Assembly (NCBI RefSeq): GCF_001889405.1
Contig: NZ_CP017921.1
Span: 1,936,057-2,000,056, forward strand
Direction of reading: 5' to 3'
DNA: 64,000 bases
Source of the DNA: Methanohalophilus halophilus
GTDB lineage: Archaea; Halobacteriota; Methanosarcinia; Methanosarcinales; Methanosarcinaceae
Of this stretch, positions 1 through 64,000 are shown piece by piece. The notes below the pieces were generated by a model that worked only from the letters and a program-made list of their open reading frames with translations, did no database searches and was not told where the DNA came from. The translations under genes were made by a program, and so were the position numbers. Every line of letters starts with the position of its first letter. The first letter of the stretch is position 1.

Positions 1-2
1 TT

Positions 3-659
3 GATGTTAATGGCACAGGTCTCAATTTCACCGATGTATATGCAGTAGAGAAACTTTATAATTCCACAGATGAGGATGGCAAAGCACACATCGACATTAG
101 CAGTGACGCTCTTAACATAACTGCAGCTGAGATAAATGAAGGAGATGGTACAGGAGCAAATACTATTAACGTCACAGTCTACCAGAGATCTGAACCTAGT
201 GGTACTGAAGAAACCGTATCAAAATACCTTTCAAAATACGGATCAACTGAAAGCAAGGATGCTGAATTCATCAACGATGAATCAAATGCAAAAGGTGCAA
301 AGGGTAATGCAGGCGTACTTGCAGCCGTAGAGGATGACGCAAACGGTATCGGCTTTGTCGACTGGGGATTTGCTCAGCAAGGATTAAATGATGAAGCAGT
401 AGTAGTCAATGGTATAAACTGCCAGCCACTTGCTACTTCAACAGCAGACATATCAGATGCAGATGACGAATTTAAACTTGCTCTTGAAGGCGAAAGTGAC
501 TACCCACAAGCCATGACAAGACCACTTAACTACCTCACCCTCGGAAACCCAACTCCTGAACAGCAGGACTTCATCGACTTTGCTCTGGCAAGCTCCGGTG
601 AGACACAGGAATGCTTCACAGAAGCCGGTTTCTGGTCCATGTACACTCTTAATGAGTAA
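3..659 (+). CDS. pstS: PstS-type phosphate-binding protein, C-terminal part (5' end outside window)
   Basis: The frame is open from the window edge to a TAA, giving 218 residues with no start codon in view. The C-terminal half reads like the last lobe of an ABC phosphate-binding protein: a 'GxGFVDWGFAQ'-type segment, then 'YPQAMTRPLNYLT' and a final 'QQDFIDFALAS' helix, which matches the '(Y)P(I/L)xRPLYxY…FIxFxLS' pattern of PstS. It would capture phosphate outside the membrane and deliver it to PstCA. It is first in line with pstC and pstA and is separated from them by a hairpin terminator, so it may be expressed in excess. The unusually acidic, Thr/Asn-rich composition would suit a salt-tolerant host. 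Confidence 0.82.
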   Translation, partial: DVNGTGLNFTDVYAVEKLYNSTDEDGKAHIDISSDALNITAAEINEGDGTGANTINVTVYQRSEPSGTEETVSKYLSKYGSTESKDAEFINDESNAKGAKGNAGVLAAVEDDANGIGFVDWGFAQQGLNDEAVVVNGINCQPLATSTADISDADDEFKLALEGESDYPQAMTRPLNYLTLGNPTPEQQDFIDFALASSGETQECFTEAGFWSMYTLNE

Positions 660-681
660 TAAATACTGCCCAAATAATGAT

Positions 682-712
682 GATTTGTGCGTCGGCACAA
701 ATCTTCTTTTTT
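682..712 (+). terminator. Hairpin plus T-run between pstS and pstC
   Basis: A 9-bp perfect stem (682-690 with 695-703), a 4-nt loop and a T-rich tail at 704-712 form an intrinsic-terminator-like or attenuator structure. It sits 23 bases after the pstS stop and before pstC. Partial termination here would give more binding protein than permease, as is usual for ABC importers. Function is inferred from structure only. Confidence 0.55.
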
Positions 713-738
713 AATTAAAAAACGTCTGAGAAAAAAAT

Positions 739-1692
739 ATGGAATTCAAATCACTCTTCACAACATCATTTTTTGCAGACATTCAAAAAAGCAGAGATGA
801 AACAGATCTTCCACACGTTACATTCCTTTTATGCGGTATTCTAACAGCATTGATTACCATATTTTTCATAGGTTTTATCTTTCAAAATGCATATCCTACC
901 TTTGAAAACCAGGGACTTATCAATTTCCTTACAGGGAACAAATGGAGTTACACAGATGGTGTCTACGGAGTCAGAATATTTCTCCTAGGCACCATCATAA
1001 TTACATTCCTCACTATGATCATGGCCGTACCTTTAGGCATTTTTACAGCAATTTATCTAGCAGAATATGCTTCTGAAAAAACAGCCAACATGATTCGCCC
1101 GTTTGTCGAACTGCTTGTTGGAATTCCTTCTGTTGTATATGGAATATTCGGTTTCCTGATTCTTTCAAATTTATTTAGAGAATATATTGAACCTGCTATC
1201 AGTAATAATCTGGGATTTATATCTATATTTTATGATACATCACCTACAAGTGGGACAAGTATCCTGCTTGCCTCAACGATCCTTACGATAATGATACTGC
1301 CAACTATCGTATCAATTTCAGAATATGCCATGCGCAGTGTGCCTAAAGAATATAGCCAGGGTTCATTTGCAATGGGGACGACTCACTGGGAAACAATACG
1401 AAATATAGTATTACCAACTGCTTCCGGAGGTATTTACTCATCCATTATACTCGGCATGATGAGAGCAATGGGAGAAACCATGGCAGTTGTGATGGTAGTT
1501 GGCATACTCACCAAAGTCCCCAATTCCATTTTCAGTGGCGGATATCCCATGACATCTAAAATACTCAATGACATAGGTTATCATGTGGCGATACCCGAGC
1601 ATAAAAGTGCCCTATGTGCTGTTGCAGCAGTCCTCTTTGCATTAGAGATATTGTTTGTAGCCATAGCAAGGAAAATGGGAGGGAACAAATGA
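739..1692 (+). CDS. pstC: Phosphate ABC transporter permease PstC
   Basis: 317 residues with an N-terminal membrane segment and five further hydrophobic spans. The ABC-permease EAA-type loop is visible near residues 200-260 ('GATHWETIRNIVLP'-like, here with MGTTHWE, then 'MMRAMGETMAV'). That loop contacts the ATPase subunit. PstC pairs with PstA to make the high-affinity phosphate channel. The stop codon overlaps the pstA start (ATGA), indicating coupled translation. No strong Shine-Dalgarno is visible before the ATG. Length is normal for the family. Confidence 0.93.
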   Translation: MEFKSLFTTSFFADIQKSRDETDLPHVTFLLCGILTALITIFFIGFIFQNAYPTFENQGLINFLTGNKWSYTDGVYGVRIFLLGTIIITFLTMIMAVPLGIFTAIYLAEYASEKTANMIRPFVELLVGIPSVVYGIFGFLILSNLFREYIEPAISNNLGFISIFYDTSPTSGTSILLASTILTIMILPTIVSISEYAMRSVPKEYSQGSFAMGTTHWETIRNIVLPTASGGIYSSIILGMMRAMGETMAVVMVVGILTKVPNSIFSGGYPMTSKILNDIGYHVAIPEHKSALCAVAAVLFALEILFVAIARKMGGNK

Positions 1693-2651
1693 ACGAGGAA
1701 AAGAGAGTACATATCGGACTTATCCCTTACCTGAATGGTAAGAAGAAAAGACTACGCATGAACAGACGTGGACTAAAGGATTACTTCTTTGCTGGTATCT
1801 CATATCTGGCAATTACAATCACGTTGCTGTGTTTGATAGGGATACTGTCCAAGATTGCAATGGCAGGCATACCTTATATAACACCTGAGTTTCTGCTTAC
1901 TTCTGAAGCCGGTTTTGATGGGTTTGGAGGTGCTATCGGAAATGCTATTATAGGCAGTATATATCTCTCCTTGGGATCCACATTACTCGCAACCCCTCTT
2001 GCAGTAGGTACGGCAATATACCTACAAAGATACGCAAAAGACGGTTACCTTGTCAAAATCTTCAGATTTTTCATCGACGTGCTTTCTGGCACACCTTCAA
2101 TAGTGCTTGGATTGTTTGCATTCTTATTTTTGGTATTTTACATGCGAACCGTGACAGGAGGATTTTCCATGCTCTCTGGCATTATTGCTCTTGCAATCCT
2201 TGTACTGCCTGTTATAGAAAGAGCTACTGAAGAAGCCATCATGAACGTGCCAGGAGAAATTGAAGATGCAAGTTATGCATTAGGGGCCACAAAGTGGCAA
2301 ACTATAAGAGACATCACTATTCCCTACGCTATGGCCGGTATATTAACAGGAGTTGTGCTCAGTGTTGGGAGAGCAGCTGAAGAATCAGCCGTAGTAATCT
2401 TGAGTGCAGGATACTCACAATTTTATCCAGAATACAAAGTTGCTTCAGATAGCAGACTTTTGTTTGATTTAAAACTATATCCGTTTCAGGATTCCATAGC
2501 CGCCTTGCCAATCACAGTGTACCACGGTTTTGAATTCCCCCATATGGTAGACCCGGGTGAAAGTTTTGCAGCAGCATTTGTACTGATTGCTATAGTCATG
2601 ATAATCAATCTGATAGCCAGACTCATTGTCTGGAAAAGGAAGATGGGATGA
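1689..2651 (+). CDS. pstA: Phosphate ABC transporter permease PstA
   Basis: 320 residues from the ATG that overlaps the pstC TGA. An in-frame start exists upstream at 1614, but it lies inside pstC and is not needed. It has six predicted membrane spans, and the EAA loop 'YALGATKWQTIRDITIP' followed by 'GRAAEESAVVILSAG' is typical of PstA. It forms the second half of the phosphate permease. The usual next genes, pstB (ATPase) and phoU, are absent: the following gene is a pilus ATPase 29 bases downstream. The transporter must therefore borrow a PstB encoded elsewhere. Confidence 0.93.
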   Translation: MNEEKRVHIGLIPYLNGKKKRLRMNRRGLKDYFFAGISYLAITITLLCLIGILSKIAMAGIPYITPEFLLTSEAGFDGFGGAIGNAIIGSIYLSLGSTLLATPLAVGTAIYLQRYAKDGYLVKIFRFFIDVLSGTPSIVLGLFAFLFLVFYMRTVTGGFSMLSGIIALAILVLPVIERATEEAIMNVPGEIEDASYALGATKWQTIRDITIPYAMAGILTGVVLSVGRAAEESAVVILSAGYSQFYPEYKVASDSRLLFDLKLYPFQDSIAALPITVYHGFEFPHMVDPGESFAAAFVLIAIVMIINLIARLIVWKRKMG

Positions 2652-2680
2652 AAGAAAAGTGATGTACGGAGGTTTCAATC

Positions 2681-4681
2681 GTGGGCATATTGGATAAAAT
2701 CAAAAAGAAATCCGAAGAAGCAGATTTTGAGGATGGACCTGAAAATGAATTTATTCCTACCGAAGAGGACACTACCACAAACAATTCCCAAAACGAAAAA
2801 TCCCCATCTCCTGAAGAAAAGACCAGTACATCCAATGAAGATGAGGAATCAAAGGAAAGCCCGATAACAGAAGAAGAAACCGAAGTACAACAAAATTCTG
2901 GGGAAAAAGGAATCTCCACAAAAATTACATCCCTCATATCACGCTCTGGTGGAAAGGAAGAAAAGGAAAGTAAAACTGGGAAAGGAAAAAAACATAAAAA
3001 CAATTCTAAATTTAGCCTGAATTCCTTTCTTGAAAGATACCTCAACCCTTCCTGTGAAGACATGGAAGAAATCGAATTTGATGTCGGTCCGATTTCAGAA
3101 CCCGAAATGGGAGTGCATGTAAAGGAAGTTAATGTGACCTATGTTGTAGAGGAGCCTTTCCAGTATGCTCATGTGGAATACAACGGCGAGGAAATAGAAT
3201 ATCAATGCATTGAACCCCCCCTAAGTGCGGGAGAATTACGTAATCTTGAGATTATAGAAAGTGCCTTTGAAAAATTGACAAGTACCGATATCCTTGTAGT
3301 AGATCCAAAAGACCGCAAGAATGCTCTTAGAGAACGATTCCGGTTCATTATTGATATTTATCAGTTCAATATGACAGATTATCAGAATGAAAAAATGTTC
3401 TATTACCTACTTAAAAAATATACTGGTTTTGGCAAAATAGATCTTCTTATGAATGACCCTTATATTGAAGATATTACATGCAACGGTCCCGACATGAATG
3501 TGTACATAAATCATCGTATGTATGGTTCCATAAAATCAAACGTCATTTTTGAAGAACTGGAATTGAATAATTTTGTTATGAAAATGGCTCAGTCCTCAGG
3601 CAGGCACATATCGGTTCTTCAGCCAATAAGAGACGCAACACTTACAGACGGCAGTCGTGTCAATCTGACCCTGGGAAAAGAAGTTACAAAAAAAGGCTCG
3701 ACCTTTACAATCAGGCGTTTCAAAAGCAATCCGGTATCCGTAGTTGACCTCATAAACTATGGAACCTTCACCTGTGAAGTCTTTGCCTACCTCTGGATTG
3801 TTGTAGAATACAAACGTGCCATCCTCGCCGCAGGAGGTACAGCTTCAGGTAAAACGACCACACTTAACGCCCTGGGTTCATTTATAAGACCCGAGTACAA
3901 GATTGTCTCCATTGAAGATACGGCAGAGATGAATCTAATGCACCCAAACTGGACCCAATCTGTTACAAGAGCGGGATTCGGTAGCGGATCTGATGGAAAA
4001 TCCGCCGGGGATATCGAGCTTTATGACCTGCTCAAGGCAGCCCTGAGACAGCGTCCTGAATACATAGTTGTAGGTGAGGTTCGTGGAGCTGAAGCAGGTA
4101 CTCTTTTTCAGGCAATTTCTGTGGGTCACCCTTGCATGGGCACCATCCATGCAGGTTCAATGAAAGAACTTGTGTCGAGGGTTGAATCCGAACCCATGAA
4201 TGTTCCCAGGAACCTTTTTTCAAGTACTGATGTAATTATTTTCAATTCAATGATCAAAGTAGGAGAACATTTCATCCGCCGTGCAGTCCGTATTGTAGAA
4301 CTTGTAGAAGTTGATCCAGACCGGGGAGACCTGATTACCAATCCCGTGTTCAAATGGAACGCACATGATGACACTTTTGTATTCAGTGGAAGCAGTGCCA
4401 TGTTTGAGGACATCACTGAGGAATTTGGCATGGATGAAGAATACCTAATGAATGAAATGAAAGACCGGACCAGGCAACTTGAATGGATGCGTGAGAACAA
4501 CATAAAGGAATATGAAGATGTGGTTCGTGAAATCAGGCGTTATGCCCGGGACAAAGATGCCATAATGGAAGAGATAGACCATGACAAACATGGAACTGAA
4601 GATAATATTTCAGAAGAAATTGACGAAATGACACTTCAAGAAATTGAAAACATAGACAATATGGCAGAATCCATCACATAA
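2681..4681 (+). CDS. Type II/IV secretion (archaeal pilus) ATPase, GspE/VirB11/FlaI family
   Basis: 666 residues from a GTG with a good GGAGG Shine-Dalgarno at 2668-2672. The first ~110 residues are acidic, Ser/Glu-rich low-complexity sequence, followed by a GspE/FlaI-like N-domain. The RecA-like motor has Walker A 'GGTASGKT' at about residues 385-392, an Asp-box 'SIEDTAEM', and Walker B with His box ('EYIVVGEVRGAEA…GTIHAGS') at about 460-490. It powers assembly of type IV pili or archaellum-like filaments at the cytoplasmic face. Two TadB/TadC-like membrane proteins follow directly, so this is a pilus operon. The long acidic N-terminal extension is the odd feature. Confidence 0.92.
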   Translation: MGILDKIKKKSEEADFEDGPENEFIPTEEDTTTNNSQNEKSPSPEEKTSTSNEDEESKESPITEEETEVQQNSGEKGISTKITSLISRSGGKEEKESKTGKGKKHKNNSKFSLNSFLERYLNPSCEDMEEIEFDVGPISEPEMGVHVKEVNVTYVVEEPFQYAHVEYNGEEIEYQCIEPPLSAGELRNLEIIESAFEKLTSTDILVVDPKDRKNALRERFRFIIDIYQFNMTDYQNEKMFYYLLKKYTGFGKIDLLMNDPYIEDITCNGPDMNVYINHRMYGSIKSNVIFEELELNNFVMKMAQSSGRHISVLQPIRDATLTDGSRVNLTLGKEVTKKGSTFTIRRFKSNPVSVVDLINYGTFTCEVFAYLWIVVEYKRAILAAGGTASGKTTTLNALGSFIRPEYKIVSIEDTAEMNLMHPNWTQSVTRAGFGSGSDGKSAGDIELYDLLKAALRQRPEYIVVGEVRGAEAGTLFQAISVGHPCMGTIHAGSMKELVSRVESEPMNVPRNLFSSTDVIIFNSMIKVGEHFIRRAVRIVELVEVDPDRGDLITNPVFKWNAHDDTFVFSGSSAMFEDITEEFGMDEEYLMNEMKDRTRQLEWMRENNIKEYEDVVREIRRYARDKDAIMEEIDHDKHGTEDNISEEIDEMTLQEIENIDNMAESIT

Positions 4682-4683
4682 AC

Positions 4684-5610
4684 ATGCCATACGATAACTA
4701 TTGTGATCCAGAGTCACCAGAAGAAGAAAAATCAAAGTCTTCTTTAGTAGACCGCTACTTAGAGAAATACAAGATATTCTGCTATAACATTGGTAGATAT
4801 ATTGATAATGACCCACGGGAAGAAATTGCAAAATTGCTCTATCAGGCAGACATGGAAATGACACCGGGAATGTTCGTGTCAATGGCAATTGTCACTGCGT
4901 TGATAACCTCTATAGTAGTAGGGATCGCATCCATAATATTCTTCAAAGATTCCCCATACTTTATACTGTACGTACTATTACTGAGTGCATTTGCCCTAAT
5001 GGTTGTACTTGTGGGTTTCCCATCTATGCTTTATAATAAGATATCCACAAAAAACATGAATATAGACCAAGAACTGCCATATGCACTTGGTTATATGTCC
5101 ATCCTTGCAAGCGCCGGTTCAACTCCCTTAGATGTAATCAGACGTATTTCCATCGAAGATTACGGAAGTATATCCGCAGAGTTCATGAAAGTAATCTACC
5201 GCGTGGACCTCCTTGGAGAAGATGGCGTATCTTCAATGAGTTATCTTATAAGCAACACTTCCTCCGAAACTTTCAGAACGATCTGCATTGATATCAACAA
5301 TACAATGCAATCTGGTGGCGGACTGAAGACCTATCTTGAGATGAAATCAGATGAACTCATGGCCATGAGAAGACAGGCACAGGAGGAATTTGTGGATTCA
5401 CTCTCAGTATATGGTGAAGCATATATGAGTGGAGCTGTTTTAGGTGTTGTTTTAGTGGTCTTGGGAATTGTCGTTTCAGGATCCCTTGGATTGCAACTAT
5501 TCATCCCACCTCATGACCTATTTACCTTATTTGTCTATGGGATACTTCCCTTCATTAATATCCTTATTCTTATACTTTTATGGATGAAATATTCAAGGAG
5601 TGTCATATGA
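4684..5610 (+). CDS. tadB: Type II secretion system F-domain membrane protein (TadB-like pilus assembly)
   Basis: 308 residues starting 2 bases after the ATPase stop. Two membrane spans near residues 60-115 are followed by the cytoplasmic T2SSF helical domain ('ELPYALGYMSILASAGSTP…') and two more spans at the C-terminus. This is the archaeal TadB/FlaJ-type platform on which pilins are polymerised, driven by the upstream ATPase. It is followed by a second platform gene through an ATGA overlap, the usual archaeal TadB-TadC pairing. The exact filament (adhesion pilus, DNA uptake or other) is not shown by the sequence. Confidence 0.88.
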   Translation: MPYDNYCDPESPEEEKSKSSLVDRYLEKYKIFCYNIGRYIDNDPREEIAKLLYQADMEMTPGMFVSMAIVTALITSIVVGIASIIFFKDSPYFILYVLLLSAFALMVVLVGFPSMLYNKISTKNMNIDQELPYALGYMSILASAGSTPLDVIRRISIEDYGSISAEFMKVIYRVDLLGEDGVSSMSYLISNTSSETFRTICIDINNTMQSGGGLKTYLEMKSDELMAMRRQAQEEFVDSLSVYGEAYMSGAVLGVVLVVLGIVVSGSLGLQLFIPPHDLFTLFVYGILPFINILILILLWMKYSRSVI

Positions 5611-6962
5611 ATCTTGAAAAGTACAAGCTTCAGGTTAGAAGATACTGGCAAATGATTATATTCCGTTATGATATAAGACGAGAATATTTCACCATTGGAA
5701 TTCCCGTATTATTGGCTTTTTTACTTTTAGCAAGTGCTTTATTTGCAGGTCATGCTCTCCCCATGGGAGGTTCCGACAGTTCTAGTGGCTCGTTAGCAGA
5801 TTTACCTGTAGAAGAAAGAGAAAAACTTGCCAAGGAATTGGCTGCCAAAATAGAGGAAGCCGAGGCTGCCGGTGAAAATGCAGATATCGACATGAAGACT
5901 TTGTTGGAGGAAAAGACGACTCCGAAAAAAAAAGATCTTGATCATATAATTATCTACGCTTTACTTATAGCTATCATACCTTTTGCTATCGATACATTCA
6001 TACAAAAAAAGAAATTAAGACAGCAGGAAATTGCTTTCAGTGAATTCCTTTTCAAAATGGCCGAATTGATGAGAGGAGGAATCGATCCCGTGAAAGCGGT
6101 TATCGATCTTTCCAAGAGCGATTTGGGCGCTATAGATAAACCTATTAAAAATGCAGCAACCAAACTGGTACTTGGACATCCTTTTGAATATGCAATGGAA
6201 GGTGTTGCCGAAGAACTGAAAAGTAAACTTGTGAGCAAATACAACAATGTTATAGTACAGGCTGCATACACCGGAGGTAATGTTGCAGATCTAATGCAAC
6301 GCACGTCTGAGGACATGAGAGCAGTTATTGGTATAGAGAGAGAAAAGGAAGGCAACCTCAAACAATATGTCGTAATATTTTATCTTGCACAGGGTGTAAT
6401 AGTACTTCTGATATATCTTCTTTCCACAAGTCTACTTCCAATGATTCAGGGTGCAGGTTCCGAAGCCCTTGGTAGTGATGCAATTACGAATATAGATTTC
6501 CAGCTGGGATTTTTCCATCTTATAATGATCAATGCAACGTTTGGCGGACTTATAATCGGACAAATCTCAGAAGGAGATATAAAACATGGTTTTAAGCACA
6601 CTGCAGTTCTTGTAGTTGTTAGCTATCTGGCATGCACAAGTTTGATACTGCCAGCAGGTCCTGCTGATTCTTACTCCATAGAACTAGTATCAGGAGGAAA
6701 CCAAAAATTGCCAGGACCTGGTATGCCTGTAACTGACCCCCTCGTGTTCAGTGTCAAAGACCAACAGGGCAATCCTGCAGAAAATATTACTGTAGAATTC
6801 AGTATAAGTCCTCCCAGTGGACATATAGCGGTCAATAAAACTACCAATTCCAATGGAACGGTATCTGTTGCTCCAACGCTTGGAAAGTCAGATGGTTGGT
6901 ACACAATAGAAGCCAAGGCTGGAATATCAAAAGCTACCGCTTCAGTAAAAGCCGGATATTGA
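5607..6962 (+). CDS. tadC: TadC-like pilus platform protein with C-terminal Ig-like (Big_1-type) domain
   Basis: 451 residues from the ATG at 5607, which overlaps the preceding TGA and has an AAGGAG ribosome site at 5595-5600; the frame is open further upstream but that is unlikely to be used. It has one membrane span, an acidic Glu/Lys-rich loop (about residues 45-105), a second span, a T2SSF domain ('FSEFLFKMAELMRGGIDPVKAV'-like), then three or so spans. After the last span comes a ~90-residue β-rich tail ('DPLVFSVKDQQGNPAENITVEF') that resembles bacterial Ig-like group 1 domains and should lie outside the cell. Such a tail is unusual on a platform protein. Confidence 0.85.
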   Translation: MNLEKYKLQVRRYWQMIIFRYDIRREYFTIGIPVLLAFLLLASALFAGHALPMGGSDSSSGSLADLPVEEREKLAKELAAKIEEAEAAGENADIDMKTLLEEKTTPKKKDLDHIIIYALLIAIIPFAIDTFIQKKKLRQQEIAFSEFLFKMAELMRGGIDPVKAVIDLSKSDLGAIDKPIKNAATKLVLGHPFEYAMEGVAEELKSKLVSKYNNVIVQAAYTGGNVADLMQRTSEDMRAVIGIEREKEGNLKQYVVIFYLAQGVIVLLIYLLSTSLLPMIQGAGSEALGSDAITNIDFQLGFFHLIMINATFGGLIIGQISEGDIKHGFKHTAVLVVVSYLACTSLILPAGPADSYSIELVSGGNQKLPGPGMPVTDPLVFSVKDQQGNPAENITVEFSISPPSGHIAVNKTTNSNGTVSVAPTLGKSDGWYTIEAKAGISKATASVKAGY

Positions 6963-6999
6963 CAAAATGTTTGAATGAAGGAATCAAAAAAGGGGAAGA

Positions 7000-7671
7000 T
7001 TAACCAACTCTTTCCCTTACATCAAGCAAAATGCCTTCCCCTGTTACTTTGAAAGGAACGATTTTATCCATTGGAAGTAGACCCTTCATTTTGGGAATAA
7101 GCATGTATCGATTTACTTTATTCCCAGTCTTATCCACCTTGAACTGGATAATCCCATCCACAAGAGAACGTATTGTAGTTTCCACCCTTTCTTCGAGAAC
7201 ACCTACATCAGTAGTAATTATGAAAATAGCATTTTCATTTTTCCGGATCTCCAAAATCTGTTCAAATGAGCTTAGCCATCTGTCAAAACTTTCATCCATA
7301 AACAAATAAGAATAGGTATCAATAACGAAGACGTCAAAACTGTACATGTCTTCAACGGATTCATCTAAATTTTGGTTTTTCAGGAATTTCTTTGCTTTTT
7401 CTGCATTTAATATTTCCATAAGAGTCAACTGTGCTTTGGAATTACCAATTAATTTCATACTTTCCGGGATTTCCATCTTAAAAAGATTCATCTCATTGAC
7501 TACTTCATCTTCTGAACGAGTACTGGAAATATAAAGTACTTTTTTTCCTTCCTTTGCCATATTGTATGCTGTTCGCTGTACAAACACACCTTTTATAGAT
7601 CCTATCTCTTCTTCAATAAGAATAATAGAGGATGAAGGAAGTTCTTTAATACCGATTCCTGCTAAAACCAT
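7000..7671 (-). CDS. RecA-superfamily (KaiC/FlaH-like) protein with degenerate Walker A
   Basis: 223 residues. The layout is that of a RecA-fold ATPase: a β-strand plus P-loop position (residues ~14-30), then 'GKKVLYISSTRSEDEVVNEM', and a Walker B-like 'FDVFVIDTYSYLF' near 113-125. The P-loop reads 'EEEIGSIKG' rather than GxxGxGK(S/T), so nucleotide binding may be lost or altered. It lies antisense between the TadC-like gene and a pilin and shares the promoter region with the pilin. FlaH-like RecA proteins act as partners of pilus motor ATPases, which makes this a plausible pilus regulator. That role is inferred from location and fold only. Confidence 0.6.
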   Translation of the reverse strand: MVLAGIGIKELPSSSIILIEEEIGSIKGVFVQRTAYNMAKEGKKVLYISSTRSEDEVVNEMNLFKMEIPESMKLIGNSKAQLTLMEILNAEKAKKFLKNQNLDESVEDMYSFDVFVIDTYSYLFMDESFDRWLSSFEQILEIRKNENAIFIITTDVGVLEERVETTIRSLVDGIIQFKVDKTGNKVNRYMLIPKMKGLLPMDKIVPFKVTGEGILLDVRERVG

Positions 7672-7793
7672 TGTTATTCCCCCAGTATTCTAGAAAGAGA
7701 TTTAAAGATTTTGGCGTAGAACTATAATACATCCATACGTATATATATAATATATTGAAAAGGTATATATTTCATCCATGAGACGTAATAGAC
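7672..7793. promoter_or_regulatory. Divergent promoter region of the RecA-like gene and the pilin
   Basis: 122 very AT-rich bases between divergent genes. Several TATA-like stretches occur (7740-7755 and 7763-7770). The latter is centred about 28 bases before the pilin ATG, so the pilin mRNA may have little or no leader. No Shine-Dalgarno precedes the pilin ATG, which agrees with a leaderless transcript. Confidence 0.45.
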
Positions 7794-8975
7794 ATGCCGG
7801 ATATAAAGGCCAACCAATTTATAAATGACAAAAAAGCAGTTTCCGTAATAATGGGCACATTACTTCTGATGCTTGTAACCATCGTAGCTGCATCAGGCGT
7901 GGCCATGATCATATCTTCAGCACAAAAGGATATGGCTGAAAGGCAAACTTATCAGTCCACATTAGATAATGAACACCTAGAAATCATGGACATAAATCCT
8001 GAAGGGAACTCTACTCACTGGAATATGATAAATTTGACTGTTCTTAATATGGATATTAAAGATTCAAAGATTGCTGCAATTGCAATTAATGATAATTATG
8101 CGAAAAATTACAAAATACTTAATGAAGATGGTTACATAAAACATAATGCTGAATATTCTCAATATCCTATAATATATAATTCTACGAATATGCTGGAGAT
8201 TCCGGCAAAGAAAAACAAAAAAATAATCATTGGTTTTGAAGATATTGTAGTGAACACATCTGAAAAACTCACAACATACAAATGGAATAACCTTTCCCTG
8301 AACTATACCCTAGTGCTTCAGAATCATCCATATCTTGCAGGATACCCATACGATTGTGAATATGAATTATATAATACTACAAATAACACAAATATAAAAG
8401 AGGCTGGAAACTACTCGCTCAATCAGGATGGCACACTTACCTTCTTTGGAAGAAATTATACAAATTCAACGTTCAACGACTCTGCCCATTATAATAATTC
8501 TACATATATCGGACCCATATATAATAATTCAGAATATCGCATCTATTACTCCTCTACTTTCCAGACGTTCCAGAATAATTATTTCCCTGAAACAAAAGAC
8601 GTATTGAAATTAAAGATCATGTCAATGTATACAAACTTTTTCAGGAAAAATTACATCCCTCCAACTCCTTTTGCAAAAATATATTTTGAGACGGAAAGTA
8701 AAGTAAACCAATCAACAGGGAATCATTATTTCCAAGATTACATTGTAATGGATGCTTCTGAATCCTATGACGAAGATGGTACGATTGTACGTTACAACTG
8801 GGCAATGTGGTATGAAAATGGTACTACAATATATGATTACAATTTGACTGGCAAAAAAGTACGTCCCATGAACATCGACCCTTATGGGAACTACACTATC
8901 GATCTCGAAGTAATCGATGATGACAAAATGACAGGTAAACTCAGCCAGCATTCCGGAAATATTACCCTCCCCTGA
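7794..8975 (+). CDS. Archaeal type IV pilin-like protein with large extracellular domain
   Basis: 393 residues. The N-terminus has an archaeal pilin signature: short basic leader, 'DKKAVSVIMG' and a long hydrophobic stretch to residue ~42 (Pilin_N/class III signal peptide type), which a prepilin peptidase would cut. The remainder is rich in Asn, Tyr and NxT/NxS sequons, typical of a glycosylated surface protein. Residues ~300-393 look like a PKD-type β-domain ('MDASESYDEDGTIVRYNW', then 'YGNYTIDLEVIDDD'). It is much larger than a major pilin, so it may be a minor or tip pilin or an adhesin exported by the neighbouring Tad-like system. Confidence 0.83.
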   Translation: MPDIKANQFINDKKAVSVIMGTLLLMLVTIVAASGVAMIISSAQKDMAERQTYQSTLDNEHLEIMDINPEGNSTHWNMINLTVLNMDIKDSKIAAIAINDNYAKNYKILNEDGYIKHNAEYSQYPIIYNSTNMLEIPAKKNKKIIIGFEDIVVNTSEKLTTYKWNNLSLNYTLVLQNHPYLAGYPYDCEYELYNTTNNTNIKEAGNYSLNQDGTLTFFGRNYTNSTFNDSAHYNNSTYIGPIYNNSEYRIYYSSTFQTFQNNYFPETKDVLKLKIMSMYTNFFRKNYIPPTPFAKIYFETESKVNQSTGNHYFQDYIVMDASESYDEDGTIVRYNWAMWYENGTTIYDYNLTGKKVRPMNIDPYGNYTIDLEVIDDDKMTGKLSQHSGNITLP

Positions 8976-9018
8976 AATAATTATTGTTCAATTTTTATGA
9001 AAATTAAAGGAAAATATC

Positions 9019-10062
9019 ATGTCAGAAAGAAGAAAAGTACAACTCACGGGCGGCTCTACCTTTATAGTATCCCTCCCCATAAACTGGGTGAGAGGAGCCG
9101 GTCTTGAAGCTGGAGATAGCGTAATCCTTGCACCACAGAATAATAGCTCTCTCCTGATATCCTCTGATACACTCAACAAGAATCAAAGATACGAGACCAA
9201 AATTGAAATTAATCGTCTTGTCCCGAAAAAAGGAAAAATGTATAATCAGCCTCCTATAGCCGAGCCGGAAGACATTTTCAGGATACTTATTTCCCATTAC
9301 CTTGCAGGCTATGATATAATCAAAATGGAGTCAAAAGAAGGATTCAGTGCAGCTGATCGTAAATTCATAAAAGATGCATCCCGCAAACGGCTTGTAGGTC
9401 TTGAAGTGGTGGAGGAGAGTCATCATGAACTTGTGCTGCAAAGCCTGCTCAACTATAGAGACCTTTCCCTCCACAGAGCTCTGCAAAATATGTCCGGCCT
9501 ATTAACATCAATGTTAAGCGACATAATGGATGCAATTGAGAAAAATGATAAAGAAGTTGCCCAGGATATAATCCTCAGGGACAATGAGATCGACAGGTTT
9601 TACCTTTTGACTGTAAGACAGCTGAAAGCAGCCATTGAAGACCGCAACCTTTCAGAAAAGATCGGTATCGAAAGACCCAGGGAGTGTCTGGGCTATCGGA
9701 TTGTTACTAAAAGCATGGAAAGAATCGGAGACCATGCGGTCAGGATTGCAAAGAACCTGATTGAAATGGAAAATGAAGTGGAACCTGATGATCCCATATT
9801 CAAGATGGCAGAAGATGTCCAGACCATTTTCAAGCAGTCCATGGCCCTGCTTACAAATCTCGATCCCATGGAAGCAAACATGGTCATAAAGAATGCAAAG
9901 AAAATTTCCCGGGAAGGTACTGCATTGTACAAGAACAAGCAGGTAGACACCAACTCACACCAATTTGGCTTCATTGTGGAAAGCCTGCAAAGGATTGCTG
10001 AATACAGTGGCGATATCGCAGAAATTTCCATTAATATGAGTACAAAAGACTTGAAAACATAA
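9019..10062 (+). CDS. Phosphate uptake regulator: AbrB-like DNA-binding domain fused to PhoU
   Basis: 347 residues. Residues ~5-50 form a SpoVT/AbrB-like swapped-hairpin DNA-binding domain ('KVQLTGGSTFIVSLP…GLEAGDSVIL'). The rest contains two PhoU helical bundles with metal-binding type motifs ('MERIGDHAVRIAKN' near 240). Archaeal proteins of this type are thought to sense phosphate status through the Pst transporter and control transcription. It is the only PhoU-like protein near the pst genes and opens the polyphosphate island. It is separated from pstCA by the pilus genes, suggesting an insertion or rearrangement between pst and its regulator. Confidence 0.9.
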   Translation: MSERRKVQLTGGSTFIVSLPINWVRGAGLEAGDSVILAPQNNSSLLISSDTLNKNQRYETKIEINRLVPKKGKMYNQPPIAEPEDIFRILISHYLAGYDIIKMESKEGFSAADRKFIKDASRKRLVGLEVVEESHHELVLQSLLNYRDLSLHRALQNMSGLLTSMLSDIMDAIEKNDKEVAQDIILRDNEIDRFYLLTVRQLKAAIEDRNLSEKIGIERPRECLGYRIVTKSMERIGDHAVRIAKNLIEMENEVEPDDPIFKMAEDVQTIFKQSMALLTNLDPMEANMVIKNAKKISREGTALYKNKQVDTNSHQFGFIVESLQRIAEYSGDIAEISINMSTKDLKT

Positions 10063-10078
10063 TTTACTTTTTTAGGAA

Positions 10079-10453
10079 TTAGACGATTAAACTGGTTTGG
10101 GTCAGCATAACCATCAAGTTATTTACTACAAGTACAATACCCAAAAAAGCAATCGCAAATTTGGATGTATTCCACAGAAATGAACTCCAGGATAAGCCGG
10201 ATTGCCTGATGAGTTTGTAGTTCAAATAAACCACCACAATAAATAGAAGTTTCAAAAGCAAAAAGGCCCCCAGGCCAAATTCCGCCAGTAAGAATGCTAT
10301 AAACCCGTTTTGCTCGACCCCAAAATTCAAGGCTCCAATGGTGGTTAGGAAATCCCCGAAGACATAGAATAGGATAATGTATTTGATGTCAGAAAGGAAA
10401 ACAAACAAATCCTTTCCTGGATACTCAAAGGTGGATGAGTCGAGGAATTCCAT
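10079..10453 (-). CDS. Small membrane protein, DUF5658-like
   Basis: 124 residues with four hydrophobic segments (about residues 22-40, 48-62, 64-80 and 96-118) and a polar start. 'FGDFLTTIGALNFG…NGFIAFLLAEFG' resembles the 'D..TT…L..G..E.NP' pattern of the DUF5658 membrane family, whose function is unknown. It is convergent with the PhoU regulator and oriented away from the CHAD gene, so it is probably transcribed alone. No catalytic motif is visible. Confidence 0.6.
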   Translation of the reverse strand: MEFLDSSTFEYPGKDLFVFLSDIKYIILFYVFGDFLTTIGALNFGVEQNGFIAFLLAEFGLGAFLLLKLLFIVVVYLNYKLIRQSGLSWSSFLWNTSKFAIAFLGIVLVVNNLMVMLTQTSLIV

Positions 10454-10659
10454 AGATGAAAGTTTGTATGTACATCGGTATTAACTTGATGTACACATGT
10501 TAAGTAACAATGTTCATGAAATTCACATCAAAAATCATAAAAACGAATAAGCACACAGATTTCGACATACATTAAGGCCATGAAGTCCAGATATTCATCT
10601 GAAAATAGTTCTGTTTACGATGGAAAGGATTTAAAATTATTAAATATATATAGGGCATC

Positions 10660-12264
10660 ATGGGCTCGGGCAAATCTTTGATTATTGGTCTTTTTGCAGT
10701 AATAGCAGGCGCAACACTGGGAATAGGGGGCGCTATGGCCCTTATGCTTATGGAATTGAACCGTTATTCACCGCCAGGGGAAATATTGGTGACCATTGGC
10801 GCATTTGCAACGGGGCTCGCACTCATACTGCTGGGATTGAATCTTTTAATAAAACAGGAAATCGGTTATACCCTGCTAAGTGCCATCTTATATGCAATCA
10901 TTATAGGCGGGTTTATTTACCTCTATCCTGAAAAATGGATATATCCGAACGTGTCCTATATCGCACTGGGATACCTAGCCACTACACTCTTTCTTATAAC
11001 AAGGATATTCAAAGAAATGCTTATTCATCTTTTAGGGACAAAGCAACATAAATTAAAAAATAACTCTAAAAATAATTCATTTTTTATTGCCCTGGCCCAA
11101 CTTATAATGATGGAACTTACAGGTAATCAAGAGCAAGAAGACCAAAGCAAGATTGGGGGAGAATACATTATGAATCAGGATTACGAAGAACTACAAGTTG
11201 CAGAGGAGCTGAAAGAAAAGCAAATCGAAATCGCTCCTGAAGAAGAAAAAGACGATAACACAAAATCAAAAAATAAGAATGAGATCCAAACCGATGACAC
11301 AATGGCCGAAGCCGCCCGGAAGATCTTCCAGAAACATTTCAAGAAAATGCAAAAGCATGAAATGGGAACAAAAGTCGGCAGGGATATAGAAGAGCTACAT
11401 GACATGCGTGTGGCTGCCATGCGTATCAAAGCCGGTTTCGAAGTTCTCAATCCCTACCTTGACATGAAAGAACTTGGCGGATATCTCAAAGGAATAAAAC
11501 GCACCCGAAAAGCACTCGGCAATGTAAGGGACATGGACGTATTCCTTGAGCGTATTGACCACTATTGCGATGAGTTGCCAGAAGAACGTAAAGGAGAACT
11601 CGATTTCCTGAAAGATAACATCGAGATAGAAAGGGCCAAAGAAAGAGGGAATATGCTGGAATACCTGGATGGTAAAAGGTACAACAGGTTCAAGAAAAAA
11701 TTTGAGGATGCCTTGGGGAAAAATAAGTACTGGAAAATGGAAGATGAAAACAGTAAAGGCACTCCCCGCCCTACCAGTGTAAGAGAAGTATTTCCCACAC
11801 TTGTTTATGGCCAATATGCAAACGTCCTTGCCTATGAAGACAAAGTAGGTCCTGACCCCCATGAAGCACCTCTGGAAGTACTGCACAGATTACGTATAGA
11901 TGTGAAAATCCTGCGTTATACCTTTGAATTCTTCCAGGAAGTCCTGGGAGACGAAGCCAAACAGACAATAAAGCGGCTGAAAAGTCTTCAGGATAATTTG
12001 GGAGATATGCATGATGCAGCCGTTGCTATCGAGCTTCTGAACGGATTCAAGGAAAGTGGACACTGGGGGGACAAAAGTACCTCCTATGGAGAAGGGGAAA
12101 ACAATTCTGTTGATGGCCATATTGATGCATTCATCCATTACAAAGAAGAAGAAATAAAAAAACTGCGGGATGAATTCCCTGCTGAATGGGAAAGTATTAC
12201 CGGACCGGAATTTGGGAAGATGTTTGCAGAATCCATTGCAGGCATGTATTCAAAAAATATCTGA
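10660..12264 (+). CDS. Membrane-anchored CHAD-domain protein (polyphosphate-binding)
   Basis: 534 residues. Residues 1-~115 hold about four membrane spans, residues ~120-210 are a charged linker, and residues ~215-530 are a CHAD domain with its typical conserved-histidine helices ('ELHDMRVAAMRIKAGFE', 'LHRLRIDVKILRYTFEFF', 'LQDNLGDMHDAAVAIELL'). CHAD domains bind polyphosphate through basic residues and histidines. The next genes make and degrade polyphosphate, so this protein probably tethers granules or enzymes to the membrane. An internal in-frame ATG at 11170 (residue 171) has a strong GGGGGAG ribosome site at 11155-11161 and could yield a soluble CHAD protein as well. Confidence 0.87.
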   Translation: MGSGKSLIIGLFAVIAGATLGIGGAMALMLMELNRYSPPGEILVTIGAFATGLALILLGLNLLIKQEIGYTLLSAILYAIIIGGFIYLYPEKWIYPNVSYIALGYLATTLFLITRIFKEMLIHLLGTKQHKLKNNSKNNSFFIALAQLIMMELTGNQEQEDQSKIGGEYIMNQDYEELQVAEELKEKQIEIAPEEEKDDNTKSKNKNEIQTDDTMAEAARKIFQKHFKKMQKHEMGTKVGRDIEELHDMRVAAMRIKAGFEVLNPYLDMKELGGYLKGIKRTRKALGNVRDMDVFLERIDHYCDELPEERKGELDFLKDNIEIERAKERGNMLEYLDGKRYNRFKKKFEDALGKNKYWKMEDENSKGTPRPTSVREVFPTLVYGQYANVLAYEDKVGPDPHEAPLEVLHRLRIDVKILRYTFEFFQEVLGDEAKQTIKRLKSLQDNLGDMHDAAVAIELLNGFKESGHWGDKSTSYGEGENNSVDGHIDAFIHYKEEEIKKLRDEFPAEWESITGPEFGKMFAESIAGMYSKNI

Positions 12265-12373
12265 TTAATATTTTTGGTAGTAATATATAGAATACATACA
12301 AAATTGATATATATTCTCTGATCACTAAAATGCCACAAATAGATACATCCAGAATTGTATACAATGGGATACC

Positions 12374-14446
12374 ATGAAAAGAGAATCTGTTAAATATATC
12401 AACCGGGAAATTAGCTGGCTATCCTTCAACGAAAGAGTATTGCAAGAGGCTGCCGATACCCGTGTACCCCTGATGGAAAGATTGAAGTTCCTGGGCATCT
12501 TTTCATCAAACCTTGACGAATTTTTCAGTGTACGCGTGGGAACAATCAGAAGAATGATTGATGCCGACATTAAAGAAAAAGTGATGTTTGGGGGATCGCC
12601 AAAAGAAGTGTTGCAAAAAATACAGAGTACAGTTCTGACTTTGCAAAATGATTTTGATGATGTATTTAAGGAAATTAGTAAAGAACTCGAGAAAAATAAA
12701 ATATACATACTTGATGAAAAAAACCTCAAGGATTACCATAAAGAGTACATTTCAGAATATTTTAAACAAAAGATTCATTCTTCGCTTGTTCCCTTAATGT
12801 TGGATGAAAACAAAAAGTTCCCCTACCTAAAAAATCATGTAATATATCTTGCAATCCACATGTACAGGAAAGCTGATTCTGCAGATTATAAATATGCCCT
12901 AATAGAGATTCCTGCCGATATTTTATCCAGATATATCAGCCTGCCTTCAAAAGATGACAAGAAATATGTTATAATCTTGGATGATATCATAAGATTTGGC
13001 TTAAAAGATATTTTTGCAATATTTAACTATGACAGAATCGACGCTTATACAATAAAACTTACAAGGGATGCTGAGCTCGATTTTGAGGAAGATGTAACAA
13101 AAAGTTTCTTTGAAAAAGTGATGAAGAGTCTGGAAGAAAGAAAACGTGGACTACCTGTAAGATTTGTATATGACAGGGAAATTCCCGAACACTTGCTTAA
13201 CTTTATCCTCAGGAAAAGCAAAATGAATAATTTTGAAAACCTGATTCCCGGAAGTCGCTACCATAACGCCAGAGATTTTATGGATTTTCCGCGCATGGGA
13301 ATGAAAGAACTTGAATACCAGAATTCGCCTCCATTGACACACCCCTCGATCGAGGCACATACAAGTATCTTAAAAGCAATTAAAAGAAAAGATATTCTTC
13401 TCCACTACCCATACCAATCTTTTGATTATATGATAGACCTGCTCAGGGAAGCAGCTATTGACCCGATGGTCACCTCGATTAAAATTACCCTGTACAGGGT
13501 TGCAAAGAACTCAAAAGTTATCAATGCCCTGACAAATGCCATCAAAAATGGCAAAAAAGTAACAGTAGTAATGGAATTACAGGCCAGATTTGATGAAAAA
13601 GCCAATATTTACTGGACACAAATGCTGGAAGATGCCGGGGCCATCTTAATTGACGGTGTCCCGGGGTTGAAGGTACATGCCAAACTCTGCCAGATAGAAC
13701 GCAAAGAAGAGGATGGATCTGTTTTTTATAGTGCCGTAGCAACCGGTAATTTCAATGAATCAACTGCGGGAGTATACAGTGACCACTGCCTTTTTACCTT
13801 TAACAGTCAAATCAATGAAGAAATTAGTAATTTATTTGAATTTTTTGAACATAACTACAAAGTTTATGATTATCAGCATTTGCTTGTAGCTCCCCACCAG
13901 CTTAGAAAGAAATATTTGAACCTGATTCGAAGGGAAACAGAAAATGCATCCCAGGGAAAGGAGGCGTTCATCTGTGCAAAAATGAATAGCCTTGTGGACA
14001 AGGAAATGATAGATGCGCTTTATGAAGCAAACAATGCAGGCGTTAAGATCGATCTGATAATCAGGGGCATCTGCTCCCTTGTGCCCGGCGTTGAAGGACA
14101 GAGCGAAAACATCAATGCCATTAGTATTGTAGATAAATATCTTGAACATTCAAGGATTTTTGTATTTTGCAATGAGGGGGATACTAAATACTACATCTCA
14201 TCTGCTGACTGGATGGTACGCAATCTTGACAAAAGAGTAGAAGTTGCCACCCCCATATATGATCCGGATATACAGAAAGAACTCTGGGACTTTATGAAAA
14301 TACAGTTCAACGACAGGAAAAAAGCAAGGATTATCAATGAGAAACAGGATAATCCCTACCTGATAAGTGTTGACGATAAAGAAGTCAGATGCCAGGACGA
14401 AATATATGATTATCTGGCCAGAAAGACCAGGCAGGCTAATAAATGA
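12374..14446 (+). CDS. ppk1: Polyphosphate kinase 1
   Basis: 690 residues, normal length. It has the N-terminal 'YINREISWLSFNERVLQEA' signature, a head domain, and two phospholipase D-like catalytic domains. The autophosphorylated histidine is H435 in 'LKVHAKLCQIER' and the second active-site histidine is H592 in 'LEHSRIFVF'; both fall at the same residue numbers as in E. coli PPK1. It reversibly adds the ATP γ-phosphate to polyphosphate. The stop overlaps the ppx start (ATGA), so synthesis and degradation enzymes are co-translated. It lies 109 bases after the CHAD gene. Confidence 0.97.
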   Translation: MKRESVKYINREISWLSFNERVLQEAADTRVPLMERLKFLGIFSSNLDEFFSVRVGTIRRMIDADIKEKVMFGGSPKEVLQKIQSTVLTLQNDFDDVFKEISKELEKNKIYILDEKNLKDYHKEYISEYFKQKIHSSLVPLMLDENKKFPYLKNHVIYLAIHMYRKADSADYKYALIEIPADILSRYISLPSKDDKKYVIILDDIIRFGLKDIFAIFNYDRIDAYTIKLTRDAELDFEEDVTKSFFEKVMKSLEERKRGLPVRFVYDREIPEHLLNFILRKSKMNNFENLIPGSRYHNARDFMDFPRMGMKELEYQNSPPLTHPSIEAHTSILKAIKRKDILLHYPYQSFDYMIDLLREAAIDPMVTSIKITLYRVAKNSKVINALTNAIKNGKKVTVVMELQARFDEKANIYWTQMLEDAGAILIDGVPGLKVHAKLCQIERKEEDGSVFYSAVATGNFNESTAGVYSDHCLFTFNSQINEEISNLFEFFEHNYKVYDYQHLLVAPHQLRKKYLNLIRRETENASQGKEAFICAKMNSLVDKEMIDALYEANNAGVKIDLIIRGICSLVPGVEGQSENINAISIVDKYLEHSRIFVFCNEGDTKYYISSADWMVRNLDKRVEVATPIYDPDIQKELWDFMKIQFNDRKKARIINEKQDNPYLISVDDKEVRCQDEIYDYLARKTRQANK

Positions 14447-15330
14447 AATTTGCTGCTATTGATGTAGGGTCCAATGCTATCAGACTCCTGTTTTCACGGG
14501 TAGAGGATGAAACCGGCCAGCCTTATTTTGAAAGGGTTTCCTTGCTCAGGATACCGCTGAGGCTGGGTGATGATGCATTCATCAACAAGAAAATATCCGA
14601 AGAAAAAGCAGACAAACTTGTAGAATTAATGCAGGCTTTCAGACACCTAATAAATGTCTACCAGCCTATAGAATACATGGCTTATGCAACATCGGCAATG
14701 CGAGAGTCTAAAAATCACAAAAAAATAGTAAACCGGATCAAAAAAGAATGTGATATCGACCTGCAGGTCATTGAAGGAAAAAAGGAAGCAAAAGTAATTT
14801 ATTCCAATCACATAGAAAAAATACTGGACAGGAATGGGTCATATCTATACATCGATGTAGGAGGAGGAAGTACCGAAATTACTTTTTTCAAGGGAAAACA
14901 TGCGGTCAAATCCCGCTCTTTTAACATTGGAACAATCCGGATAAAAGAAGGGTTGGTGCCAAAGAGGAATTGGAAAAGGATGAAAAAATGGATCAAAGAT
15001 ACTCTTGAAGATGAAGAAAATGTTTGCGCAATCGGTACTGGAGGAAATATAAACAAATTATTCAAACATGCCGGAAAAAAAGAAGGAAAACCCCTGAAAT
15101 ATAAAAAACTCAAACGAACGTCAAACTACCTGGGCAAGTTCACTGTTGAAGAACGCATAATCAAATTCAATATGAAACCGGATCGTGCTGATGTAATCGT
15201 ACCGGCTTCAAAGGTGTACCTATCAGCTATGAAGTGGGGAAATATCAATAAAATCTATGTCCCAAAGATTGGTCTTGCCGATGGTATGGTTCATGTAATG
15301 TACAAAAAACATAAAGAAAATTTTGTCTGA
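14443..15330 (+). CDS. ppx: Exopolyphosphatase, Ppx/GppA family
   Basis: 295 residues of the ASKHA phosphatase fold. Phosphate-1 motif 'AIDVGSNAIRLLF' is at residues 4-16, 'YATSAMRESKN' follows at ~80, and phosphate-2 motif 'LYIDVGGGSTEI' is near 130-141. It hydrolyses polyphosphate from the ends or the pppGpp-like substrate; in this context polyphosphate is the natural choice. It is shorter than bacterial Ppx (about 500), containing only the N-terminal catalytic pair of domains as in the small GppA/Ppx forms. It is coupled to ppk1 by overlap and meets the ppk2 gene tail to tail with no intervening bases. Confidence 0.92.
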   Translation: MKFAAIDVGSNAIRLLFSRVEDETGQPYFERVSLLRIPLRLGDDAFINKKISEEKADKLVELMQAFRHLINVYQPIEYMAYATSAMRESKNHKKIVNRIKKECDIDLQVIEGKKEAKVIYSNHIEKILDRNGSYLYIDVGGGSTEITFFKGKHAVKSRSFNIGTIRIKEGLVPKRNWKRMKKWIKDTLEDEENVCAIGTGGNINKLFKHAGKKEGKPLKYKKLKRTSNYLGKFTVEERIIKFNMKPDRADVIVPASKVYLSAMKWGNINKIYVPKIGLADGMVHVMYKKHKENFV

Positions 15331-16842
15331 TTAATTTTTGAGTTTTTCTTCAATTGCTTCCGTGACGGTTTTCAGGGCCTTTATACGGGCATATTTTTTA
15401 TCGTTAGCTTCCACAATTGTCCATGGGGCATAAGTAGTGCTTGTTTTTTCAAGCATCTCATCTACAGCTTCACGGTATGCATCCCAATTTTCGCGGTTTC
15501 GCCAATCCTCTTGAGTGATTTTCCATTGTTTGTGAGGAATTTCACTTCTTTTCTGGAACCTTTCAAACTGGGTATCCTGATCTATTTGTAACCAGAACTT
15601 AACGACTACAGCATTCCAGTCGGTAAGCATCGCTTCAAACTCATTAATCTCCCGATAAGCACGTTTCCACTCGTTTTCCGTGCATATCTGTTCTACCCGT
15701 TCTACCATGACCCTGCCATACCAGCTACGATCAAAAATAGCAATTCTACCGGCGGGCGGGATTTCCTTTAAGAATCTCCAGAGATAATGACGCGAGATTT
15801 CATAATCATTGGGAGCGCCAATGGGAATAACCGAATAGAGACGTGGATTGAGCCGGTGAGCTAGCCTTCGGATATTACCCCCTTTACCTGATGCATCCCA
15901 GCCTTCATAAATAATAATTACAGGAATCTGGCGCTTCAGCAATTCATATTGCAAATGCCTCAAACGTTCCTGATAGTCTTTTTTTTTCTTTTTGTATTCT
16001 TTTTTATCAATAGTTTTTTCCATATCAGTGCGTGCCAGTATGGAAGTTTTAAGGGATGGCATTCCCGGTAAATCCTCTTTAGGAAAGAGATCCACAGTAG
16101 TTTCAGTCACGGATTTATAGTCTACCTCTTTGAGTTTATCTTCCATTGCATTTATAAAAGCCGTCATGATCTTGACAGTGGCAAAATTCCTGTTATTTGC
16201 TTCTACGATTGTCCAGGGAGCCCTGAAAGAATCCGTGTTTTCCAGAATTTTTTCTACGGTGTAAAGATAGGTTTCATATTCATTTGCATAATCCACCTCA
16301 TCTTCCCCCACGATAAAAAGATCCCCATTATTCTTTTCCAGTTCTTTAAACCGTTGTTGCTGTTTTTCCTTGCTTATGTGCAGAAAGAACTTGATTATAA
16401 GATAACCATCGTCTGCAAGCTGCCTCTCAAAACTCCTGATTCCCTGCAGGCATCTGCCAAGTCCTTTTCCATTGTTTTTTTCAATGTGTTCTATAATTGC
16501 TCGCCTGTACCAGCTGCGATCGAAGATGGCCACCTGTCCGCGGGCAGGAACTTTGGTCCAGAAGCGCCACAAAAGAGGTCGGAGTTTTTCCTCATCTGTG
16601 GGACTGGTAGCTGTATGGAAACGGAAACCCCTGGGGTCCATGGGAAGAATGAAGCGGTTTATTATATCACTCATACCCGAAGCATGCCAGCCCTCAAAGA
16701 CAACAATTATAGGAACCTGCATTTTCCAGCTTTTGCGCTGTAATTCCCCCATTTTGATCTCAAGTTTATCGACTAAATCTTTGTACTCCTTATCATCTAT
16801 TTTTTTTGAGAGATCAACTTTTTCCAGCATTGAAAGCCCCAT
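15331..16842 (-). CDS. pap: Polyphosphate:AMP phosphotransferase, tandem PPK2 domains
   Basis: 503 residues with two PPK2 units. The second (residues ~255-500) has an intact Walker A 'GWDASGKGG', '[18 protein letters not shown]' and the lid/Walker B '[10 protein letters not shown]'. The first (~10-240) has 'GWHASGMS' in place of Walker A, lacking the lysine, and 'IFDRSWYRR'. This intact/degenerate pairing is the class II PPK2 arrangement that phosphorylates AMP to ADP with polyphosphate. It is convergent with ppx. A second start at 16830 (MLEKVDL) is possible. Together with ppk1 this allows energy recovery from stored polyphosphate. Confidence 0.92.
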
Positions 16843-16887
16843 ATAATTGCAATATCCTATTATAGCTCTTTACTCATATTTTTATTT

Positions 16888-17346
16888 ATGCTAGAAGAAT
16901 ACAGGAAAAAAAGGGATTTCGACAAGACATCTGAACCTGAAGCCAAAGAAACTTCCAGATCCGAGGAGCCTATTTTTGTAATACAGAAACATGACGCCAG
17001 CAATCTGCATTACGATCTCAGGCTAGAGATTGATGGTGTACTGAAAAGCTGGGCAGTTCCCAAACAACCTCCAAAAAAAGCCGGAATCAAGAGACTTGCC
17101 ATACAGACAGAAGACCACCCAATGGAATATGCCGATTTTGAGGGAGAAATACCTGAAGGACAATACGGAGCCGGCAAAGTTGAAATATGGGACAAGGGGA
17201 ACTACGAAGCAATAAAGATTGAAGACAAGGAAATCATCGTCACACTAAAAGGAAAACAATTGACTGGTGACTATGTTCTTGTTAAGACAAAGTACGGCAA
17301 GAACAATAAGGGCTGGTTATTTTTCAAAAAGAAAGTAGAAAACTGA
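16888..17346 (+). CDS. Stand-alone LigD-type 3'-phosphoesterase domain protein
   Basis: 152 residues, essentially one phosphoesterase (PE) domain. The family signature is clear: '[18 protein letters not shown]' (residues ~30-47), '[13 protein letters not shown]', '[15 protein letters not shown]'-like text and '[14 protein letters not shown]'. In bacterial LigD this domain trims 3' ends during non-homologous end joining, and archaeal stand-alone versions remove 3' phosphates or ribonucleotides. No ligase, Ku or polymerase is next to it. The gene is divergent from ppk2, with a TATA-like stretch shortly before the ATG, suggesting a leaderless message. Confidence 0.9.
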
Positions 17347-17476
17347 ATCCAGGCATCCCATACAAATAATCATAAAAATACACTCATTTCGAATATAAAA
17401 AAAGCACCGACCCCCGGAAGTCAAATGTAAAAGCATTTATACCTAACGGAAAATCTCCTTTTGGAGTGAAAGAAAA

Positions 17477-19402
17477 ATGCAATACAGTCTGGGAATTGAT
17501 GCTGGCGGAACGTACACGGATGCAGTTCTTATCCGTAACCGGGATGGGAAAGTCGTAGACAGGGCGAAATCCCTTACTACCTATCCGGACCTCATTATGG
17601 GCATACATAATGTCCTGGGATTGCTGAACAGGGAATATATGGAAAACATAAACCTGGTGTCCGTATCCACAACACTTTCCACAAATACCCTCCTGGAAAA
17701 AACCGGTGCATCAGCTTCACTTATCCTTATTGGTGATCATCCCCTGGAAAGAGAACTTGCTGCAGAGAATTATGTATTCATAGCAGGTGGACATGACCAA
17801 AACGGTGAAGAGTCGACACCCCTGGACATGAAAAAAGTGGAAGAATATATCAAAGAAGTGCAAGACAATGTTTCGGTATTCGCAGTTTCTGCCTATTTTG
17901 GGACCCGTAATCCGGAACATGAACTTAAAGTAAAGGATAAAATCCTTGAACTTACCGGCAAACCTGTTGTATGCGGCCATGAGCTTTCCCAGGAACTTGG
18001 AGCCTATGAACGAGCTGTCACTGCCCTTCTCAATGCCCAGCTTATTCCTGTTACTACAAAATTCATCCGGTCAGTCATCCATGAAACCGAAAAACTCGGA
18101 ATACAGGAAAAAATGCTGATGTTGCGTTGTGATGGATCTGTGGTCAACATAGAAGATGCACTGAATCGACCCATCGAAACTATTTTTTCAGGACCTGCAG
18201 CAAGTCTGGTGGGTGCTTCTTACCTGGCAGACCTGAACACCTGTGCCGTCATGGACGTTGGAGGCACAAGCACCGATGTTTCTGCTATCTACAAAGGATT
18301 ACCGGAATTAAAAGCAGAGGGAGCAACAGTTGGGGGCTGGAAGACAAGGGTCAAAGCAATCGATATGGAAACTTCTGCTATGGGGGGAGACAGTCATATA
18401 TGGGTTACTAAAAAGAGAATAAATATCGGACCCAGAAGAGTAATACCCCTCTGTGTAGCTGCTACACATTACCCACCCCTTATGGAGATTCTTAACGAAC
18501 AGGCACCCACATTCCGTGTAATGGAAAATGAAAATTTCCAGCCAACCCGCTTTTTTATGAAAAGTAAACCGGACCACCAGTATATTAGCCCACAAGAGAA
18601 GGAAATCCTGGACTTACTGAATGAACAGCCAGTTTCCATACAAACTATTTCTCATCAACTAAATGGGATGCCTTCTGCAAATGTACTGGATTCCCTGATA
18701 CAGAAAAGACTTGTTCAGGCAATAGGATTCACTCCGACAGATGCCCTGCATGTACTGGGAGATTATACGGAGTGGAATGTGGAAGCTTCTGAAAAAGGGG
18801 CTGAGATGCTTTCAAAGCTTCTCAGGGTGAATAAGGTAGAGTTTTGTCAAAATATCAAGGAAATGTTTGCAACAAATATGTCAAGAGAACTGGTTCACTT
18901 CCTGCTACCAGATGTTGATGAAAAAGTAATCAGGGACATACTTAACGGCAAATATCCGGCACGATTGAACCTGGATATTCCCGTAGTCCTGGTTGGGGGA
19001 CCGGTTAAGGCTTACGTGGATGAAATACAAAAAATATTGATTGCAGACATAAAGGTACCTGAAAGTTTCGAAGTTGGTAATGCGGTAGGAGCACTTATGG
19101 GAAAAGGTATCAAACGTGTGGAAATTATGATCAGGCCACATTCCCTGCAAAGACCTGAAGAGGATTTTCTTGTATTTGCACCCGGGCAAAGAAAGCAGTT
19201 CAAGAAATATGTGGACGCCCTGGATTTTGCAAGAAAGACCGCAGAGGATATTGTTAAGGGATACATGAACAAATGCCGTATAGATTCTAACAGGGTGAAA
19301 ATCACATTTGAAAAGAAAACCGTGATCCCCGACGGTTGGCATCACCCCCCAATGGAAACACGCCTGATAGTAATGGGAGTGGGGACCCCAAACATCGGAT
19401 AA
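17477..19402 (+). CDS. Hydantoinase/oxoprolinase-family protein
   Basis: 641 residues. The N-terminus 'YSLGIDAGGTYTDAVLI' is the ASKHA phosphate-binding start of hydantoinase A/oxoprolinases, and 'CAVMDVGGTSTDVSAI' near residue 255 is the second. A further glycine-rich segment, 'DIPVVLVGGPVKAYV', is near 500. These enzymes hydrolyse ATP while opening a cyclic amide or carboxylating a substrate. The usual partner subunit (HyuB) is missing, and methanogens commonly carry this single-gene version of unknown substrate. A TATA-like box lies at about 17434 and a GGAG ribosome site at 17463-17466. Confidence 0.85.
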   Translation: MQYSLGIDAGGTYTDAVLIRNRDGKVVDRAKSLTTYPDLIMGIHNVLGLLNREYMENINLVSVSTTLSTNTLLEKTGASASLILIGDHPLERELAAENYVFIAGGHDQNGEESTPLDMKKVEEYIKEVQDNVSVFAVSAYFGTRNPEHELKVKDKILELTGKPVVCGHELSQELGAYERAVTALLNAQLIPVTTKFIRSVIHETEKLGIQEKMLMLRCDGSVVNIEDALNRPIETIFSGPAASLVGASYLADLNTCAVMDVGGTSTDVSAIYKGLPELKAEGATVGGWKTRVKAIDMETSAMGGDSHIWVTKKRINIGPRRVIPLCVAATHYPPLMEILNEQAPTFRVMENENFQPTRFFMKSKPDHQYISPQEKEILDLLNEQPVSIQTISHQLNGMPSANVLDSLIQKRLVQAIGFTPTDALHVLGDYTEWNVEASEKGAEMLSKLLRVNKVEFCQNIKEMFATNMSRELVHFLLPDVDEKVIRDILNGKYPARLNLDIPVVLVGGPVKAYVDEIQKILIADIKVPESFEVGNAVGALMGKGIKRVEIMIRPHSLQRPEEDFLVFAPGQRKQFKKYVDALDFARKTAEDIVKGYMNKCRIDSNRVKITFEKKTVIPDGWHHPPMETRLIVMGVGTPNIG

Positions 19403-19490
19403 ACATAAGAATAAACAACCTCTATACCACCCCAACCAGCTTGCTGTCAGGATATACATATTTATTCAGGGCAGGGAAGAGGACCAAATA

Positions 19491-22280
19491 ATGGGTATCG
19501 AGAAAATACTTTCCAAAATAACATCATCCAGAGGCTACGAAGATCAAATCGTACACAGTGAATTCATAAAGAGTAGACAGGGAAAGTATGATAATGTTGA
19601 TATAAAGCCATTGCTCAGGTTTGCCCTGCATGAAAGAGGAATTAAAAGACTATATTCCCATCAGACAGAAGCCATTGAAAATATCAGAAGTGGTAAAGAC
19701 ATCGTACTGGCAACCAGTACGGCCAGCGGGAAATCCCTGGCATATACAATACCTGTTTTTGAAGAAATAATGGACCATCCTGACTCCACTGTCCTTTATA
19801 TATCGCCCTTAAATGCCCTTGCCAATGATCAGCATTCAAATTTTGTGAAATTGAGAGATGTGCTTGGAGAAAGTATTGACATTGCCCGTTTTGTGGGTTC
19901 ATCCTCAAAAGAAGAGAGATGGCAAGCAAAAGCCGATGCAAATATAATTTTTACCAATCCCGAAATGCTGCATATGAGTGTACTGGGCTGGAAACAGCAG
20001 TGGTACAGAGTGTTATCCAACCTGAAATACATAATCCTCGATGAAAGTCATTATTACACCGGAGTCACCGGAAGCAACATGGCAAATCTTTTGCGCCGGC
20101 TGCAGAGAATATGCGACCACTACGGGTCCAATCCCCAATACATATGCTGCAGCGCCACCATTGGGAACCCCGGCAAACATGCGTCCAGCCTGACTGGAAA
20201 AAACGTGGAGGTCATTGACAGGGATGGTTCGGGCAGCGGGGCACAGAATTTTGTATTCTGGAACCCACCGGCATACTATAACAAAAAGGGTTATTTCCTG
20301 CGCAAAAGCAGCTTTGCAGATTCAAACCGGTTGTTTACCACATTAATACAGGAAGGTTTGCAAACTATTCTTTTTACCCGTTCCCGCCAGAAAATGGAGA
20401 GAATGTACCTCCAATCAAAAAAGGAACTGCAAAACAGGGGTTTGAAAGAAAGGATCGCCCCTTATCGCGGTGGATATAGTCCAGAAGACAGGGTTCTCAT
20501 AGAAAAACAATTGCAGAATGGTACCCTTAAAGGCGTCCTTTCAACAAACGCCCTGGAACTCGGGATTGATATCGGAGGGCTTGATGGTTGCATCCTCGAT
20601 GGATTTCCCGGCACTATAATGAGTACACGACAGCAGGCCGGAAGAGCAGGCAGAGGAGACAACGAAAGCATGGTGGTACTTGTGGCCGGCCAGGATGCCC
20701 TGGACCAGTATTACATGCGCAATCCCGAGAAGTTTTTTGCAAAATCCTGCGAGGATGCTGTCATCAATCCTGAAAATACCTACATCCAAACAGGACATAT
20801 CCTGTGTGCAGCAAAAGAATTACCCCTTCAACAAGAGGACGAGAAGTATTTCGGCAGCGGAATATGGGATGTCGTTGACGTCCTGAGGGAAGAAAAGTTG
20901 CTTGCAGAAAAGGAAAAGGGTACAATATGCCTTGATAATCATCCTCATGGACAGGTGAACATAAGGGGAGCCGGAAGAAACGGCTATTCCCTTATAGATA
21001 TCACAGGTGGCAAGAGGAAAATTATCGAAAAAGACCTGGAACGTTCAATGGCTTTCAGGGAAGCATTTGAAGGAGCCATCTACATCCATATGGGAAATCC
21101 CTATGTTGTGCAAAAAATGAACCACAGCAAAAAAGAGATCCTTGTTGAGAAGGGTAAAGCTGATTATTATACCAAACCAATGGTTGCCTCCGAGATATTC
21201 CTGAGGGAAAAATACGAGGAAAAGAAACCCGGAAAACTGGACGATATTACCGTCGGTTTGGGAAGGGTCGAAGTTGTTGAACAGGTGACAGGTTTCCGCA
21301 GAATACAGCACGGATCGGATGAAGAGATGGGCAGGAAAGAGATAGAAATGCCCCCTTCATCCCTTGAAACCGAAAGTTTGTGGATAGACCTGTCTGCAGG
21401 CTATGAAGATCTGGTGAATAAACAAAAGCGGGATTTTGCCGGTGGGCTGCATGCAATTGAACATGCAATGATAGCAATGTATCCGATACACCTGCTTGCA
21501 GATCGCAACGATGTCGGAGGAGTATCCACGCCATCACATGGAGACCTGGGAGGAAGAAGCGGGATATTCATCTATGATGGTCATGAAGGAGGTGTTGGTT
21601 TTGCAGAGAACGGTTTTGACAAAATTGAAGAAATGCTTGATGTTACCCTAAAAGCGATCAAGGGATGTCCCTGTGATGAGGGATGTCCTGCATGTATCCA
21701 GTCCCCAAAGTGTGGCAATAATAATGAACCACTGGATAAACATGCGGCTATAATGATAATGCATGAAATACTTGGATTGGAGAAATACATCCCGCCTGCA
21801 AAGAAGGAAAGAAAAACCGTCCCGACATCACAGGGCAAACCTTCGGCAAATGATACAAGCAACACAGATGCATTAAACCGTGCCCGAAGTAAATTGCGGA
21901 ATAAGAAAAAAGCAAGTGTGGAAGAACTGATAATACAGGGACAGGAATGCAGGACAGACCACAAAAAGGCCTATGAATTGTTCAGTAAGGCACTGGAAAT
22001 GGAACCATCCAATAAAAATGCCCTTTTCAATAAGGGAGTGGCATGCATACAGCTGGGCAAGTATTCCCAGGCAAACAGGTGTTTTGATAGCCTTGTGCAA
22101 CAAGGCATGAACAAACCTATAATCTGGGAAATGAAGGGGCGAGCTTTTCATGGAATGCGCAATTACGGGATGGCCATACAGATGTACAAACAGGCGCTTG
22201 GATTGCATCCGGAAAATAAAGATGATGTAAACCGGATTCAAGGATTGCTGGGAAAAGCGCGCAAGAGCATAAATGGCTGA
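19491..22280 (+). CDS. DEAD/DEAH helicase of the Hrq1/YprA type with DUF1998 and C-terminal TPRs
   Basis: 929 residues. Helicase motifs: Walker A 'STASGKSLAY' (~75), 'DESHYY' as motif II, 'CCSATIGNP' motif III, and 'TNALELGIDIGGLDG' with 'QQAGRAGRG' for motifs V-VI. A C-terminal MZB/DUF1998 zinc module shows four cysteines in 'CPCDEGCPACIQSPKC' (~725-740). Residues ~800-929 form two to three tetratricopeptide repeats, an addition not found in standard Hrq1/YprA proteins. Relatives unwind DNA 3'-5' in crosslink repair. The gene follows the hydantoinase gene by 88 bases. Confidence 0.9.
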   Translation: MGIEKILSKITSSRGYEDQIVHSEFIKSRQGKYDNVDIKPLLRFALHERGIKRLYSHQTEAIENIRSGKDIVLATSTASGKSLAYTIPVFEEIMDHPDSTVLYISPLNALANDQHSNFVKLRDVLGESIDIARFVGSSSKEERWQAKADANIIFTNPEMLHMSVLGWKQQWYRVLSNLKYIILDESHYYTGVTGSNMANLLRRLQRICDHYGSNPQYICCSATIGNPGKHASSLTGKNVEVIDRDGSGSGAQNFVFWNPPAYYNKKGYFLRKSSFADSNRLFTTLIQEGLQTILFTRSRQKMERMYLQSKKELQNRGLKERIAPYRGGYSPEDRVLIEKQLQNGTLKGVLSTNALELGIDIGGLDGCILDGFPGTIMSTRQQAGRAGRGDNESMVVLVAGQDALDQYYMRNPEKFFAKSCEDAVINPENTYIQTGHILCAAKELPLQQEDEKYFGSGIWDVVDVLREEKLLAEKEKGTICLDNHPHGQVNIRGAGRNGYSLIDITGGKRKIIEKDLERSMAFREAFEGAIYIHMGNPYVVQKMNHSKKEILVEKGKADYYTKPMVASEIFLREKYEEKKPGKLDDITVGLGRVEVVEQVTGFRRIQHGSDEEMGRKEIEMPPSSLETESLWIDLSAGYEDLVNKQKRDFAGGLHAIEHAMIAMYPIHLLADRNDVGGVSTPSHGDLGGRSGIFIYDGHEGGVGFAENGFDKIEEMLDVTLKAIKGCPCDEGCPACIQSPKCGNNNEPLDKHAAIMIMHEILGLEKYIPPAKKERKTVPTSQGKPSANDTSNTDALNRARSKLRNKKKASVEELIIQGQECRTDHKKAYELFSKALEMEPSNKNALFNKGVACIQLGKYSQANRCFDSLVQQGMNKPIIWEMKGRAFHGMRNYGMAIQMYKQALGLHPENKDDVNRIQGLLGKARKSING

Positions 22281-22301
22281 TAGTGATGGAGATAGCAAAC
22301 A

Positions 22302-22721
22302 TTATCTTACTGTGACTTTAAGTGTCATTTCAGGCATATCTGCCACACCGAACGTGTAGGTACCTTTTTCATTAAAAGTGTAGAGATAAACGTCTTTGGA
22401 ACTCATTTCCTGTTTTTCAAAGAGGTTATCGTCGCTTATAAGTACATAGGTGCCCTGGGGTTTGTAGTTTCTCCATGCTATAGTACCCCCCTTTTCTAAT
22501 TCGATTTCAGAAGGAGTCATTACACCATAGTATTCCATTCTTACACCATGATGTTTGCCATTATCGACTATTTCACTATCCTCCGATGAAGCATTCCGTG
22601 TGGACGTTTCTTCGTCTGATCCTTCCGGCCCGGAGGCATCATCCGAATTGCCAGCACAACCGCTAACAACTACCAAAGAGATTATCATTAATGCAAACAG
22701 AATCAACCAATTATATTTCAT
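22302..22721 (-). CDS. Lipoprotein with cupredoxin-like fold
   Basis: 139 residues. A signal peptide ends in the lipobox 'VSGC' (Cys21), followed by an acidic Ser/Asp linker to about residue 50. The remaining ~90 residues are β-rich and follow a plastocyanin-like order ('GGTIAWRNYKPQG', then 'YLYTFNEKGTYTFGVADMPEMTLKVTV'). The copper-binding Cys and second His of plastocyanins are not in place, so metal binding is doubtful. It is convergent with the helicase gene. A role at the cell surface is likely; the substrate or partner is unknown. Confidence 0.65.
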   Translation of the reverse strand: MKYNWLILFALMIISLVVVSGCAGNSDDASGPEGSDEETSTRNASSEDSEIVDNGKHHGVRMEYYGVMTPSEIELEKGGTIAWRNYKPQGTYVLISDDNLFEKQEMSSKDVYLYTFNEKGTYTFGVADMPEMTLKVTVR

Positions 22722-22968
22722 ATCGACACCTTTTTACTATCTGGCCTTTTACGCATATAAAATCTATATTTAACCTTTATATTTTTTATGAGAAGGGTAT
22801 CATCTGGACATAAATTTTTGTCCTTGTATAAGTGACTTAATAGCAAAATCCTGCTGTACAACTTCAAAGAAACTAAAAGTATACTAAAATGCATTACAGT
22901 AGAAAACAAAGTCACATAAAGAATCTTAAAAACAAGATAACAGATAAAAGTAAGAGAAAAAGTAGTTA

Positions 22969-23040
22969 TACATCAGCCGGGATTCGAACCCGGGTTCGAG
23001 CGTTGGCAACGCCCGGTGATAACCACTACACTACTGATGT
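22969..23040 (-). tRNA. tRNA-Gly (GCC)
   Basis: Reverse-strand cloverleaf with a 7-bp acceptor (ACATCAG/CTGATGT), D arm 'GTGTAGTGGTTATCAC', anticodon loop TTGCCAA (anticodon GCC), TψC arm with TTCGAAT and discriminator A. CCA is not encoded. Confidence 0.93.
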
Positions 23041-23054
23041 TCATACTGAATTGG

Positions 23055-23128
23055 TGCCCAGACCCGGACTCGAACCGGGGACAACTGCCTCTTCAGGGCA
23101 GCGCTCTCCCAAACTGAGCTACCTGGGC
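23055..23128 (-). tRNA. tRNA-Phe (GAA)
   Basis: Reverse-strand cloverleaf: acceptor GCCCAGG/TCTGGGC, D stem GCTC/GAGC, anticodon stem CTGCC/GGCAG with loop CTGAAGA (anticodon GAA), T arm CCCGG-TTCGAGT-CCGGG and discriminator A. CCA is not encoded. Only 14 bases separate it from tRNA-Gly, so both probably come from one transcript. Confidence 0.93.
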
Positions 23129-23185
23129 ATTGGGAGCACCACATAAATGCGGTTTTTTTATTTAAACATATCGCAATTTCGGAAG

Positions 23186-23259
23186 TGGGCCCGCTGAGAG
23201 TCGAACTCAGGATCCCCGCCATGTCAAGGCGATGTCATAACCTACTAGACCACGGGCCC
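23186..23259 (-). tRNA. tRNA-Val (GAC)
   Basis: Reverse-strand cloverleaf: acceptor GGGCCCG/CGGGCCC, anticodon loop TTGACAT (anticodon GAC), T arm CTGAG-TTCGACT-CTCAG and discriminator A. It closely resembles the tRNA-Val(UAC) at 33374 but is not used as an integration site here. Confidence 0.93.
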
Positions 23260-23568
23260 ATTTTGTTTATCAGACATCTACAAAAACGCAGACGCCCTGT
23301 ACCCCAGGGCCACCCTGAAGCACTCTCCCTATACAGATTTAACCTATATATATTTTGTTGCTCCCCTGAGAGGTACATATAAAGCAGACAACGCCGCCAG
23401 GCCATAAAATCTAACAAAGCAAAATGAATAATGATTAAGAACCACAGTCTGACTTAAACAAAAAACAAGCGAAGAAGAACAATATATAAATATGATCAAA
23501 CAAACTTCACAAAAATGTTTATTGATCATGAACAACAGTTATATATTGGAATTTAATTAAGGAGAGGC
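23260..23568 (+). promoter_or_regulatory. Intergenic promoter/operator region of the mnh operon
   Basis: 309 bases without a gene. A TATA-like box lies at 23481-23490. An imperfect inverted repeat, TGATCAAACAAAC (23493-23505) facing GTTTATTGATCA (23517-23528), sits where transcription should start. A strong GGAGAGG ribosome site is at 23561-23567. The inverted repeat is a candidate repressor operator for the antiporter operon. Nothing else recognisable lies between 23260 and 23480. Confidence 0.5.
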
Positions 23569-25938
23569 ATGGACTCCTTTACGGCAATCGTACTGGCTAT
23601 ATTTTTACCCTTTGCCGCGGCGATATTCATACCGCTGCTGGAAAAGTTCCTGAAGCACAGGATCGGTTGGTTTGCAGCAGGAATTGCCTTCCTGAGTTTT
23701 GCATTAATAGGTATAGTAGCTCCCGAAATAATTCATGGACATATAATACAACACTCAATTGAGTGGATGCCAAGCATCGGTGCAGAATTCAGCATTTATG
23801 CCGATGGACTGGCTATGATGATCGGATTCATAGCATCCGGTATCGGTGTAATTATAATGTCCTATTCCAATGGGTACATGTCCCACAAGGAAGACCTCCC
23901 CCGTTATTACCAGTACTTGCTCTTATTCATGGGGTCCATGATCGGTATGGTCTTTGCAGGGAACACACTCCAGCTATTCATATTCTGGGAACTTACCAGT
24001 ATCACATCATTCATGCTCATTGGTTACTGGAGAGGTAAACCCGCTTCCATCTACGGAGCCACAAAATCCCTGCTGCTCACAGCAGGTGGCGGCCTTTTCA
24101 TGCTGGCAGGATTTATCCTGCTACATACTATTACAGGTTCCTATGATATAGCTACTATTCTCCAGAACCCTGCCATAATTGAAAACATCAAAGCTCATCC
24201 TTTCTTCTTAATAACACTGGTACTTATCCTGATAGGTGCAGCTGCCAAATCAGCACAGGGACCTTTTTACATATGGCTTCCAAATGCAATGGAAGCTCCC
24301 ACACCCGTCAGTGCTTTTTTGCATTCTGCCACAATGGTTAAGGCAGGAATATACCTGGTAGCCAGGGTACACCCCATATTTTCAGGCACAGAAGCCTGGT
24401 TTATCCTGGTAAGTGGGGTCGGTATATTCACAATGCTGCTTGCGGGCTTCCTGGCTTTCCGTCAGACAGACATCAAAGCAATCCTGGCCTATTCAACTAT
24501 CAGCCAGCTGGCATACATGATGACAATGTATGGTTATACATCCTACCACGAACCCGGTTTAGGAGTGGCAGCAGCAACTTTCCATCTTCTCAATCACGCA
24601 ACTTTCAAAGCATGTCTTTTCCTGATCGCAGGTATTGTTGCACATGAGGCAGCTACCCGAGACATACGCAAACTCGGTGGTTTGCGAAAGGATATGCCGA
24701 TTACATTTATCATTGCATCCATAGCAGCCCTTGCAATGGCAGGAATTCCCCCTCTTAATGGATTCCTTAGTAAGGAAATGTTCTATGAAACCTCGGTTGA
24801 GATGGGCCACATCATAGGAGGACCTTTCACATTCCTGATACCGGCAGCAGCAGTACTGGGAGGAATATTCACCTTTGCTTATTCCATCAAACTTATCGAC
24901 GGGATATTCCTGGGAGAAAAACATCACGACCACCTACCTGAACATATACATGAACCACCTTACACAATGCTTGTTCCTGCAGCATTCCTTGCAGGTCTTG
25001 TCATCCTGTTTGGCCTTGTCCCTTCGATTCCGGTCCACAACATAATTGAACCCACAACCGCGGGAATCGTGCTCGAGGAAGTCCATCTGCATGTGCAACT
25101 CTGGCATGGTTTTACACCGGCCCTTTTCATGACAATAATCACTTTCATCTGCGGGCTGGCAATCTACACACGCTACGATAGTATAGCGGCCTGGCAGGAT
25201 AGATTCAATGCAAGATATCCCCGGATAAGTGTGAACTATTACTATGACAGGATTGTTGATGGAGCAAAGGGAAGTGCAAAAGGATTTGCCAACTTTACCC
25301 AGACTGGTAGCATAAAGCTCTACATTAATGCTATATTATTTTTAATGGTCATACTGTTTGCCATACCAGCATTCATGATGGCAACACAAGTATTCCCTGC
25401 CAACCTCAATTTTGACATTCCCCCTTACGAGGCATTGATAATGGCCCTTATGGTCATCGCAGCAATTGCAGCTGCAACCCTGCATAGATATCTTCCTGCC
25501 GTAATAGCACTTTCTGCAGTTGGTTATATGGTCAGCTTAGTATTCATATATCTCAAAGCACCCGACCTTGCTCTTACACAGGTACTTGTGGAAACTCTGG
25601 CAACAATAATATTTTTGCTTGTAATAGCTAGGGTACCCCAGACATTCAAAGAAAAGATACCAAAAACCACTTTGATAAGAGATATAGGAATTTCATTTAC
25701 TGTTGCTGCAACTGTATTGATCCTATTACTCAATGCAACACAGGGCATAGCACCACCATTTGAATCCCTGTCCCACTATTTCCTAGAGAACAGTGTAAAG
25801 CTTGCAGGAGGGCATAATATTGTAAATGTAATCCTGGTAGATTTCCGTGGCTATGATACCCTGGGAGAAATATCAGTATTATGTCTGGCAGCACTTGGAG
25901 TTTATAATCTTATAAAGAGCAGAGGTGAAGGAGAATGA
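23569..25938 (+). CDS. mnhA: Mrp/Mnh Na+/H+ antiporter subunit A
   Basis: 789 residues, about 20 membrane spans. The N-terminal two thirds is a NuoL/MrpA-type proton-channel subunit ('KAILAYSTISQLAYMMTMYG', 'HLLNHATFKACLFLIAG', 'AGIPPLNGFLSKEMF'). The C-terminal part ('YLKAPDLALTQVLVETLATIIFLLVI') is the MbhD/DUF4040-like extension characteristic of MrpA. It is the largest subunit of the multi-subunit cation/proton antiporter, which in Methanosarcina supports sodium and proton balance during methanogenesis. All following subunits are coupled through short overlaps. Confidence 0.96.
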   Translation: MDSFTAIVLAIFLPFAAAIFIPLLEKFLKHRIGWFAAGIAFLSFALIGIVAPEIIHGHIIQHSIEWMPSIGAEFSIYADGLAMMIGFIASGIGVIIMSYSNGYMSHKEDLPRYYQYLLLFMGSMIGMVFAGNTLQLFIFWELTSITSFMLIGYWRGKPASIYGATKSLLLTAGGGLFMLAGFILLHTITGSYDIATILQNPAIIENIKAHPFFLITLVLILIGAAAKSAQGPFYIWLPNAMEAPTPVSAFLHSATMVKAGIYLVARVHPIFSGTEAWFILVSGVGIFTMLLAGFLAFRQTDIKAILAYSTISQLAYMMTMYGYTSYHEPGLGVAAATFHLLNHATFKACLFLIAGIVAHEAATRDIRKLGGLRKDMPITFIIASIAALAMAGIPPLNGFLSKEMFYETSVEMGHIIGGPFTFLIPAAAVLGGIFTFAYSIKLIDGIFLGEKHHDHLPEHIHEPPYTMLVPAAFLAGLVILFGLVPSIPVHNIIEPTTAGIVLEEVHLHVQLWHGFTPALFMTIITFICGLAIYTRYDSIAAWQDRFNARYPRISVNYYYDRIVDGAKGSAKGFANFTQTGSIKLYINAILFLMVILFAIPAFMMATQVFPANLNFDIPPYEALIMALMVIAAIAAATLHRYLPAVIALSAVGYMVSLVFIYLKAPDLALTQVLVETLATIIFLLVIARVPQTFKEKIPKTTLIRDIGISFTVAATVLILLLNATQGIAPPFESLSHYFLENSVKLAGGHNIVNVILVDFRGYDTLGEISVLCLAALGVYNLIKSRGEGE

Positions 25939-26351
25939 CTACATTAATCACAAAGACAATTACAAAAATCTGTATCCCTCTTGTAAGTTTATTTTCTATA
26001 TCCCTTTTATTGGCAGGGCACAATAATCCCGGAGGAGGATTTATCGGTGGTGTAATGTTTGCCTCTGTAATTTCCCTTACCTATGTAGTATTTGGTTTAA
26101 AGTACACCAAATCATTCTTTAATCCTTCCTGGGACAAATTATTCGGGGCAGGATTACTCATTGCTTCATTGACTGCTTTTGGAGCAATCATATACGGAAA
26201 CAATTTTTTCAGGAGTTCAATCAAATTTGTAGAGATTCCCCTCTACGGTGAAATAGAGTTGGCATCAGCCACCCTCTTTGATATTGGAGTATATTTTGTC
26301 GTAATTGGCACTCTGCTACATATATTCAAAAACGTGGGTGAAGACAAATGA
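25935..26351 (+). CDS. mnhB: Mnh antiporter subunit B
   Basis: 138 residues with four membrane spans and the MnhB signature 'LLAGHNNPGGGFIGGVMFASV' region (residues ~27-45; only part quoted). It starts with an ATGA overlap on mnhA and ends with another overlap on mnhC. It is required for the assembled antiporter complex. Length is normal. Confidence 0.94.
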   Translation: MTTLITKTITKICIPLVSLFSISLLLAGHNNPGGGFIGGVMFASVISLTYVVFGLKYTKSFFNPSWDKLFGAGLLIASLTAFGAIIYGNNFFRSSIKFVEIPLYGEIELASATLFDIGVYFVVIGTLLHIFKNVGEDK

Positions 26352-26767
26352 ACAATACAATATTATCGATTACTATAGCCCTGATCTTTGGTATTGGGAC
26401 ATTTCTTATCCTACGCAGGGACATCATAAAAATCATCATTGGTTTATCCCTAATCTCCCATGCAGTAAACATGCTAATCGTTTCAACTGGAGTATTTGAT
26501 GGTGAAAAAGCTCCTATAATAACAGATAGCCATCATGGTTCTGGCAGCGAGATTATTTTTACAGATAAATTATCAGAAGGTATACTTGCACCAATAGTAC
26601 CTTCTGGCATGGAAACCCCTTTCGTAGACCCCCTTGTACAGGCTCTTGTGTTGACAGCTATTGTAATCAGCCTTGCGACTACTGCATTTATACTTATACT
26701 GGCCTACCGCATCCATGAAGAATACGGCACCACAGATATCAGGAAACTCAGGAGGCTGCGGGGATGA
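26348..26767 (+). CDS. mnhC: Mnh antiporter subunit C (NuoK-like)
   Basis: 139 residues with three membrane spans. It carries the NuoK/MnhC elements 'IIIGLSLISHAVNMLIV' and 'DPLVQALVLTAIVISLATTAFIL', the latter with the conserved DPLxQALVLTAIVI motif of MnhC. A longer than usual polar loop (~residues 50-75) lies between spans two and three. ATGA overlaps on both sides indicate translational coupling. Confidence 0.95.
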   Translation: MNNTILSITIALIFGIGTFLILRRDIIKIIIGLSLISHAVNMLIVSTGVFDGEKAPIITDSHHGSGSEIIFTDKLSEGILAPIVPSGMETPFVDPLVQALVLTAIVISLATTAFILILAYRIHEEYGTTDIRKLRRLRG

Positions 26768-28302
26768 ATATTCAGGAACATTTGCCAATACTCGTAATTG
26801 CAATACCCATACTTATGTCGGCATTAATGATAATGCTGCGTTCCAGACCAACTTTCCAGAAAACCCTCAACATAATTGTATCAGCATTAATATTGATTAT
26901 GAGTGTTATTCTCCTCTTGCAAGTATGGAACAGTGGAATACAGGTTTATGAGGTTGGAGAATGGGGCAAATATGGCATCATGCTCGTTGCCGACCTGCTG
27001 GGCTCCGGGATGGTTGTACTGAGTTCAGGAATATCCCTGCTTGCCCTGATATATTCTCTGGATTACATCGAAGGCAAGTCCCTGAACACAACATATCATT
27101 CCCTTTTCAACCTGCTTGTTGCAGGCTTAAACGGAACATTCCTCACAGGGGACATCTTCAATATGTTCGTGTTTTTCGAAATACTGCTGCTTTCCTCATG
27201 CGGATTGGTAGTAGCTTCGGAAAATGGAGGTGTCACAAAAGTTTCCGATAAGATGGAAGCGACCTTCAAGTATCTCATACTGAACATAATCGGTTCAATG
27301 CTAATGCTGGTTGCAGTGGCTTCCCTCTATGCAACGGTGGGCACACTGAACATGGCAGATCTTTCGGTAAAAATATCTGCATTAAGCCAGGCAGGAACTA
27401 TGCCCTGGCACATCTATTTCATTGCTTTGCTATTTATCATCGTTTTTGGTAACAAGGCAGCCATATTCCCTCTTCATTACTGGCTGCCGGATGTCCACCC
27501 GACAGCCCCATCACCCATAAGTGCCATGCTTAGCGGTGTTATGATCAAGGTGGGAGCATACGGAATTCTCCGGATATATTTCCTGGTCTTTAAAGATGCA
27601 CTGTTTTTACTACAACCAATTATCATCCTGCTTGCATTGATTACCATAGCAATAGGGGCCATTGCTGCTGTCGGCCAGAAAGATGTCAAACGTCTACTTG
27701 CCTATTCCAGTGTCAGCCAGATAGGTTATGTTTTCCTGGGGATTGGTATGGGAACAGCTTATGCCCTTGCAGCTTCTTTGGTCTATCTTGTTAATCATGC
27801 AATTGCCAAATCCATGCTTTTCCTGACATCCGGAGGGATTATTCACCATGCAGGAACAAGGGATATGCATCAGATGGGAGGAATGGTCAAAAGTGCACCT
27901 CTAATGAGTAGCATGTTCCTTATAGGAGCAATGTCCATTGCAGGATTGCCGCCGCTGGGAGGTTTTATAGCAAAATTTGTCCTTTTTGACGCGGCCATTT
28001 TGGGGGAATATTATTTGCCAGTGCTTATAGGATTTGCATTCGCAGTTTTTACAATATTCTACATGTTCAGGGCATGGTTACTCATGTTCTGGGGTGAAGT
28101 AAGGGATTCTGAAAAGTACGGCCCGTATTCATCACATGGACTTTCACCAATGATAACAGTACCGATAATTATACTTGCAGCCGCTGTACTCGTCCTTGGT
28201 GTGTATTCAGAACCATTGATAGCCCTTTCAAGTGAGATTGCAAATCAGCTCCTTGATCCACAACCATATATCAACGCAGTACTCGGAGGGAGCGTAAGAT
28301 GA
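26764..28302 (+). CDS. mnhD: Mnh antiporter subunit D (NuoN/NuoM-like)
   Basis: 512 residues, about 14 membrane spans. Proton-channel motifs are visible: 'HYWLPDVHPTAPSPISAMLSGVMIKVGAYG' region (only the position, ~240-265, matters), 'KRLLAYSSVSQIGYVFLG' and 'AGLPPLGGFIAK'. It is homologous to the antiporter-like subunits of complex I and forms a proton path of the Mrp complex. It is overlapped by mnhC upstream and mnhE downstream. Confidence 0.95.
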   Translation: MNIQEHLPILVIAIPILMSALMIMLRSRPTFQKTLNIIVSALILIMSVILLLQVWNSGIQVYEVGEWGKYGIMLVADLLGSGMVVLSSGISLLALIYSLDYIEGKSLNTTYHSLFNLLVAGLNGTFLTGDIFNMFVFFEILLLSSCGLVVASENGGVTKVSDKMEATFKYLILNIIGSMLMLVAVASLYATVGTLNMADLSVKISALSQAGTMPWHIYFIALLFIIVFGNKAAIFPLHYWLPDVHPTAPSPISAMLSGVMIKVGAYGILRIYFLVFKDALFLLQPIIILLALITIAIGAIAAVGQKDVKRLLAYSSVSQIGYVFLGIGMGTAYALAASLVYLVNHAIAKSMLFLTSGGIIHHAGTRDMHQMGGMVKSAPLMSSMFLIGAMSIAGLPPLGGFIAKFVLFDAAILGEYYLPVLIGFAFAVFTIFYMFRAWLLMFWGEVRDSEKYGPYSSHGLSPMITVPIIILAAAVLVLGVYSEPLIALSSEIANQLLDPQPYINAVLGGSVR

Positions 28303-28793
28303 AGAGATATGTAATGTATTCAATTGCGCTTGGTTTTGTCTGGTGTTTTGTCCACGGTGCCGTAAACCTGAGCAATTTCCTCATAGGTGCCATGATCGGA
28401 CCATTCCTGATCAGGCCATTTAAAGAACTCTATAGTTTCGGAGAGGAAATTTCTTACAGGGATAAATTAAACCGCGTACCAAAACAGATACATTATTTCT
28501 CTATACTCATAGTTGAGATTGTAAAAGCAAGTATCGTTGTAGCAAAAATCGTACTGCAACCAAAAATCGATATAAAACCTGGCATTATAGCAGTTCCCAT
28601 CAGGGCAAAAACAGATGTTGGTATTACAGCTATCGCAAACACCATCACCCTGACGCCTGGAACCCTTACAATTGATGTATCTGATGATAAATCTGCATTG
28701 TATGTACACTGTATTGACATCGACAATGCTAAAGAAATACGTGATTCCATAAAGGATGATCTGGAAGAATATGTACTGGAGGCATTCGAATGA
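28299..28793 (+). CDS. mnhE: Mnh antiporter subunit E
   Basis: 164 residues. Two N-terminal membrane spans and a third near residue 70 precede a soluble β-rich tail with the MnhE pattern 'IANTITLTPGTLTIDVSDD…LYVHCID'. It belongs to the Mrp complex. It has an ATGA overlap with mnhD and is overlapped by mnhF. Confidence 0.95.
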   Translation: MKRYVMYSIALGFVWCFVHGAVNLSNFLIGAMIGPFLIRPFKELYSFGEEISYRDKLNRVPKQIHYFSILIVEIVKASIVVAKIVLQPKIDIKPGIIAVPIRAKTDVGITAIANTITLTPGTLTIDVSDDKSALYVHCIDIDNAKEIRDSIKDDLEEYVLEAFE

Positions 28794-29059
28794 ACACAAT
28801 CCATTTGCTTGACATCGCGCTTGTATTCATGGTATTATCAATTATTCCCTGTATCCACAGGATTATCAAAGGTCCTACCATCCCCGACAGGGTTATTGCA
28901 GTCGATGCCCTGGCAACTGTAATTGTGGTCATGCTGGGTGTTTATTCTTTTGTCCAGGAATCGGTGTTCTTCATGGATGTAGCTCTTGTGATTTCTATTA
29001 TAGCCTTTGTTGGAACAGTCACAATCGCAAAATATCTGGATGAGGGAGTGGTATTCTGA
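28790..29059 (+). CDS. mnhF: Mnh antiporter subunit F
   Basis: 89 residues with three membrane spans and the MnhF pattern 'IIKGPTIPDRVIAVDALAT' (residues ~24-42). It is the small subunit of the Mrp complex. It starts by ATGA overlap with mnhE. Its TGA is probably overlapped by a non-ATG start of mnhG. Confidence 0.95.
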   Translation: MNTIHLLDIALVFMVLSIIPCIHRIIKGPTIPDRVIAVDALATVIVVMLGVYSFVQESVFFMDVALVISIIAFVGTVTIAKYLDEGVVF

Positions 29060-29463
29060 ATAACATAACATTTATACAGGATATTCTTAGTAATTTTTTC
29101 TTCTTCGCCGGGATGTTCTTTGTATTCCTGGGAATGCTGGGACTTTATCGGCTGCCTGATGTGTATAACAGGCTGCATGCCACAACAAAAATCGGAACAC
29201 TGGGAGCCTTTGGCGTTATGATGGGAATCGTCATAAAAATTGGATTTGGACCCATGGGAATAAAAGCTATTACAGTTGGGCTTTTTCTCCTGTTAACAGC
29301 TCCCGTAGCAGCTCATATGATAAGCAGGGCTGCTCACAGGCACGGAGTTGGACTTTGCGAAGAATCAACTGTAGATGATTACGGTAAAACCTATTGTTTA
29401 ATAAATTCCAGCTGCCCGGTAAAACATGAAGAAACTATTGAAAATGACCATGAGAAGATATAA
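29056..29463 (+). CDS. mnhG: Mnh antiporter subunit G, probable non-ATG start
   Basis: About 135 residues if begun at the CTG at 29056, 116 if begun at the first ATG (29113). The conserved core 'GLYRLPDVYNRLHATTK' follows only nine residues after that ATG, too close for the family, which normally has a full hydrophobic segment first. Upstream codons in the same frame encode such a segment ('ILSNFFFFAG'). A GAGGGAG ribosome site at 29042-29048 is well spaced for CTG 29056, which would give a 4-base overlap with the mnhF stop like all other junctions; ATT at 29053 is a second choice. The polar C-terminal tail (~40 residues) is longer than usual. Confidence 0.85.
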   Translation: MNNITFIQDILSNFFFFAGMFFVFLGMLGLYRLPDVYNRLHATTKIGTLGAFGVMMGIVIKIGFGPMGIKAITVGLFLLLTAPVAAHMISRAAHRHGVGLCEESTVDDYGKTYCLINSSCPVKHEETIENDHEKI

Positions 29464-29506
29464 AAGTTAAAGATATAAGATAAGCCTGCCTTGATATAGG
29501 GAAGAA

Positions 29507-30583
29507 ATGGAACAAGTATCCCATATGCAAAAAAAAACAGAGATTATGAGGATTGCTGAAAAGACAGCAGACGATATATTCAAAAAGGCAGGAAAACTCT
29601 TGCGAGAAGGCAAAACAGTAGCTTTTCCTACAGAAACTGTTTATGGACTGGGAGCCGATGCCCTTAACCCACAAGCTGTAGAGCAAATATTTAAAGCAAA
29701 GGGCAGACCTGCTGACAATCCCCTTATAGTCCATGTATCAAATCAGGATCAATGCAACCAACTTGTGAGCACTTTCACCCCCATTGCTAAAAAACTTGCA
29801 GAATGCTTCTGGCCAGGACCCCTGGCAATAATTCTCGACAAAACAGATATGGTTCCTTATATAACTACGGGAAGACTTGAAACCGTAGCAATCCGGATGC
29901 CTGCAAACCAGATTGCCCAAAATATTATAGAGGCATCCTGCAAACCTATTGCTGCTCCCAGCGCAAACCTTTCCGGTCGGCCCAGCCCTACAAATGCATC
30001 CCATGTCGAGGAAGACCTTCAAGGCCGAATCGATGCAATTGTGGATGGAGGGGAAGTAGAAATTGGTGTGGAATCCACAGTCGTTGATGCACGCGGAGAA
30101 GTCCCGGTGATATTGCGCCCGGGAAAGATATCTGCCGAAGATATACAGCAATGCACAAACACAGAAGTATGTATTGGATATGCAAAAAAGGACCATATGG
30201 AAAAACCTCTTTCACCCGGCATGAAATATACCCATTACTCCCCTTCTGCAAAGGTTATACTGGTGCAGGGAAAAACAAAAGATGTATCTGCAAAAATTGC
30301 AGACCTTGTTGGAAACACCAATGAGGAACATGAAAGGGCAGGATTGTTACTTACAGAAGAGATCCAAAACGACTTCCCTTTCAAAGAGAAATTATCTATA
30401 GGCCAGGCAACTAAACCCGAGGGAGCAGCAAAGCGTATTTTTGCAGGATTAAGAGAGATGGACTCAAAAGGCATGGATTTGATAATTGTAGACGGATCTT
30501 TTACTGAAAAAGGGATTGGAGCTGCAGTCCATGAGAGGCTGCAAAAGGCAGCTGATATAATTATAACTATACCACGGATGTGA
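29507..30583 (+). CDS. sua5: Threonylcarbamoyl-AMP synthase, Sua5 form
   Basis: 358 residues. The N-terminal YrdC domain shows 'GKTVAFPTETVYGLGADA', 'KGRPADNPLIVHV', 'FWPGPLAIIL' and 'PIAAPSANLSGRPSPT'. A C-terminal Sua5 domain (~residues 235-358) follows, as in archaeal Sua5 proteins. It makes L-threonylcarbamoyl-AMP from threonine, bicarbonate and ATP, the first step of the t6A37 modification of ANN-decoding tRNAs. It starts 43 bases after mnhG and is probably independent of it. Confidence 0.95.
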   Translation: MEQVSHMQKKTEIMRIAEKTADDIFKKAGKLLREGKTVAFPTETVYGLGADALNPQAVEQIFKAKGRPADNPLIVHVSNQDQCNQLVSTFTPIAKKLAECFWPGPLAIILDKTDMVPYITTGRLETVAIRMPANQIAQNIIEASCKPIAAPSANLSGRPSPTNASHVEEDLQGRIDAIVDGGEVEIGVESTVVDARGEVPVILRPGKISAEDIQQCTNTEVCIGYAKKDHMEKPLSPGMKYTHYSPSAKVILVQGKTKDVSAKIADLVGNTNEEHERAGLLLTEEIQNDFPFKEKLSIGQATKPEGAAKRIFAGLREMDSKGMDLIIVDGSFTEKGIGAAVHERLQKAADIIITIPRM

Positions 30584-30589
30584 ACACCT

Positions 30590-30829
30590 ATGAAGGATGA
30601 GAAAAAAGAATATCTTGCACATAAGCAGATGTATCAAAGCACCGTTAAAAGAAACAAGAAGATCGGCCTGGCAAACATGTTTGTCCTGGCTACAGGCCTT
30701 GCATTAAAATATTTAGGCAGACCGGATGTCGGCGAGCATTTTATCTGGCTGGGTATTATAATCCTTCTGTATACATTCGGCTCCAACATGTTGGCAAAAA
30801 AAGAAATGCAAAAGCACCAGCCAAAGTGA
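30590..30829 (+). CDS. Small membrane protein of unknown function
   Basis: 79 residues, starting 6 bases after sua5. A basic N-terminal third is followed by two hydrophobic helices (about residues 27-40 and 50-67) and a short basic tail. No family is recognised. The close spacing to sua5 suggests co-transcription. It is convergent with the TrkA-C/PhoU gene, ending one base before its stop. Confidence 0.6.
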   Translation: MKDEKKEYLAHKQMYQSTVKRNKKIGLANMFVLATGLALKYLGRPDVGEHFIWLGIIILLYTFGSNMLAKKEMQKHQPK

Positions 30830-30830
30830 G

Positions 30831-32033
30831 TCAGTCTTCTCTTACTGGACAGGCACACATTTCAAGTAGAGCTTCTTCGCCGGTGCGGGAACCACGTCCT
30901 ATAAGGATGTCCCCACCCTCTACACGGGTGCGGGCACTTGGACTGTAAAGCCACCTCCCGGCTCTTTTTACAGCCATTATGTGAACTCCTGTCTCCGTGG
31001 CAAGCTGTAGATCTCCGAGAGTATCACCGACAATCGGGGAACAGTCTTCCACTACAACCCTCGTGATAACTTCATCCGAACCCCGTACAGCAAGAGTAAT
31101 TATGGGGTGCAGTTCTATATCCCTGAGCACCGTATCAGCAATACCATAAGCAGCATCGGAGATGGCTTCAGACGCATTGGCAAGATGTAATAGACCCTTG
31201 AGCTCGTCAACATCAGAGACGTGTTTTGCGGTTTCAAGTACCCAGTGCTGGAGATCATATTTCATGACATCCATCTCAGACTCAATGGCACGCACCTCTT
31301 CTGCTATGTCATTATTGTCGTAGAGTATTGCAAAATAAGCAAGTCCTACAGACATTTCCGCCATGTTTTTCATGTCTACGATAATATCCACGGCTTTTTC
31401 CAGGTCTCTTAATAGCCGCTCGTGTGAATTATTTCGTAAAACATACTCTTTGTTGGTGGCTAATTTGATCAGAAGAGGGACCCCTTCATCATGTCCCCTT
31501 GCAAAAAGGACATCCCCTGAACGTATGCGTGTTGAATGGTCCGGATCATATATCCAATCATTCTGGCGCCTGATAGCAATAAGCCACATCCCTGTTTCAG
31601 TATCCAGTTCAAGATCACCCAGTGTATAGCCACTCATGATGGAATCATCGCTTACTGTTACCCTTAGAATGGTTTCTTCAGCTTCTCTGAGTGCCATTTT
31701 TAGTTCTAGCGGAATACCCATTTGCATCAGTACAATTTGGGCGATATCAGCGGCTGCGTTTGCAATTTTTTCAGAGGATGAAGCTACCTGAAGCACACCT
31801 GTCATTTCTTCGGCTTCCTCAACACGGCGGGTGCTTAACATTGCAGCCATGTTCATGTGATAGTAGTAAGTATCCATCCTCTCTTCTAAGCGGAGGACTT
31901 CCTCTGCAATATCCTCATCGTCATAAACCATAGCAGAGTAAGCAAGATCTACCATCAGTTCTGAGGTGTCTTTCATTTGAATAAGAAGGTCTTTGAGATT
32001 AGTAGGGCTGTATTTGATCTCTTTGGGACACAT
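30831..32033 (-). CDS. PhoU/TrkA-C tandem regulator of a cation transporter
   Basis: 400 residues built as a duplication: PhoU-like helical bundle (~10-110), TrkA-C/RCK-C domain (~115-195, ending 'SGDVLFARG'), a second PhoU-like bundle (~210-310) and a second TrkA-C domain (~315-395, ending 'EGGDILIGRG'). No membrane span or RCK-N nucleotide-binding domain is present. TrkA-C domains bind small ligands or ions and gate transporters. Downstream of two MgtE half-transporters in one transcript, it is probably their cytoplasmic gating subunit. Confidence 0.85.
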   Translation of the reverse strand: MCPKEIKYSPTNLKDLLIQMKDTSELMVDLAYSAMVYDDEDIAEEVLRLEERMDTYYYHMNMAAMLSTRRVEEAEEMTGVLQVASSSEKIANAAADIAQIVLMQMGIPLELKMALREAEETILRVTVSDDSIMSGYTLGDLELDTETGMWLIAIRRQNDWIYDPDHSTRIRSGDVLFARGHDEGVPLLIKLATNKEYVLRNNSHERLLRDLEKAVDIIVDMKNMAEMSVGLAYFAILYDNNDIAEEVRAIESEMDVMKYDLQHWVLETAKHVSDVDELKGLLHLANASEAISDAAYGIADTVLRDIELHPIITLAVRGSDEVITRVVVEDCSPIVGDTLGDLQLATETGVHIMAVKRAGRWLYSPSARTRVEGGDILIGRGSRTGEEALLEMCACPVRED

Positions 32034-32097
32034 GATTCATTCTACCTTTGTTAACTTAAACTAATTCGCGAATATAAAAACATAATCATTATTAATG

Positions 32098-32658
32098 TCA
32101 GACAAACTCCAACAATGCTATGACTCCAAAGATTGCAGAAATCCCTACAACATCACCGATAGTTGCAATAATAGGAATAACGGTATCATCCGGATCAAGC
32201 CCGAATTTGTGAGATGCAACTGCTACAACCAGTGTTACTGCATACACTATTATCAGTTCTACCAGGCAGGCCAGCACACAGATGCTGAAAAGACTTGTAA
32301 ATGCTATACCATTGTGAATAAGCATACCTACAATCCATACAACTACACTCAGGAAACAGGAAGCGACAATCCCTACAATAAAAGCGGCTATCAGGCTATT
32401 GCGTACAACAGGATTCTTATGGATGCGTGTGGTACCAAGACCCATATGAAAAGCCGAGGCCAGCCTTGCTCCAAGCATGCTGCCAGTATCCCCTCCGATT
32501 TTGATCAATGCGGGAATCAGGAGTAAAAGGATAGGATATGAGATCAAACTATCCAGATTTGAGTTCATGATCTGACCTGCAAAAAGGCCGACGAATGAAG
32601 TCAGGAAAAGGATAGGTGCGCTGCTTTTCACTATACTTCCAATGGTGTAATAGCTCAT
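32098..32658 (-). CDS. MgtE-type divalent cation transporter, second half
   Basis: 186 residues with five membrane spans and no cytoplasmic CBS domains. 'GGDTGSMLGARLASAFHMGLG' (part of the SLC41/MgtE signature, residues ~55-75) and 'PDDTVIPIIATIGDVVGI' are the ion-path motifs of MgtE. It starts by a 4-base overlap with the other half gene. Two such halves should assemble as a heterodimer, whereas MgtE of bacteria is a homodimer with one longer subunit. Confidence 0.88.
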   Translation of the reverse strand: MSYYTIGSIVKSSAPILFLTSFVGLFAGQIMNSNLDSLISYPILLLLIPALIKIGGDTGSMLGARLASAFHMGLGTTRIHKNPVVRNSLIAAFIVGIVASCFLSVVVWIVGMLIHNGIAFTSLFSICVLACLVELIIVYAVTLVVAVASHKFGLDPDDTVIPIIATIGDVVGISAIFGVIALLEFV

Positions 32659-33275
32659 ATTGCTAACACCACCTTTGCAGAAAGGAACAGCATGAACATA
32701 GACACGATGTCACCTATAGTTGCTATAGAGGGTGTGACAACATTATCAGGATCAAAGCCAAACTTGAACATACCTATGGCAAAAAAAGTTGCTATTACAG
32801 AGAGAATTAAACCTGAAGACAACCCTGCCATCACGGCTATTAATGTAAGGGTTAAGGCACCTGCACTTTCCAGACCCAGAGCAATTGTCATAAAATGACC
32901 CAACAGGCCCAGTACAAAAGAGAGCAACAAACTGAGCAAAAGAGAACCCCCAATATTATTGAGCAATTCAGGGTTGCGCTCGATTTTTGTAATCAGACCC
33001 ATATGTATTGCACTGCCCAGACGGGAACCGAGGGTAGATGAGATGTTACCCCTCATTCCAAGCACTGCCGGAGTTATCACTAACAGGCCGGGAATTACCT
33101 GAAGCTCTTCTGTCATACCGGAAAGAATGAGGCCTGCAACAACCCCTCCTACAGTAGCAAGAAGCTCAAAGGGAAGAACTTCCCTGACAATCGAACCGAT
33201 ACTTGCATAATCCCCGAGATAATAGGCTTCTATATCTTCTTCATATTCATAATCTTCAGGGTCTGAATCCATCAA
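32655..33275 (-). CDS. MgtE-type divalent cation transporter, first half
   Basis: 206 residues: an acidic, Tyr-rich N-terminus of about 25 residues, then five membrane spans. It has the motifs 'LGMRGNISSTLGSRLGSAIHMG' (residues ~73-93; only partly diagnostic) and 'PDNVVTPSIATIGDIVSM', matching the SLC41/MgtE membrane domain. It heads a three-gene operon with the second half and the TrkA-C/PhoU regulator. The likely substrate is Mg2+, which is inferred from family. Confidence 0.88.
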   Translation of the reverse strand: MMDSDPEDYEYEEDIEAYYLGDYASIGSIVREVLPFELLATVGGVVAGLILSGMTEELQVIPGLLVITPAVLGMRGNISSTLGSRLGSAIHMGLITKIERNPELLNNIGGSLLLSLLLSFVLGLLGHFMTIALGLESAGALTLTLIAVMAGLSSGLILSVIATFFAIGMFKFGFDPDNVVTPSIATIGDIVSMFMLFLSAKVVLAI

Positions 33276-33373
33276 AACCTAATCAAATGTTACTATTATA
33301 AAAAGAATGGCATTCCATACATCAAAAATCATATATACAACTTGTAACATCTAGGGGATGCAAACGCAGGCAG

Positions 33374-33450
33374 GGGCCCGTGGTCTAGCCGGTTATGACA
33401 TCGCCTTTACACGGCGAGGATCCTGAGTTCGAATCTCAGCGGGCCCACCA
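33374..33450 (+). tRNA. tRNA-Val (UAC), integration target
   Basis: Forward cloverleaf: acceptor GGGCCCG/CGGGCCC, anticodon loop TTTACAC (anticodon UAC), T arm CTGAG-TTCGAAT-CTCAG, discriminator A at 33447, with an encoded CCA at 33448-33450. The other three tRNAs here lack CCA. From 33403 onward it is also attL of the integrated element. A TATA-like box lies at about 33331-33338. Confidence 0.94.
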
Positions 33451-33812
33451 GAATTTTTATCTTCTGATTCTAAGTTCTTAGAGATTACCGTTTCATTAAA
33501 TTCAGACTCGTCTAGATGAGGCGGTGTATTATTGGTAATTATCTCTTTTGATGCTGATTTTTGCAATATGGATAGCTCATTTTCTATTCTTTCAAGCCTT
33601 GATTCAAGGTCAAATTCTCTCTTCGGTCGTACAACTATGGAGTCTTCATCTGTGGATACTACAAACAACGTTTTTCCATTAATATCAGTCTCAAAAACAT
33701 GTGCTTGCTCACCAATTAAATGCGCATGTGACGTGGGCAACTGCACCATAGGGTACGCTATATTCGGCTTTGGAGTGTTCTTTATTATCTTGAATGAGCC
33801 AATTAATTTCAT
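33393..33812 (-). pseudogene. Integrase N-terminal fragment, int(N), split by integration
   Basis: 139 codons on the minus strand running into the antisense strand of the tRNA, where the frame ends with a short peptide ('AEIRTQDPRRVKA') encoded by attL. The real integrase portion (residues ~1-120) has a small β-rich N-domain ('HVFETDINGKTLFVVST'), a coiled coil ('DLESRLERIENELSILQ') and a polar linker. In the excised circle it would continue in frame across the att site into the catalytic part now at 38225-39088. It is closely similar to a second fragment at 39089-39336. Confidence 0.8.
33403..33452 (+). repeat. attL (tRNA-Val 3' half)
   Basis: 50-base segment running from the anticodon loop through the tRNA end, identical to 39089-39138. 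It completes the functional tRNA gene. Confidence 0.9.
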
Positions 33813-33857
33813 TATGCAGCATGCGTTGACCCCAATAACCTAATAGATTGCAGCGAT

Positions 33858-34361
33858 ATGGAAATAGAAGGACGCCTGAAGCAGCTAACTATTCCATTAT
33901 CGTTAACGCTGCAACTACTGCCCGATGGAGAAGAACGGTCCAAGGATTACATAGCCCGCCGGCAAAATGAGGTCAAGGGAGTGCGTTCTCAATCATGGGA
34001 AGGAGCGATTTTTAATTACGTATTTGCCCTTGCGAAAGGTGAAGATGAACCGCATCCTGACTTTGCTCAATATTCTACGGATGATGGGATTGCGGCTGTC
34101 ACGCCTTCAATGGTTGCGAAACATTTTGGGGCGAGCACTAAAGCGATATCACAGGCCTTAGGGAGCATAGGAATGACGACTGAACAAACAACCGTGAGAC
34201 TGCAAACAGGATCAAAGAAAATCCGCCAGTATGTTGTCCCCGATGAAAACATCTGGCGAGGAATTGTCCAACGGTACTATTACACGGATGAAGAGTTGGA
34301 GGATAAAAATCCAGAGTGCCCTGAAGTGTTGAAATCAAGGAGGTACGGAATAGGGATGTGA
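33858..34361 (+). CDS. Winged-helix protein of the integrated element
   Basis: 167 residues. Residues ~75-145 look like a winged-helix domain ('VTPSMVAKHFGASTKAISQALGSIG', partial, then 'KKIRQYVVPDENIW'), similar in style to the C-terminal domains of archaeal plasmid/virus replication or primase proteins. No catalytic motif is present, so it is either a stand-alone DNA-binding protein (replication or copy control) or the tail of a lost replication gene. It is the only forward-strand gene in the element and lies between int(N) and the first long repeat. Confidence 0.6.
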   Translation: MEIEGRLKQLTIPLSLTLQLLPDGEERSKDYIARRQNEVKGVRSQSWEGAIFNYVFALAKGEDEPHPDFAQYSTDDGIAAVTPSMVAKHFGASTKAISQALGSIGMTTEQTTVRLQTGSKKIRQYVVPDENIWRGIVQRYYYTDEELEDKNPECPEVLKSRRYGIGM

Positions 34362-34530
34362 AATGGAACAGGTGGCACGGAAGGAACACTTCCTAGGAGG
34401 ATAGAGGTAGAAGGCATAGGACACTTCTACCTTTATATTAATATCATGATTTGATAATAATACATTGTACTACTTACGTCATGCATCACACTGTATAGAT
34501 ATGAAGTGTTCTAACCGTTCTATGTGTTCC
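34362..34530 (+). repeat. Long direct repeat R1 flanking the nuclease/ATPase cassette
   Basis: 169 bases similar along the whole length to 38049-38215. The longest exact shared run is 24 bases (34428-34451 with 38115-38138), and an 18-base run ends both copies. It contains a 7-bp inverted repeat (GTAGAAG/CTTCTAC). It lies just after the stop of the nuclease-like gene. It could be a MITE-like unit, an origin iteron region or a recombination seam. Confidence 0.8.
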
Positions 34531-34532
34531 TT

Positions 34533-36068
34533 TTAAACTGAATTTTGCTGATCGAAACCATTTTCAGCTAAACTCTCTTTCATAAATTTATTTTGAAAAT
34601 GTTTTGATACTTTTTTTCGACGCCGATTAATAATGCTTAATGACTTTGAAGACAAACCACTTCTATCATATTTACGAATTAAATTTAATTCATTTTCTAA
34701 CCAGATTGGTATGCAATATTCTGCTCTTTTTTCTTTGAACTTATCCCATCCAAAATCATTACACATCAAATTAATATTATGAACTTTTGGAGCTTTTAGC
34801 ATATTAGGAATAATTGGATCCATACAGTAAAGTAACCAAGACTCAGGCTCATCAGTATGTTTTAAAGATTCAACAGACCTTACATAAGAAAAATAATCAA
34901 ATAATATAGAAGGCGTTGTAGTTACTTCAAGTAAAAAGATAAAATCTATGATTGATCCAATCCAGATATTTTCGCCGTGCCACGTCTCTTCTTTATTTTC
35001 TAATTTTAAATAATTTAGATGCTCAATTGAAGCTCGAATCAATGGACTATAAATTTGATCTGTTATGATAAATCCATAATAATATTTTTTGGGCTTGACT
35101 TTGTATTCTATATCGTCGTGTAGAATGATTCCGCCTTTTGACAATAAAACTAAAGGTTGCTTTATTTGTTCAAATGCTTTAGAAATATTTTTCTTAGCAG
35201 CACGGTTTAAACTTCGTTCGGATCCACCGTAAGTCGATTTTTTAATCTGAAGCGATTTGCATTCAACACAGAAGCCCATTTCTTTGGATTCAATTAATAA
35301 GTCTTTTTCACCATCATTATTTTTGATATAGTAGCTGTGATATAAATCTGAATGAGGTGTGAATTGTTTTAATTTCTGTTCAATAAGCAATTCAATAGAA
35401 TGACCTTTTATATGACCAAAATCACGAACATTGTCTTTTAACTTTTTGCATAGATATGTATATGCACTTTCTGGAAATTTGCGAAATAGAGGAATAACAA
35501 AATCATCTTCCACTTGAACAAACATTTTATCCCATACATCTTCTAAATATTCAATGTCAGAAAGTTTTATTGTTAAATCACTAATTAAAAAACGTAGATT
35601 CGCAGGAATAGCTATTTCAGCATAATTCTCATTAACTGTTTCATATTGCAAAGATAAGTATTCAACAAAATGAAATACTTCTTCAATTGTGACTTCAAAA
35701 AGTGACTCAAATTCCTCATTAAATGGTTCCAGTATTTCAGCGTATAATGGAATTGAATACCAATAAGGCCTAATACCTTGCACTATACCAAAACGATTGA
35801 AGGGGAATGTATTATTAGGTCTTGAATTTAAAATATCAGAACATTCTTTCATTATACTTTGGAACTGTTCAGATGAAATTTCAGAATTATTTCCTGTTTC
35901 GCAGATTGAAAACGAGCAAAATAAAACATCATAATCTACTGTTGAATAGGTACCATCAAATGAGCGACTTTTAGCTAGAATTGCTCTTATTGTATAGTTA
36001 GAGAGGAATGTTGGCAATTCTGAAGATAATACTGCTTTTTTGAACCAATTTTTCTTCTTTGAACTCAT
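34533..36068 (-). CDS. PD-(D/E)XK nuclease-like protein of the element cassette
   Basis: 511 residues, no known full-length family recognised. Its centre carries a restriction-nuclease-type core: E226 in 'HSIELLIEQKL', D256 in 'GEKDLLIES' and E269-x-K271 in 'GFCVECKSL', with the β-strand spacing expected of PD-(D/E)XK enzymes. The ~220-residue N-terminal and ~200-residue C-terminal regions are helical and unassigned. No membrane spans. It lies 192 bases downstream of the ATPase gene on the same strand, and both sit between two long repeats. A DNA-targeting effector in a defence or element-competition system is the working idea. Confidence 0.6.
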   Translation of the reverse strand: MSSKKKNWFKKAVLSSELPTFLSNYTIRAILAKSRSFDGTYSTVDYDVLFCSFSICETGNNSEISSEQFQSIMKECSDILNSRPNNTFPFNRFGIVQGIRPYWYSIPLYAEILEPFNEEFESLFEVTIEEVFHFVEYLSLQYETVNENYAEIAIPANLRFLISDLTIKLSDIEYLEDVWDKMFVQVEDDFVIPLFRKFPESAYTYLCKKLKDNVRDFGHIKGHSIELLIEQKLKQFTPHSDLYHSYYIKNNDGEKDLLIESKEMGFCVECKSLQIKKSTYGGSERSLNRAAKKNISKAFEQIKQPLVLLSKGGIILHDDIEYKVKPKKYYYGFIITDQIYSPLIRASIEHLNYLKLENKEETWHGENIWIGSIIDFIFLLEVTTTPSILFDYFSYVRSVESLKHTDEPESWLLYCMDPIIPNMLKAPKVHNINLMCNDFGWDKFKEKRAEYCIPIWLENELNLIRKYDRSGLSSKSLSIINRRRKKVSKHFQNKFMKESLAENGFDQQNSV

Positions 36069-36260
36069 TTCACTTCATCCATATATTACTACATAATACC
36101 AACATACATTGAAGAATAAACAAAAGTACACATAAGAAGTTTTCTAGATGTCCCTATTTTAGTTTAAGTGAACTGAAAAAGTATCAGACTTTTGCCTGAA
36201 TCATACCCTCTAGTTTCAACTGAAGAATCACAAATATAGATTCTACCATGATTTTTTAAT

Positions 36261-37838
36261 TCAAAAATCAAATAATGTCTTCTGCTGAGTATCAAACATC
36301 TTTTCAGAAAATTTTGTGCCTGTACTTTTGCTTTCTTTAGAACATATGTGGCAGATTTTTTTATCGCTTTTATCCCAATCCCTAAATAAATCAGCACCAC
36401 AATTAGGACATTTTCGGTATTTTGAATTTAGGAATTCTTCTATAGATAACTCTGGAAAAATGCATTTTGCAATTGTAATATCGCTTATACAATATTTATT
36501 TACAGGCTTTTTTCTCCCTTTTTCTTTACCTATATTCTCAATAATTCCAAGATCAGACCATCTTTTTATTTTAGATCTTACAGTATCTTGTTTACATTTA
36601 TATACATCATTTGCTAGGTAATTTATAGTGAATTCAACTTGACCAATTTTCCTTAATTCTCTGAGTGTACTAATGTCAACAATTTCACTTGCTTTGGTTT
36701 GTGTAAAAATATCAATTCCTTTCATAATTGCAGAAGAAGAAATTTTTCGAGCATATGGATTGATTTCTCTTTGTTCTGCTATGATATCTTGAATTATTCT
36801 AATCACATCACGCGGTGATTTCTGGGCGAATAAAATGATAATAGAATTAATATCAATATTAAAATCATAATTTACGATATCTGAAAAGTCATTAATTCTA
36901 TTGTTACTATATGCTTCAAGTCTTTTAGAAACCATCTTTTTTAAAGAGAAATTATCCCAACTAAGACTATGATGTTTTATGCGATCTTTTCGACCATACT
37001 TATCATAATATCGCATTAATTTATCCCATAGGAAAAATTTAAAACTGTAGCCATTCATTTCAAGTAAATCTAAATCTTTTAACAATGGCTCGACTAGTTT
37101 TGATGATAAATTAGCATCATTTCCAGTTATATCAGCTTCATCAACTTTGTCAATTAATATATATATGCCGGAAAAATCTATTTTGGAAATTATATTTTGC
37201 ATTTTTTCTAACTGGTACTTATACGATCCATCAAGTGCTTCAGAAATTGGATCTTGATTTGTGTTTTCAGTGTTTACTCCTAACTTTAAAACTGCTAGAT
37301 TAATCCCAACACTAATTTTTCCGAGATATTTATTCCAGTATTCTTTTGCTTTATCAGAATAATTAGATAAAGAATCAATTGCATCCTTAAAATCATACTC
37401 AGATATCTGACCTAAATGAACATCTATTGAATTTTTCAGGAACTGCCTGTCATTTGAATCTAAATGTCCAATGAGTTGCGGTTCTTCGTTTAATCTTGTC
37501 AATATACCAATAATGATGATTTGAATAAGTTTTCTCAGGTGGTCAGAAACAGTGATTGACTGAATATCTTTCGAAAATTCAAACCTAGAGTAATTAACAC
37601 AAAGAACATTCTTACTTCTTTGACTTTCAAATTCAATCATCTTTCTTTGAGCTGTTTTCCCCCCGCCTCTTGGAGCAAAAACAATTACACTTTTAGGTCT
37701 TTCTGGATTTCCCCATACAGAGTCAAAATATTTAGGCCGGATGAAATATTGATTTAATCTATCTTCATCATCTGCATTTGTAGATGCAAAAGGATTTGAG
37801 TCAAAACCTAAACCATTAAAAAAATCTATTTCGTCCAT
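36261..37838 (-). CDS. P-loop ATPase (Sll1717-like) with winged helix and zinc ribbon
   Basis: 525 residues. Walker A 'APRGGGKT' at 55-62, Walker B 'IYILIDKVDE' at 225-234 and an AAA+-like sensor/arginine segment 'SPRDVIRI' at 341-348. Residues ~395-440 look like a winged-helix reader. A C4 zinc ribbon follows (C477, C480, C496, C499). The Walker A and overall order resemble the 'Sll1717-family P-loop ATPase' group, related to STAND/AAA ATPases found in many uncharacterised defence loci. With the nuclease-like protein it makes a plausible sensor-ATPase plus effector pair. Confidence 0.75.
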   Translation of the reverse strand: MDEIDFFNGLGFDSNPFASTNADDEDRLNQYFIRPKYFDSVWGNPERPKSVIVFAPRGGGKTAQRKMIEFESQRSKNVLCVNYSRFEFSKDIQSITVSDHLRKLIQIIIIGILTRLNEEPQLIGHLDSNDRQFLKNSIDVHLGQISEYDFKDAIDSLSNYSDKAKEYWNKYLGKISVGINLAVLKLGVNTENTNQDPISEALDGSYKYQLEKMQNIISKIDFSGIYILIDKVDEADITGNDANLSSKLVEPLLKDLDLLEMNGYSFKFFLWDKLMRYYDKYGRKDRIKHHSLSWDNFSLKKMVSKRLEAYSNNRINDFSDIVNYDFNIDINSIIILFAQKSPRDVIRIIQDIIAEQREINPYARKISSSAIMKGIDIFTQTKASEIVDISTLRELRKIGQVEFTINYLANDVYKCKQDTVRSKIKRWSDLGIIENIGKEKGRKKPVNKYCISDITIAKCIFPELSIEEFLNSKYRKCPNCGADLFRDWDKSDKKICHICSKESKSTGTKFSEKMFDTQQKTLFDF

Positions 37839-38048
37839 TTAACTACCTGATATTATTTCGAAGTGCTAATGTAAATGCCAGTCAATTATATTTAAATCTT
37901 CCAATACAGGCCTCAGTAGAAAATTCTAAATCAAAGATTTGCTATTTTCAAAAATAGCCCATAAATACTTTGTCTGCTCTACTTTAGCTATATAGTTTGC
38001 GTATTCGAATGAAATCAGCTAATCTTTAAACAATAGATAATCAAATAC
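37839..38048. promoter_or_regulatory. AT-rich upstream region of the ATPase/nuclease cassette
   Basis: 210 bases before the ATPase start (minus strand), followed on the left by the cassette. It is AT-rich with several TATA-like stretches and should hold the cassette promoter. I see no gene or clear operator. Repeat R2 begins at its right end. Confidence 0.35.
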
Positions 38049-38215
38049 AATGGAACAGATGATACACATGGAACAGTTGCTAAGAATACAGAGGTAGAAT
38101 GCATGGTACACTTTTACCTTTATATTAATATCATGATTAGATTATAATACATCACTGCTCACATCATGCATCACACTGTACAGATATGATCTGCTCCAAC
38201 CGTTCTATGTGTTCC
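38049..38215 (+). repeat. Long direct repeat R2 flanking the nuclease/ATPase cassette
   Basis: 167 bases, a diverged copy of 34362-34530 in the same orientation. Within it, CACATGGAACAGTTG (38065-38079) and the complement of 38197-38211 match at 13 of 15 positions, so the unit itself is bounded by inverted repeats, like a MITE. It lies between the integrase C-part and the ATPase promoter. Confidence 0.8.
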
Positions 38216-38224
38216 AATTCTCTC

Positions 38225-39088
38225 CTAGCTTAAAGTTGAATTATCCACTTTGAATTCTAATACAAAACTATCCATAATCCTCCGATACTCTTTTTTTGAT
38301 TGCTGTACTTTATTCAGATAATGAGCACTTCCAACAGTTGCAGATGCTCTTCCCTGTATAAAATCAGCCAAACTTTTAGTAACTCCTTCTCTTATCATTA
38401 CATTGAGGTGCCACTTACGAATTGTTTTTGCTGTGACACGGTCATGTTTTATTTTCTTTAACAACGATTCATATGGTTTCAGATTGCTAATACTTTTGAG
38501 TTCAAGTATGAAAGATGCAGGGAAGAATATCTGAAATGTTCGCTTAGTACCACTTGAAAACGAAGATGTAGGATAATGTGCGATATCGTTATCAATTACT
38601 ATATTTTTCTCATCGAAATTCCCTAACATAGCATGTATGTGGCTGAGTCGATTACCTGAATATATGAGCAATTTCAAGATGGATTTAAGGTCATCTGTGC
38701 AAGCATTATATGCTTCCTGTATTTCCTCATCTGTGACATAAATTTCAACTACACCAGATTTCTTTATTTTGATGTAGCGGCTCCATTTTTCAATGCTATA
38801 TCCTGCGATATCATCTACATCCTCATCTTCAAAGTAGTTCAATAAATTGCGCAATCCACGCCCTTCATTATCTTTTAACTTGAGGCCTCTGAAATCTTGA
38901 GGTCTTTGAATATTTGTATCATTAGGAACCTTGACAATGAATTATAATAATCTCTTTTCGTTGCCTTCGAAATGTCTTTGGCCTGCAACCAAACATAAAA
39001 TGGTTCACTATATTTAGTCCACACATCATTTAGTGATTCCGATGTAGTCTTATGACACTGATTATCTGTGAGAATCGCCATCTGACGA
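38225..39088 (-). pseudogene. Tyrosine integrase C-terminal part, int(C), with frameshift
   Basis: The catalytic half of the element integrase. One frame runs from attR to a premature stop at 38875, containing a SAM-like core-binding start ('YVWLQAKDISKATKRDYYNSLSRF'-type; quoted in part). The second frame continues the same protein from about 38925 to a TAG at 38225. Joining them needs one extra base near 38921-38925. Catalytic residues in the second part (numbered from 38854) are R69 in 'SGNRL', K104 in 'GTKR', R146/H149 in 'IRKWHLNV' and Y179 in 'AHYLN'. It is the only gene here ending in TAG. Confidence 0.8.
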
Positions 39089-39138
39089 GCCTTTACACGG
39101 CGAGGATCCTGAGTTCGAATCTCAGCGGGCCCACCAGA
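39089..39138 (+). repeat. attR (copy of tRNA-Val 3' half)
   Basis: 50 bases identical to 33403-33452; no 5' half of a tRNA precedes it, so it is a footprint of integration, not a tRNA gene. Confidence 0.9.
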
Positions 39139-39336
39139 CTTTTTATCGTCTTCTGATATTGATTTTTCAAGATTGTTAAGCTTATTTTCCAGATATTCCA
39201 CTCTTGTTTCAAGATCAGATTTGGTAGTTGGTTGTATAACTTCTATTTCACTACCAAAATCTTCGTCCAGCGAGATTATGAATAATGGAGTGCCTTTATC
39301 TTTTTGGAGAATAAACATGTACAAAATTATTGTCAC
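39089..39336 (-). pseudogene. Second integrase N-terminal relic beyond attR
   Basis: The frame upstream of attR encodes a shortened paralogue of int(N): 'PLFIISLDEDF' and 'DLETRVEYLENKLNNLEKS' align with 'TLFVVSTDEDS' and 'DLESRLERIENELSILQKS' of the fragment at 33393-33812, and both lead into the same att-encoded peptide. The N-terminal ~45 residues are missing, and its start overlaps the divergent surface-protein gene. It is the int(N) left by an older element that had used the same tRNA before the present one inserted. Confidence 0.75.
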
Positions 39337-39997
39337 ACTTTCAATGTTGCTGATTCTTTTTACTAATATGGGGTCTGCAAATTTTGATGATATTGAATAT
39401 GTAGATTATTATACAGATGAAAGGGCATTATCAGTTTATCTTGAATTAAAAAATGAGAAGATCTCAAGTTTCACAAATCCTGCTAGTAACATCTATGATC
39501 CAAATTTCATCAAAGTATACGGTGAACTCCCAGAGATTGAAAATACTGGCCAGTTAGTTTCATATATCTATACTTTGAGAGATATAAGAGCTAATTCATA
39601 TGATAAAATTGGTCCCGATTTCTATCCTGAAGGAGATGTTGTGCTTTATGGATACAATACAGCAACCGGTTATTTTGCAATTGATCTTTACAGGAATGAT
39701 AATAATACAACGTATTCTGATGAAGAAATAGAGAAGATATACAATATTGTAAAAGAAGAAGCAGACAAGAATGGGATAGAAAACATACCAGTTGTTTTTA
39801 GGCTTACAAACAATATTGATGTGGTTGGTTACTATGATGTGAATTTTGGACCCCTGGATGAGACTTTAGAAGATAATAAAGAAGCTAACATCAGCGATTC
39901 TAAGGACACTGGAGAAGATCGATCCACTCCTGGATTTGGAGCATTTTTATGTCTAATGATGTTAGCGTTTGTATTCTATAAAGATCGTTTATTGTAA
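39317..39997 (+). CDS. Secreted surface protein with PGF-CTERM-like anchor
   Basis: 226 residues from the ATG at 39317, which has GGAG at 39306-39309; the upstream in-frame extension runs through the integrase relic and is not credible. A signal peptide (residues 1-~20, 'MYKIIVTLSMLLILFT') is followed by an acidic, Tyr-rich domain of unknown function. The tail is 'STPGFGAF' plus a hydrophobic stretch and 'KDRLL', a PGF-CTERM-like archaeosortase signal. It would be exported and anchored to the S-layer or lipid. It probably belonged to the older element. Confidence 0.7.
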   Translation: MYKIIVTLSMLLILFTNMGSANFDDIEYVDYYTDERALSVYLELKNEKISSFTNPASNIYDPNFIKVYGELPEIENTGQLVSYIYTLRDIRANSYDKIGPDFYPEGDVVLYGYNTATGYFAIDLYRNDNNTTYSDEEIEKIYNIVKEEADKNGIENIPVVFRLTNNIDVVGYYDVNFGPLDETLEDNKEANISDSKDTGEDRSTPGFGAFLCLMMLAFVFYKDRLL

Positions 39998-40003
39998 TAC
40001 TAT

Positions 40004-40536
40004 AAATGAAATAACGAATCGCTGTTGATGCTGGGAGGTGAAACCCCACTTTGGGAAGTGGAAATTCACATACTTCTAGGAGGAAGCAGCATATACTTGA
40101 TCAAATAAAAACGGGCAGGTTCAAGCTTGTTGGAATCAGCCCGGTTTAAACTAAATAGTAAATTTGGGCTCTGTAGAAATCTTCGACCAGACAAAACATA
40201 CAATCTTGACACATCTGTCAAGATTGTGCAATACCACTTTTAATTTCACTTCTTTTACTTGGTTTCTATATTTCCTGGCTGTGCAGGATTTGTTGTATCG
40301 CTTTTTGTGTAATTTTGAGACGGATTATTTTTACGGCGACTTAGTGTACACTCTTCGACTGCAGTGAGGATGTAGGATAACTTTCCCTTCTGGAGAAATA
40401 TTAAAACCGGAATTCTTTGAATGATAGAAAGATAATATTGTACACTTAAAGAATATCAGGTAATCAATTATCAGATGCTGAAGATAAAAGATAACAAGCG
40501 CTTAAATTATTATCTCAAAAAGAGGAAAAATTGAAA
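40004..40536. other. Gene-free stretch with hairpins, possible IS remnants
   Basis: 533 bases without a credible gene. A hairpin CCACTT/AAGTGG at 40046-40061 followed by an ACTTCTAGGAGGAAG tract resembles the structured right ends of IS200/IS605-family elements. A second stem (about 40108-40148, AACGGGC/GCCCGGTT type) follows. At 40167-40185 'GGGCTCTGTAGAAATC' looks like an insertion-sequence terminal sequence, but no partner end or transposase was found. Only weak, low-confidence signs of decayed mobile DNA. Confidence 0.3.
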
Positions 40537-41094
40537 TTATAGTTGGAGCTTTTTATCCAGCAGTATTTGATTTGAATAGGCACCTATAATCTGCAAACGC
40601 CATTGACCCGAAGGATCGAAATATTCTACACCTCCTTCTGTCACTCTTACCTTATCATTTGTTATCCAAAAATTCCCGTCATAATGATTAAAATAGAAGA
40701 TATAAAATTTTTCGGCTGTTTCGACTTCTTTCCCTGTCATGTATATCGAATTTATAACTTCATGCCTTTCACCAGCGGGGTCGAACAGATATATTTCAGT
40801 GCCTTTTATCCCACTATGCGTTCCCTCCTCATATTCCTGGGATAACTGGTCTCCTGCGGTTTTTTGTAAAATGACAATAGGAATCTCTGGTTCTTCATTA
40901 TTGATTCCCGTTTCAGTTGTTGCTTCAAATGCAGCGAAAGATGGTTTTTGGAGGTCTGTTACATCGGAACTCAAAAATTGAGATCCAACGATTGCTGCCA
41001 GTATTATTGTAATTATCAACATGAGAATAATACCAACGGCAGGTGCAATTCCATCATCCTATTGTGAAGGAAACAAACTGGTAGGCTTTATCAT
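40537..41094 (-). CDS. Pilin-like protein with in-frame amber (candidate pyrrolysine) in its signal peptide
   Basis: Read from ATG 41094, the frame gives 'MIKPTSLFPSQ', a TAG at 41059-41061, then 'DDGIAPAVGIILMLIITIIL' and 150 more residues to TAA (185 residues with the amber read as an amino acid). 'DDGIAPAVG' plus the hydrophobic helix is a classical archaeal type IV pilin/class III signal. Starting at the next ATG (41022) would lose it. A TATA-like box at 41118-41127, about 28 bases before ATG 41094, fits a leaderless mRNA from that ATG. In Pyl-using methanogens TAG can encode pyrrolysine. The alternative is a decayed gene. Confidence 0.6.
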
Positions 41095-41117
41095 ATGAAA
41101 AGAAATACAATTATAAT

Positions 41118-41127
41118 TTATATATTT
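41118..41127 (-). promoter_or_regulatory. TATA-like box of the amber-containing pilin gene
   Basis: AAATATATAA on the minus strand, centred about 28 bases upstream of ATG 41094. The spacing predicts transcription starting at or within a few bases of that ATG. No Shine-Dalgarno is present. Confidence 0.45.
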
Positions 41128-41324
41128 ATTGATATTAGTAAACTGCAGTATACTGTTATTTCTTGTTTTTTACTTTAAAGATATATTGATTATTTTTATA
41201 TCTTAGAATCCAGAAAAAAATCCTTATCCTGTATTCCTTCCTATGCAAAACCACACCATACTTTTGCACAACATGTAAACAGCGTTATATGTTACAATGT
41301 ACATTTATTATGTAAGGGAGATGC

Positions 41325-41981
41325 ATGACATCAGAAGAAGAAATTCTCGGGCAATTATACAAATCCTTTATAGAAAACAATGAAAAAGGAGTATACAGGG
41401 CCATTGATAAGTGGTTTGAAAGGGACTATGGGGAAAAACAACTCCTATTCAAACTTATTGAAGCTCAGGAGGAGATTGCCAGAAGATTTGAAGAAAATGA
41501 ATGTTTCCTTGCCGATTTAATGAAGTCAACAACCATTCTTCAAAAATCCAACAAGCTCATTACTGAAAAAATGGCCAACGAAGGTATTGTTTCTAAAAAC
41601 AAGCCAACTGTAGTCATAGGAACTGTAAAAAATGACACGCATGATCTGGGAAAAAATATTGCTGCATGCAGGCTTCAAATTGCAGGGTTCAAGGTAATTG
41701 ATCTGGGCAGGGATCTGCATACATCAGAAATTGTTGATGCTACAATTAAGAATAAAGCCGCCATACTTGCAGTGTCATCAATGACAAGCATCACAATGGG
41801 CCACCTCAGGGAAATAGTTGAGCTGCTAAAAGAAAAAGGATACAGAGAAAATGTAAAAATAATGGTCAGCGGTGCTCCGGTAACACAGGAATACGCTGAT
41901 AGGATAGGGGCAGATGCGTATGTAAGGACTGCATCAGAAGCCGTGGAAACTGCTGAAAATTTTATAAATCAGAAAAACTGA
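41325..41981 (+). CDS. Methyltransferase cognate corrinoid protein (MtbC/MtaC/MttC family)
   Basis: 218 residues. A four-helix cap domain (~residues 5-90) precedes a Rossmann B12-binding domain with 'DTHDLGKN' (D104, lower-axial H106, G109), then the 'AVSSMTSITMGHLREIV' and 'GADAYVRTASEAVE' segments. Such proteins shuttle a methyl group from a substrate methyltransferase to a CoM methylase in methylotrophic methanogenesis. No mtaB, mtbB, mttB or reactivase is adjacent; only a DUF1638 gene follows. The substrate is therefore open. A GGGAG ribosome site at 41316-41320 precedes the ATG. Confidence 0.93.
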   Translation: MTSEEEILGQLYKSFIENNEKGVYRAIDKWFERDYGEKQLLFKLIEAQEEIARRFEENECFLADLMKSTTILQKSNKLITEKMANEGIVSKNKPTVVIGTVKNDTHDLGKNIAACRLQIAGFKVIDLGRDLHTSEIVDATIKNKAAILAVSSMTSITMGHLREIVELLKEKGYRENVKIMVSGAPVTQEYADRIGADAYVRTASEAVETAENFINQKN

Positions 41982-41996
41982 AAAGGAGACGAAATC

Positions 41997-42800
41997 ATGC
42001 CATCACTATACATTGTTTCCTGTCGCATGTTTGAGGATGAACTGGTACACATATTTGAGGAAGAAAAAAATATTGACCTTCTAATTGTTGAAAATGAAAA
42101 TACAGAAGGTATCGAAAATAAACTAAATGAACATTCCATAAAATACAAAAAAATATCACCGGAAAATATTGATAGAAATCCAGGCAAAAAGGAAGATTTC
42201 ATTGTTGTATTGCATCTTCTGGAATTTGCACTGGATGCCGAACCTTCACTTCTCAAAGATAAAGTCTACAGGACTATTGAGGAAAACGGAAAATACTTTG
42301 ATGGCATCCTTGTTTTTTACGGCCTGTGTGGCAATGTTCTTGGTTCACTCGAAGAAGATTTTGCCTACCTCAATATTCCAGTACGAATTCTCAAGGATGC
42401 TTACGGAAATGTAGTAGACGACTGTATATGTGCTGCATTCGGCAACAGGGAATCCTACATGGAAGCAATGCAGGGAGATGAAAGAGGAGAAGGGACATAC
42501 TTCCTTACACCAATGCAGGCAGCTAACTGGAGAGAAATGCTTGTCCTCGCAAAACTTACACCTGATCCCAACGATATTGAAATGACTAAAACTGTTTTTG
42601 ATTATTCCGGCTATAAAAATGTAGGGAAAGTCGACACAGGTTTGCACTATGAGAAGGATTTCGAAAACACAGTTGAAGAATTTGCTACACTCTTTGGTTT
42701 CAAAAAACGTATATTTACCGGTTCCACGAAAATTACTGATCAGAATTATCATTCAATAAAGAATGATATACTTAAAAAAAGTGGACAGTTCGAAATCTAA
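41997..42800 (+). CDS. DUF1638 protein linked to the corrinoid protein
   Basis: 267 residues, 15 bases after the corrinoid gene with AAAAGGAG at 41981-41988, so the two are co-expressed. It matches DUF1638 in overall pattern: 'YIVSCRMFEDELVHI' at the start, 'GILVFYGLCGNVLG' near residue 100, and conserved Cys/His scattered ('VDDCICAAFG', 'YDSGY/DYSGYKNVGKVDTGLHY'). The family is repeatedly found beside methanogen corrinoid proteins but has no established biochemical role. A part in corrinoid methyl transfer or its regulation is inferred from context. Confidence 0.85.
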   Translation: MPSLYIVSCRMFEDELVHIFEEEKNIDLLIVENENTEGIENKLNEHSIKYKKISPENIDRNPGKKEDFIVVLHLLEFALDAEPSLLKDKVYRTIEENGKYFDGILVFYGLCGNVLGSLEEDFAYLNIPVRILKDAYGNVVDDCICAAFGNRESYMEAMQGDERGEGTYFLTPMQAANWREMLVLAKLTPDPNDIEMTKTVFDYSGYKNVGKVDTGLHYEKDFENTVEEFATLFGFKKRIFTGSTKITDQNYHSIKNDILKKSGQFEI

Positions 42801-42915
42801 ATACCAAATATATCTCTGAATTTCAAATTGGACTGGTTCGTTGCCGGAGAAATAATCTATCAGCTGAAAAATTCGTTATCTTTGCCAGTCATTTCACCTC
42901 TTATAGGATGATTGC

Positions 42916-45603
42916 TTAATTAAAAGGAATCGTGAATGTAAAGGTACTTCCTTTTCCGACTTCACTCTCCACCCATATATTCCCTTCATGCATCTCCACG
43001 TATTTATTCACAAGTGCAAGACCCAGGCCAGTACCACCAAAGTTTCTGTTAGCAGATGAATCGACTTGTTTGAAGGGATCAAATATACTTTTTTGTTTAT
43101 CCTCGGGGATGCCAATTCCAGTATCTGAAACTGATATTTGGGCAGTGTTATCAACAGTGTTCAAATAAACCTTTACTTCTCCTTTTTCATGTGTGAATTT
43201 GATTGCATTACTGAGTAAATTATGCAGGATTTGTTTGAATTTTCCCCTATCAGCACACATTTCAGAAATTTTAGAATTATTGATAAATCGGATGTCAATA
43301 GATTTTTTCATTGCCAGAGGTTTGATCAATCCTATAACATTCTCTATATTTTCTGGTAAATTAACCCTTTCAGGTTCATAATCCATCTTACCGGCTTCAA
43401 CTTTTGAAATATCAAGAATGTCATTTATTAGTTCTAGTAAATGCTCCCCACTGTTGAGAATGTTATGCGAATATATTAACTCCTTTTCATCCAGATTACC
43501 AGAAGGATTTTGATCCAGGATTTGTGAAAAACCAATTATGGAATTAAGAGGTGTTCTTAATTCGTGACTCATATTTGCAAGGAATTCTGATTTGGTACGA
43601 TTTGTTTCTTCTGCAAGTATTTTTGACTTTATAAGTGCATTTTCAGCCATTTTGCGATCCGTAATGTCAATATGAGTGCCTGTCATCCTTATGGGTTTTT
43701 GGCCGTCTTTACTCCATTCAACAACACGCCCACGGTCTTCTACCCACATCCAATAGTCATTCTTATGTTTCATACGCAATTGGCACTCATAGAATTCGGT
43801 TTCACCTGCAAAATGTTTATTTAACAATTCTTCAGCCCGCTTGTAATCGCTGGGATGAGTCAGATCAATCCATGTCTGGATATTGACAGGTGCAAGTTCG
43901 TCAAGTGCGTATCCAACGATTTCAGCCCATCTTTCATCAAAATATGCCTCGCCTGTCTGCACATACCAATCCCAAATCCCTGCCTGGGTACCCTTTAATG
44001 CAAGATCCAGTCTATCTTCACTTTGCTTAACTTTTGCTTGCGCTAATTTACGGTTGGTTATATCCTGAACGTGGACGAGATAACCATCTATACAATCCAT
44101 ACATAATGCAGATATTTTCACATTTACATGGATGATACCTGAACGACTTGTATTATACAAACCTAGATTTTTGACCAGTTCAAAATCAAAGATGGTCTCA
44201 TACTCAACCGTTTCACCTGCAAGCAACTGTTCTCTTGTGTAAGCAGGTAAATTTGGGTCATCAAAAAGATTGAATCCTTGTACCTCTGCAATATCAGATA
44301 TACCAAAAAGTTTCAAACAGGAAGTATTCACATCGACTAAATGTCCTTCAGAATTGTAAATTTCAATGGGAATCGGAGATTCTGAATAAATTTCCCTGAA
44401 TCTTTTTTCACTTTTGGTTAATGCTATTTCCATAGATTTACGTTCAGTAATATCCAAAATACTGATTAGTACACGGGGTTCCTCTTCATCTATATGCAGA
44501 AGGGAGGTCGAAATAAGAAATGTCAATTCTTTTTCTTTCCCCCCTACAGAAAATGGAAGCGTGGCTTCCACCATATCATGGGGATTACCTGTTTCAAAAG
44601 TGTCCAACACTGTATTTTTAACAGTACATTCGTCACAGAAAGGACCATATCCACAACCCTTTGGGTCATCAAGATGATGGACACATCTTAAGGTTTCACC
44701 AGCCCTTACACCTATCAGATTGCTTGCAGAGGAGTTGGCGAATTTTGATCCATAGTCGTTTATTTTTCTAATTCTCCCCTCTTTATCCACTAACAACATA
44801 ATTAGAGGAGCATTTTTGTATATCGCTGCAAGTTCATCTTCACTTTTTATTAGTTTTTCTTCCGCAAGTTTACGCTCAGTTATATCATATGATATGCCAA
44901 TTATACCCGTCATATCTCCATTATCATCTATAATTGGAGTATTGGTCACGTGAGCAAGAAATTCCGTTCCGTCGGTTCTATATACTTCAAACTCTCCCTT
45001 CCAGCTTTTACCTTGCGACAGGTTAGTCATTATTTCTCTGGCTTGTTCCCTTGTGGCTGTTGCAGGAGTGACGTTTACAATATTTGATCCTTTAACTTCT
45101 TCAAGGCTGCACCCATACAAATACTCAGCTGCTTTATTCATATACTCGATATAACCTGCAGAATCGGTGGCAATAACAGCTTCCCCCACAGAATTCAACA
45201 TATGAGTCTGTTTTTTTACCTCTTCTTCGGCAAGTTTGCGCTCGGTTATATCTATGTGTTGCAATAGGACACTTGTGGGAATAGCTTTTGAAAGAGGCGT
45301 GGCTTTCATCAAAAACCAGCGCTTTTTTTCAGGGCTGTGGCACGGGTATTCGAGATTGAAAGTTCTTTTTCTCCCATAGATAACGTCCTTTATGCCTTCT
45401 AATGCAATTTTAGCTTCATCCGAGTGTTCACCGGTTGCTTTTTCGCATACATTCAGATAATTGATACCTTCACTGCACTTTTCCGGGCTTAAACCATTAT
45501 CTTTTGCAAATTGCTTCCAGCTCTTATTGGCATAGGATATTATTCCATCTGGAGAAATTATTGCTATATTATCTTCCCATAAATCAAATAATTCCTTATT
45601 CAA
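42916..45603 (-). CDS. Soluble multi-PAS sensor histidine kinase
   Basis: 895 residues and no membrane span. About five PAS/PAC units occupy residues 1-~650, several ending in the PAC-type 'DITERKLAEE'. The HisKA box 'FLANMSHELRTPLNSIIGFS' (phosphorylated His) lies near 675, and the HATPase has 'NLLSNAIKFT', 'DTGIGIP' and 'GGTGLGLALV'. One PAS (near residues 290-330) has closely spaced cysteines ('CGYGPFCDEC') that might bind haem or a metal. No receiver domain or response regulator is adjacent. It is convergent with DUF1638 and may sense redox or ligand status. Confidence 0.93.
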   Translation of the reverse strand: MNKELFDLWEDNIAIISPDGIISYANKSWKQFAKDNGLSPEKCSEGINYLNVCEKATGEHSDEAKIALEGIKDVIYGRKRTFNLEYPCHSPEKKRWFLMKATPLSKAIPTSVLLQHIDITERKLAEEEVKKQTHMLNSVGEAVIATDSAGYIEYMNKAAEYLYGCSLEEVKGSNIVNVTPATATREQAREIMTNLSQGKSWKGEFEVYRTDGTEFLAHVTNTPIIDDNGDMTGIIGISYDITERKLAEEKLIKSEDELAAIYKNAPLIMLLVDKEGRIRKINDYGSKFANSSASNLIGVRAGETLRCVHHLDDPKGCGYGPFCDECTVKNTVLDTFETGNPHDMVEATLPFSVGGKEKELTFLISTSLLHIDEEEPRVLISILDITERKSMEIALTKSEKRFREIYSESPIPIEIYNSEGHLVDVNTSCLKLFGISDIAEVQGFNLFDDPNLPAYTREQLLAGETVEYETIFDFELVKNLGLYNTSRSGIIHVNVKISALCMDCIDGYLVHVQDITNRKLAQAKVKQSEDRLDLALKGTQAGIWDWYVQTGEAYFDERWAEIVGYALDELAPVNIQTWIDLTHPSDYKRAEELLNKHFAGETEFYECQLRMKHKNDYWMWVEDRGRVVEWSKDGQKPIRMTGTHIDITDRKMAENALIKSKILAEETNRTKSEFLANMSHELRTPLNSIIGFSQILDQNPSGNLDEKELIYSHNILNSGEHLLELINDILDISKVEAGKMDYEPERVNLPENIENVIGLIKPLAMKKSIDIRFINNSKISEMCADRGKFKQILHNLLSNAIKFTHEKGEVKVYLNTVDNTAQISVSDTGIGIPEDKQKSIFDPFKQVDSSANRNFGGTGLGLALVNKYVEMHEGNIWVESEVGKGSTFTFTIPFN

Positions 45604-45987
45604 AGAATCCCCATTGGTTGTTTTAGTAAGAATAAAATGTACTTTTATGTTAAAGAAGCAAATATTCAGTGAAATGAGTTGTCAAATTATATAGTATTTC
45701 TGCATATATTATAAAAAATTACATATCCAAATACTTTGATAATTTATTTTATGTACATTGTAAATATAATAATGCTTATTCAAAAGTATCTGTGAATACA
45801 TCAGTATTTTCATTACCCTTCGGTTCAAAGTATATTTCTGGAAATTGCATCTGATAGAACTGGCTCTGTCTTTTCCTTGTGAAAATTTGTAAAAATGCAT
45901 GATTGCAATATCAGAGTGAAGTGAAATAGAAAAAGGAAGTACTTTACATTTACAATGCCTTTTGATAAATCCATGAACTAACCCTTA
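45604..45987. other. Gene-free AT-rich stretch
   Basis: 384 bases upstream of the PAS kinase. It holds the kinase promoter region near its left end. I see no convincing gene, tRNA or repeat; the only open frame is AT-rich and lacks protein-like composition. Confidence 0.4.
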
Positions 45988-46119
45988 CTAAACCCCCAAA
46001 TAAACCGTCTGCTTTCCTACATTTGCAAGTGATATTGCAGGTTTGATAGTTCTGGATTCCAGTAACCTGAAATCCAGCCACTTTTCCCTGTCAATATCAA
46101 GAGGAGAAATTATCCACAT
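45988..46119 (-). CDS. Possible 43-residue small protein or gene remnant
   Basis: An open frame from ATG 46119 to TAG 45988, overlapping the end of the neighbouring membrane-protein gene in another frame. Its product ('LDIDREKWLDFRLLESRTI', then 'ANVGKQTVYLGV') has protein-like amino-acid use, unlike the rest of this intergenic region. No ribosome site is seen. It could be a small gene or the frameshifted tail of an older, longer gene. The TAG is followed at once by TAA, so amber readthrough would add one residue at most. Confidence 0.25.
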   Translation of the reverse strand: MWIISPLDIDREKWLDFRLLESRTIKPAISLANVGKQTVYLGV

Positions 46120-46732
46120 ATGATTTTGTTTGTTTTATATAAGGGGTTATGTACCGTAACAAAAATGGAATTAAAACAATTGCTACTACAATATTACCCA
46201 AAAACCAGCCTTCAAAAGCTGTAAAGAATTCAGCCCATGTGATCATCCCATCCAGAAACAGCGTATAGGAACCCCATAGAGCACCGACAAAATTGTTGAT
46301 AAAGACACCAAAAACAAGGAATACAAGGAAATCTCTTTTCGTTTTTAAGCCGATGTCAGCCTTGAAGTAAGCAAAAGCAGCCAGTGGGATCAATACCTGC
46401 CATAAATCAGCAAAAGACCATATTATGTTAAGCTTCAGAGGCATACTCGCCAGGATTCCGGCACCAACCATACAGCCCAGATATGCAGAAAGAGCTCCCC
46501 ATATTCCATACCACAGGGCAAAAACAATCATAAAAGAAACTGCAAAGTAAAGTCCAGAAACCCCCGGTGCAAGTTCCACAGGAGATTTTACCACTGCAAA
46601 TCTTGACAAAAGGGCATTGACCAGAGTAAGGAAGAGAAAAATATTAACATAGGTTGATAGCGAATCAATGCTGTATTGTACAGCTTTTCTTTCTTCACCA
46701 AAAACAACAGGTATAACTTCACATCCTGACAA
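46097..46732 (-). CDS. Integral membrane protein, sensor-like (MASE/ECF-S style)
   Basis: 211 residues with five to six membrane spans and short loops; there is a Trp/Tyr/Gly-rich core ('FALWYGIWGALSAYLG', 'GALWGSYTLFLDG'). It resembles membrane sensing modules or substrate-binding S-components but has no diagnostic motif. The start is a TTG at 46732; a TATA-like box about 24 bases upstream suggests a leaderless message. It is divergent from a membrane-bound histidine kinase, which may be its signalling partner. Confidence 0.6.
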   Translation of the reverse strand: MSGCEVIPVVFGEERKAVQYSIDSLSTYVNIFLFLTLVNALLSRFAVVKSPVELAPGVSGLYFAVSFMIVFALWYGIWGALSAYLGCMVGAGILASMPLKLNIIWSFADLWQVLIPLAAFAYFKADIGLKTKRDFLVFLVFGVFINNFVGALWGSYTLFLDGMITWAEFFTAFEGWFLGNIVVAIVLIPFLLRYITPYIKQTKSYVDNFSS

Positions 46733-46856
46733 CTAACTATTTATGATGCAAATGTATAAAAGATGCTTAATATATTACATAATAACTTCACACATATAAA
46801 AACCCTGCCTTGATTTTAGGTAAATACACAATCCCTAGCTTCCCGGAAAGAAAAAG

Positions 46857-48278
46857 ATGGATGATAAAAATTACATTGATAATCCAGATCCCCTTCGATT
46901 AAAAGAATGGTTCAAAAAGCCATATTCTGTAACTGTTACTACTATCTTAATATTTATTCTCGTTCTCTACCCCACTTGGGTTTATGTTGCAAACTGGTTT
47001 GAAAACGTCTCTGCAAACGGGCTTGCATCAGGTGATGTGTCTTTTATCAAAGCCCTTTCTTTCATAATGATGCTCCTGGCCACAAATATAACTCATATGG
47101 TACTCAGCAAGCATTTGAGTCTTTCGAAGACTGTAAAAGAACAGGAACACAAAATCGATCTTAGTGAAAGGAAATTCCAGACATTTATCGAAAATGTACC
47201 TAATGTAGCGGTCCAGGGATTTAATCCCCATTACAAAGTGCACTACTGGAACTCTGCAAGTGAAAAGATGTATGGGTACCAAAAAGAAGAGGCAATTGGT
47301 AAAGATATGACCGAACTTGTAATTCCTGCTGAAAACAGGAATGTTTTCATTAATATTATTAATACCACACAAGAAGGCGGAAACCGTGCAAAATCATGGG
47401 AAACTACATTCCTGAACAAAAAACGAGACGAGATTCCAGTATTTTCAAGTTATTCAACTGTGCAGGTGCCTGAAAACAATCTTGAGATATTTTCCATGGA
47501 AATTGATCTGACCGAAAGGAAAAGAATGGAAAGGGAACTCATAAACGCAAAAAAGAAGGCAGAGGCTTCAAATGATGCAAAAAGTAACTTTCTGGCCAAT
47601 ATGAGCCATGAGCTGCGGACCCCTTTGAATTCAATAATAGGTTTTTCTGATTTGTTATCCAGTAATCATGCTGGTTCTTTAAATGAAAAACAAATCAAAT
47701 ATGCTCAGAATATATCTGTAAGTGGCAATCATCTTCTCGGAATCATCAATGACATATTGGATATATCAAAAGCAGAAGCCGGTAAATTGGACCTGCAATA
47801 TGAGAATATTCAGGTACTCCGGATGCTTCAGGAAATTGTAGAGATAATGAAACCTACAGCAGCTGAGCGAAGAATTACAATCCACACCGAAATAGACCCA
47901 AATGTTGAGACTATTGAAGCAGATAGTGGAAAATTGAAACAGATAATCTATAATCTTGCAGGCAATGCAATAAAGTTCTGTTATGACAACGGAAACGTCA
48001 CAATAAAAGTCAAGCGAAGGGAAAATTCAATCACATTTGAAATTGAAGATGATGGTATCGGTATAAAAGAAGAAGATTTAGATAAATTGTTCAAGCCTTT
48101 CAGCCAGCTCGATGAAACCACTAAAAAAGAATATGAAGGCACAGGATTAGGTTTATCCCTTGTAAAAAAACTGGTTGAGTTACATGGTGGAAAGGTGTGG
48201 GTAAAAAGTCAATACGGCAAATACTGTATATTCGGATTCAACCTTCCCCTAATCCCCGATGATAAAAATCTACAATAA
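46857..48278 (+). CDS. Membrane-bound PAS sensor histidine kinase
   Basis: 473 residues. Two membrane spans (about 25-47 and 65-85) are followed by a PAS domain (~105-220, ending in 'IDLTERKRMERE'). HisKA box 'FLANMSHELRTPLNSIIGFS' is near 243-262, and the HATPase domain has 'NLAGNAIKFC', 'DDGIGI' and 'GTGLGLSLVKK'. No receiver is attached. The phosphorylation box is the same as in the PAS kinase at 42916, so the two could share a response regulator encoded elsewhere. It is divergent from a multispanning membrane protein. Confidence 0.92.
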   Translation: MDDKNYIDNPDPLRLKEWFKKPYSVTVTTILIFILVLYPTWVYVANWFENVSANGLASGDVSFIKALSFIMMLLATNITHMVLSKHLSLSKTVKEQEHKIDLSERKFQTFIENVPNVAVQGFNPHYKVHYWNSASEKMYGYQKEEAIGKDMTELVIPAENRNVFINIINTTQEGGNRAKSWETTFLNKKRDEIPVFSSYSTVQVPENNLEIFSMEIDLTERKRMERELINAKKKAEASNDAKSNFLANMSHELRTPLNSIIGFSDLLSSNHAGSLNEKQIKYAQNISVSGNHLLGIINDILDISKAEAGKLDLQYENIQVLRMLQEIVEIMKPTAAERRITIHTEIDPNVETIEADSGKLKQIIYNLAGNAIKFCYDNGNVTIKVKRRENSITFEIEDDGIGIKEEDLDKLFKPFSQLDETTKKEYEGTGLGLSLVKKLVELHGGKVWVKSQYGKYCIFGFNLPLIPDDKNLQ

Positions 48279-48456
48279 GGAGTGAAATCCCAAGGGCTGG
48301 AACCTAAAAATATCAAAAGGATTTCTTAAGGGAATAATTTCTAAAACCCTACACTACGTTAATACTACAAATCGCAACAAAGAGTATACTTTTACCCGAT
48401 TATACTAAATACAATCATAGCCATATTTTCTATAGAGATTAACGTGGGGGTATTAG

Positions 48457-49746
48457 TTGATCAAAATTATAGTTGTAACACTAACTTTGTTATTATCAGT
48501 AGGTATGGCAGGTGCCTGGCAACCGGAAACTTGTAAAGGTTGCCACATTGAGCAATATGAGATATGGAACTCTTCTGCCCATGCAGAATCCTTAAAATCT
48601 GCAGGTGGATCGGTTGTTGATATTGAAAGTTGCACGGAATGCCACGTTGAGTCTTCAATAAAAAAAGCTTGGGGAAGGGAAGATGTGGAAGCCACAATTG
48701 AACCAATCACCTGTGAAGTTTGCCATCTTCCCCCGGATGAAGGTTATGATGCCCATCTGGACACTCCATCTGCTCATATCCCGGAAGTTACCCTTTCTGC
48801 TGAAATGTGTGGGAATTGCCATAAAGATTCCCACCATCCGATCATCGAGGAATGGGATGAATATAACACTGAAAGCTTTGACATGGAGTCCATGGCAAGT
48901 CATTCCGAACCCACTGATGTGGCGGAACCCTTCATCCTGAACAGGGATAACTCTTGTGTCTCATGTAAGAGCACCGATGGGGCCATTCCCTCCTTAGAAG
49001 ATGAAAGTATCTATGGATTGAACCTGAACGATGTTCCACAGCCTGAATATGTAGAAGAGTGGCGCATAACCTGTGTTGCCTGTCATGAACCGCATTCCGC
49101 TGAGTACCGTATAGAAGGGTCTTTACTCTGTGGTAACTGCCATAACGGTATGGGTGCCACGGCAGATGGAATGACTACGGAAATCCGGCATCCCAACTGG
49201 GAAATGTATAACGATTCCATCTATAACACAGGCAACCATCCTGAGACCGGGTGTGTGGATTGCCATATGGCTTCAAAGGAATACAATGACACCACACATG
49301 AAACAGCCGTGACCGGGCATACCTTCGATTACGAACCCGAGCTGCTATTCAGTTCCGAATCATCCAGTGAATGTTATGATTGCCATGATGAAGAGTTTGC
49401 AAAAGTTATTGAAACAAAACAGGACTTGATTGCCGAAAGGATTGAAGAACTTAAAACTGTACAGAACAACTCCAGTGTTGCTCTGGAAAATCTCAATGGT
49501 ACGGCTTCCTATGAATCAAACCTTGAGGACTACAACAATGCAGTCTTTTACATGCATTTTGTTGAAGAGGACGGAAGTCTTGGCATTCACAACATGGAAA
49601 AGGCCAATGAATACCTGGACAAATCAGACAAATTATTCAATTCTGTAATCGAAACTGAAGAGCCGGTTGAGCAACCCGGTTTTGAAGCAATCGTTGCAGT
49701 CTTTGGTCTGATGTTTATGTTCTGGATAGCAAGGAAAAGGGATTGA
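48457..49746 (+). CDS. Nine-haem c-type cytochrome (one CxxCK site) with PGF-CTERM
   Basis: 429 residues from a TTG with GGGGG at 48446-48450. A signal peptide (1-20) precedes eight CxxCH haem sites starting at C26, C59, C86, C118, C206, C225, C266 and C306, plus CVSCK at 167-171. CxxCK is the lysine-ligated catalytic haem site of NrfA-type and octahaem nitrite reductases. 'GCVDCHMAS…GHTF' and the helical tail with 'NNAVFYMHFVEED' also recall that superfamily. 'QPGFEAIVAVFG' with 'ARKRD' is a PGF-CTERM anchor. Likely a surface electron-transfer or N-oxide-reducing enzyme; activity unproven. Confidence 0.92.
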   Translation: MIKIIVVTLTLLLSVGMAGAWQPETCKGCHIEQYEIWNSSAHAESLKSAGGSVVDIESCTECHVESSIKKAWGREDVEATIEPITCEVCHLPPDEGYDAHLDTPSAHIPEVTLSAEMCGNCHKDSHHPIIEEWDEYNTESFDMESMASHSEPTDVAEPFILNRDNSCVSCKSTDGAIPSLEDESIYGLNLNDVPQPEYVEEWRITCVACHEPHSAEYRIEGSLLCGNCHNGMGATADGMTTEIRHPNWEMYNDSIYNTGNHPETGCVDCHMASKEYNDTTHETAVTGHTFDYEPELLFSSESSSECYDCHDEEFAKVIETKQDLIAERIEELKTVQNNSSVALENLNGTASYESNLEDYNNAVFYMHFVEEDGSLGIHNMEKANEYLDKSDKLFNSVIETEEPVEQPGFEAIVAVFGLMFMFWIARKRD

Positions 49747-49761
49747 ATTATCCCTTCACTT

Positions 49762-50523
49762 TTAATTTTCTTTATTCTTTTCGATTTCCTCTCTGAGCGC
49801 CTTAATTCCCAGTGTAGGTGGAACTTTTTTCGGGCAGACTGCCACACATTTATAGACAAGGTCACAACCCCAAACACCGGATTCTGAATCAACAAAATTC
49901 AGTCTCTCCTGTCGGCTGGCATTATCCTCCCGTGGATCGAGATGCATACGCCAGGCTTTGGCAAGAGTTGCCGGGCTGAGGTATGTATCATCTCTCGCAG
50001 CCACCGGACATGCACCGTGACAACAGGCACACAGGATACAGTTGGTATACTTCTCAATCTGTTCCCGCAGATCCGGATCCATCAGGTTACCACCTTCGGG
50101 ATGTTCTTCAGGAGAACTTATCCAGGGCTTGATAGAATCCACCAGATTATAGAAGGAATCCATGTCCACAATAAGGTCACGAATTACATCCAGGTTGGCC
50201 AGGGGTTCAATTAAGATAACTTCATTTTCTTCTTCTGATTTCTGACCTGCTACAAATATGTCGCCTGAACCTTCTCTGGTATTTTCTTTTTTAGCAATAC
50301 CCACCTGTGTCCTGCAGGCAAGCCGGGGAACCCTGTTGATAAGCATTCCACAACTTCCACATACTGCACCCCGGCAGGCATATCTGAAGCACAGACTGCC
50401 ATCCATATGTTCCTGCACATAGAAGAGGGCCTCCAGTACCGTCATCCCGGGAGTTTCTTTCGTCTCGAAAGTATCATACCACTCCCTGCTTTCATCCTGG
50501 CGCTTGATTTTCAGGTAAACCAT
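49762..50523 (-). CDS. sdhB: Fumarate reductase/succinate dehydrogenase iron-sulfur subunit
   Basis: 253 residues. A [2Fe-2S] ferredoxin motif 'CRGAVCGSCGMLIN' with a fourth Cys in 'RLACRTQV' lies at residues ~50-75. Two C-terminal clusters follow: 'CILCACCHGACPV' and 'CDLVYKCVAVCP'. It carries electrons to or from the flavoprotein encoded just upstream (stop and start abut at 50523). The HdrD-like C-terminal CCG domain of methanogen thiol:fumarate reductase TfrB is absent, and no membrane anchor gene is present. The electron partner is thus uncertain. Confidence 0.92.
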   Translation of the reverse strand: MVYLKIKRQDESREWYDTFETKETPGMTVLEALFYVQEHMDGSLCFRYACRGAVCGSCGMLINRVPRLACRTQVGIAKKENTREGSGDIFVAGQKSEEENEVILIEPLANLDVIRDLIVDMDSFYNLVDSIKPWISSPEEHPEGGNLMDPDLREQIEKYTNCILCACCHGACPVAARDDTYLSPATLAKAWRMHLDPREDNASRQERLNFVDSESGVWGCDLVYKCVAVCPKKVPPTLGIKALREEIEKNKEN

Positions 50524-52199
50524 CAGTATTCCCTCCTCATTGGCTTAAACTGTGTTATCGTCACATCTTTGTATTCCAGTTTCGGACCGCCGTCCTTCAT
50601 ATAAGCAAGAGTGTGTTTGAGCCAGTTCTCATCATCCCTTTCTAGGAAATCAGTCCTGTAATGGGCACCCCTGCTTTCCTCTCGAACCAGTGCACCTTCA
50701 GTGATAACCCGGGCAATATCCAGCATTCCTTTTACTTCAAGTACATTCATCAATTCCATATTGAATGTCTTGACCCTGCTTTTCACATGGATATTTTCAC
50801 CCCGTTTTTCCAGGGCCTTCACATTTGCAAGCCCGGTTTCAAGATCTTCACGATTACGATAAACACCCACATACTTCTGCATGGTCTGTCTTAATTCATC
50901 CTTTACATCGGCAAAACTTTCCCCGCCGTCACCCATCATAGAATCAATATTGGATCTTTCTTCCGCAAGACTTTCATTGAGGCTATCTTCAGAAGGCATA
51001 GCAATGTTTTTCACAGCATTGGCCGCATGTTCCCCTGCCCTTTTTCCAAATACAATTGTATCAAGTAATGAATTACCTCCCAATCGGTTTGCCCCATGCA
51101 CACTGATACAGGCACATTCCCCAATTGCGTACAATCCATTTAGCGGCGTCAATCCATCTTTGCCAGAAGAGATGCCTCCCATGGAATAATGATGGCCCGG
51201 CTGTACGGGTATAGGTTCCGTGATCGGATCAACTCCGGCAAAATCAATACATATCTGACGAATACCACCCAGTCGCTCATTGATCAGTTCCTTACCCAGA
51301 TGGGTAATATCAAGCTGTACATATCCTCCGGTAAAGCCCCGCCCTTCATCGATCTCGGTCTGGATGGAACGTGCAACGATATCCCTGGGAGCCAGTTCCA
51401 TGGATTCAGGTGCATATTTATCCATGAATCTTTCATGATCTTTGTTGTAGAGGTAGCCTCCTTCCCCCCTTACACCCTCGGTTATCAGTATATTGGTACC
51501 CCACAGAGTAGTTGGATGGAATTGTACAAATTCCATGTCCTGAATGGGAACTCCGGCGCGATAGCCCAGACTTATTCCAAAACCTGTATTGATTATGGAG
51601 TTCGTGGAACGCTGGTATATACGCCCGTAACCGCCTGTTGCAAGTATAACTGCTTTGGCCCTGAAAGTTTCCAGTTCAGAATCAAGCAAATTGAGTGCCA
51701 CAAAGCCGGTGCACCTATTGCTATCTGTGGCCAGGCGGGTTACCATCCACTCATTGTAGACCCTAACCCCGGCCCTTAATACCTGTTCATACAGGGTATG
51801 CAGCAGGTTATGGCCCGTCCTGTCCCCTGCATAACATGTCCTGGGAAAGCCGGCACCTCCGAAAGGGCGCTGGGCTATTTTCCCATCTCCAGTGCGTGAA
51901 AACAGTGTCCCCCAATTTTCCATTTCATAAACTCTTTCGGGGGCTTCCTTGCAAAGGATTTCTACTGTATCCTGGTCTGCAAGGTAATCACTCCCTTTTA
52001 CTGTATCATAGGCATGACTGTCCCAGCTGTCATCGGTACCTATGGATGCATTTATCCCACCCTGTGCAGCTACGGAATGACTGCGAATAGGTGGAACCTT
52101 GGAGATAACTGCCACGTCAGCCCCTTGTCTTTTGGCCTCAAGGCCAGCCCGGAGACCGGATAAACCTCCTCCTATCACTATAATGTCATGTTCTCTCAT
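50523..52199 (-). CDS. sdhA: Fumarate reductase/succinate dehydrogenase flavoprotein subunit
   Basis: 558 residues. FAD-binding '[18 protein letters not shown]' is at 5-22 and the covalent-FAD histidine in '[17 protein letters not shown]' is near residue 42. '[20 protein letters not shown]', '[17 protein letters not shown]' (partly) and '[17 protein letters not shown]' are catalytic or substrate-binding segments of the SdhA/FrdA family. It interconverts fumarate and succinate. It overlaps the upstream fumarase gene by 14 bases and abuts sdhB, forming one operon. The direction is probably fumarate reduction in a biosynthetic partial TCA pathway, which is inferred. Confidence 0.93.
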
Positions 52200-53586
52200 T
52201 TCCTTGCCCCGTCATATTAAGTGGATTCAACAATTTATCAATTTCATCTTTTGAAAGGTTCAAATCCTTTCTTTCTACTACTTCACGTATGGTACTGTTT
52301 GTCCTGTATGCTTCATATGTGATTTCCGCAGCCCTTTCATAACCGATCATAGGTGCCAGTGAAGTTCCCAGTGCAAGGCTGGATTCTGCCATTCTTGAAC
52401 AATGCTCCACATTGACAGTTAATCCTTTGAGACAACGGTTGTTAAAAGAGTCAACCCCTCCTGCCAGAATTGTTATCGAATTAAGAATATTATGGGCAAG
52501 CACAGGTGTAAATACGTTCAATTCACATTGTCCCCCCTGTGCTGCCATCATTATGGAGGTATCATTTCCAACTATCTGGAAACACACCATGTTAAGCATC
52601 TCTGCCATCACAGGGTTTACCTTACCTGGCATGATCGATGAGCCTGGCTGTACTGCCGGCAGCATGATTTCCCCGAAACCGGTGCGTGGACCGCTGGATA
52701 ATAACCTGAGATCATTTGCAAGTTTGATGAGATCCACTGCAATACCCTTTAGAGCCGCCGATGTGCCCAGAATAGCCCCTGCACCCTGTGTGGCTTCAAA
52801 GGGATTTTGCGATAACATGAAATCAATCCCTGTGATGTGGTTCATTTCCTGAATCGCTATGTCACCAAACCCTTCAGGAGTATTGAGGCCTGTGCCTGTA
52901 GCCGTACCCCCCATATTGAGCTCCTTCAAATCCTTCAATGTATTTTCCAGTCGTAGTATTCCCAGCTCCAGCATTTTTGAATAGCCGCTGAATTCCTGTC
53001 CCAGAGTCACTGGGACTGCATCCTGCAGATGGGTTCTGCCGGGTTTTACCACCCTGATATGCTCTTTGGCCTTTGCATCAAGTTCATACTGCAGGGTTTC
53101 CAGCACAGGCAGAAGTTCATTTATTATCATTTCAGTGGCAGCGATATGGATTGCCGTATGAGTTGTATCATTGGAGGACTGGGACATATTAACATGATCA
53201 TTGGGATGGATCACATCATAGCGACCCTTATGGTAACCCAGGATCTCAAGAGCCCGGTTGGCAATGACTTCGTTGGCATTCATATTCTGGGACGTACCAG
53301 CACCTGATTGGAAAGCATCCAGCACGAAATGGTCATCAAATCTTCCACTTCGCACCTCCTGAGCGGCTTTGTAGATTGCATCACCCAGATTACGGTCAAG
53401 TTTGCCGGCTTTCATATTGGCTTTTGCAGCCGCCATTTTGATCGCAGCCTGTGCCCTGATAAAAGCAGGAGGCAGTCTCTGTTCACTTACCCTGAAATTT
53501 ATCACAGCACGGGCGGTTTGGGGACCATAATAAACATCATCTGGAACCTCCACCTCCCCCATTGTGTCTTTTTCAACCCTAACCAT
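52186..53586 (-). CDS. fumC: Class II fumarase (FumC/aspartase superfamily)
   Basis: 466 residues from ATG 53586, which has AGGTGA at 53591-53596; a longer frame to 53616 is less likely. It has the superfamily marks '[13 protein letters not shown]', '[19 protein letters not shown]' and the loop signature '[13 protein letters not shown]', where PGK (not PAK) points to fumarase over aspartase, though this alone is not decisive. It would hydrate fumarate to malate. It heads an operon with the flavoprotein and iron-sulfur subunits, giving malate-fumarate-succinate steps together. Confidence 0.88.
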
Positions 53587-53724
53587 TGTATCACCTGTAA
53601 AGGACATTTTATACACCGGCTTTACGTCATTTCAAACCGGCAATTCCAAAACCCCCTAATAAAAATAAAATATCTTCAGTAATAAGTGTATTTAACTATC
53701 TGGAAATGCCCAGAGGGATAAAGA

Positions 53725-54852
53725 TTAATAATTATATTCCAGAGGGTGGAAGATCACATGTCTTATGTGAGATTTTGCCAGACCAAGAATCTGTTCTTCC
53801 AGATAAGATTTTGAGGGAAATTCGGGGTTGGATGTAGAAAAAAACGCTTCCTTTATTTTTTCTCCTACTATATCGTCACAACCGCTTTCAACCTGTATTA
53901 TCGTAGAACCTTCGCAATATTCATTTTCAGCAAGCACATTATCCCTGTCACCATCAGTAATTCCTATCAAGGGTATTTCCAGACGTTTCAGGATGCTTCC
54001 TGCAATCACCGTGGTATCATCCCCAACTGAGATTATCAGATCCGCTTTCCTTGCCAGTTCGAATGTCCTTTCCGCTTCATGATTAATCAGTACAGCCCGA
54101 CAGGACTGGGGCTTATGAACATCAATTCTTTCCCGGTTCATTGATTCCAGAACAGGTGTGCGGCGTAGATTTCCACTTTTTATCCACGCAGTTTCAGGGT
54201 CAATCCTACCGATGTATGAAGTAAGTTTTTCCACACCATGTTTTTTCAATTGCCCGCCTTTGATTGCAGTAATAATTCCCTCCTCAAATATTAATTCCAC
54301 ATCCTCATTATTGGCGTAACCGATTACAAGACCGTTGACCATAATTGATTCTCCGGGCAGGACCCCGGAAATATTGCGTATCGTTCTATGGCCGTTTTTT
54401 TTGATAGATGGCTGTCTTGCAGTTTCTGGGTACACCAGTGGCATACCCAATTTCCTGCATAGCCAGTATACATCGGGAGTTACATCTTTTCCCCTGTGAA
54501 TAACTTTCCCGTCCGAATTACCGGGTCTTTCAACCTGTACAAGTGGGACTTCAATATCCACCCTATCCGCTACCAGATTTCCAAAAACAGTCCCGCTTTC
54601 AATTGTTTTTCCATGGTTTAGTAGGAATACGCAGTCACACTCTTTTCCAAGTTCAGTAATCGCCTCACTGGGTTTGCTCAAACTCCAGATGTCGATCACC
54701 TCTTCAAGAAAGGAATCCAGCACGGCCAGTTTACACATCGTCCCGGCGGCTACAGCATACACATCTGCTCTTGCTGAAAGAAGTTGTATTATGTTTCCGG
54801 CCCAGCCACTGTCTATTATTTCCGGGCCGTGTATTATTATTCCATATTTCAT
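53725..54852 (-). CDS. DUF2117 methanogen protein
   Basis: 375 residues. 'YGIIIHGPEIIDSGWAGNI' at the N-terminus, 'VLPGESIMVNGLVIGYA' near residue 170 and 'ADLIISVGDDTTVIAGSIL' near 285 fit the DUF2117 family found in methanogens. The last segment looks like a nucleotide- or phosphate-binding loop. Function is unknown. It is divergent from larA and shares a palindromic TATA-like stretch near 54889-54901 with it, so the two may be co-regulated. Confidence 0.8.
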   Translation of the reverse strand: MKYGIIIHGPEIIDSGWAGNIIQLLSARADVYAVAAGTMCKLAVLDSFLEEVIDIWSLSKPSEAITELGKECDCVFLLNHGKTIESGTVFGNLVADRVDIEVPLVQVERPGNSDGKVIHRGKDVTPDVYWLCRKLGMPLVYPETARQPSIKKNGHRTIRNISGVLPGESIMVNGLVIGYANNEDVELIFEEGIITAIKGGQLKKHGVEKLTSYIGRIDPETAWIKSGNLRRTPVLESMNRERIDVHKPQSCRAVLINHEAERTFELARKADLIISVGDDTTVIAGSILKRLEIPLIGITDGDRDNVLAENEYCEGSTIIQVESGCDDIVGEKIKEAFFSTSNPEFPSKSYLEEQILGLAKSHIRHVIFHPLEYNY

Positions 54853-54924
54853 CCTGTCATCCTTGTACTTAATGTCTCATAGTTGAAGATAAATTTATAT
54901 CTTATCGATTCAAACCCTCATTCT

Positions 54925-54991
54925 GACAAAAGTCGGTCTATTCTGAGTAATATCCATCACCTCCATTTTACCGTCATATGCGACTTTTGTC
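54925..54991 (+). promoter_or_regulatory. Inverted repeat in the larA leader
   Basis: A perfect 11-base inverted repeat, GACAAAAGTCG at 54925-54935 and CGACTTTTGTC at 54981-54991, separated by 45 bases. A TATA-like box at about 54891-54900 predicts transcription from near 54922, so the repeat would open the larA mRNA as an 11-bp stem. It could be an RNA switch or a bipartite operator. Confidence 0.5.
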
Positions 54992-55005
54992 TTCATTGCA
55001 AATAG

Positions 55006-56256
55006 ATGAGGACCGACAAAATGCCCGTGATCACTGTGCCCTATGGTAACGAAAGTATTGATATCAACATTCCGGATTCCAATATGGGTGATATCCTTAT
55101 GCCCTGTGAAATGGAAGTAGAATCCACTCCGGAGGTACTTGTAAAAAATGCCCTTGCAAATCCGGTAAACAGCAAGAAACTTTCCGAAATAGCGACTGCA
55201 GAATCCAGTGTAGTTATCATTGTCAGTGATATAACCCGCCCATCCCCTTCTTCAACAATGCTCCCACTCCTTTTTGAAGAATTAAAATCCGGAGGATGCA
55301 CCGAAGAAAATGTAACGGTGGTCTGTGCCCTGGGACTTCATCGCCAACAGACTGAAGAAGAGATTAAAAAAATACTTGGACCACTTTATGGAAAAGTCAG
55401 GTTTGTTGAACATGATAAAGAGAATTGTGTAAAGGTGGGAACAACTTCCAGAGGGACTCCGGTAGAAATATTCAAAGAAGTTTATGAGTCCGATATAATA
55501 GTGTGTACCGGTAATATTGAATTCCACTATTATGCAGGTTACAGTGGAGGGGCAAAAGCGATCCTTCCCGGAGTGAGTTCAAATAATTCTGTTATTACAA
55601 ACCATAAGATGATGACTCTTGAAGAGGCAACCACCGGCAATATCGACAGTCCTGTAAGACAGGATATGGAGGAAGCGGCCCAAATATTCGGCCCGGATTT
55701 TTTACTCAATGTGGTCCTCAACAGCAAAAAGGAAATAGTCCAGGCAGTAGCCGGTGATATTATAGATGCCCACCGAAAAGGAGTTGACTGTGTGGATAAA
55801 ATGTACAAGGTGGAAGTGGAACCTGCAGATGTTGTCATTACAGCAACCGATGTCTCAAAAGGGATGAACCTCTATCAGGCTTACAAACCGCTGGATAATG
55901 CAAAAAACGCTGTTATTGATGGAGGCACCATCCTGCTTGCAGCCCCCTGCAGGGAAGGGTTTGGTCATGAAATATTTGAGCGCTGGAGTCGACAATGCAG
56001 TTGTCCTCTGGAAACAATTGAAAAATTCGACTCAGATTTTGAGTTTGGGGCTCATAAAGCGGCATTTATCGCACAGCTTGCAATGAAACATGATCTGCTC
56101 ATGTATTCAGAAATGCCTGAAAAAGATGTACAGGATGTATTTTTCAGACCTGTAACAGATATCCAGCAGGCAATTGATTCAATCATTACAAAAAATCCGG
56201 CCGTGAGAATCCATTTCATGCCTCATGGCCAGAGTACCTTACCTATTGAAAAATAA
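55006..56256 (+). CDS. larA: LarA-family nickel-pincer racemase/epimerase
   Basis: 416 residues; ATG at 55021 is a possible later start. The LarA fold is clear: 'VSDITRPSP', 'ALGLHRQQTEEE', 'TGNIEFHYYAGYSGGAKAIL' (partly) and 'NSVITNHKMM'. K184 and H200, the pincer-attachment lysine and nickel-binding histidine of characterised LarA, are present at these residue numbers, with H174 and H112 as further active-site candidates. The enzyme uses a nickel-pincer nucleotide to racemise 2-hydroxy acids. The cofactor genes larB, larC and larE are not in this window, and the substrate is unknown. Confidence 0.92.
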   Translation: MRTDKMPVITVPYGNESIDINIPDSNMGDILMPCEMEVESTPEVLVKNALANPVNSKKLSEIATAESSVVIIVSDITRPSPSSTMLPLLFEELKSGGCTEENVTVVCALGLHRQQTEEEIKKILGPLYGKVRFVEHDKENCVKVGTTSRGTPVEIFKEVYESDIIVCTGNIEFHYYAGYSGGAKAILPGVSSNNSVITNHKMMTLEEATTGNIDSPVRQDMEEAAQIFGPDFLLNVVLNSKKEIVQAVAGDIIDAHRKGVDCVDKMYKVEVEPADVVITATDVSKGMNLYQAYKPLDNAKNAVIDGGTILLAAPCREGFGHEIFERWSRQCSCPLETIEKFDSDFEFGAHKAAFIAQLAMKHDLLMYSEMPEKDVQDVFFRPVTDIQQAIDSIITKNPAVRIHFMPHGQSTLPIEK

Positions 56257-56276
56257 AAAAATTAAATCCGGCTGAC

Positions 56277-57101
56277 TCAAGCGTGATCATGTACCCAGAA
56301 ATCACCTTCCATGGTGACTTCTTTTTTCCATATGGGCACCTCTGACTTTATTCTTTCAATCGCATCACTCAAGGCTTTAAACAACTCCTGCCTGTGGGCC
56401 GATGCTACAACAATGTACACAATATCCTCTCCCCTCATGAGCCGGCCACTTTTGTGATGGATTAGTACTTCAATAATTCCTTCTTTTTGTTTGAGGTCGT
56501 TACATATCTTTTCTATACGCTCATCAGCAACTGTCTCATATTTCTCAAATTCAAGCATTTTTGTGCTGATATCATCTGTCTCCCCTCTTACCACACCTGT
56601 AAAAGTACCGATACTTCCAGTCAGAGGAAATTCAGGTATATTACGTATTTTGTTAATCATACTGTCCAGGGTTACGATTTCGGATGTTTGTTGTACAATT
56701 CCTGCAACTTCGTCCATATCCCAGTCCGAACAAGGAGCAAGCCTGAGTACAACGTTCCCTGCTTTCTCTTTCATTTCTCCCAGCATTATTTTGGGCAAAT
56801 CACTATTTGTAGCGCCTTCCACGATTGCGTACTCCATCCCCCTGCCAGCAAGGACTTCAAGAGCTTCATCCAGGCCTCCCCCGCGTTGAATAGAAATCAA
56901 ACCCTCCTCGGAGACCGCAGTCACGTTTTCAGCGCCAGAATCGAAATGTTTACCCGTATCTTTTTCGGGGGAATCAAAGCGATGGTCATGCATGATCTTT
57001 ACAGTACCAACTTTGCCCTTCAAAGCAAGTTTTTCAACCAGCCTGCAAACAAACGTTGTCTTGCCGGTATTTTTGTAACCAATAACAGCTACGGCTTTCA
57101 T
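56277..57101 (-). CDS. MobB-MoaE fusion for molybdopterin cofactor synthesis
   Basis: 274 residues. Residues 1-~150 are MobB, a GTP-binding adapter, with P-loop 'GYKNTGKTTF' and 'YAIVEGATNSDLPKI'. Residues ~160-274 are the large subunit of molybdopterin synthase, MoaE, with 'GSIGTFTGVVRGE', 'IHHKSGRLMRGEDIVYIVV' and the catalytic-lysine region 'VPIWKKE'. It inserts dithiolene sulfur and aids nucleotide attachment. Formylmethanofuran dehydrogenase needs the molybdopterin guanine dinucleotide form. MobB-MoaE fusion is known in archaea. It is convergent with larA. Confidence 0.93.
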   Translation of the reverse strand: MKAVAVIGYKNTGKTTFVCRLVEKLALKGKVGTVKIMHDHRFDSPEKDTGKHFDSGAENVTAVSEEGLISIQRGGGLDEALEVLAGRGMEYAIVEGATNSDLPKIMLGEMKEKAGNVVLRLAPCSDWDMDEVAGIVQQTSEIVTLDSMINKIRNIPEFPLTGSIGTFTGVVRGETDDISTKMLEFEKYETVADERIEKICNDLKQKEGIIEVLIHHKSGRLMRGEDIVYIVVASAHRQELFKALSDAIERIKSEVPIWKKEVTMEGDFWVHDHA

Positions 57102-57212
57102 AATTATGGCATGGAATTATAAGTATAAGTAGGCATTGGATTGGCTGACATAATTTGATAATTAAGAAATATTACGAATTATTTATATATAAGATGATTA
57201 TTTATCTAATGT

Positions 57213-57902
57213 ATGGATGAGCAGAAATTAAGGGTACAGGATATGCCCCAGGAGGACAGGCCAAGGGAGAGAATTGCAAAATATGGGCCCTCAAGCCTTT
57301 CCAATACGGAATTGCTTGCAATAATCCTGCGAACCGGAACGGCAAAGGAAAATGTGATCAATCTGTGCAGCCGTATTTTTGCAAATTATTCTATCAAAAA
57401 TTTGAGTCAGGCCAATATCACAAAACTGACCGAAATCCATGGAGTCGGGATTGCAAAGGCTTCCCAGATCTCTGCTATATTCGAACTGGCTCGCAGACTT
57501 GAAAAACATTCAGATGAGCCGCTGCCACGCATCCGTTCCCCGGATGATGTGTACAAACTCCTGTATCCCCAGTTGAGGTGCCAGAAAAAGGAACATCTTA
57601 CAACCCTTCACCTTGATACCAAAAACCAGGTCCTGCGTGAAGAAGTGGTATCAATAGGCAGTCTCAATGCCAATATTGTTCATCCAAGGGAAGTATTCAA
57701 ATCAGCCCTTCTGGAATCAGCAGCCTCTGTAATTCTTACACACAATCATCCATCGGGAGATCCCACACCAAGCAGGGAAGATATAAACGTTACCCGTAAA
57801 CTCGTTGATGGCGGGAAAATACTCGGAATTGATGTACTGGATCATGTGATAATCGGGGAAGGAAAATTTGTGAGTTTGAAGGATGAAGGATATATTTCCT
57901 GA
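57213..57902 (+). CDS. radC: RadC family JAMM-fold protein
   Basis: 229 residues. A helix-hairpin-helix type N-domain ('ELLAIILRTGTAKENVI', 'LTEIHGVGIAKASQI') precedes the MPN/JAB domain with metal-binding 'THNHPSGDPTPSRED' near residue 175. RadC proteins are associated with DNA processing and mobile elements, but their reaction is unproven. A TATA-like run ends about 20 bases before the ATG, consistent with a leaderless mRNA. The gene is complete and of normal length for the family. Confidence 0.93.
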   Translation: MDEQKLRVQDMPQEDRPRERIAKYGPSSLSNTELLAIILRTGTAKENVINLCSRIFANYSIKNLSQANITKLTEIHGVGIAKASQISAIFELARRLEKHSDEPLPRIRSPDDVYKLLYPQLRCQKKEHLTTLHLDTKNQVLREEVVSIGSLNANIVHPREVFKSALLESAASVILTHNHPSGDPTPSREDINVTRKLVDGGKILGIDVLDHVIIGEGKFVSLKDEGYIS

Positions 57903-57941
57903 CAAAAGATTTAAAGCATTTTCCGACAATTATCCAGCCGA

Positions 57942-58853
57942 ATGAAAGAGATAGAACTTGATGAACCGTACTCGATTCCCTACAGGGCAATCTATGCCAT
58001 ATGTGATGAAACGGATGAATGTGCGGAAATAATTGAACATAGTAACTGTTATGGCGGTGCTGCATGGGCCAGGCACCATTATTCCCACTCACCTATTGTC
58101 CGGCAGGTAAGGACACTGGGAAATATGACTCGCTATCTTGTAAAAACCGGTAATGTACCCCTTGAACTAAAGCCATCGTCTGCAGCTGCAGGTATTGAAG
58201 CAGTGGAAGTCAAAGATAATGAGGTTGCAATTACCTATGCCGGACTGGGTGGCGGTGGTGTAGGTGCCACGCGTTGTCGCGCACAGGCAGCCGGGGTTGT
58301 GCGTTCTGAAACCACTCCCTCAGGAGGAGGAAAAGCGGCAAAAGGTACCATCGTTGTCCCCAGACGCAAGCGTGTACTGGTAGGAATTGATGATACTGAC
58401 ACCAAAGAAACAGGTGCTACCTGGTGTCTGACCCACAACATCGCAAAAGAACTGGATTGTGCGGAATGTGTGTACCTCTCCCACTCCCTTGTGCAACTTT
58501 TCCCTGTATCCGCAAGAACCCAGAACTGTGTTTCAACAGTACTGGAATTTGGATGTGTGGATGAAAAGGCACAGAATGCACTACTTGAAAATATTCGCAG
58601 TGCACTGGAAAAGTACAGTGTATCCCGGGATACGGGAATGGTTTTCCTTGACTCTTTTAATGCTTCCAGTATTAAAGAATACAGCAAATTGTGCAGGTCT
58701 GCTGAGCTGACCTATGAGTTTGCAATGGAGTATGCTGAAAATCATGGTGTGGATGTCTGGATGGATGGTAAAGGTGTAATAGGTGCCCTTGCTGCCCTAC
58801 CCTGGTTTGCAAGACCTGATGATTCGGTAATAATGGATGCTGAACTTCCATGA
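57942..58853 (+). CDS. Methanogenesis marker protein 11
   Basis: 303 residues matching the marker 11 family: 'YSIPYRAIYAICDETDE' start, 'HSNCYGGAAWARHHYSHSPIV' (partly), 'GLGGGGVGATRCRAQA' around residue 105, and 'VGIDDTDTKETGATW' near 147, the last shared with TiaS-like DUF1743 proteins that bind nucleotides. The family occurs in methanogens and a few relatives, and its role is unresolved. Its stop overlaps the start of the TPP enzyme by 4 bases, suggesting a functional unit with it. Confidence 0.93.
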   Translation: MKEIELDEPYSIPYRAIYAICDETDECAEIIEHSNCYGGAAWARHHYSHSPIVRQVRTLGNMTRYLVKTGNVPLELKPSSAAAGIEAVEVKDNEVAITYAGLGGGGVGATRCRAQAAGVVRSETTPSGGGKAAKGTIVVPRRKRVLVGIDDTDTKETGATWCLTHNIAKELDCAECVYLSHSLVQLFPVSARTQNCVSTVLEFGCVDEKAQNALLENIRSALEKYSVSRDTGMVFLDSFNASSIKEYSKLCRSAELTYEFAMEYAENHGVDVWMDGKGVIGALAALPWFARPDDSVIMDAELP

Positions 58854-60355
58854 ATGAACGTCAAATAAGCGGCAAAGATGTGATATTAAAGGCTGCCAGC
58901 CTGCTGGAAGTTAAACTGGTCAGTGCGGTTGCCGGCTATCCTGTTACTTCCATTGTAGACCTTTTCAGGAATGACGATTTTTGGGCAGACAATACTTTCT
59001 GGATGATTAATGAAAAGGTGGCTCTTGAAACTGCCCTGGGAGCCTCGATTGACGGACGCAGGTCTTTTGTCCTGACAAAACATGTGGGCATGAATGTACT
59101 ATGTGACCCTCTGGTTACATCCGCCACCCATACAATCGGTGCAGGTTTAGTGATAATCGCAGGGGACGACCCCGGTGCCAAAGCTTCCCAGAATGAACAG
59201 GACTCACGCTATTTCGGACCTCTTGCCGAAGTACCTGTCTTTGATCCTGCAACTCCTGAAAAGCTGTTTGCTACATTGGCAGAAGCGATCGAACTTTCGG
59301 AAAAGGCAAGTGTTCCCATAATAGTCAGAGTGACTGCCCGTCTTCTGGATTCATTTTGTGGAAATGCTGCTGCATTCCAGCCAAAAAAGACTGTAATGCC
59401 ACCTGAATTTGACAGGTCTGTATGGGAATATACTATGAAAGGCAAGCATCAGCGTTTCCACTCAATGACATACCCTTTAATGGAAGATTATTCCCAATCA
59501 CAGGATTGCCTGTGTCATACCAATACAAAAAAAACAGGCATTATTTCCTCAGGTTATTCTACCTCCCTTGTGGAAAATATCATTGAAGAAAGTAGCTCCA
59601 ATATTTCACATCTGGCTCTGGACATGGTTTATCCACTGCCGATTAAAAAATTGAAAGAATTCATTGATCACCATGAATATGTGCTTGTGGCTGAGGAAAC
59701 AGAAGATTATATAGAATCTCATATTTCAGTCGAAGACACCATAAAGGGCAAATCCACAGGACATATACCCCATGGTAAAATAGAAAAAGAACATATACTG
59801 CATGCTCTTGAAAATATCGAAAAAACACATATGGATAAAGTGACCAAACCCGAGACTATTAAAGAGAGAGGGGCGCGATCTATCTGTGATACATGCCCTT
59901 ACCTACCTCTCTACAGGGTGCTTGGTACAATAGATAAACCAATTGCAGGGGACATGGGTTGTTCCATATTAAGCACTTCTGCACCCCTACAGGCCGTGGA
60001 TGCAGGTTTTGCACTTGGTTCTGCCATATCGGTTGCCTGTGGTTTCAAAGGAAAAGGTATTGCAGTCATCGGGGATTTCGGCCTGGCACATACAGGAATA
60101 CAGGGATTGATCAATGCAAAATCCAACAGTTTTGACCTTCTGGTTATTATACTGCAAAATGATGTTGCAGCTATGACGGGAGGACAGGATGTACCGGACC
60201 TTACAAATATTCTTGAAGCACTTCATGATGACATTGAAGTGGTGGATTTTGCAGAAAAAATCAAAGAAAACGAATTACAGGCCCTTCTGATGGAAAAAAT
60301 GGAAAAAAAGGGAATATCCATAATACTTGCAAAGGGTACCTGTCCCAAATACTGA
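58850..60355 (+). CDS. TPP-dependent IorA-like oxidoreductase subunit
   Basis: 501 residues. The N-terminal half is a pyruvate:ferredoxin oxidoreductase α-type domain ('LVSAVAGYPVTSIVDLF', 'NEKVALETALGASIDG'). The C-terminal half is a TPP-binding domain ('GDMGCSIL', then 'VIGDFGLAHTGIQGLINA' and 'LQNDVAAMTGGQD'). This is the layout of indolepyruvate:ferredoxin oxidoreductase IorA, but the C-terminal 2[4Fe-4S] ferredoxin domain is missing; one cluster-like 'CDTCPY' remains near residue 345. No iorB gene follows. It is coupled to marker 11 by overlap and to the nitrilase 11 bases on. Substrate unknown. Confidence 0.85.
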   Translation: MNERQISGKDVILKAASLLEVKLVSAVAGYPVTSIVDLFRNDDFWADNTFWMINEKVALETALGASIDGRRSFVLTKHVGMNVLCDPLVTSATHTIGAGLVIIAGDDPGAKASQNEQDSRYFGPLAEVPVFDPATPEKLFATLAEAIELSEKASVPIIVRVTARLLDSFCGNAAAFQPKKTVMPPEFDRSVWEYTMKGKHQRFHSMTYPLMEDYSQSQDCLCHTNTKKTGIISSGYSTSLVENIIEESSSNISHLALDMVYPLPIKKLKEFIDHHEYVLVAEETEDYIESHISVEDTIKGKSTGHIPHGKIEKEHILHALENIEKTHMDKVTKPETIKERGARSICDTCPYLPLYRVLGTIDKPIAGDMGCSILSTSAPLQAVDAGFALGSAISVACGFKGKGIAVIGDFGLAHTGIQGLINAKSNSFDLLVIILQNDVAAMTGGQDVPDLTNILEALHDDIEVVDFAEKIKENELQALLMEKMEKKGISIILAKGTCPKY

Positions 60356-60366
60356 GGAGATACTTT

Positions 60367-61149
60367 ATGGTAAAAGTTGCCTGTATCCAGATGGACGTTG
60401 AGCATTGTAATAAGAAAACAAACATTGAAAGAGCCATTGCTATGGGAAATCGGGCCCTTGCTATGGGCGCAGAAATAATTGTGTTCCCGGAAGTGTTTTC
60501 CACAGGTTTCTGTTATGAACAGATGGATAAACTAGCCGAAAAGCCACCCTACCCCACAATAGGACAACTTGCGGATTTTTCAAAAAAAAATAAATGCATC
60601 CTTATCGGTTCAATCGTGGAAGAGCTGGATACTGAAACCAAACCCTATGCCAATCTTGGGTTCTGTATTGAAAACGGTATAATTCGGAGAACTTATCACA
60701 AAATTCACCCCTTCGGGGAAGAAAAAGGCCACTTCACGCCGGGTGATTCCATTCATCCTATAAAGCTTGAAAATATATGTATCGGATTGGAAATATGTTA
60801 TGAGATAAGGTTTCCTGAAGTTGCACGCAAACTTGTGCTTGAAGGAGCCGACTTACTGGTGACTATTGCACAATTTCCCGACCCCCGGGGTAATCACTGG
60901 AGAATCCTGGGTCCTGCCAGGGCAGTGGAAAACCAGATTCCTCATGTGATGTGTAACCGCACAGGAGAAGACCCGACCAAATCGTTCCCGGGAAGTTCCA
61001 TGATAATTGATGCCCTGGGAAATACCCTTGCAGATTCCGGCCGCGATGAATGCATAATCATGGCAGACATCGACCTCTCACTTGCCAAAGAACTATCCAA
61101 TAAAATACCTGTACTGGATGACCGTAGGGAAGACCTGTATTCCAATTGA
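60367..61149 (+). CDS. Carbon-nitrogen hydrolase (nitrilase superfamily)
   Basis: 260 residues with the complete catalytic triad: E42 in 'VFPEVFSTG', K112 in 'RTYHKIHPFGE' and C144 in 'GLEICYEIRFPE'. Such enzymes hydrolyse amides or nitriles; the length and sequence order fit ω-amidase or deaminated-glutathione amidase-like members. A ribosome site GAGGAG precedes the ATG, and the gene follows the TPP enzyme by 11 bases, so it is the third gene of the marker 11 operon. It is convergent with marker 12. Confidence 0.9.
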   Translation: MVKVACIQMDVEHCNKKTNIERAIAMGNRALAMGAEIIVFPEVFSTGFCYEQMDKLAEKPPYPTIGQLADFSKKNKCILIGSIVEELDTETKPYANLGFCIENGIIRRTYHKIHPFGEEKGHFTPGDSIHPIKLENICIGLEICYEIRFPEVARKLVLEGADLLVTIAQFPDPRGNHWRILGPARAVENQIPHVMCNRTGEDPTKSFPGSSMIIDALGNTLADSGRDECIIMADIDLSLAKELSNKIPVLDDRREDLYSN

Positions 61150-61152
61150 GAT

Positions 61153-62139
61153 TCAGATCCTGACTTCGATACCCAGGATTTGCTTTTTACCTTTTGCAAT
61201 ATCCCTGGCCATACGGGCACATCCAGTAGCTGCACTCCATTTACCCAGAATCCAGGGTTTCATATCCAGATGGTGGTATATTTTTTCCACAAGAGAATCC
61301 ACTTCTGCCATAGAGCCTGCAAGAAAAAGACAATCACATGTTGAATAATCCTTTAGCAGGACTTTCATGGCTTCAATTTCCATGGATGCAAAAAGAGCAA
61401 GAGTATCAATTGCAAATTTTGCCTGATCTTCGTTATCTTTTAATCCATCAAGCAAATATGCAGTGTTTTTATAAGATGTATTTTTCAGCACACCGCTGTT
61501 CATGAACGCCTCATTTGCACCACATATTCCGGCATCAACCTGCCTTATTGCTTCAAGATCAAGAGGCCCGTGTACGGTCCCAGGTGCAAAAATACAGGCA
61601 TCAAGGGCACCTACGACCTCCCCGTTTGCAACAGCCAGAGTTACAGTGTTTGAACTGATATCTGATACAATGAAATTATTAATGCCCCTGGATAATGCAT
61701 CATAGGCAATTCCAAGTTTTTCAGGGCTTGTGGAATGAGAAAATACGTTCATTCGAGGATCCGTATGACTGTGTGAATGTATCCCCGGTATTACAACTGC
61801 GGGGATTTTAGCATTCTTGATAGTATCAAATACCAAAGTCCCTGCACCTGTTTTTTTACCGACTCCTTCAATACTTCTTACCCCACGATTCTGGACATCC
61901 TGTATATCCATAATATTGACAATTCCATCTCCCATAGAATAAGTCAGGGCAATCATCTCAATCTGTTCGGTCTTTATATTGAATTCCTTTTCAATCAAAT
62001 CAAGAATTTCACTGCCGTTCATTTCCTTCATGTCTGTTCGGGGAACTTCAAAATAGAAGAAATTTCCATGTTTATCAAGAGCTGCGAAACGCATTGCATT
62101 TGTGCCGTGATCAATACCCAGATACATACACGGGATCAC
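61153..62139 (-). CDS. Methanogenesis marker protein 12
   Basis: 328 residues from a GTG that overlaps the DUF2103 stop (GTGA). It has an ASKHA kinase-like fold: 'YLGIDHGTNAMRFAAL' at residues 6-21, 'FIVSDISSNTVTLAVANGEV' (partly) near 155, and 'DCLFLAGSMAEVDSL' near 283, which resemble the phosphate motifs of acetate/butyrate kinases. The family is restricted to methanogens and has no proven reaction. It ends 3 bases from the nitrilase stop. It is in one transcript with DUF2103 and the ACT protein. Confidence 0.93.
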   Translation of the reverse strand: MIPCMYLGIDHGTNAMRFAALDKHGNFFYFEVPRTDMKEMNGSEILDLIEKEFNIKTEQIEMIALTYSMGDGIVNIMDIQDVQNRGVRSIEGVGKKTGAGTLVFDTIKNAKIPAVVIPGIHSHSHTDPRMNVFSHSTSPEKLGIAYDALSRGINNFIVSDISSNTVTLAVANGEVVGALDACIFAPGTVHGPLDLEAIRQVDAGICGANEAFMNSGVLKNTSYKNTAYLLDGLKDNEDQAKFAIDTLALFASMEIEAMKVLLKDYSTCDCLFLAGSMAEVDSLVEKIYHHLDMKPWILGKWSAATGCARMARDIAKGKKQILGIEVRI

Positions 62140-62504
62140 TCCATAAACATTGCATTTAATTCCTGCATTATTCTTTCCCCCTCTTCTTCTTTCCCAACGC
62201 TTGTAACGATTCTTACTTCCTGGGAAGAAGTACCATGTGTCAGGAGAGCCCTCAAATTGCCTCTACTATCCGGACGAAGAATTTTCACATCTATCTTCCC
62301 CCCGGGTGCACTCTTACCTTTAACAGTAATTACTGAAGGGATTATTCTTTTGACATCTGGATGATCACTGATTATTTTGAGCAGTTTCTTGCCATGTCTG
62401 CCACCTATGATAGTGGAATGCGAACCTCCCAGCTTGCTCTGTAAGGTCGAATTAGGAGTCATATATAGGAGCCGTGTTTTTACTTTCAAAAAAAGAAAGA
62501 TCAA
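62136..62504 (-). CDS. DUF2103 protein
   Basis: 122 residues if begun at TTG 62504, overlapping the ACT gene stop; 108 if begun at ATG 62462 ('MTPNSTL'). The conserved part 'SKLGGSHSTIIGGRHGKKLL' is near residues 23-42, with His residues that may bind metal, followed by a small α/β domain. DUF2103 is a euryarchaeal family without known function. It lies between the ACT-domain gene and marker 12 with overlaps on both sides, so it is translationally coupled to both. Confidence 0.8.
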   Translation of the reverse strand: MIFLFLKVKTRLLYMTPNSTLQSKLGGSHSTIIGGRHGKKLLKIISDHPDVKRIIPSVITVKGKSAPGGKIDVKILRPDSRGNLRALLTHGTSSQEVRIVTSVGKEEEGERIMQELNAMFME

Positions 62505-62938
62505 ATGCTTTGCACATCACTCATATCCAGCAATGGAATTCCTTCTTCATAAAGCGTTTCAACAGCGGTTTTCAAATCATTAACCCGTATTATGAGGAAC
62601 GCTTTTTCTGTTTTTGTTACAAAAGCGTAAGCATAATCAATGTTGACACCTTTTTTGCCAAGTACCTCTGCTATTGTTGCAAGCTGGCCGGGTACATCTT
62701 CCATTTGTATACCCAGGACATCTGTTTCGGAGACTGTAAAACCTGCATCATGCAAGACACGATGTGCTTTTTCCGGCTTGTCTACTACCATCCTTATAAT
62801 TCCGAAATCGCCTGCTTCAGCGATAGTAAATGCTCTTATATTGACGGATGCCTCTTTGAAACTGGATGCAATATTTGCAAGGCGGCCTGGCTTATTCTCT
62901 GCAAAGAGTGATATCTGTTTGATAAATTTCTCATCCAT
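62501..62938 (-). CDS. Double ACT-domain protein
   Basis: 145 residues made of two ACT domains (about 5-70 and 75-140): 'ISLFAENKPGRLANIASSFKEA' (partly) and 'EDVPGQLATIAEVLGKKGVNIDY' (partly). ACT domains bind amino acids or similar ligands. In methanogens this protein usually accompanies phenylacetate-CoA ligase-like genes, as it does here (49 bases from the ligase). It is probably a regulatory subunit or sensor for that ligase. Confidence 0.9.
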   Translation of the reverse strand: MDEKFIKQISLFAENKPGRLANIASSFKEASVNIRAFTIAEAGDFGIIRMVVDKPEKAHRVLHDAGFTVSETDVLGIQMEDVPGQLATIAEVLGKKGVNIDYAYAFVTKTEKAFLIIRVNDLKTAVETLYEEGIPLLDMSDVQSI

Positions 62939-62987
62939 GGAATCATCAACCTGTGGTGTTATAATCTATAAATTACCCTGAAATTCT

Positions 62988-64000
62988 TTATAGCTTTCTA
63001 TTATCGATTACCTTTTTGGATTTACCAATAGACCGCGGAATTGTCCCATGTTCTACCAGTTCGACACCAACAGAAAGATTGAGCACACTCTTTAGAGCAG
63101 AGGCAACTTTTTTCTCCAGGGAGATTATGTCGTTGACCTTATCACTAAAGGCTTCATCATTCATTTCAATCTGTATTTTCATTGTATCCATTTCATTGAT
63201 ACGATCTACATGTATCATGAAATGCTCTCCAACTTCGGGTATCTTCATAAGCACGGATTCTACCTGTCCTGGGAATACATTGATTCCACGGATAATCAGC
63301 ATATCATCCACACGTCCGGTAACCCTCATTATTCTGGGATGTGTACGTCCGCATTCACAGGGTTGCTTGTTCAGGATTGTATAATCTCCTATCCTGTATC
63401 GTATAAGAGGCAGGGCTTCTTTTGTAAGAGTGGTTATTACAAGTTCTCCCCTTTGGCCTTCAGGCAGGGCATCTCCAGTTTCAGGATCAATTATTTCCAC
63501 AATAAACTGGTCGCCCCAGATATGAATTCCGTCCTGGCAAGTACATTCAGTAAAAAGTGGCCCACTGAGTTCAGAGGTGCCAAACACATCATAAGCCTTG
63601 ATACCTGTAGCGTCTTCCATACGCTTGCGCATTTCCTCAGTCCAGGGTTCGGCTCCGAATATACCGGTTTTCAGACCGGTATCCTCCTGGAAGTCAATAC
63701 CCTTATCCTTTGCTTCTTCTGCCATGTAAAGGAAATAAGAAGGAGTACATGCAAGCGTTGTGGTACCGAGATCCTGCATCAATTCAAGCTGTTTATCGGT
63801 GTTACCAACACTAATAGGCAGGACGGTGGAACCCACTTCTTCAGCACCATAATGCAGTCCGAGCCCGCCTGTAAAAAGGCCGTATCCGTAACTTACCTGA
63901 AGGACATCCCCCCGGCCTACACCAATTGAGGTTAATGCTCTTCCCAGGGATTTAGCCCACTCATGAATGTCATTTTTGGTATAACCCACAACCGTAGGTT
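62988..64000 (-). CDS. PaaK-like AMP-forming acyl/aryl-CoA ligase, 5' end outside window
   Basis: The frame is open to the window edge; the codons before the GTG at 63989 read 'PTVV', the expected continuation of the ATP-binding 'SSGTTGKPTVVGYT' loop, so the true start lies beyond 64000. Visible marks are 'YGLGLHYGAEEVG', 'IKAYDVFGTSELSGP', 'RYRIGDYT' and four cysteine/histidine positions including 'CECGRTHPR'. It activates an aryl or acyl acid as CoA thioester (phenylacetate or indoleacetate type). Next to an ACT-domain protein and near an IorA-like enzyme, it fits aromatic amino-acid/2-oxoacid metabolism. Confidence 0.9.
   Translation of the reverse strand, partial: PTVVGYTKNDIHEWAKSLGRALTSIGVGRGDVLQVSYGYGLFTGGLGLHYGAEEVGSTVLPISVGNTDKQLELMQDLGTTTLACTPSYFLYMAEEAKDKGIDFQEDTGLKTGIFGAEPWTEEMRKRMEDATGIKAYDVFGTSELSGPLFTECTCQDGIHIWGDQFIVEIIDPETGDALPEGQRGELVITTLTKEALPLIRYRIGDYTILNKQPCECGRTHPRIMRVTGRVDDMLIIRGINVFPGQVESVLMKIPEVGEHFMIHVDRINEMDTMKIQIEMNDEAFSDKVNDIISLEKKVASALKSVLNLSVGVELVEHGTIPRSIGKSKKVIDNRKL

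Follow-up and report, generated by a model that had tools for sequence, protein, structure and literature searches.

We propose, with a probability of about 0.8, that a pilin-like gene of Methanohalophilus halophilus, codon 12 of which is an in-frame TAG, is expressed by insertion of pyrrolysine (Pyl) through the ordinary Pyl system, that the Pyl residue is removed with the leader peptide, and that the codon is a recent and neutral, or nearly neutral, acquisition.

The pilin gene and its predicted processing

The type IV pilin-like (Pilin_N) gene occupies positions 40537..41094 on the minus strand of the window, by which we mean the whole stretch of 64,000 nucleotides analysed here, and was defined by its ORF and translation, Pfam and NCBIfam matches and orthologues. 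It comprises 185 codons plus TAA. Beginning with the ATG at 41094, eleven codons (M-I-K-P-T-S-L-F-P-S-Q) lead up to the TAG at 41061-41059, behind which the frame (DDGIAPAVGIILMLIITIILAAIVG...) remains open for 173 codons to the TAA at 40537; the arrangement given in the preliminary description was thus recovered in the same frame. The TATA-like box mentioned there is likewise present, as the candidate sequence TATATAAA (41117..41124, minus strand) spans the bases 30 to 23 before the ATG. With its first base 30 nucleotides upstream, the element fits a leaderless transcript, and the pilin mRNA is probably of this type.

The read-through product of 185 residues matches the Pfam family Pilin_N (PF07790; E 5.8e-10, 40.3 bits compared with a cut-off of 25.2) as well as the NCBIfam profile TIGR02537 for class III N-termini (21.1, cut-off 20). 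Both scores lie above their cut-offs and bear out the earlier claim of a class III pilin signal and a hydrophobic helix after the TAG. The tripeptide DDG followed by IAPAVGIILMLIITIILAAIVG corresponds to the standard archaeal prepilin motif plus helix. According to the TIGR02537 match, which starts at residue 13, and the motif alignment, codons 1-15 (MIKPTSLFPSQ-O-DDG, O being Pyl in the favoured reading; 41050..41094, minus strand) represent a class III leader with predicted removal by prepilin peptidase. Residues 16-41 (40972..41049, minus strand) form the N-terminal hydrophobic helix of the mature pilin, as indicated by the Pfam match and an AlphaFold model. The latter is weak (mean pLDDT 59.8; too poor for a fold search) and places a helix at residues 17-43, followed by strands. 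Cleavage is predicted between D14 and G15 or, by the usual motif with the cut after x-G/A, between G15 and I16. Hence, the residue encoded by TAG would reside at position -3 or -4: it is close upstream of the processing site, as had been suggested, but not directly adjacent to the cut. A prepilin peptidase of the A24 type (PF01478) is encoded in the genome (C1:1450590, above cut-off), whereas a profile search of the genome found no member of the EppA family (PF06819).

Capacity of the genome to decode TAG

The M. halophilus genome (G000) is a single contig of 2,022,959 bp and 99.97% complete. It encodes a tRNA-Pyl with the anticodon CUA (L049:10819-10890), followed by PylS, PylB, PylC and PylD, each an equivalog match above its curated cut-off. 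The pylTSBCD set, the absence of which would speak against Pyl, is therefore intact. A review describes Methanohalophilus as devoid of a Pyl system (PMC8211752); the genome sequence contradicts this statement. For another member of the genus, M. portucalensis, mass spectrometry has revealed Pyl in MttB (PMC4928046).

Stop codon usage was counted over 1.2 Mb each of the M. halophilus genome and that of a congener, G003. Non-overlapping ORFs with 150 or more amino acids number 941 in M. halophilus and 897 in G003; in either genome 11 of them terminate with TAG (~1% in M. halophilus, TAA and TGA accounting for the rest). Since 17.7% of all stop triplets occurring in the sequence are TAG, its deficit at ORF ends is extreme (P about 2e-62). 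Among the 14 TAG-ended ORFs of at least 100 amino acids, several are mtmB, mtbB, mttB or other read-through genes, the three names being those that we presume from reading the sequences. The ORFs that seemingly end in TAG but continue include those of an AMP-dependent ligase and of an AAA/OLD-like ATPase. For Methanosarcinales in general, the ratio of TGA to TAG stops has been described as very high (PMC10471768).

Termination at TAG may nonetheless still be possible in places, as pylB of G003 (C1:1214878-1215939, minus strand) ends in TAG; read-through would add 39 residues. The same ending occurs in pylB of several Methanosarcinaceae and possibly serves self-regulation (PMC2933860).

Orthologues and the translation start

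Among 112 genomes of the family, only two pilin orthologues were identified, one in G003 (85% protein identity) and one in G012, which belongs to another genus (53%). Of the 8 Methanohalophilus species genomes, 2 carry the gene, and a separate search of genome contigs for loci related to the pilin locus returned no relatives. The G003 orthologue begins with the same ATG (MIKPASLFPSKSDDGIAPAIG), is stop-free and retains both leader and helix. Aligned with it, the TAG of M. halophilus has coding sequence on either side, that of the leader amounting to only 11 codons. Its start codon is the upstream one and not, as would count against the preliminary description, an ATG downstream of the TAG. The 49 nucleotides immediately 5' of the pilin ATG (41095..41143, minus strand), which contain the promoter region, are identical in M. 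halophilus and G003, while the flank farther upstream diverges. When 28 distinct pilin motifs of M. halophilus and related genomes were surveyed, this one alone had no ATG, GTG or TTG in the interval that separates it from the preceding stop. Judged from the shared start, the identical 49-nucleotide promoter and 5' flank and the 85% protein identity, the ATG at 41094 is the true start.

Between the two Methanohalophilus genes, Ka/Ks amounts to 0.27 for the whole sequence, to 0.31 for the helix and to 0.255 for the part that follows the helix. When G012 serves as outgroup, 8 lineage-unique residue changes fall on the M. halophilus branch and 9 on that of G003, and the pilin frame contains no frameshift or second stop. 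On the strength of the low Ka/Ks and the lack of excess change in the M. halophilus lineage, the pilin coding region is, as far as substitution patterns can tell, under purifying selection and not a decaying pseudogene.

Interior TAG codons in other genes

M. halophilus and G003 were compared gene by gene for interior stops at which mismatches favour the third codon position in each flank, either flank comprising 50 codons or more. Three TAG codons, and no TAA or TGA, passed this two-sided coding test. They are situated in an AMP-dependent ligase of M. halophilus (CAA in G003) and, in G003, in a 396-residue gene and a GNAT acetyltransferase (TAT and CGG, respectively, in M. halophilus). In the AMP-dependent ligase (538 residues; G000:C1:1524868-1526040, minus strand), the TAG at 1524918 is codon 372 and is flanked by strongly coding sequence on either side. 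The ligase is better conserved than the pilin and is a good test case for Pyl; its copy in genome G005 holds an internal TAA. In G003, DinB and a sulfotransferase are read through TAG into conserved domains; the TAG of DinB (DNA polymerase IV; G003:C1:1301883-1302590, plus strand, and onward) is codon 236 of 363 and has Pfam domains before and after it. The AAA/OLD-like ATPase of M. halophilus (597 residues; G000:C1:1027104-1028462, plus strand, and onward) has its TAG at codon 453.

An amber codon, proposed to encode Pyl, is also known from the citrate synthase of M. mahii (PMC3017947), and we find a single TAG within a full-length Pfam match to citrate synthase in genome G007. Full-length copies exist in G003, G006 and G007 (the latter with the TAG); in M. 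halophilus only the last 49 profile positions are left (G000:C1:203334-203480).

Several candidates were discarded. A TAG at position 1924735 of M. halophilus, considered as a second case, lies in a spurious frame, with mismatches peaking at codon position 1. Most 'interior' TAA and TGA codons of the two-genome comparison precede the true start, fall within a few codons of the gene end or belong to incorrect frames. Counts of long read-through ORFs by stop type irrespective of homology yielded no information, as they were dominated by tandem genes.

Origin of the TAG codon

The TAG at codon 12 (41059..41061, minus strand) corresponds to TCT (Ser) in G003, where codon 11 is Lys, and aligns with Asp in G012. 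Neither of these two orthologues, the only ones among the 112 family genomes, shares the TAG; in neutral cases such as Thg1 of M. acetivorans, conservation of the codon is not a prerequisite. The preliminary description had suggested that Pyl takes the place of the Lys or Arg usual in archaeal pilins, and had proposed a comparison of orthologues for Lys, Arg or TAG at this codon. The Ser and Asp residues do not support a stand-in for a conserved Lys or Arg, and Lys or Arg right before the DD pair is confined to part of the surveyed pilins (KDD/RDD-type). At five of the nine positions around the TAG, M. halophilus and G003 have different bases, and the leader stretch in this region seems free to vary. 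The best reading of these alignments is that the TAG is recent and lineage-specific.

The bases do not favour the paralogous pilin at 650 kb as a donor of the TAG by gene conversion (differing sites 6 versus 4 of 14). A PYLIS hairpin at the pilin TAG received no clear support: the sequence after the codon folds with z = -2.3 in M. halophilus and about equally well in the TAG-less G003 orthologue (z = -1.6), so that no PYLIS-like structure appears specific to the TAG allele. PYLIS-like elements have been reported as dispensable (PMC8211752).

Genomic neighbourhood

The pilin gene adjoins, but is not part of, an integrated element of the SSV/archaeal-virus type (window 33403-39151). The 63-nucleotide direct repeats of the element (97%) consist of the 3' half of a tRNA-Val (33374-33450) and a copy at 39089-39151, and it includes an integrase of the archaeal phage type (PF16795), the gene of which is split across 38225-39336, together with an ORC/CDC6-like protein and an unknown protein of 511 residues. 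Divergently from the pilin, the region 41325-42800 (plus strand) encodes a corrinoid protein (MtbC/pyl_corrinoid-like, below curated cut-offs) and a DUF1638 protein. A paralogous pilin with a nearly identical helix is located at G000:C1:650378-650518 (L050:10205-10389), directly preceded by a second pilin-like frame with a stop in mid-helix.

Alternative explanations

The TAG might terminate translation after 11 residues and thus represent a recent null allele, leaving the pilin silent in this strain. This would agree with the lack of TAG in both orthologues, with the dispensability of the gene in the genus (2 of 8 species genomes) and with the stop-broken related pilin beside the 650-kb paralogue. 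We consider it unlikely, however, as frame, helix and C-terminal domain are fully conserved, with neither a frameshift nor excess change, and as TAG is scarcely a stop here and is found in the interior of other intact genes. Excess change should be visible in a null allele that has existed for some time, though not in a very recent one. Alternatively, the codon could act as a translational gate that yields pre-pilin only when Pyl-tRNA is abundant, as during growth on methylamines, with Pyl then shed along with the leader, so that the codon would be a supply sensor. An early amber codon would indeed tie yield to suppression efficiency, its leader position imposes no cost on the mature protein, the divergently oriented neighbour encodes a corrinoid protein akin to MtbC and Pyl-associated corrinoid proteins, and UAG decoding in Acetohalobium varies with the growth substrate (PMC8211752). 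Such a gate would couple a surface appendage to methylamine metabolism with no Pyl in the mature pilin. Yet the congener has no TAG despite the conserved promoter and leader, the codon occurs in one species only with no sign of selection for a gate, and interior TAGs in unrelated genes point to constitutive decoding, which makes this explanation rather improbable. More generally, a role for Pyl itself, be it as lysine mimic or as translational gate, is not supported.

Two further explanations question the codon or the start. Several sense codons are one base away from TAG, so an error in sequencing or assembly is conceivable; it appears very improbable in a single-contig, 99.97% complete genome with an intact pilin frame, and the five differences from G003 indicate a truly divergent site and not a single miscall in an otherwise identical codon. 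Translation could also start past the TAG, either at the first in-frame ATG, codon 25 (41020..41022, minus strand), which opens a 161-residue ORF if TAG is a stop, or at a non-standard start, the first 11 codons then being noncoding. The ATG at 41022 is located in mid-helix, however, and its use would abolish the class III motif; the interval between TAG and motif holds no ATG, GTG or TTG; and upstream ATG, leader and promoter are conserved, in frame and stop-free in G003. We regard a downstream start as highly unlikely.

Proposed mechanism and comparison with known systems

The preliminary suggestion of a candidate Pyl-containing pre-protein is upheld by the pyl genes, the scarcity of TAG stops, the genes with interior TAG, the start shared with G003 and the absence of relaxed selection. 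According to our favoured model of Pyl insertion, tRNA-Pyl (CUA), PylS and PylBCD would decode codon 12 without a special mRNA signal, and insertion would be efficient enough for useful amounts of pre-pilin. In M. acetivorans, amber codons in a reporter give no more than 20-30% read-through (PMC2933860), and the pilin yield may accordingly be low. The A24-type prepilin peptidase is predicted to cut 3-4 residues past Pyl, which would be lost with the leader to give a Pyl-free mature pilin; provided that processing is normal, Pyl is irrelevant to the mature protein. The TAG probably arose recently, through a small number of substitutions where the leader is variable; its role would be neutral or nearly so. 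It persists, we suggest, because TAG is a sense codon in this genome.

If correct, the pilin is a clear case of a Pyl codon outside methylamine metabolism, in a part of a protein that is later removed. It is accompanied by evidence that, throughout the genome, TAG is tolerated as a sense codon in Methanohalophilus but hardly serves as a stop; standard annotation would mis-start or miss such genes. The pilin TAG also offers a simple system in which to ask if the amber codons of Pyl-using archaea are neutral passengers or can take part in gene regulation.

The protein resembles archaeal type IV pilins (Pilin_N PF07790, FlaFind-type prepilins) in its class III leader, conserved hydrophobic helix and beta-rich C-terminal part, but the other surveyed pilins have a start codon after the last stop, whereas here the TAG lies inside the leader. 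With MtmB, MtbB and MttB, which are present in this genome, it would share decoding by the same pylTSBCD system; their Pyl is catalytic and the codon conserved, in contrast to a pilin Pyl that is neither conserved nor part of the mature protein. The citrate synthase of M. mahii (PMC3017947) is likewise an ordinary gene of the same genus with a single TAG and a proposed Pyl, although in the middle of a metabolic enzyme and not in a surface protein. Another parallel is Thg1 (tRNA-His guanylyltransferase) of M. acetivorans, a non-methyltransferase gene with an in-frame TAG gained in one species alone, which is translated as Pyl and not needed for activity (PMC2933860). The Pyl of Thg1 is observed and retained, whereas that of the pilin is predicted from sequence and would be cleaved off. 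A broader counterpart is formed by archaea with genome-wide use of TAG for Pyl. A recent proteomics study reportedly found TAG to be rare as a stop in these archaea and Pyl to be present in numerous ordinary proteins, features that M. halophilus would share.
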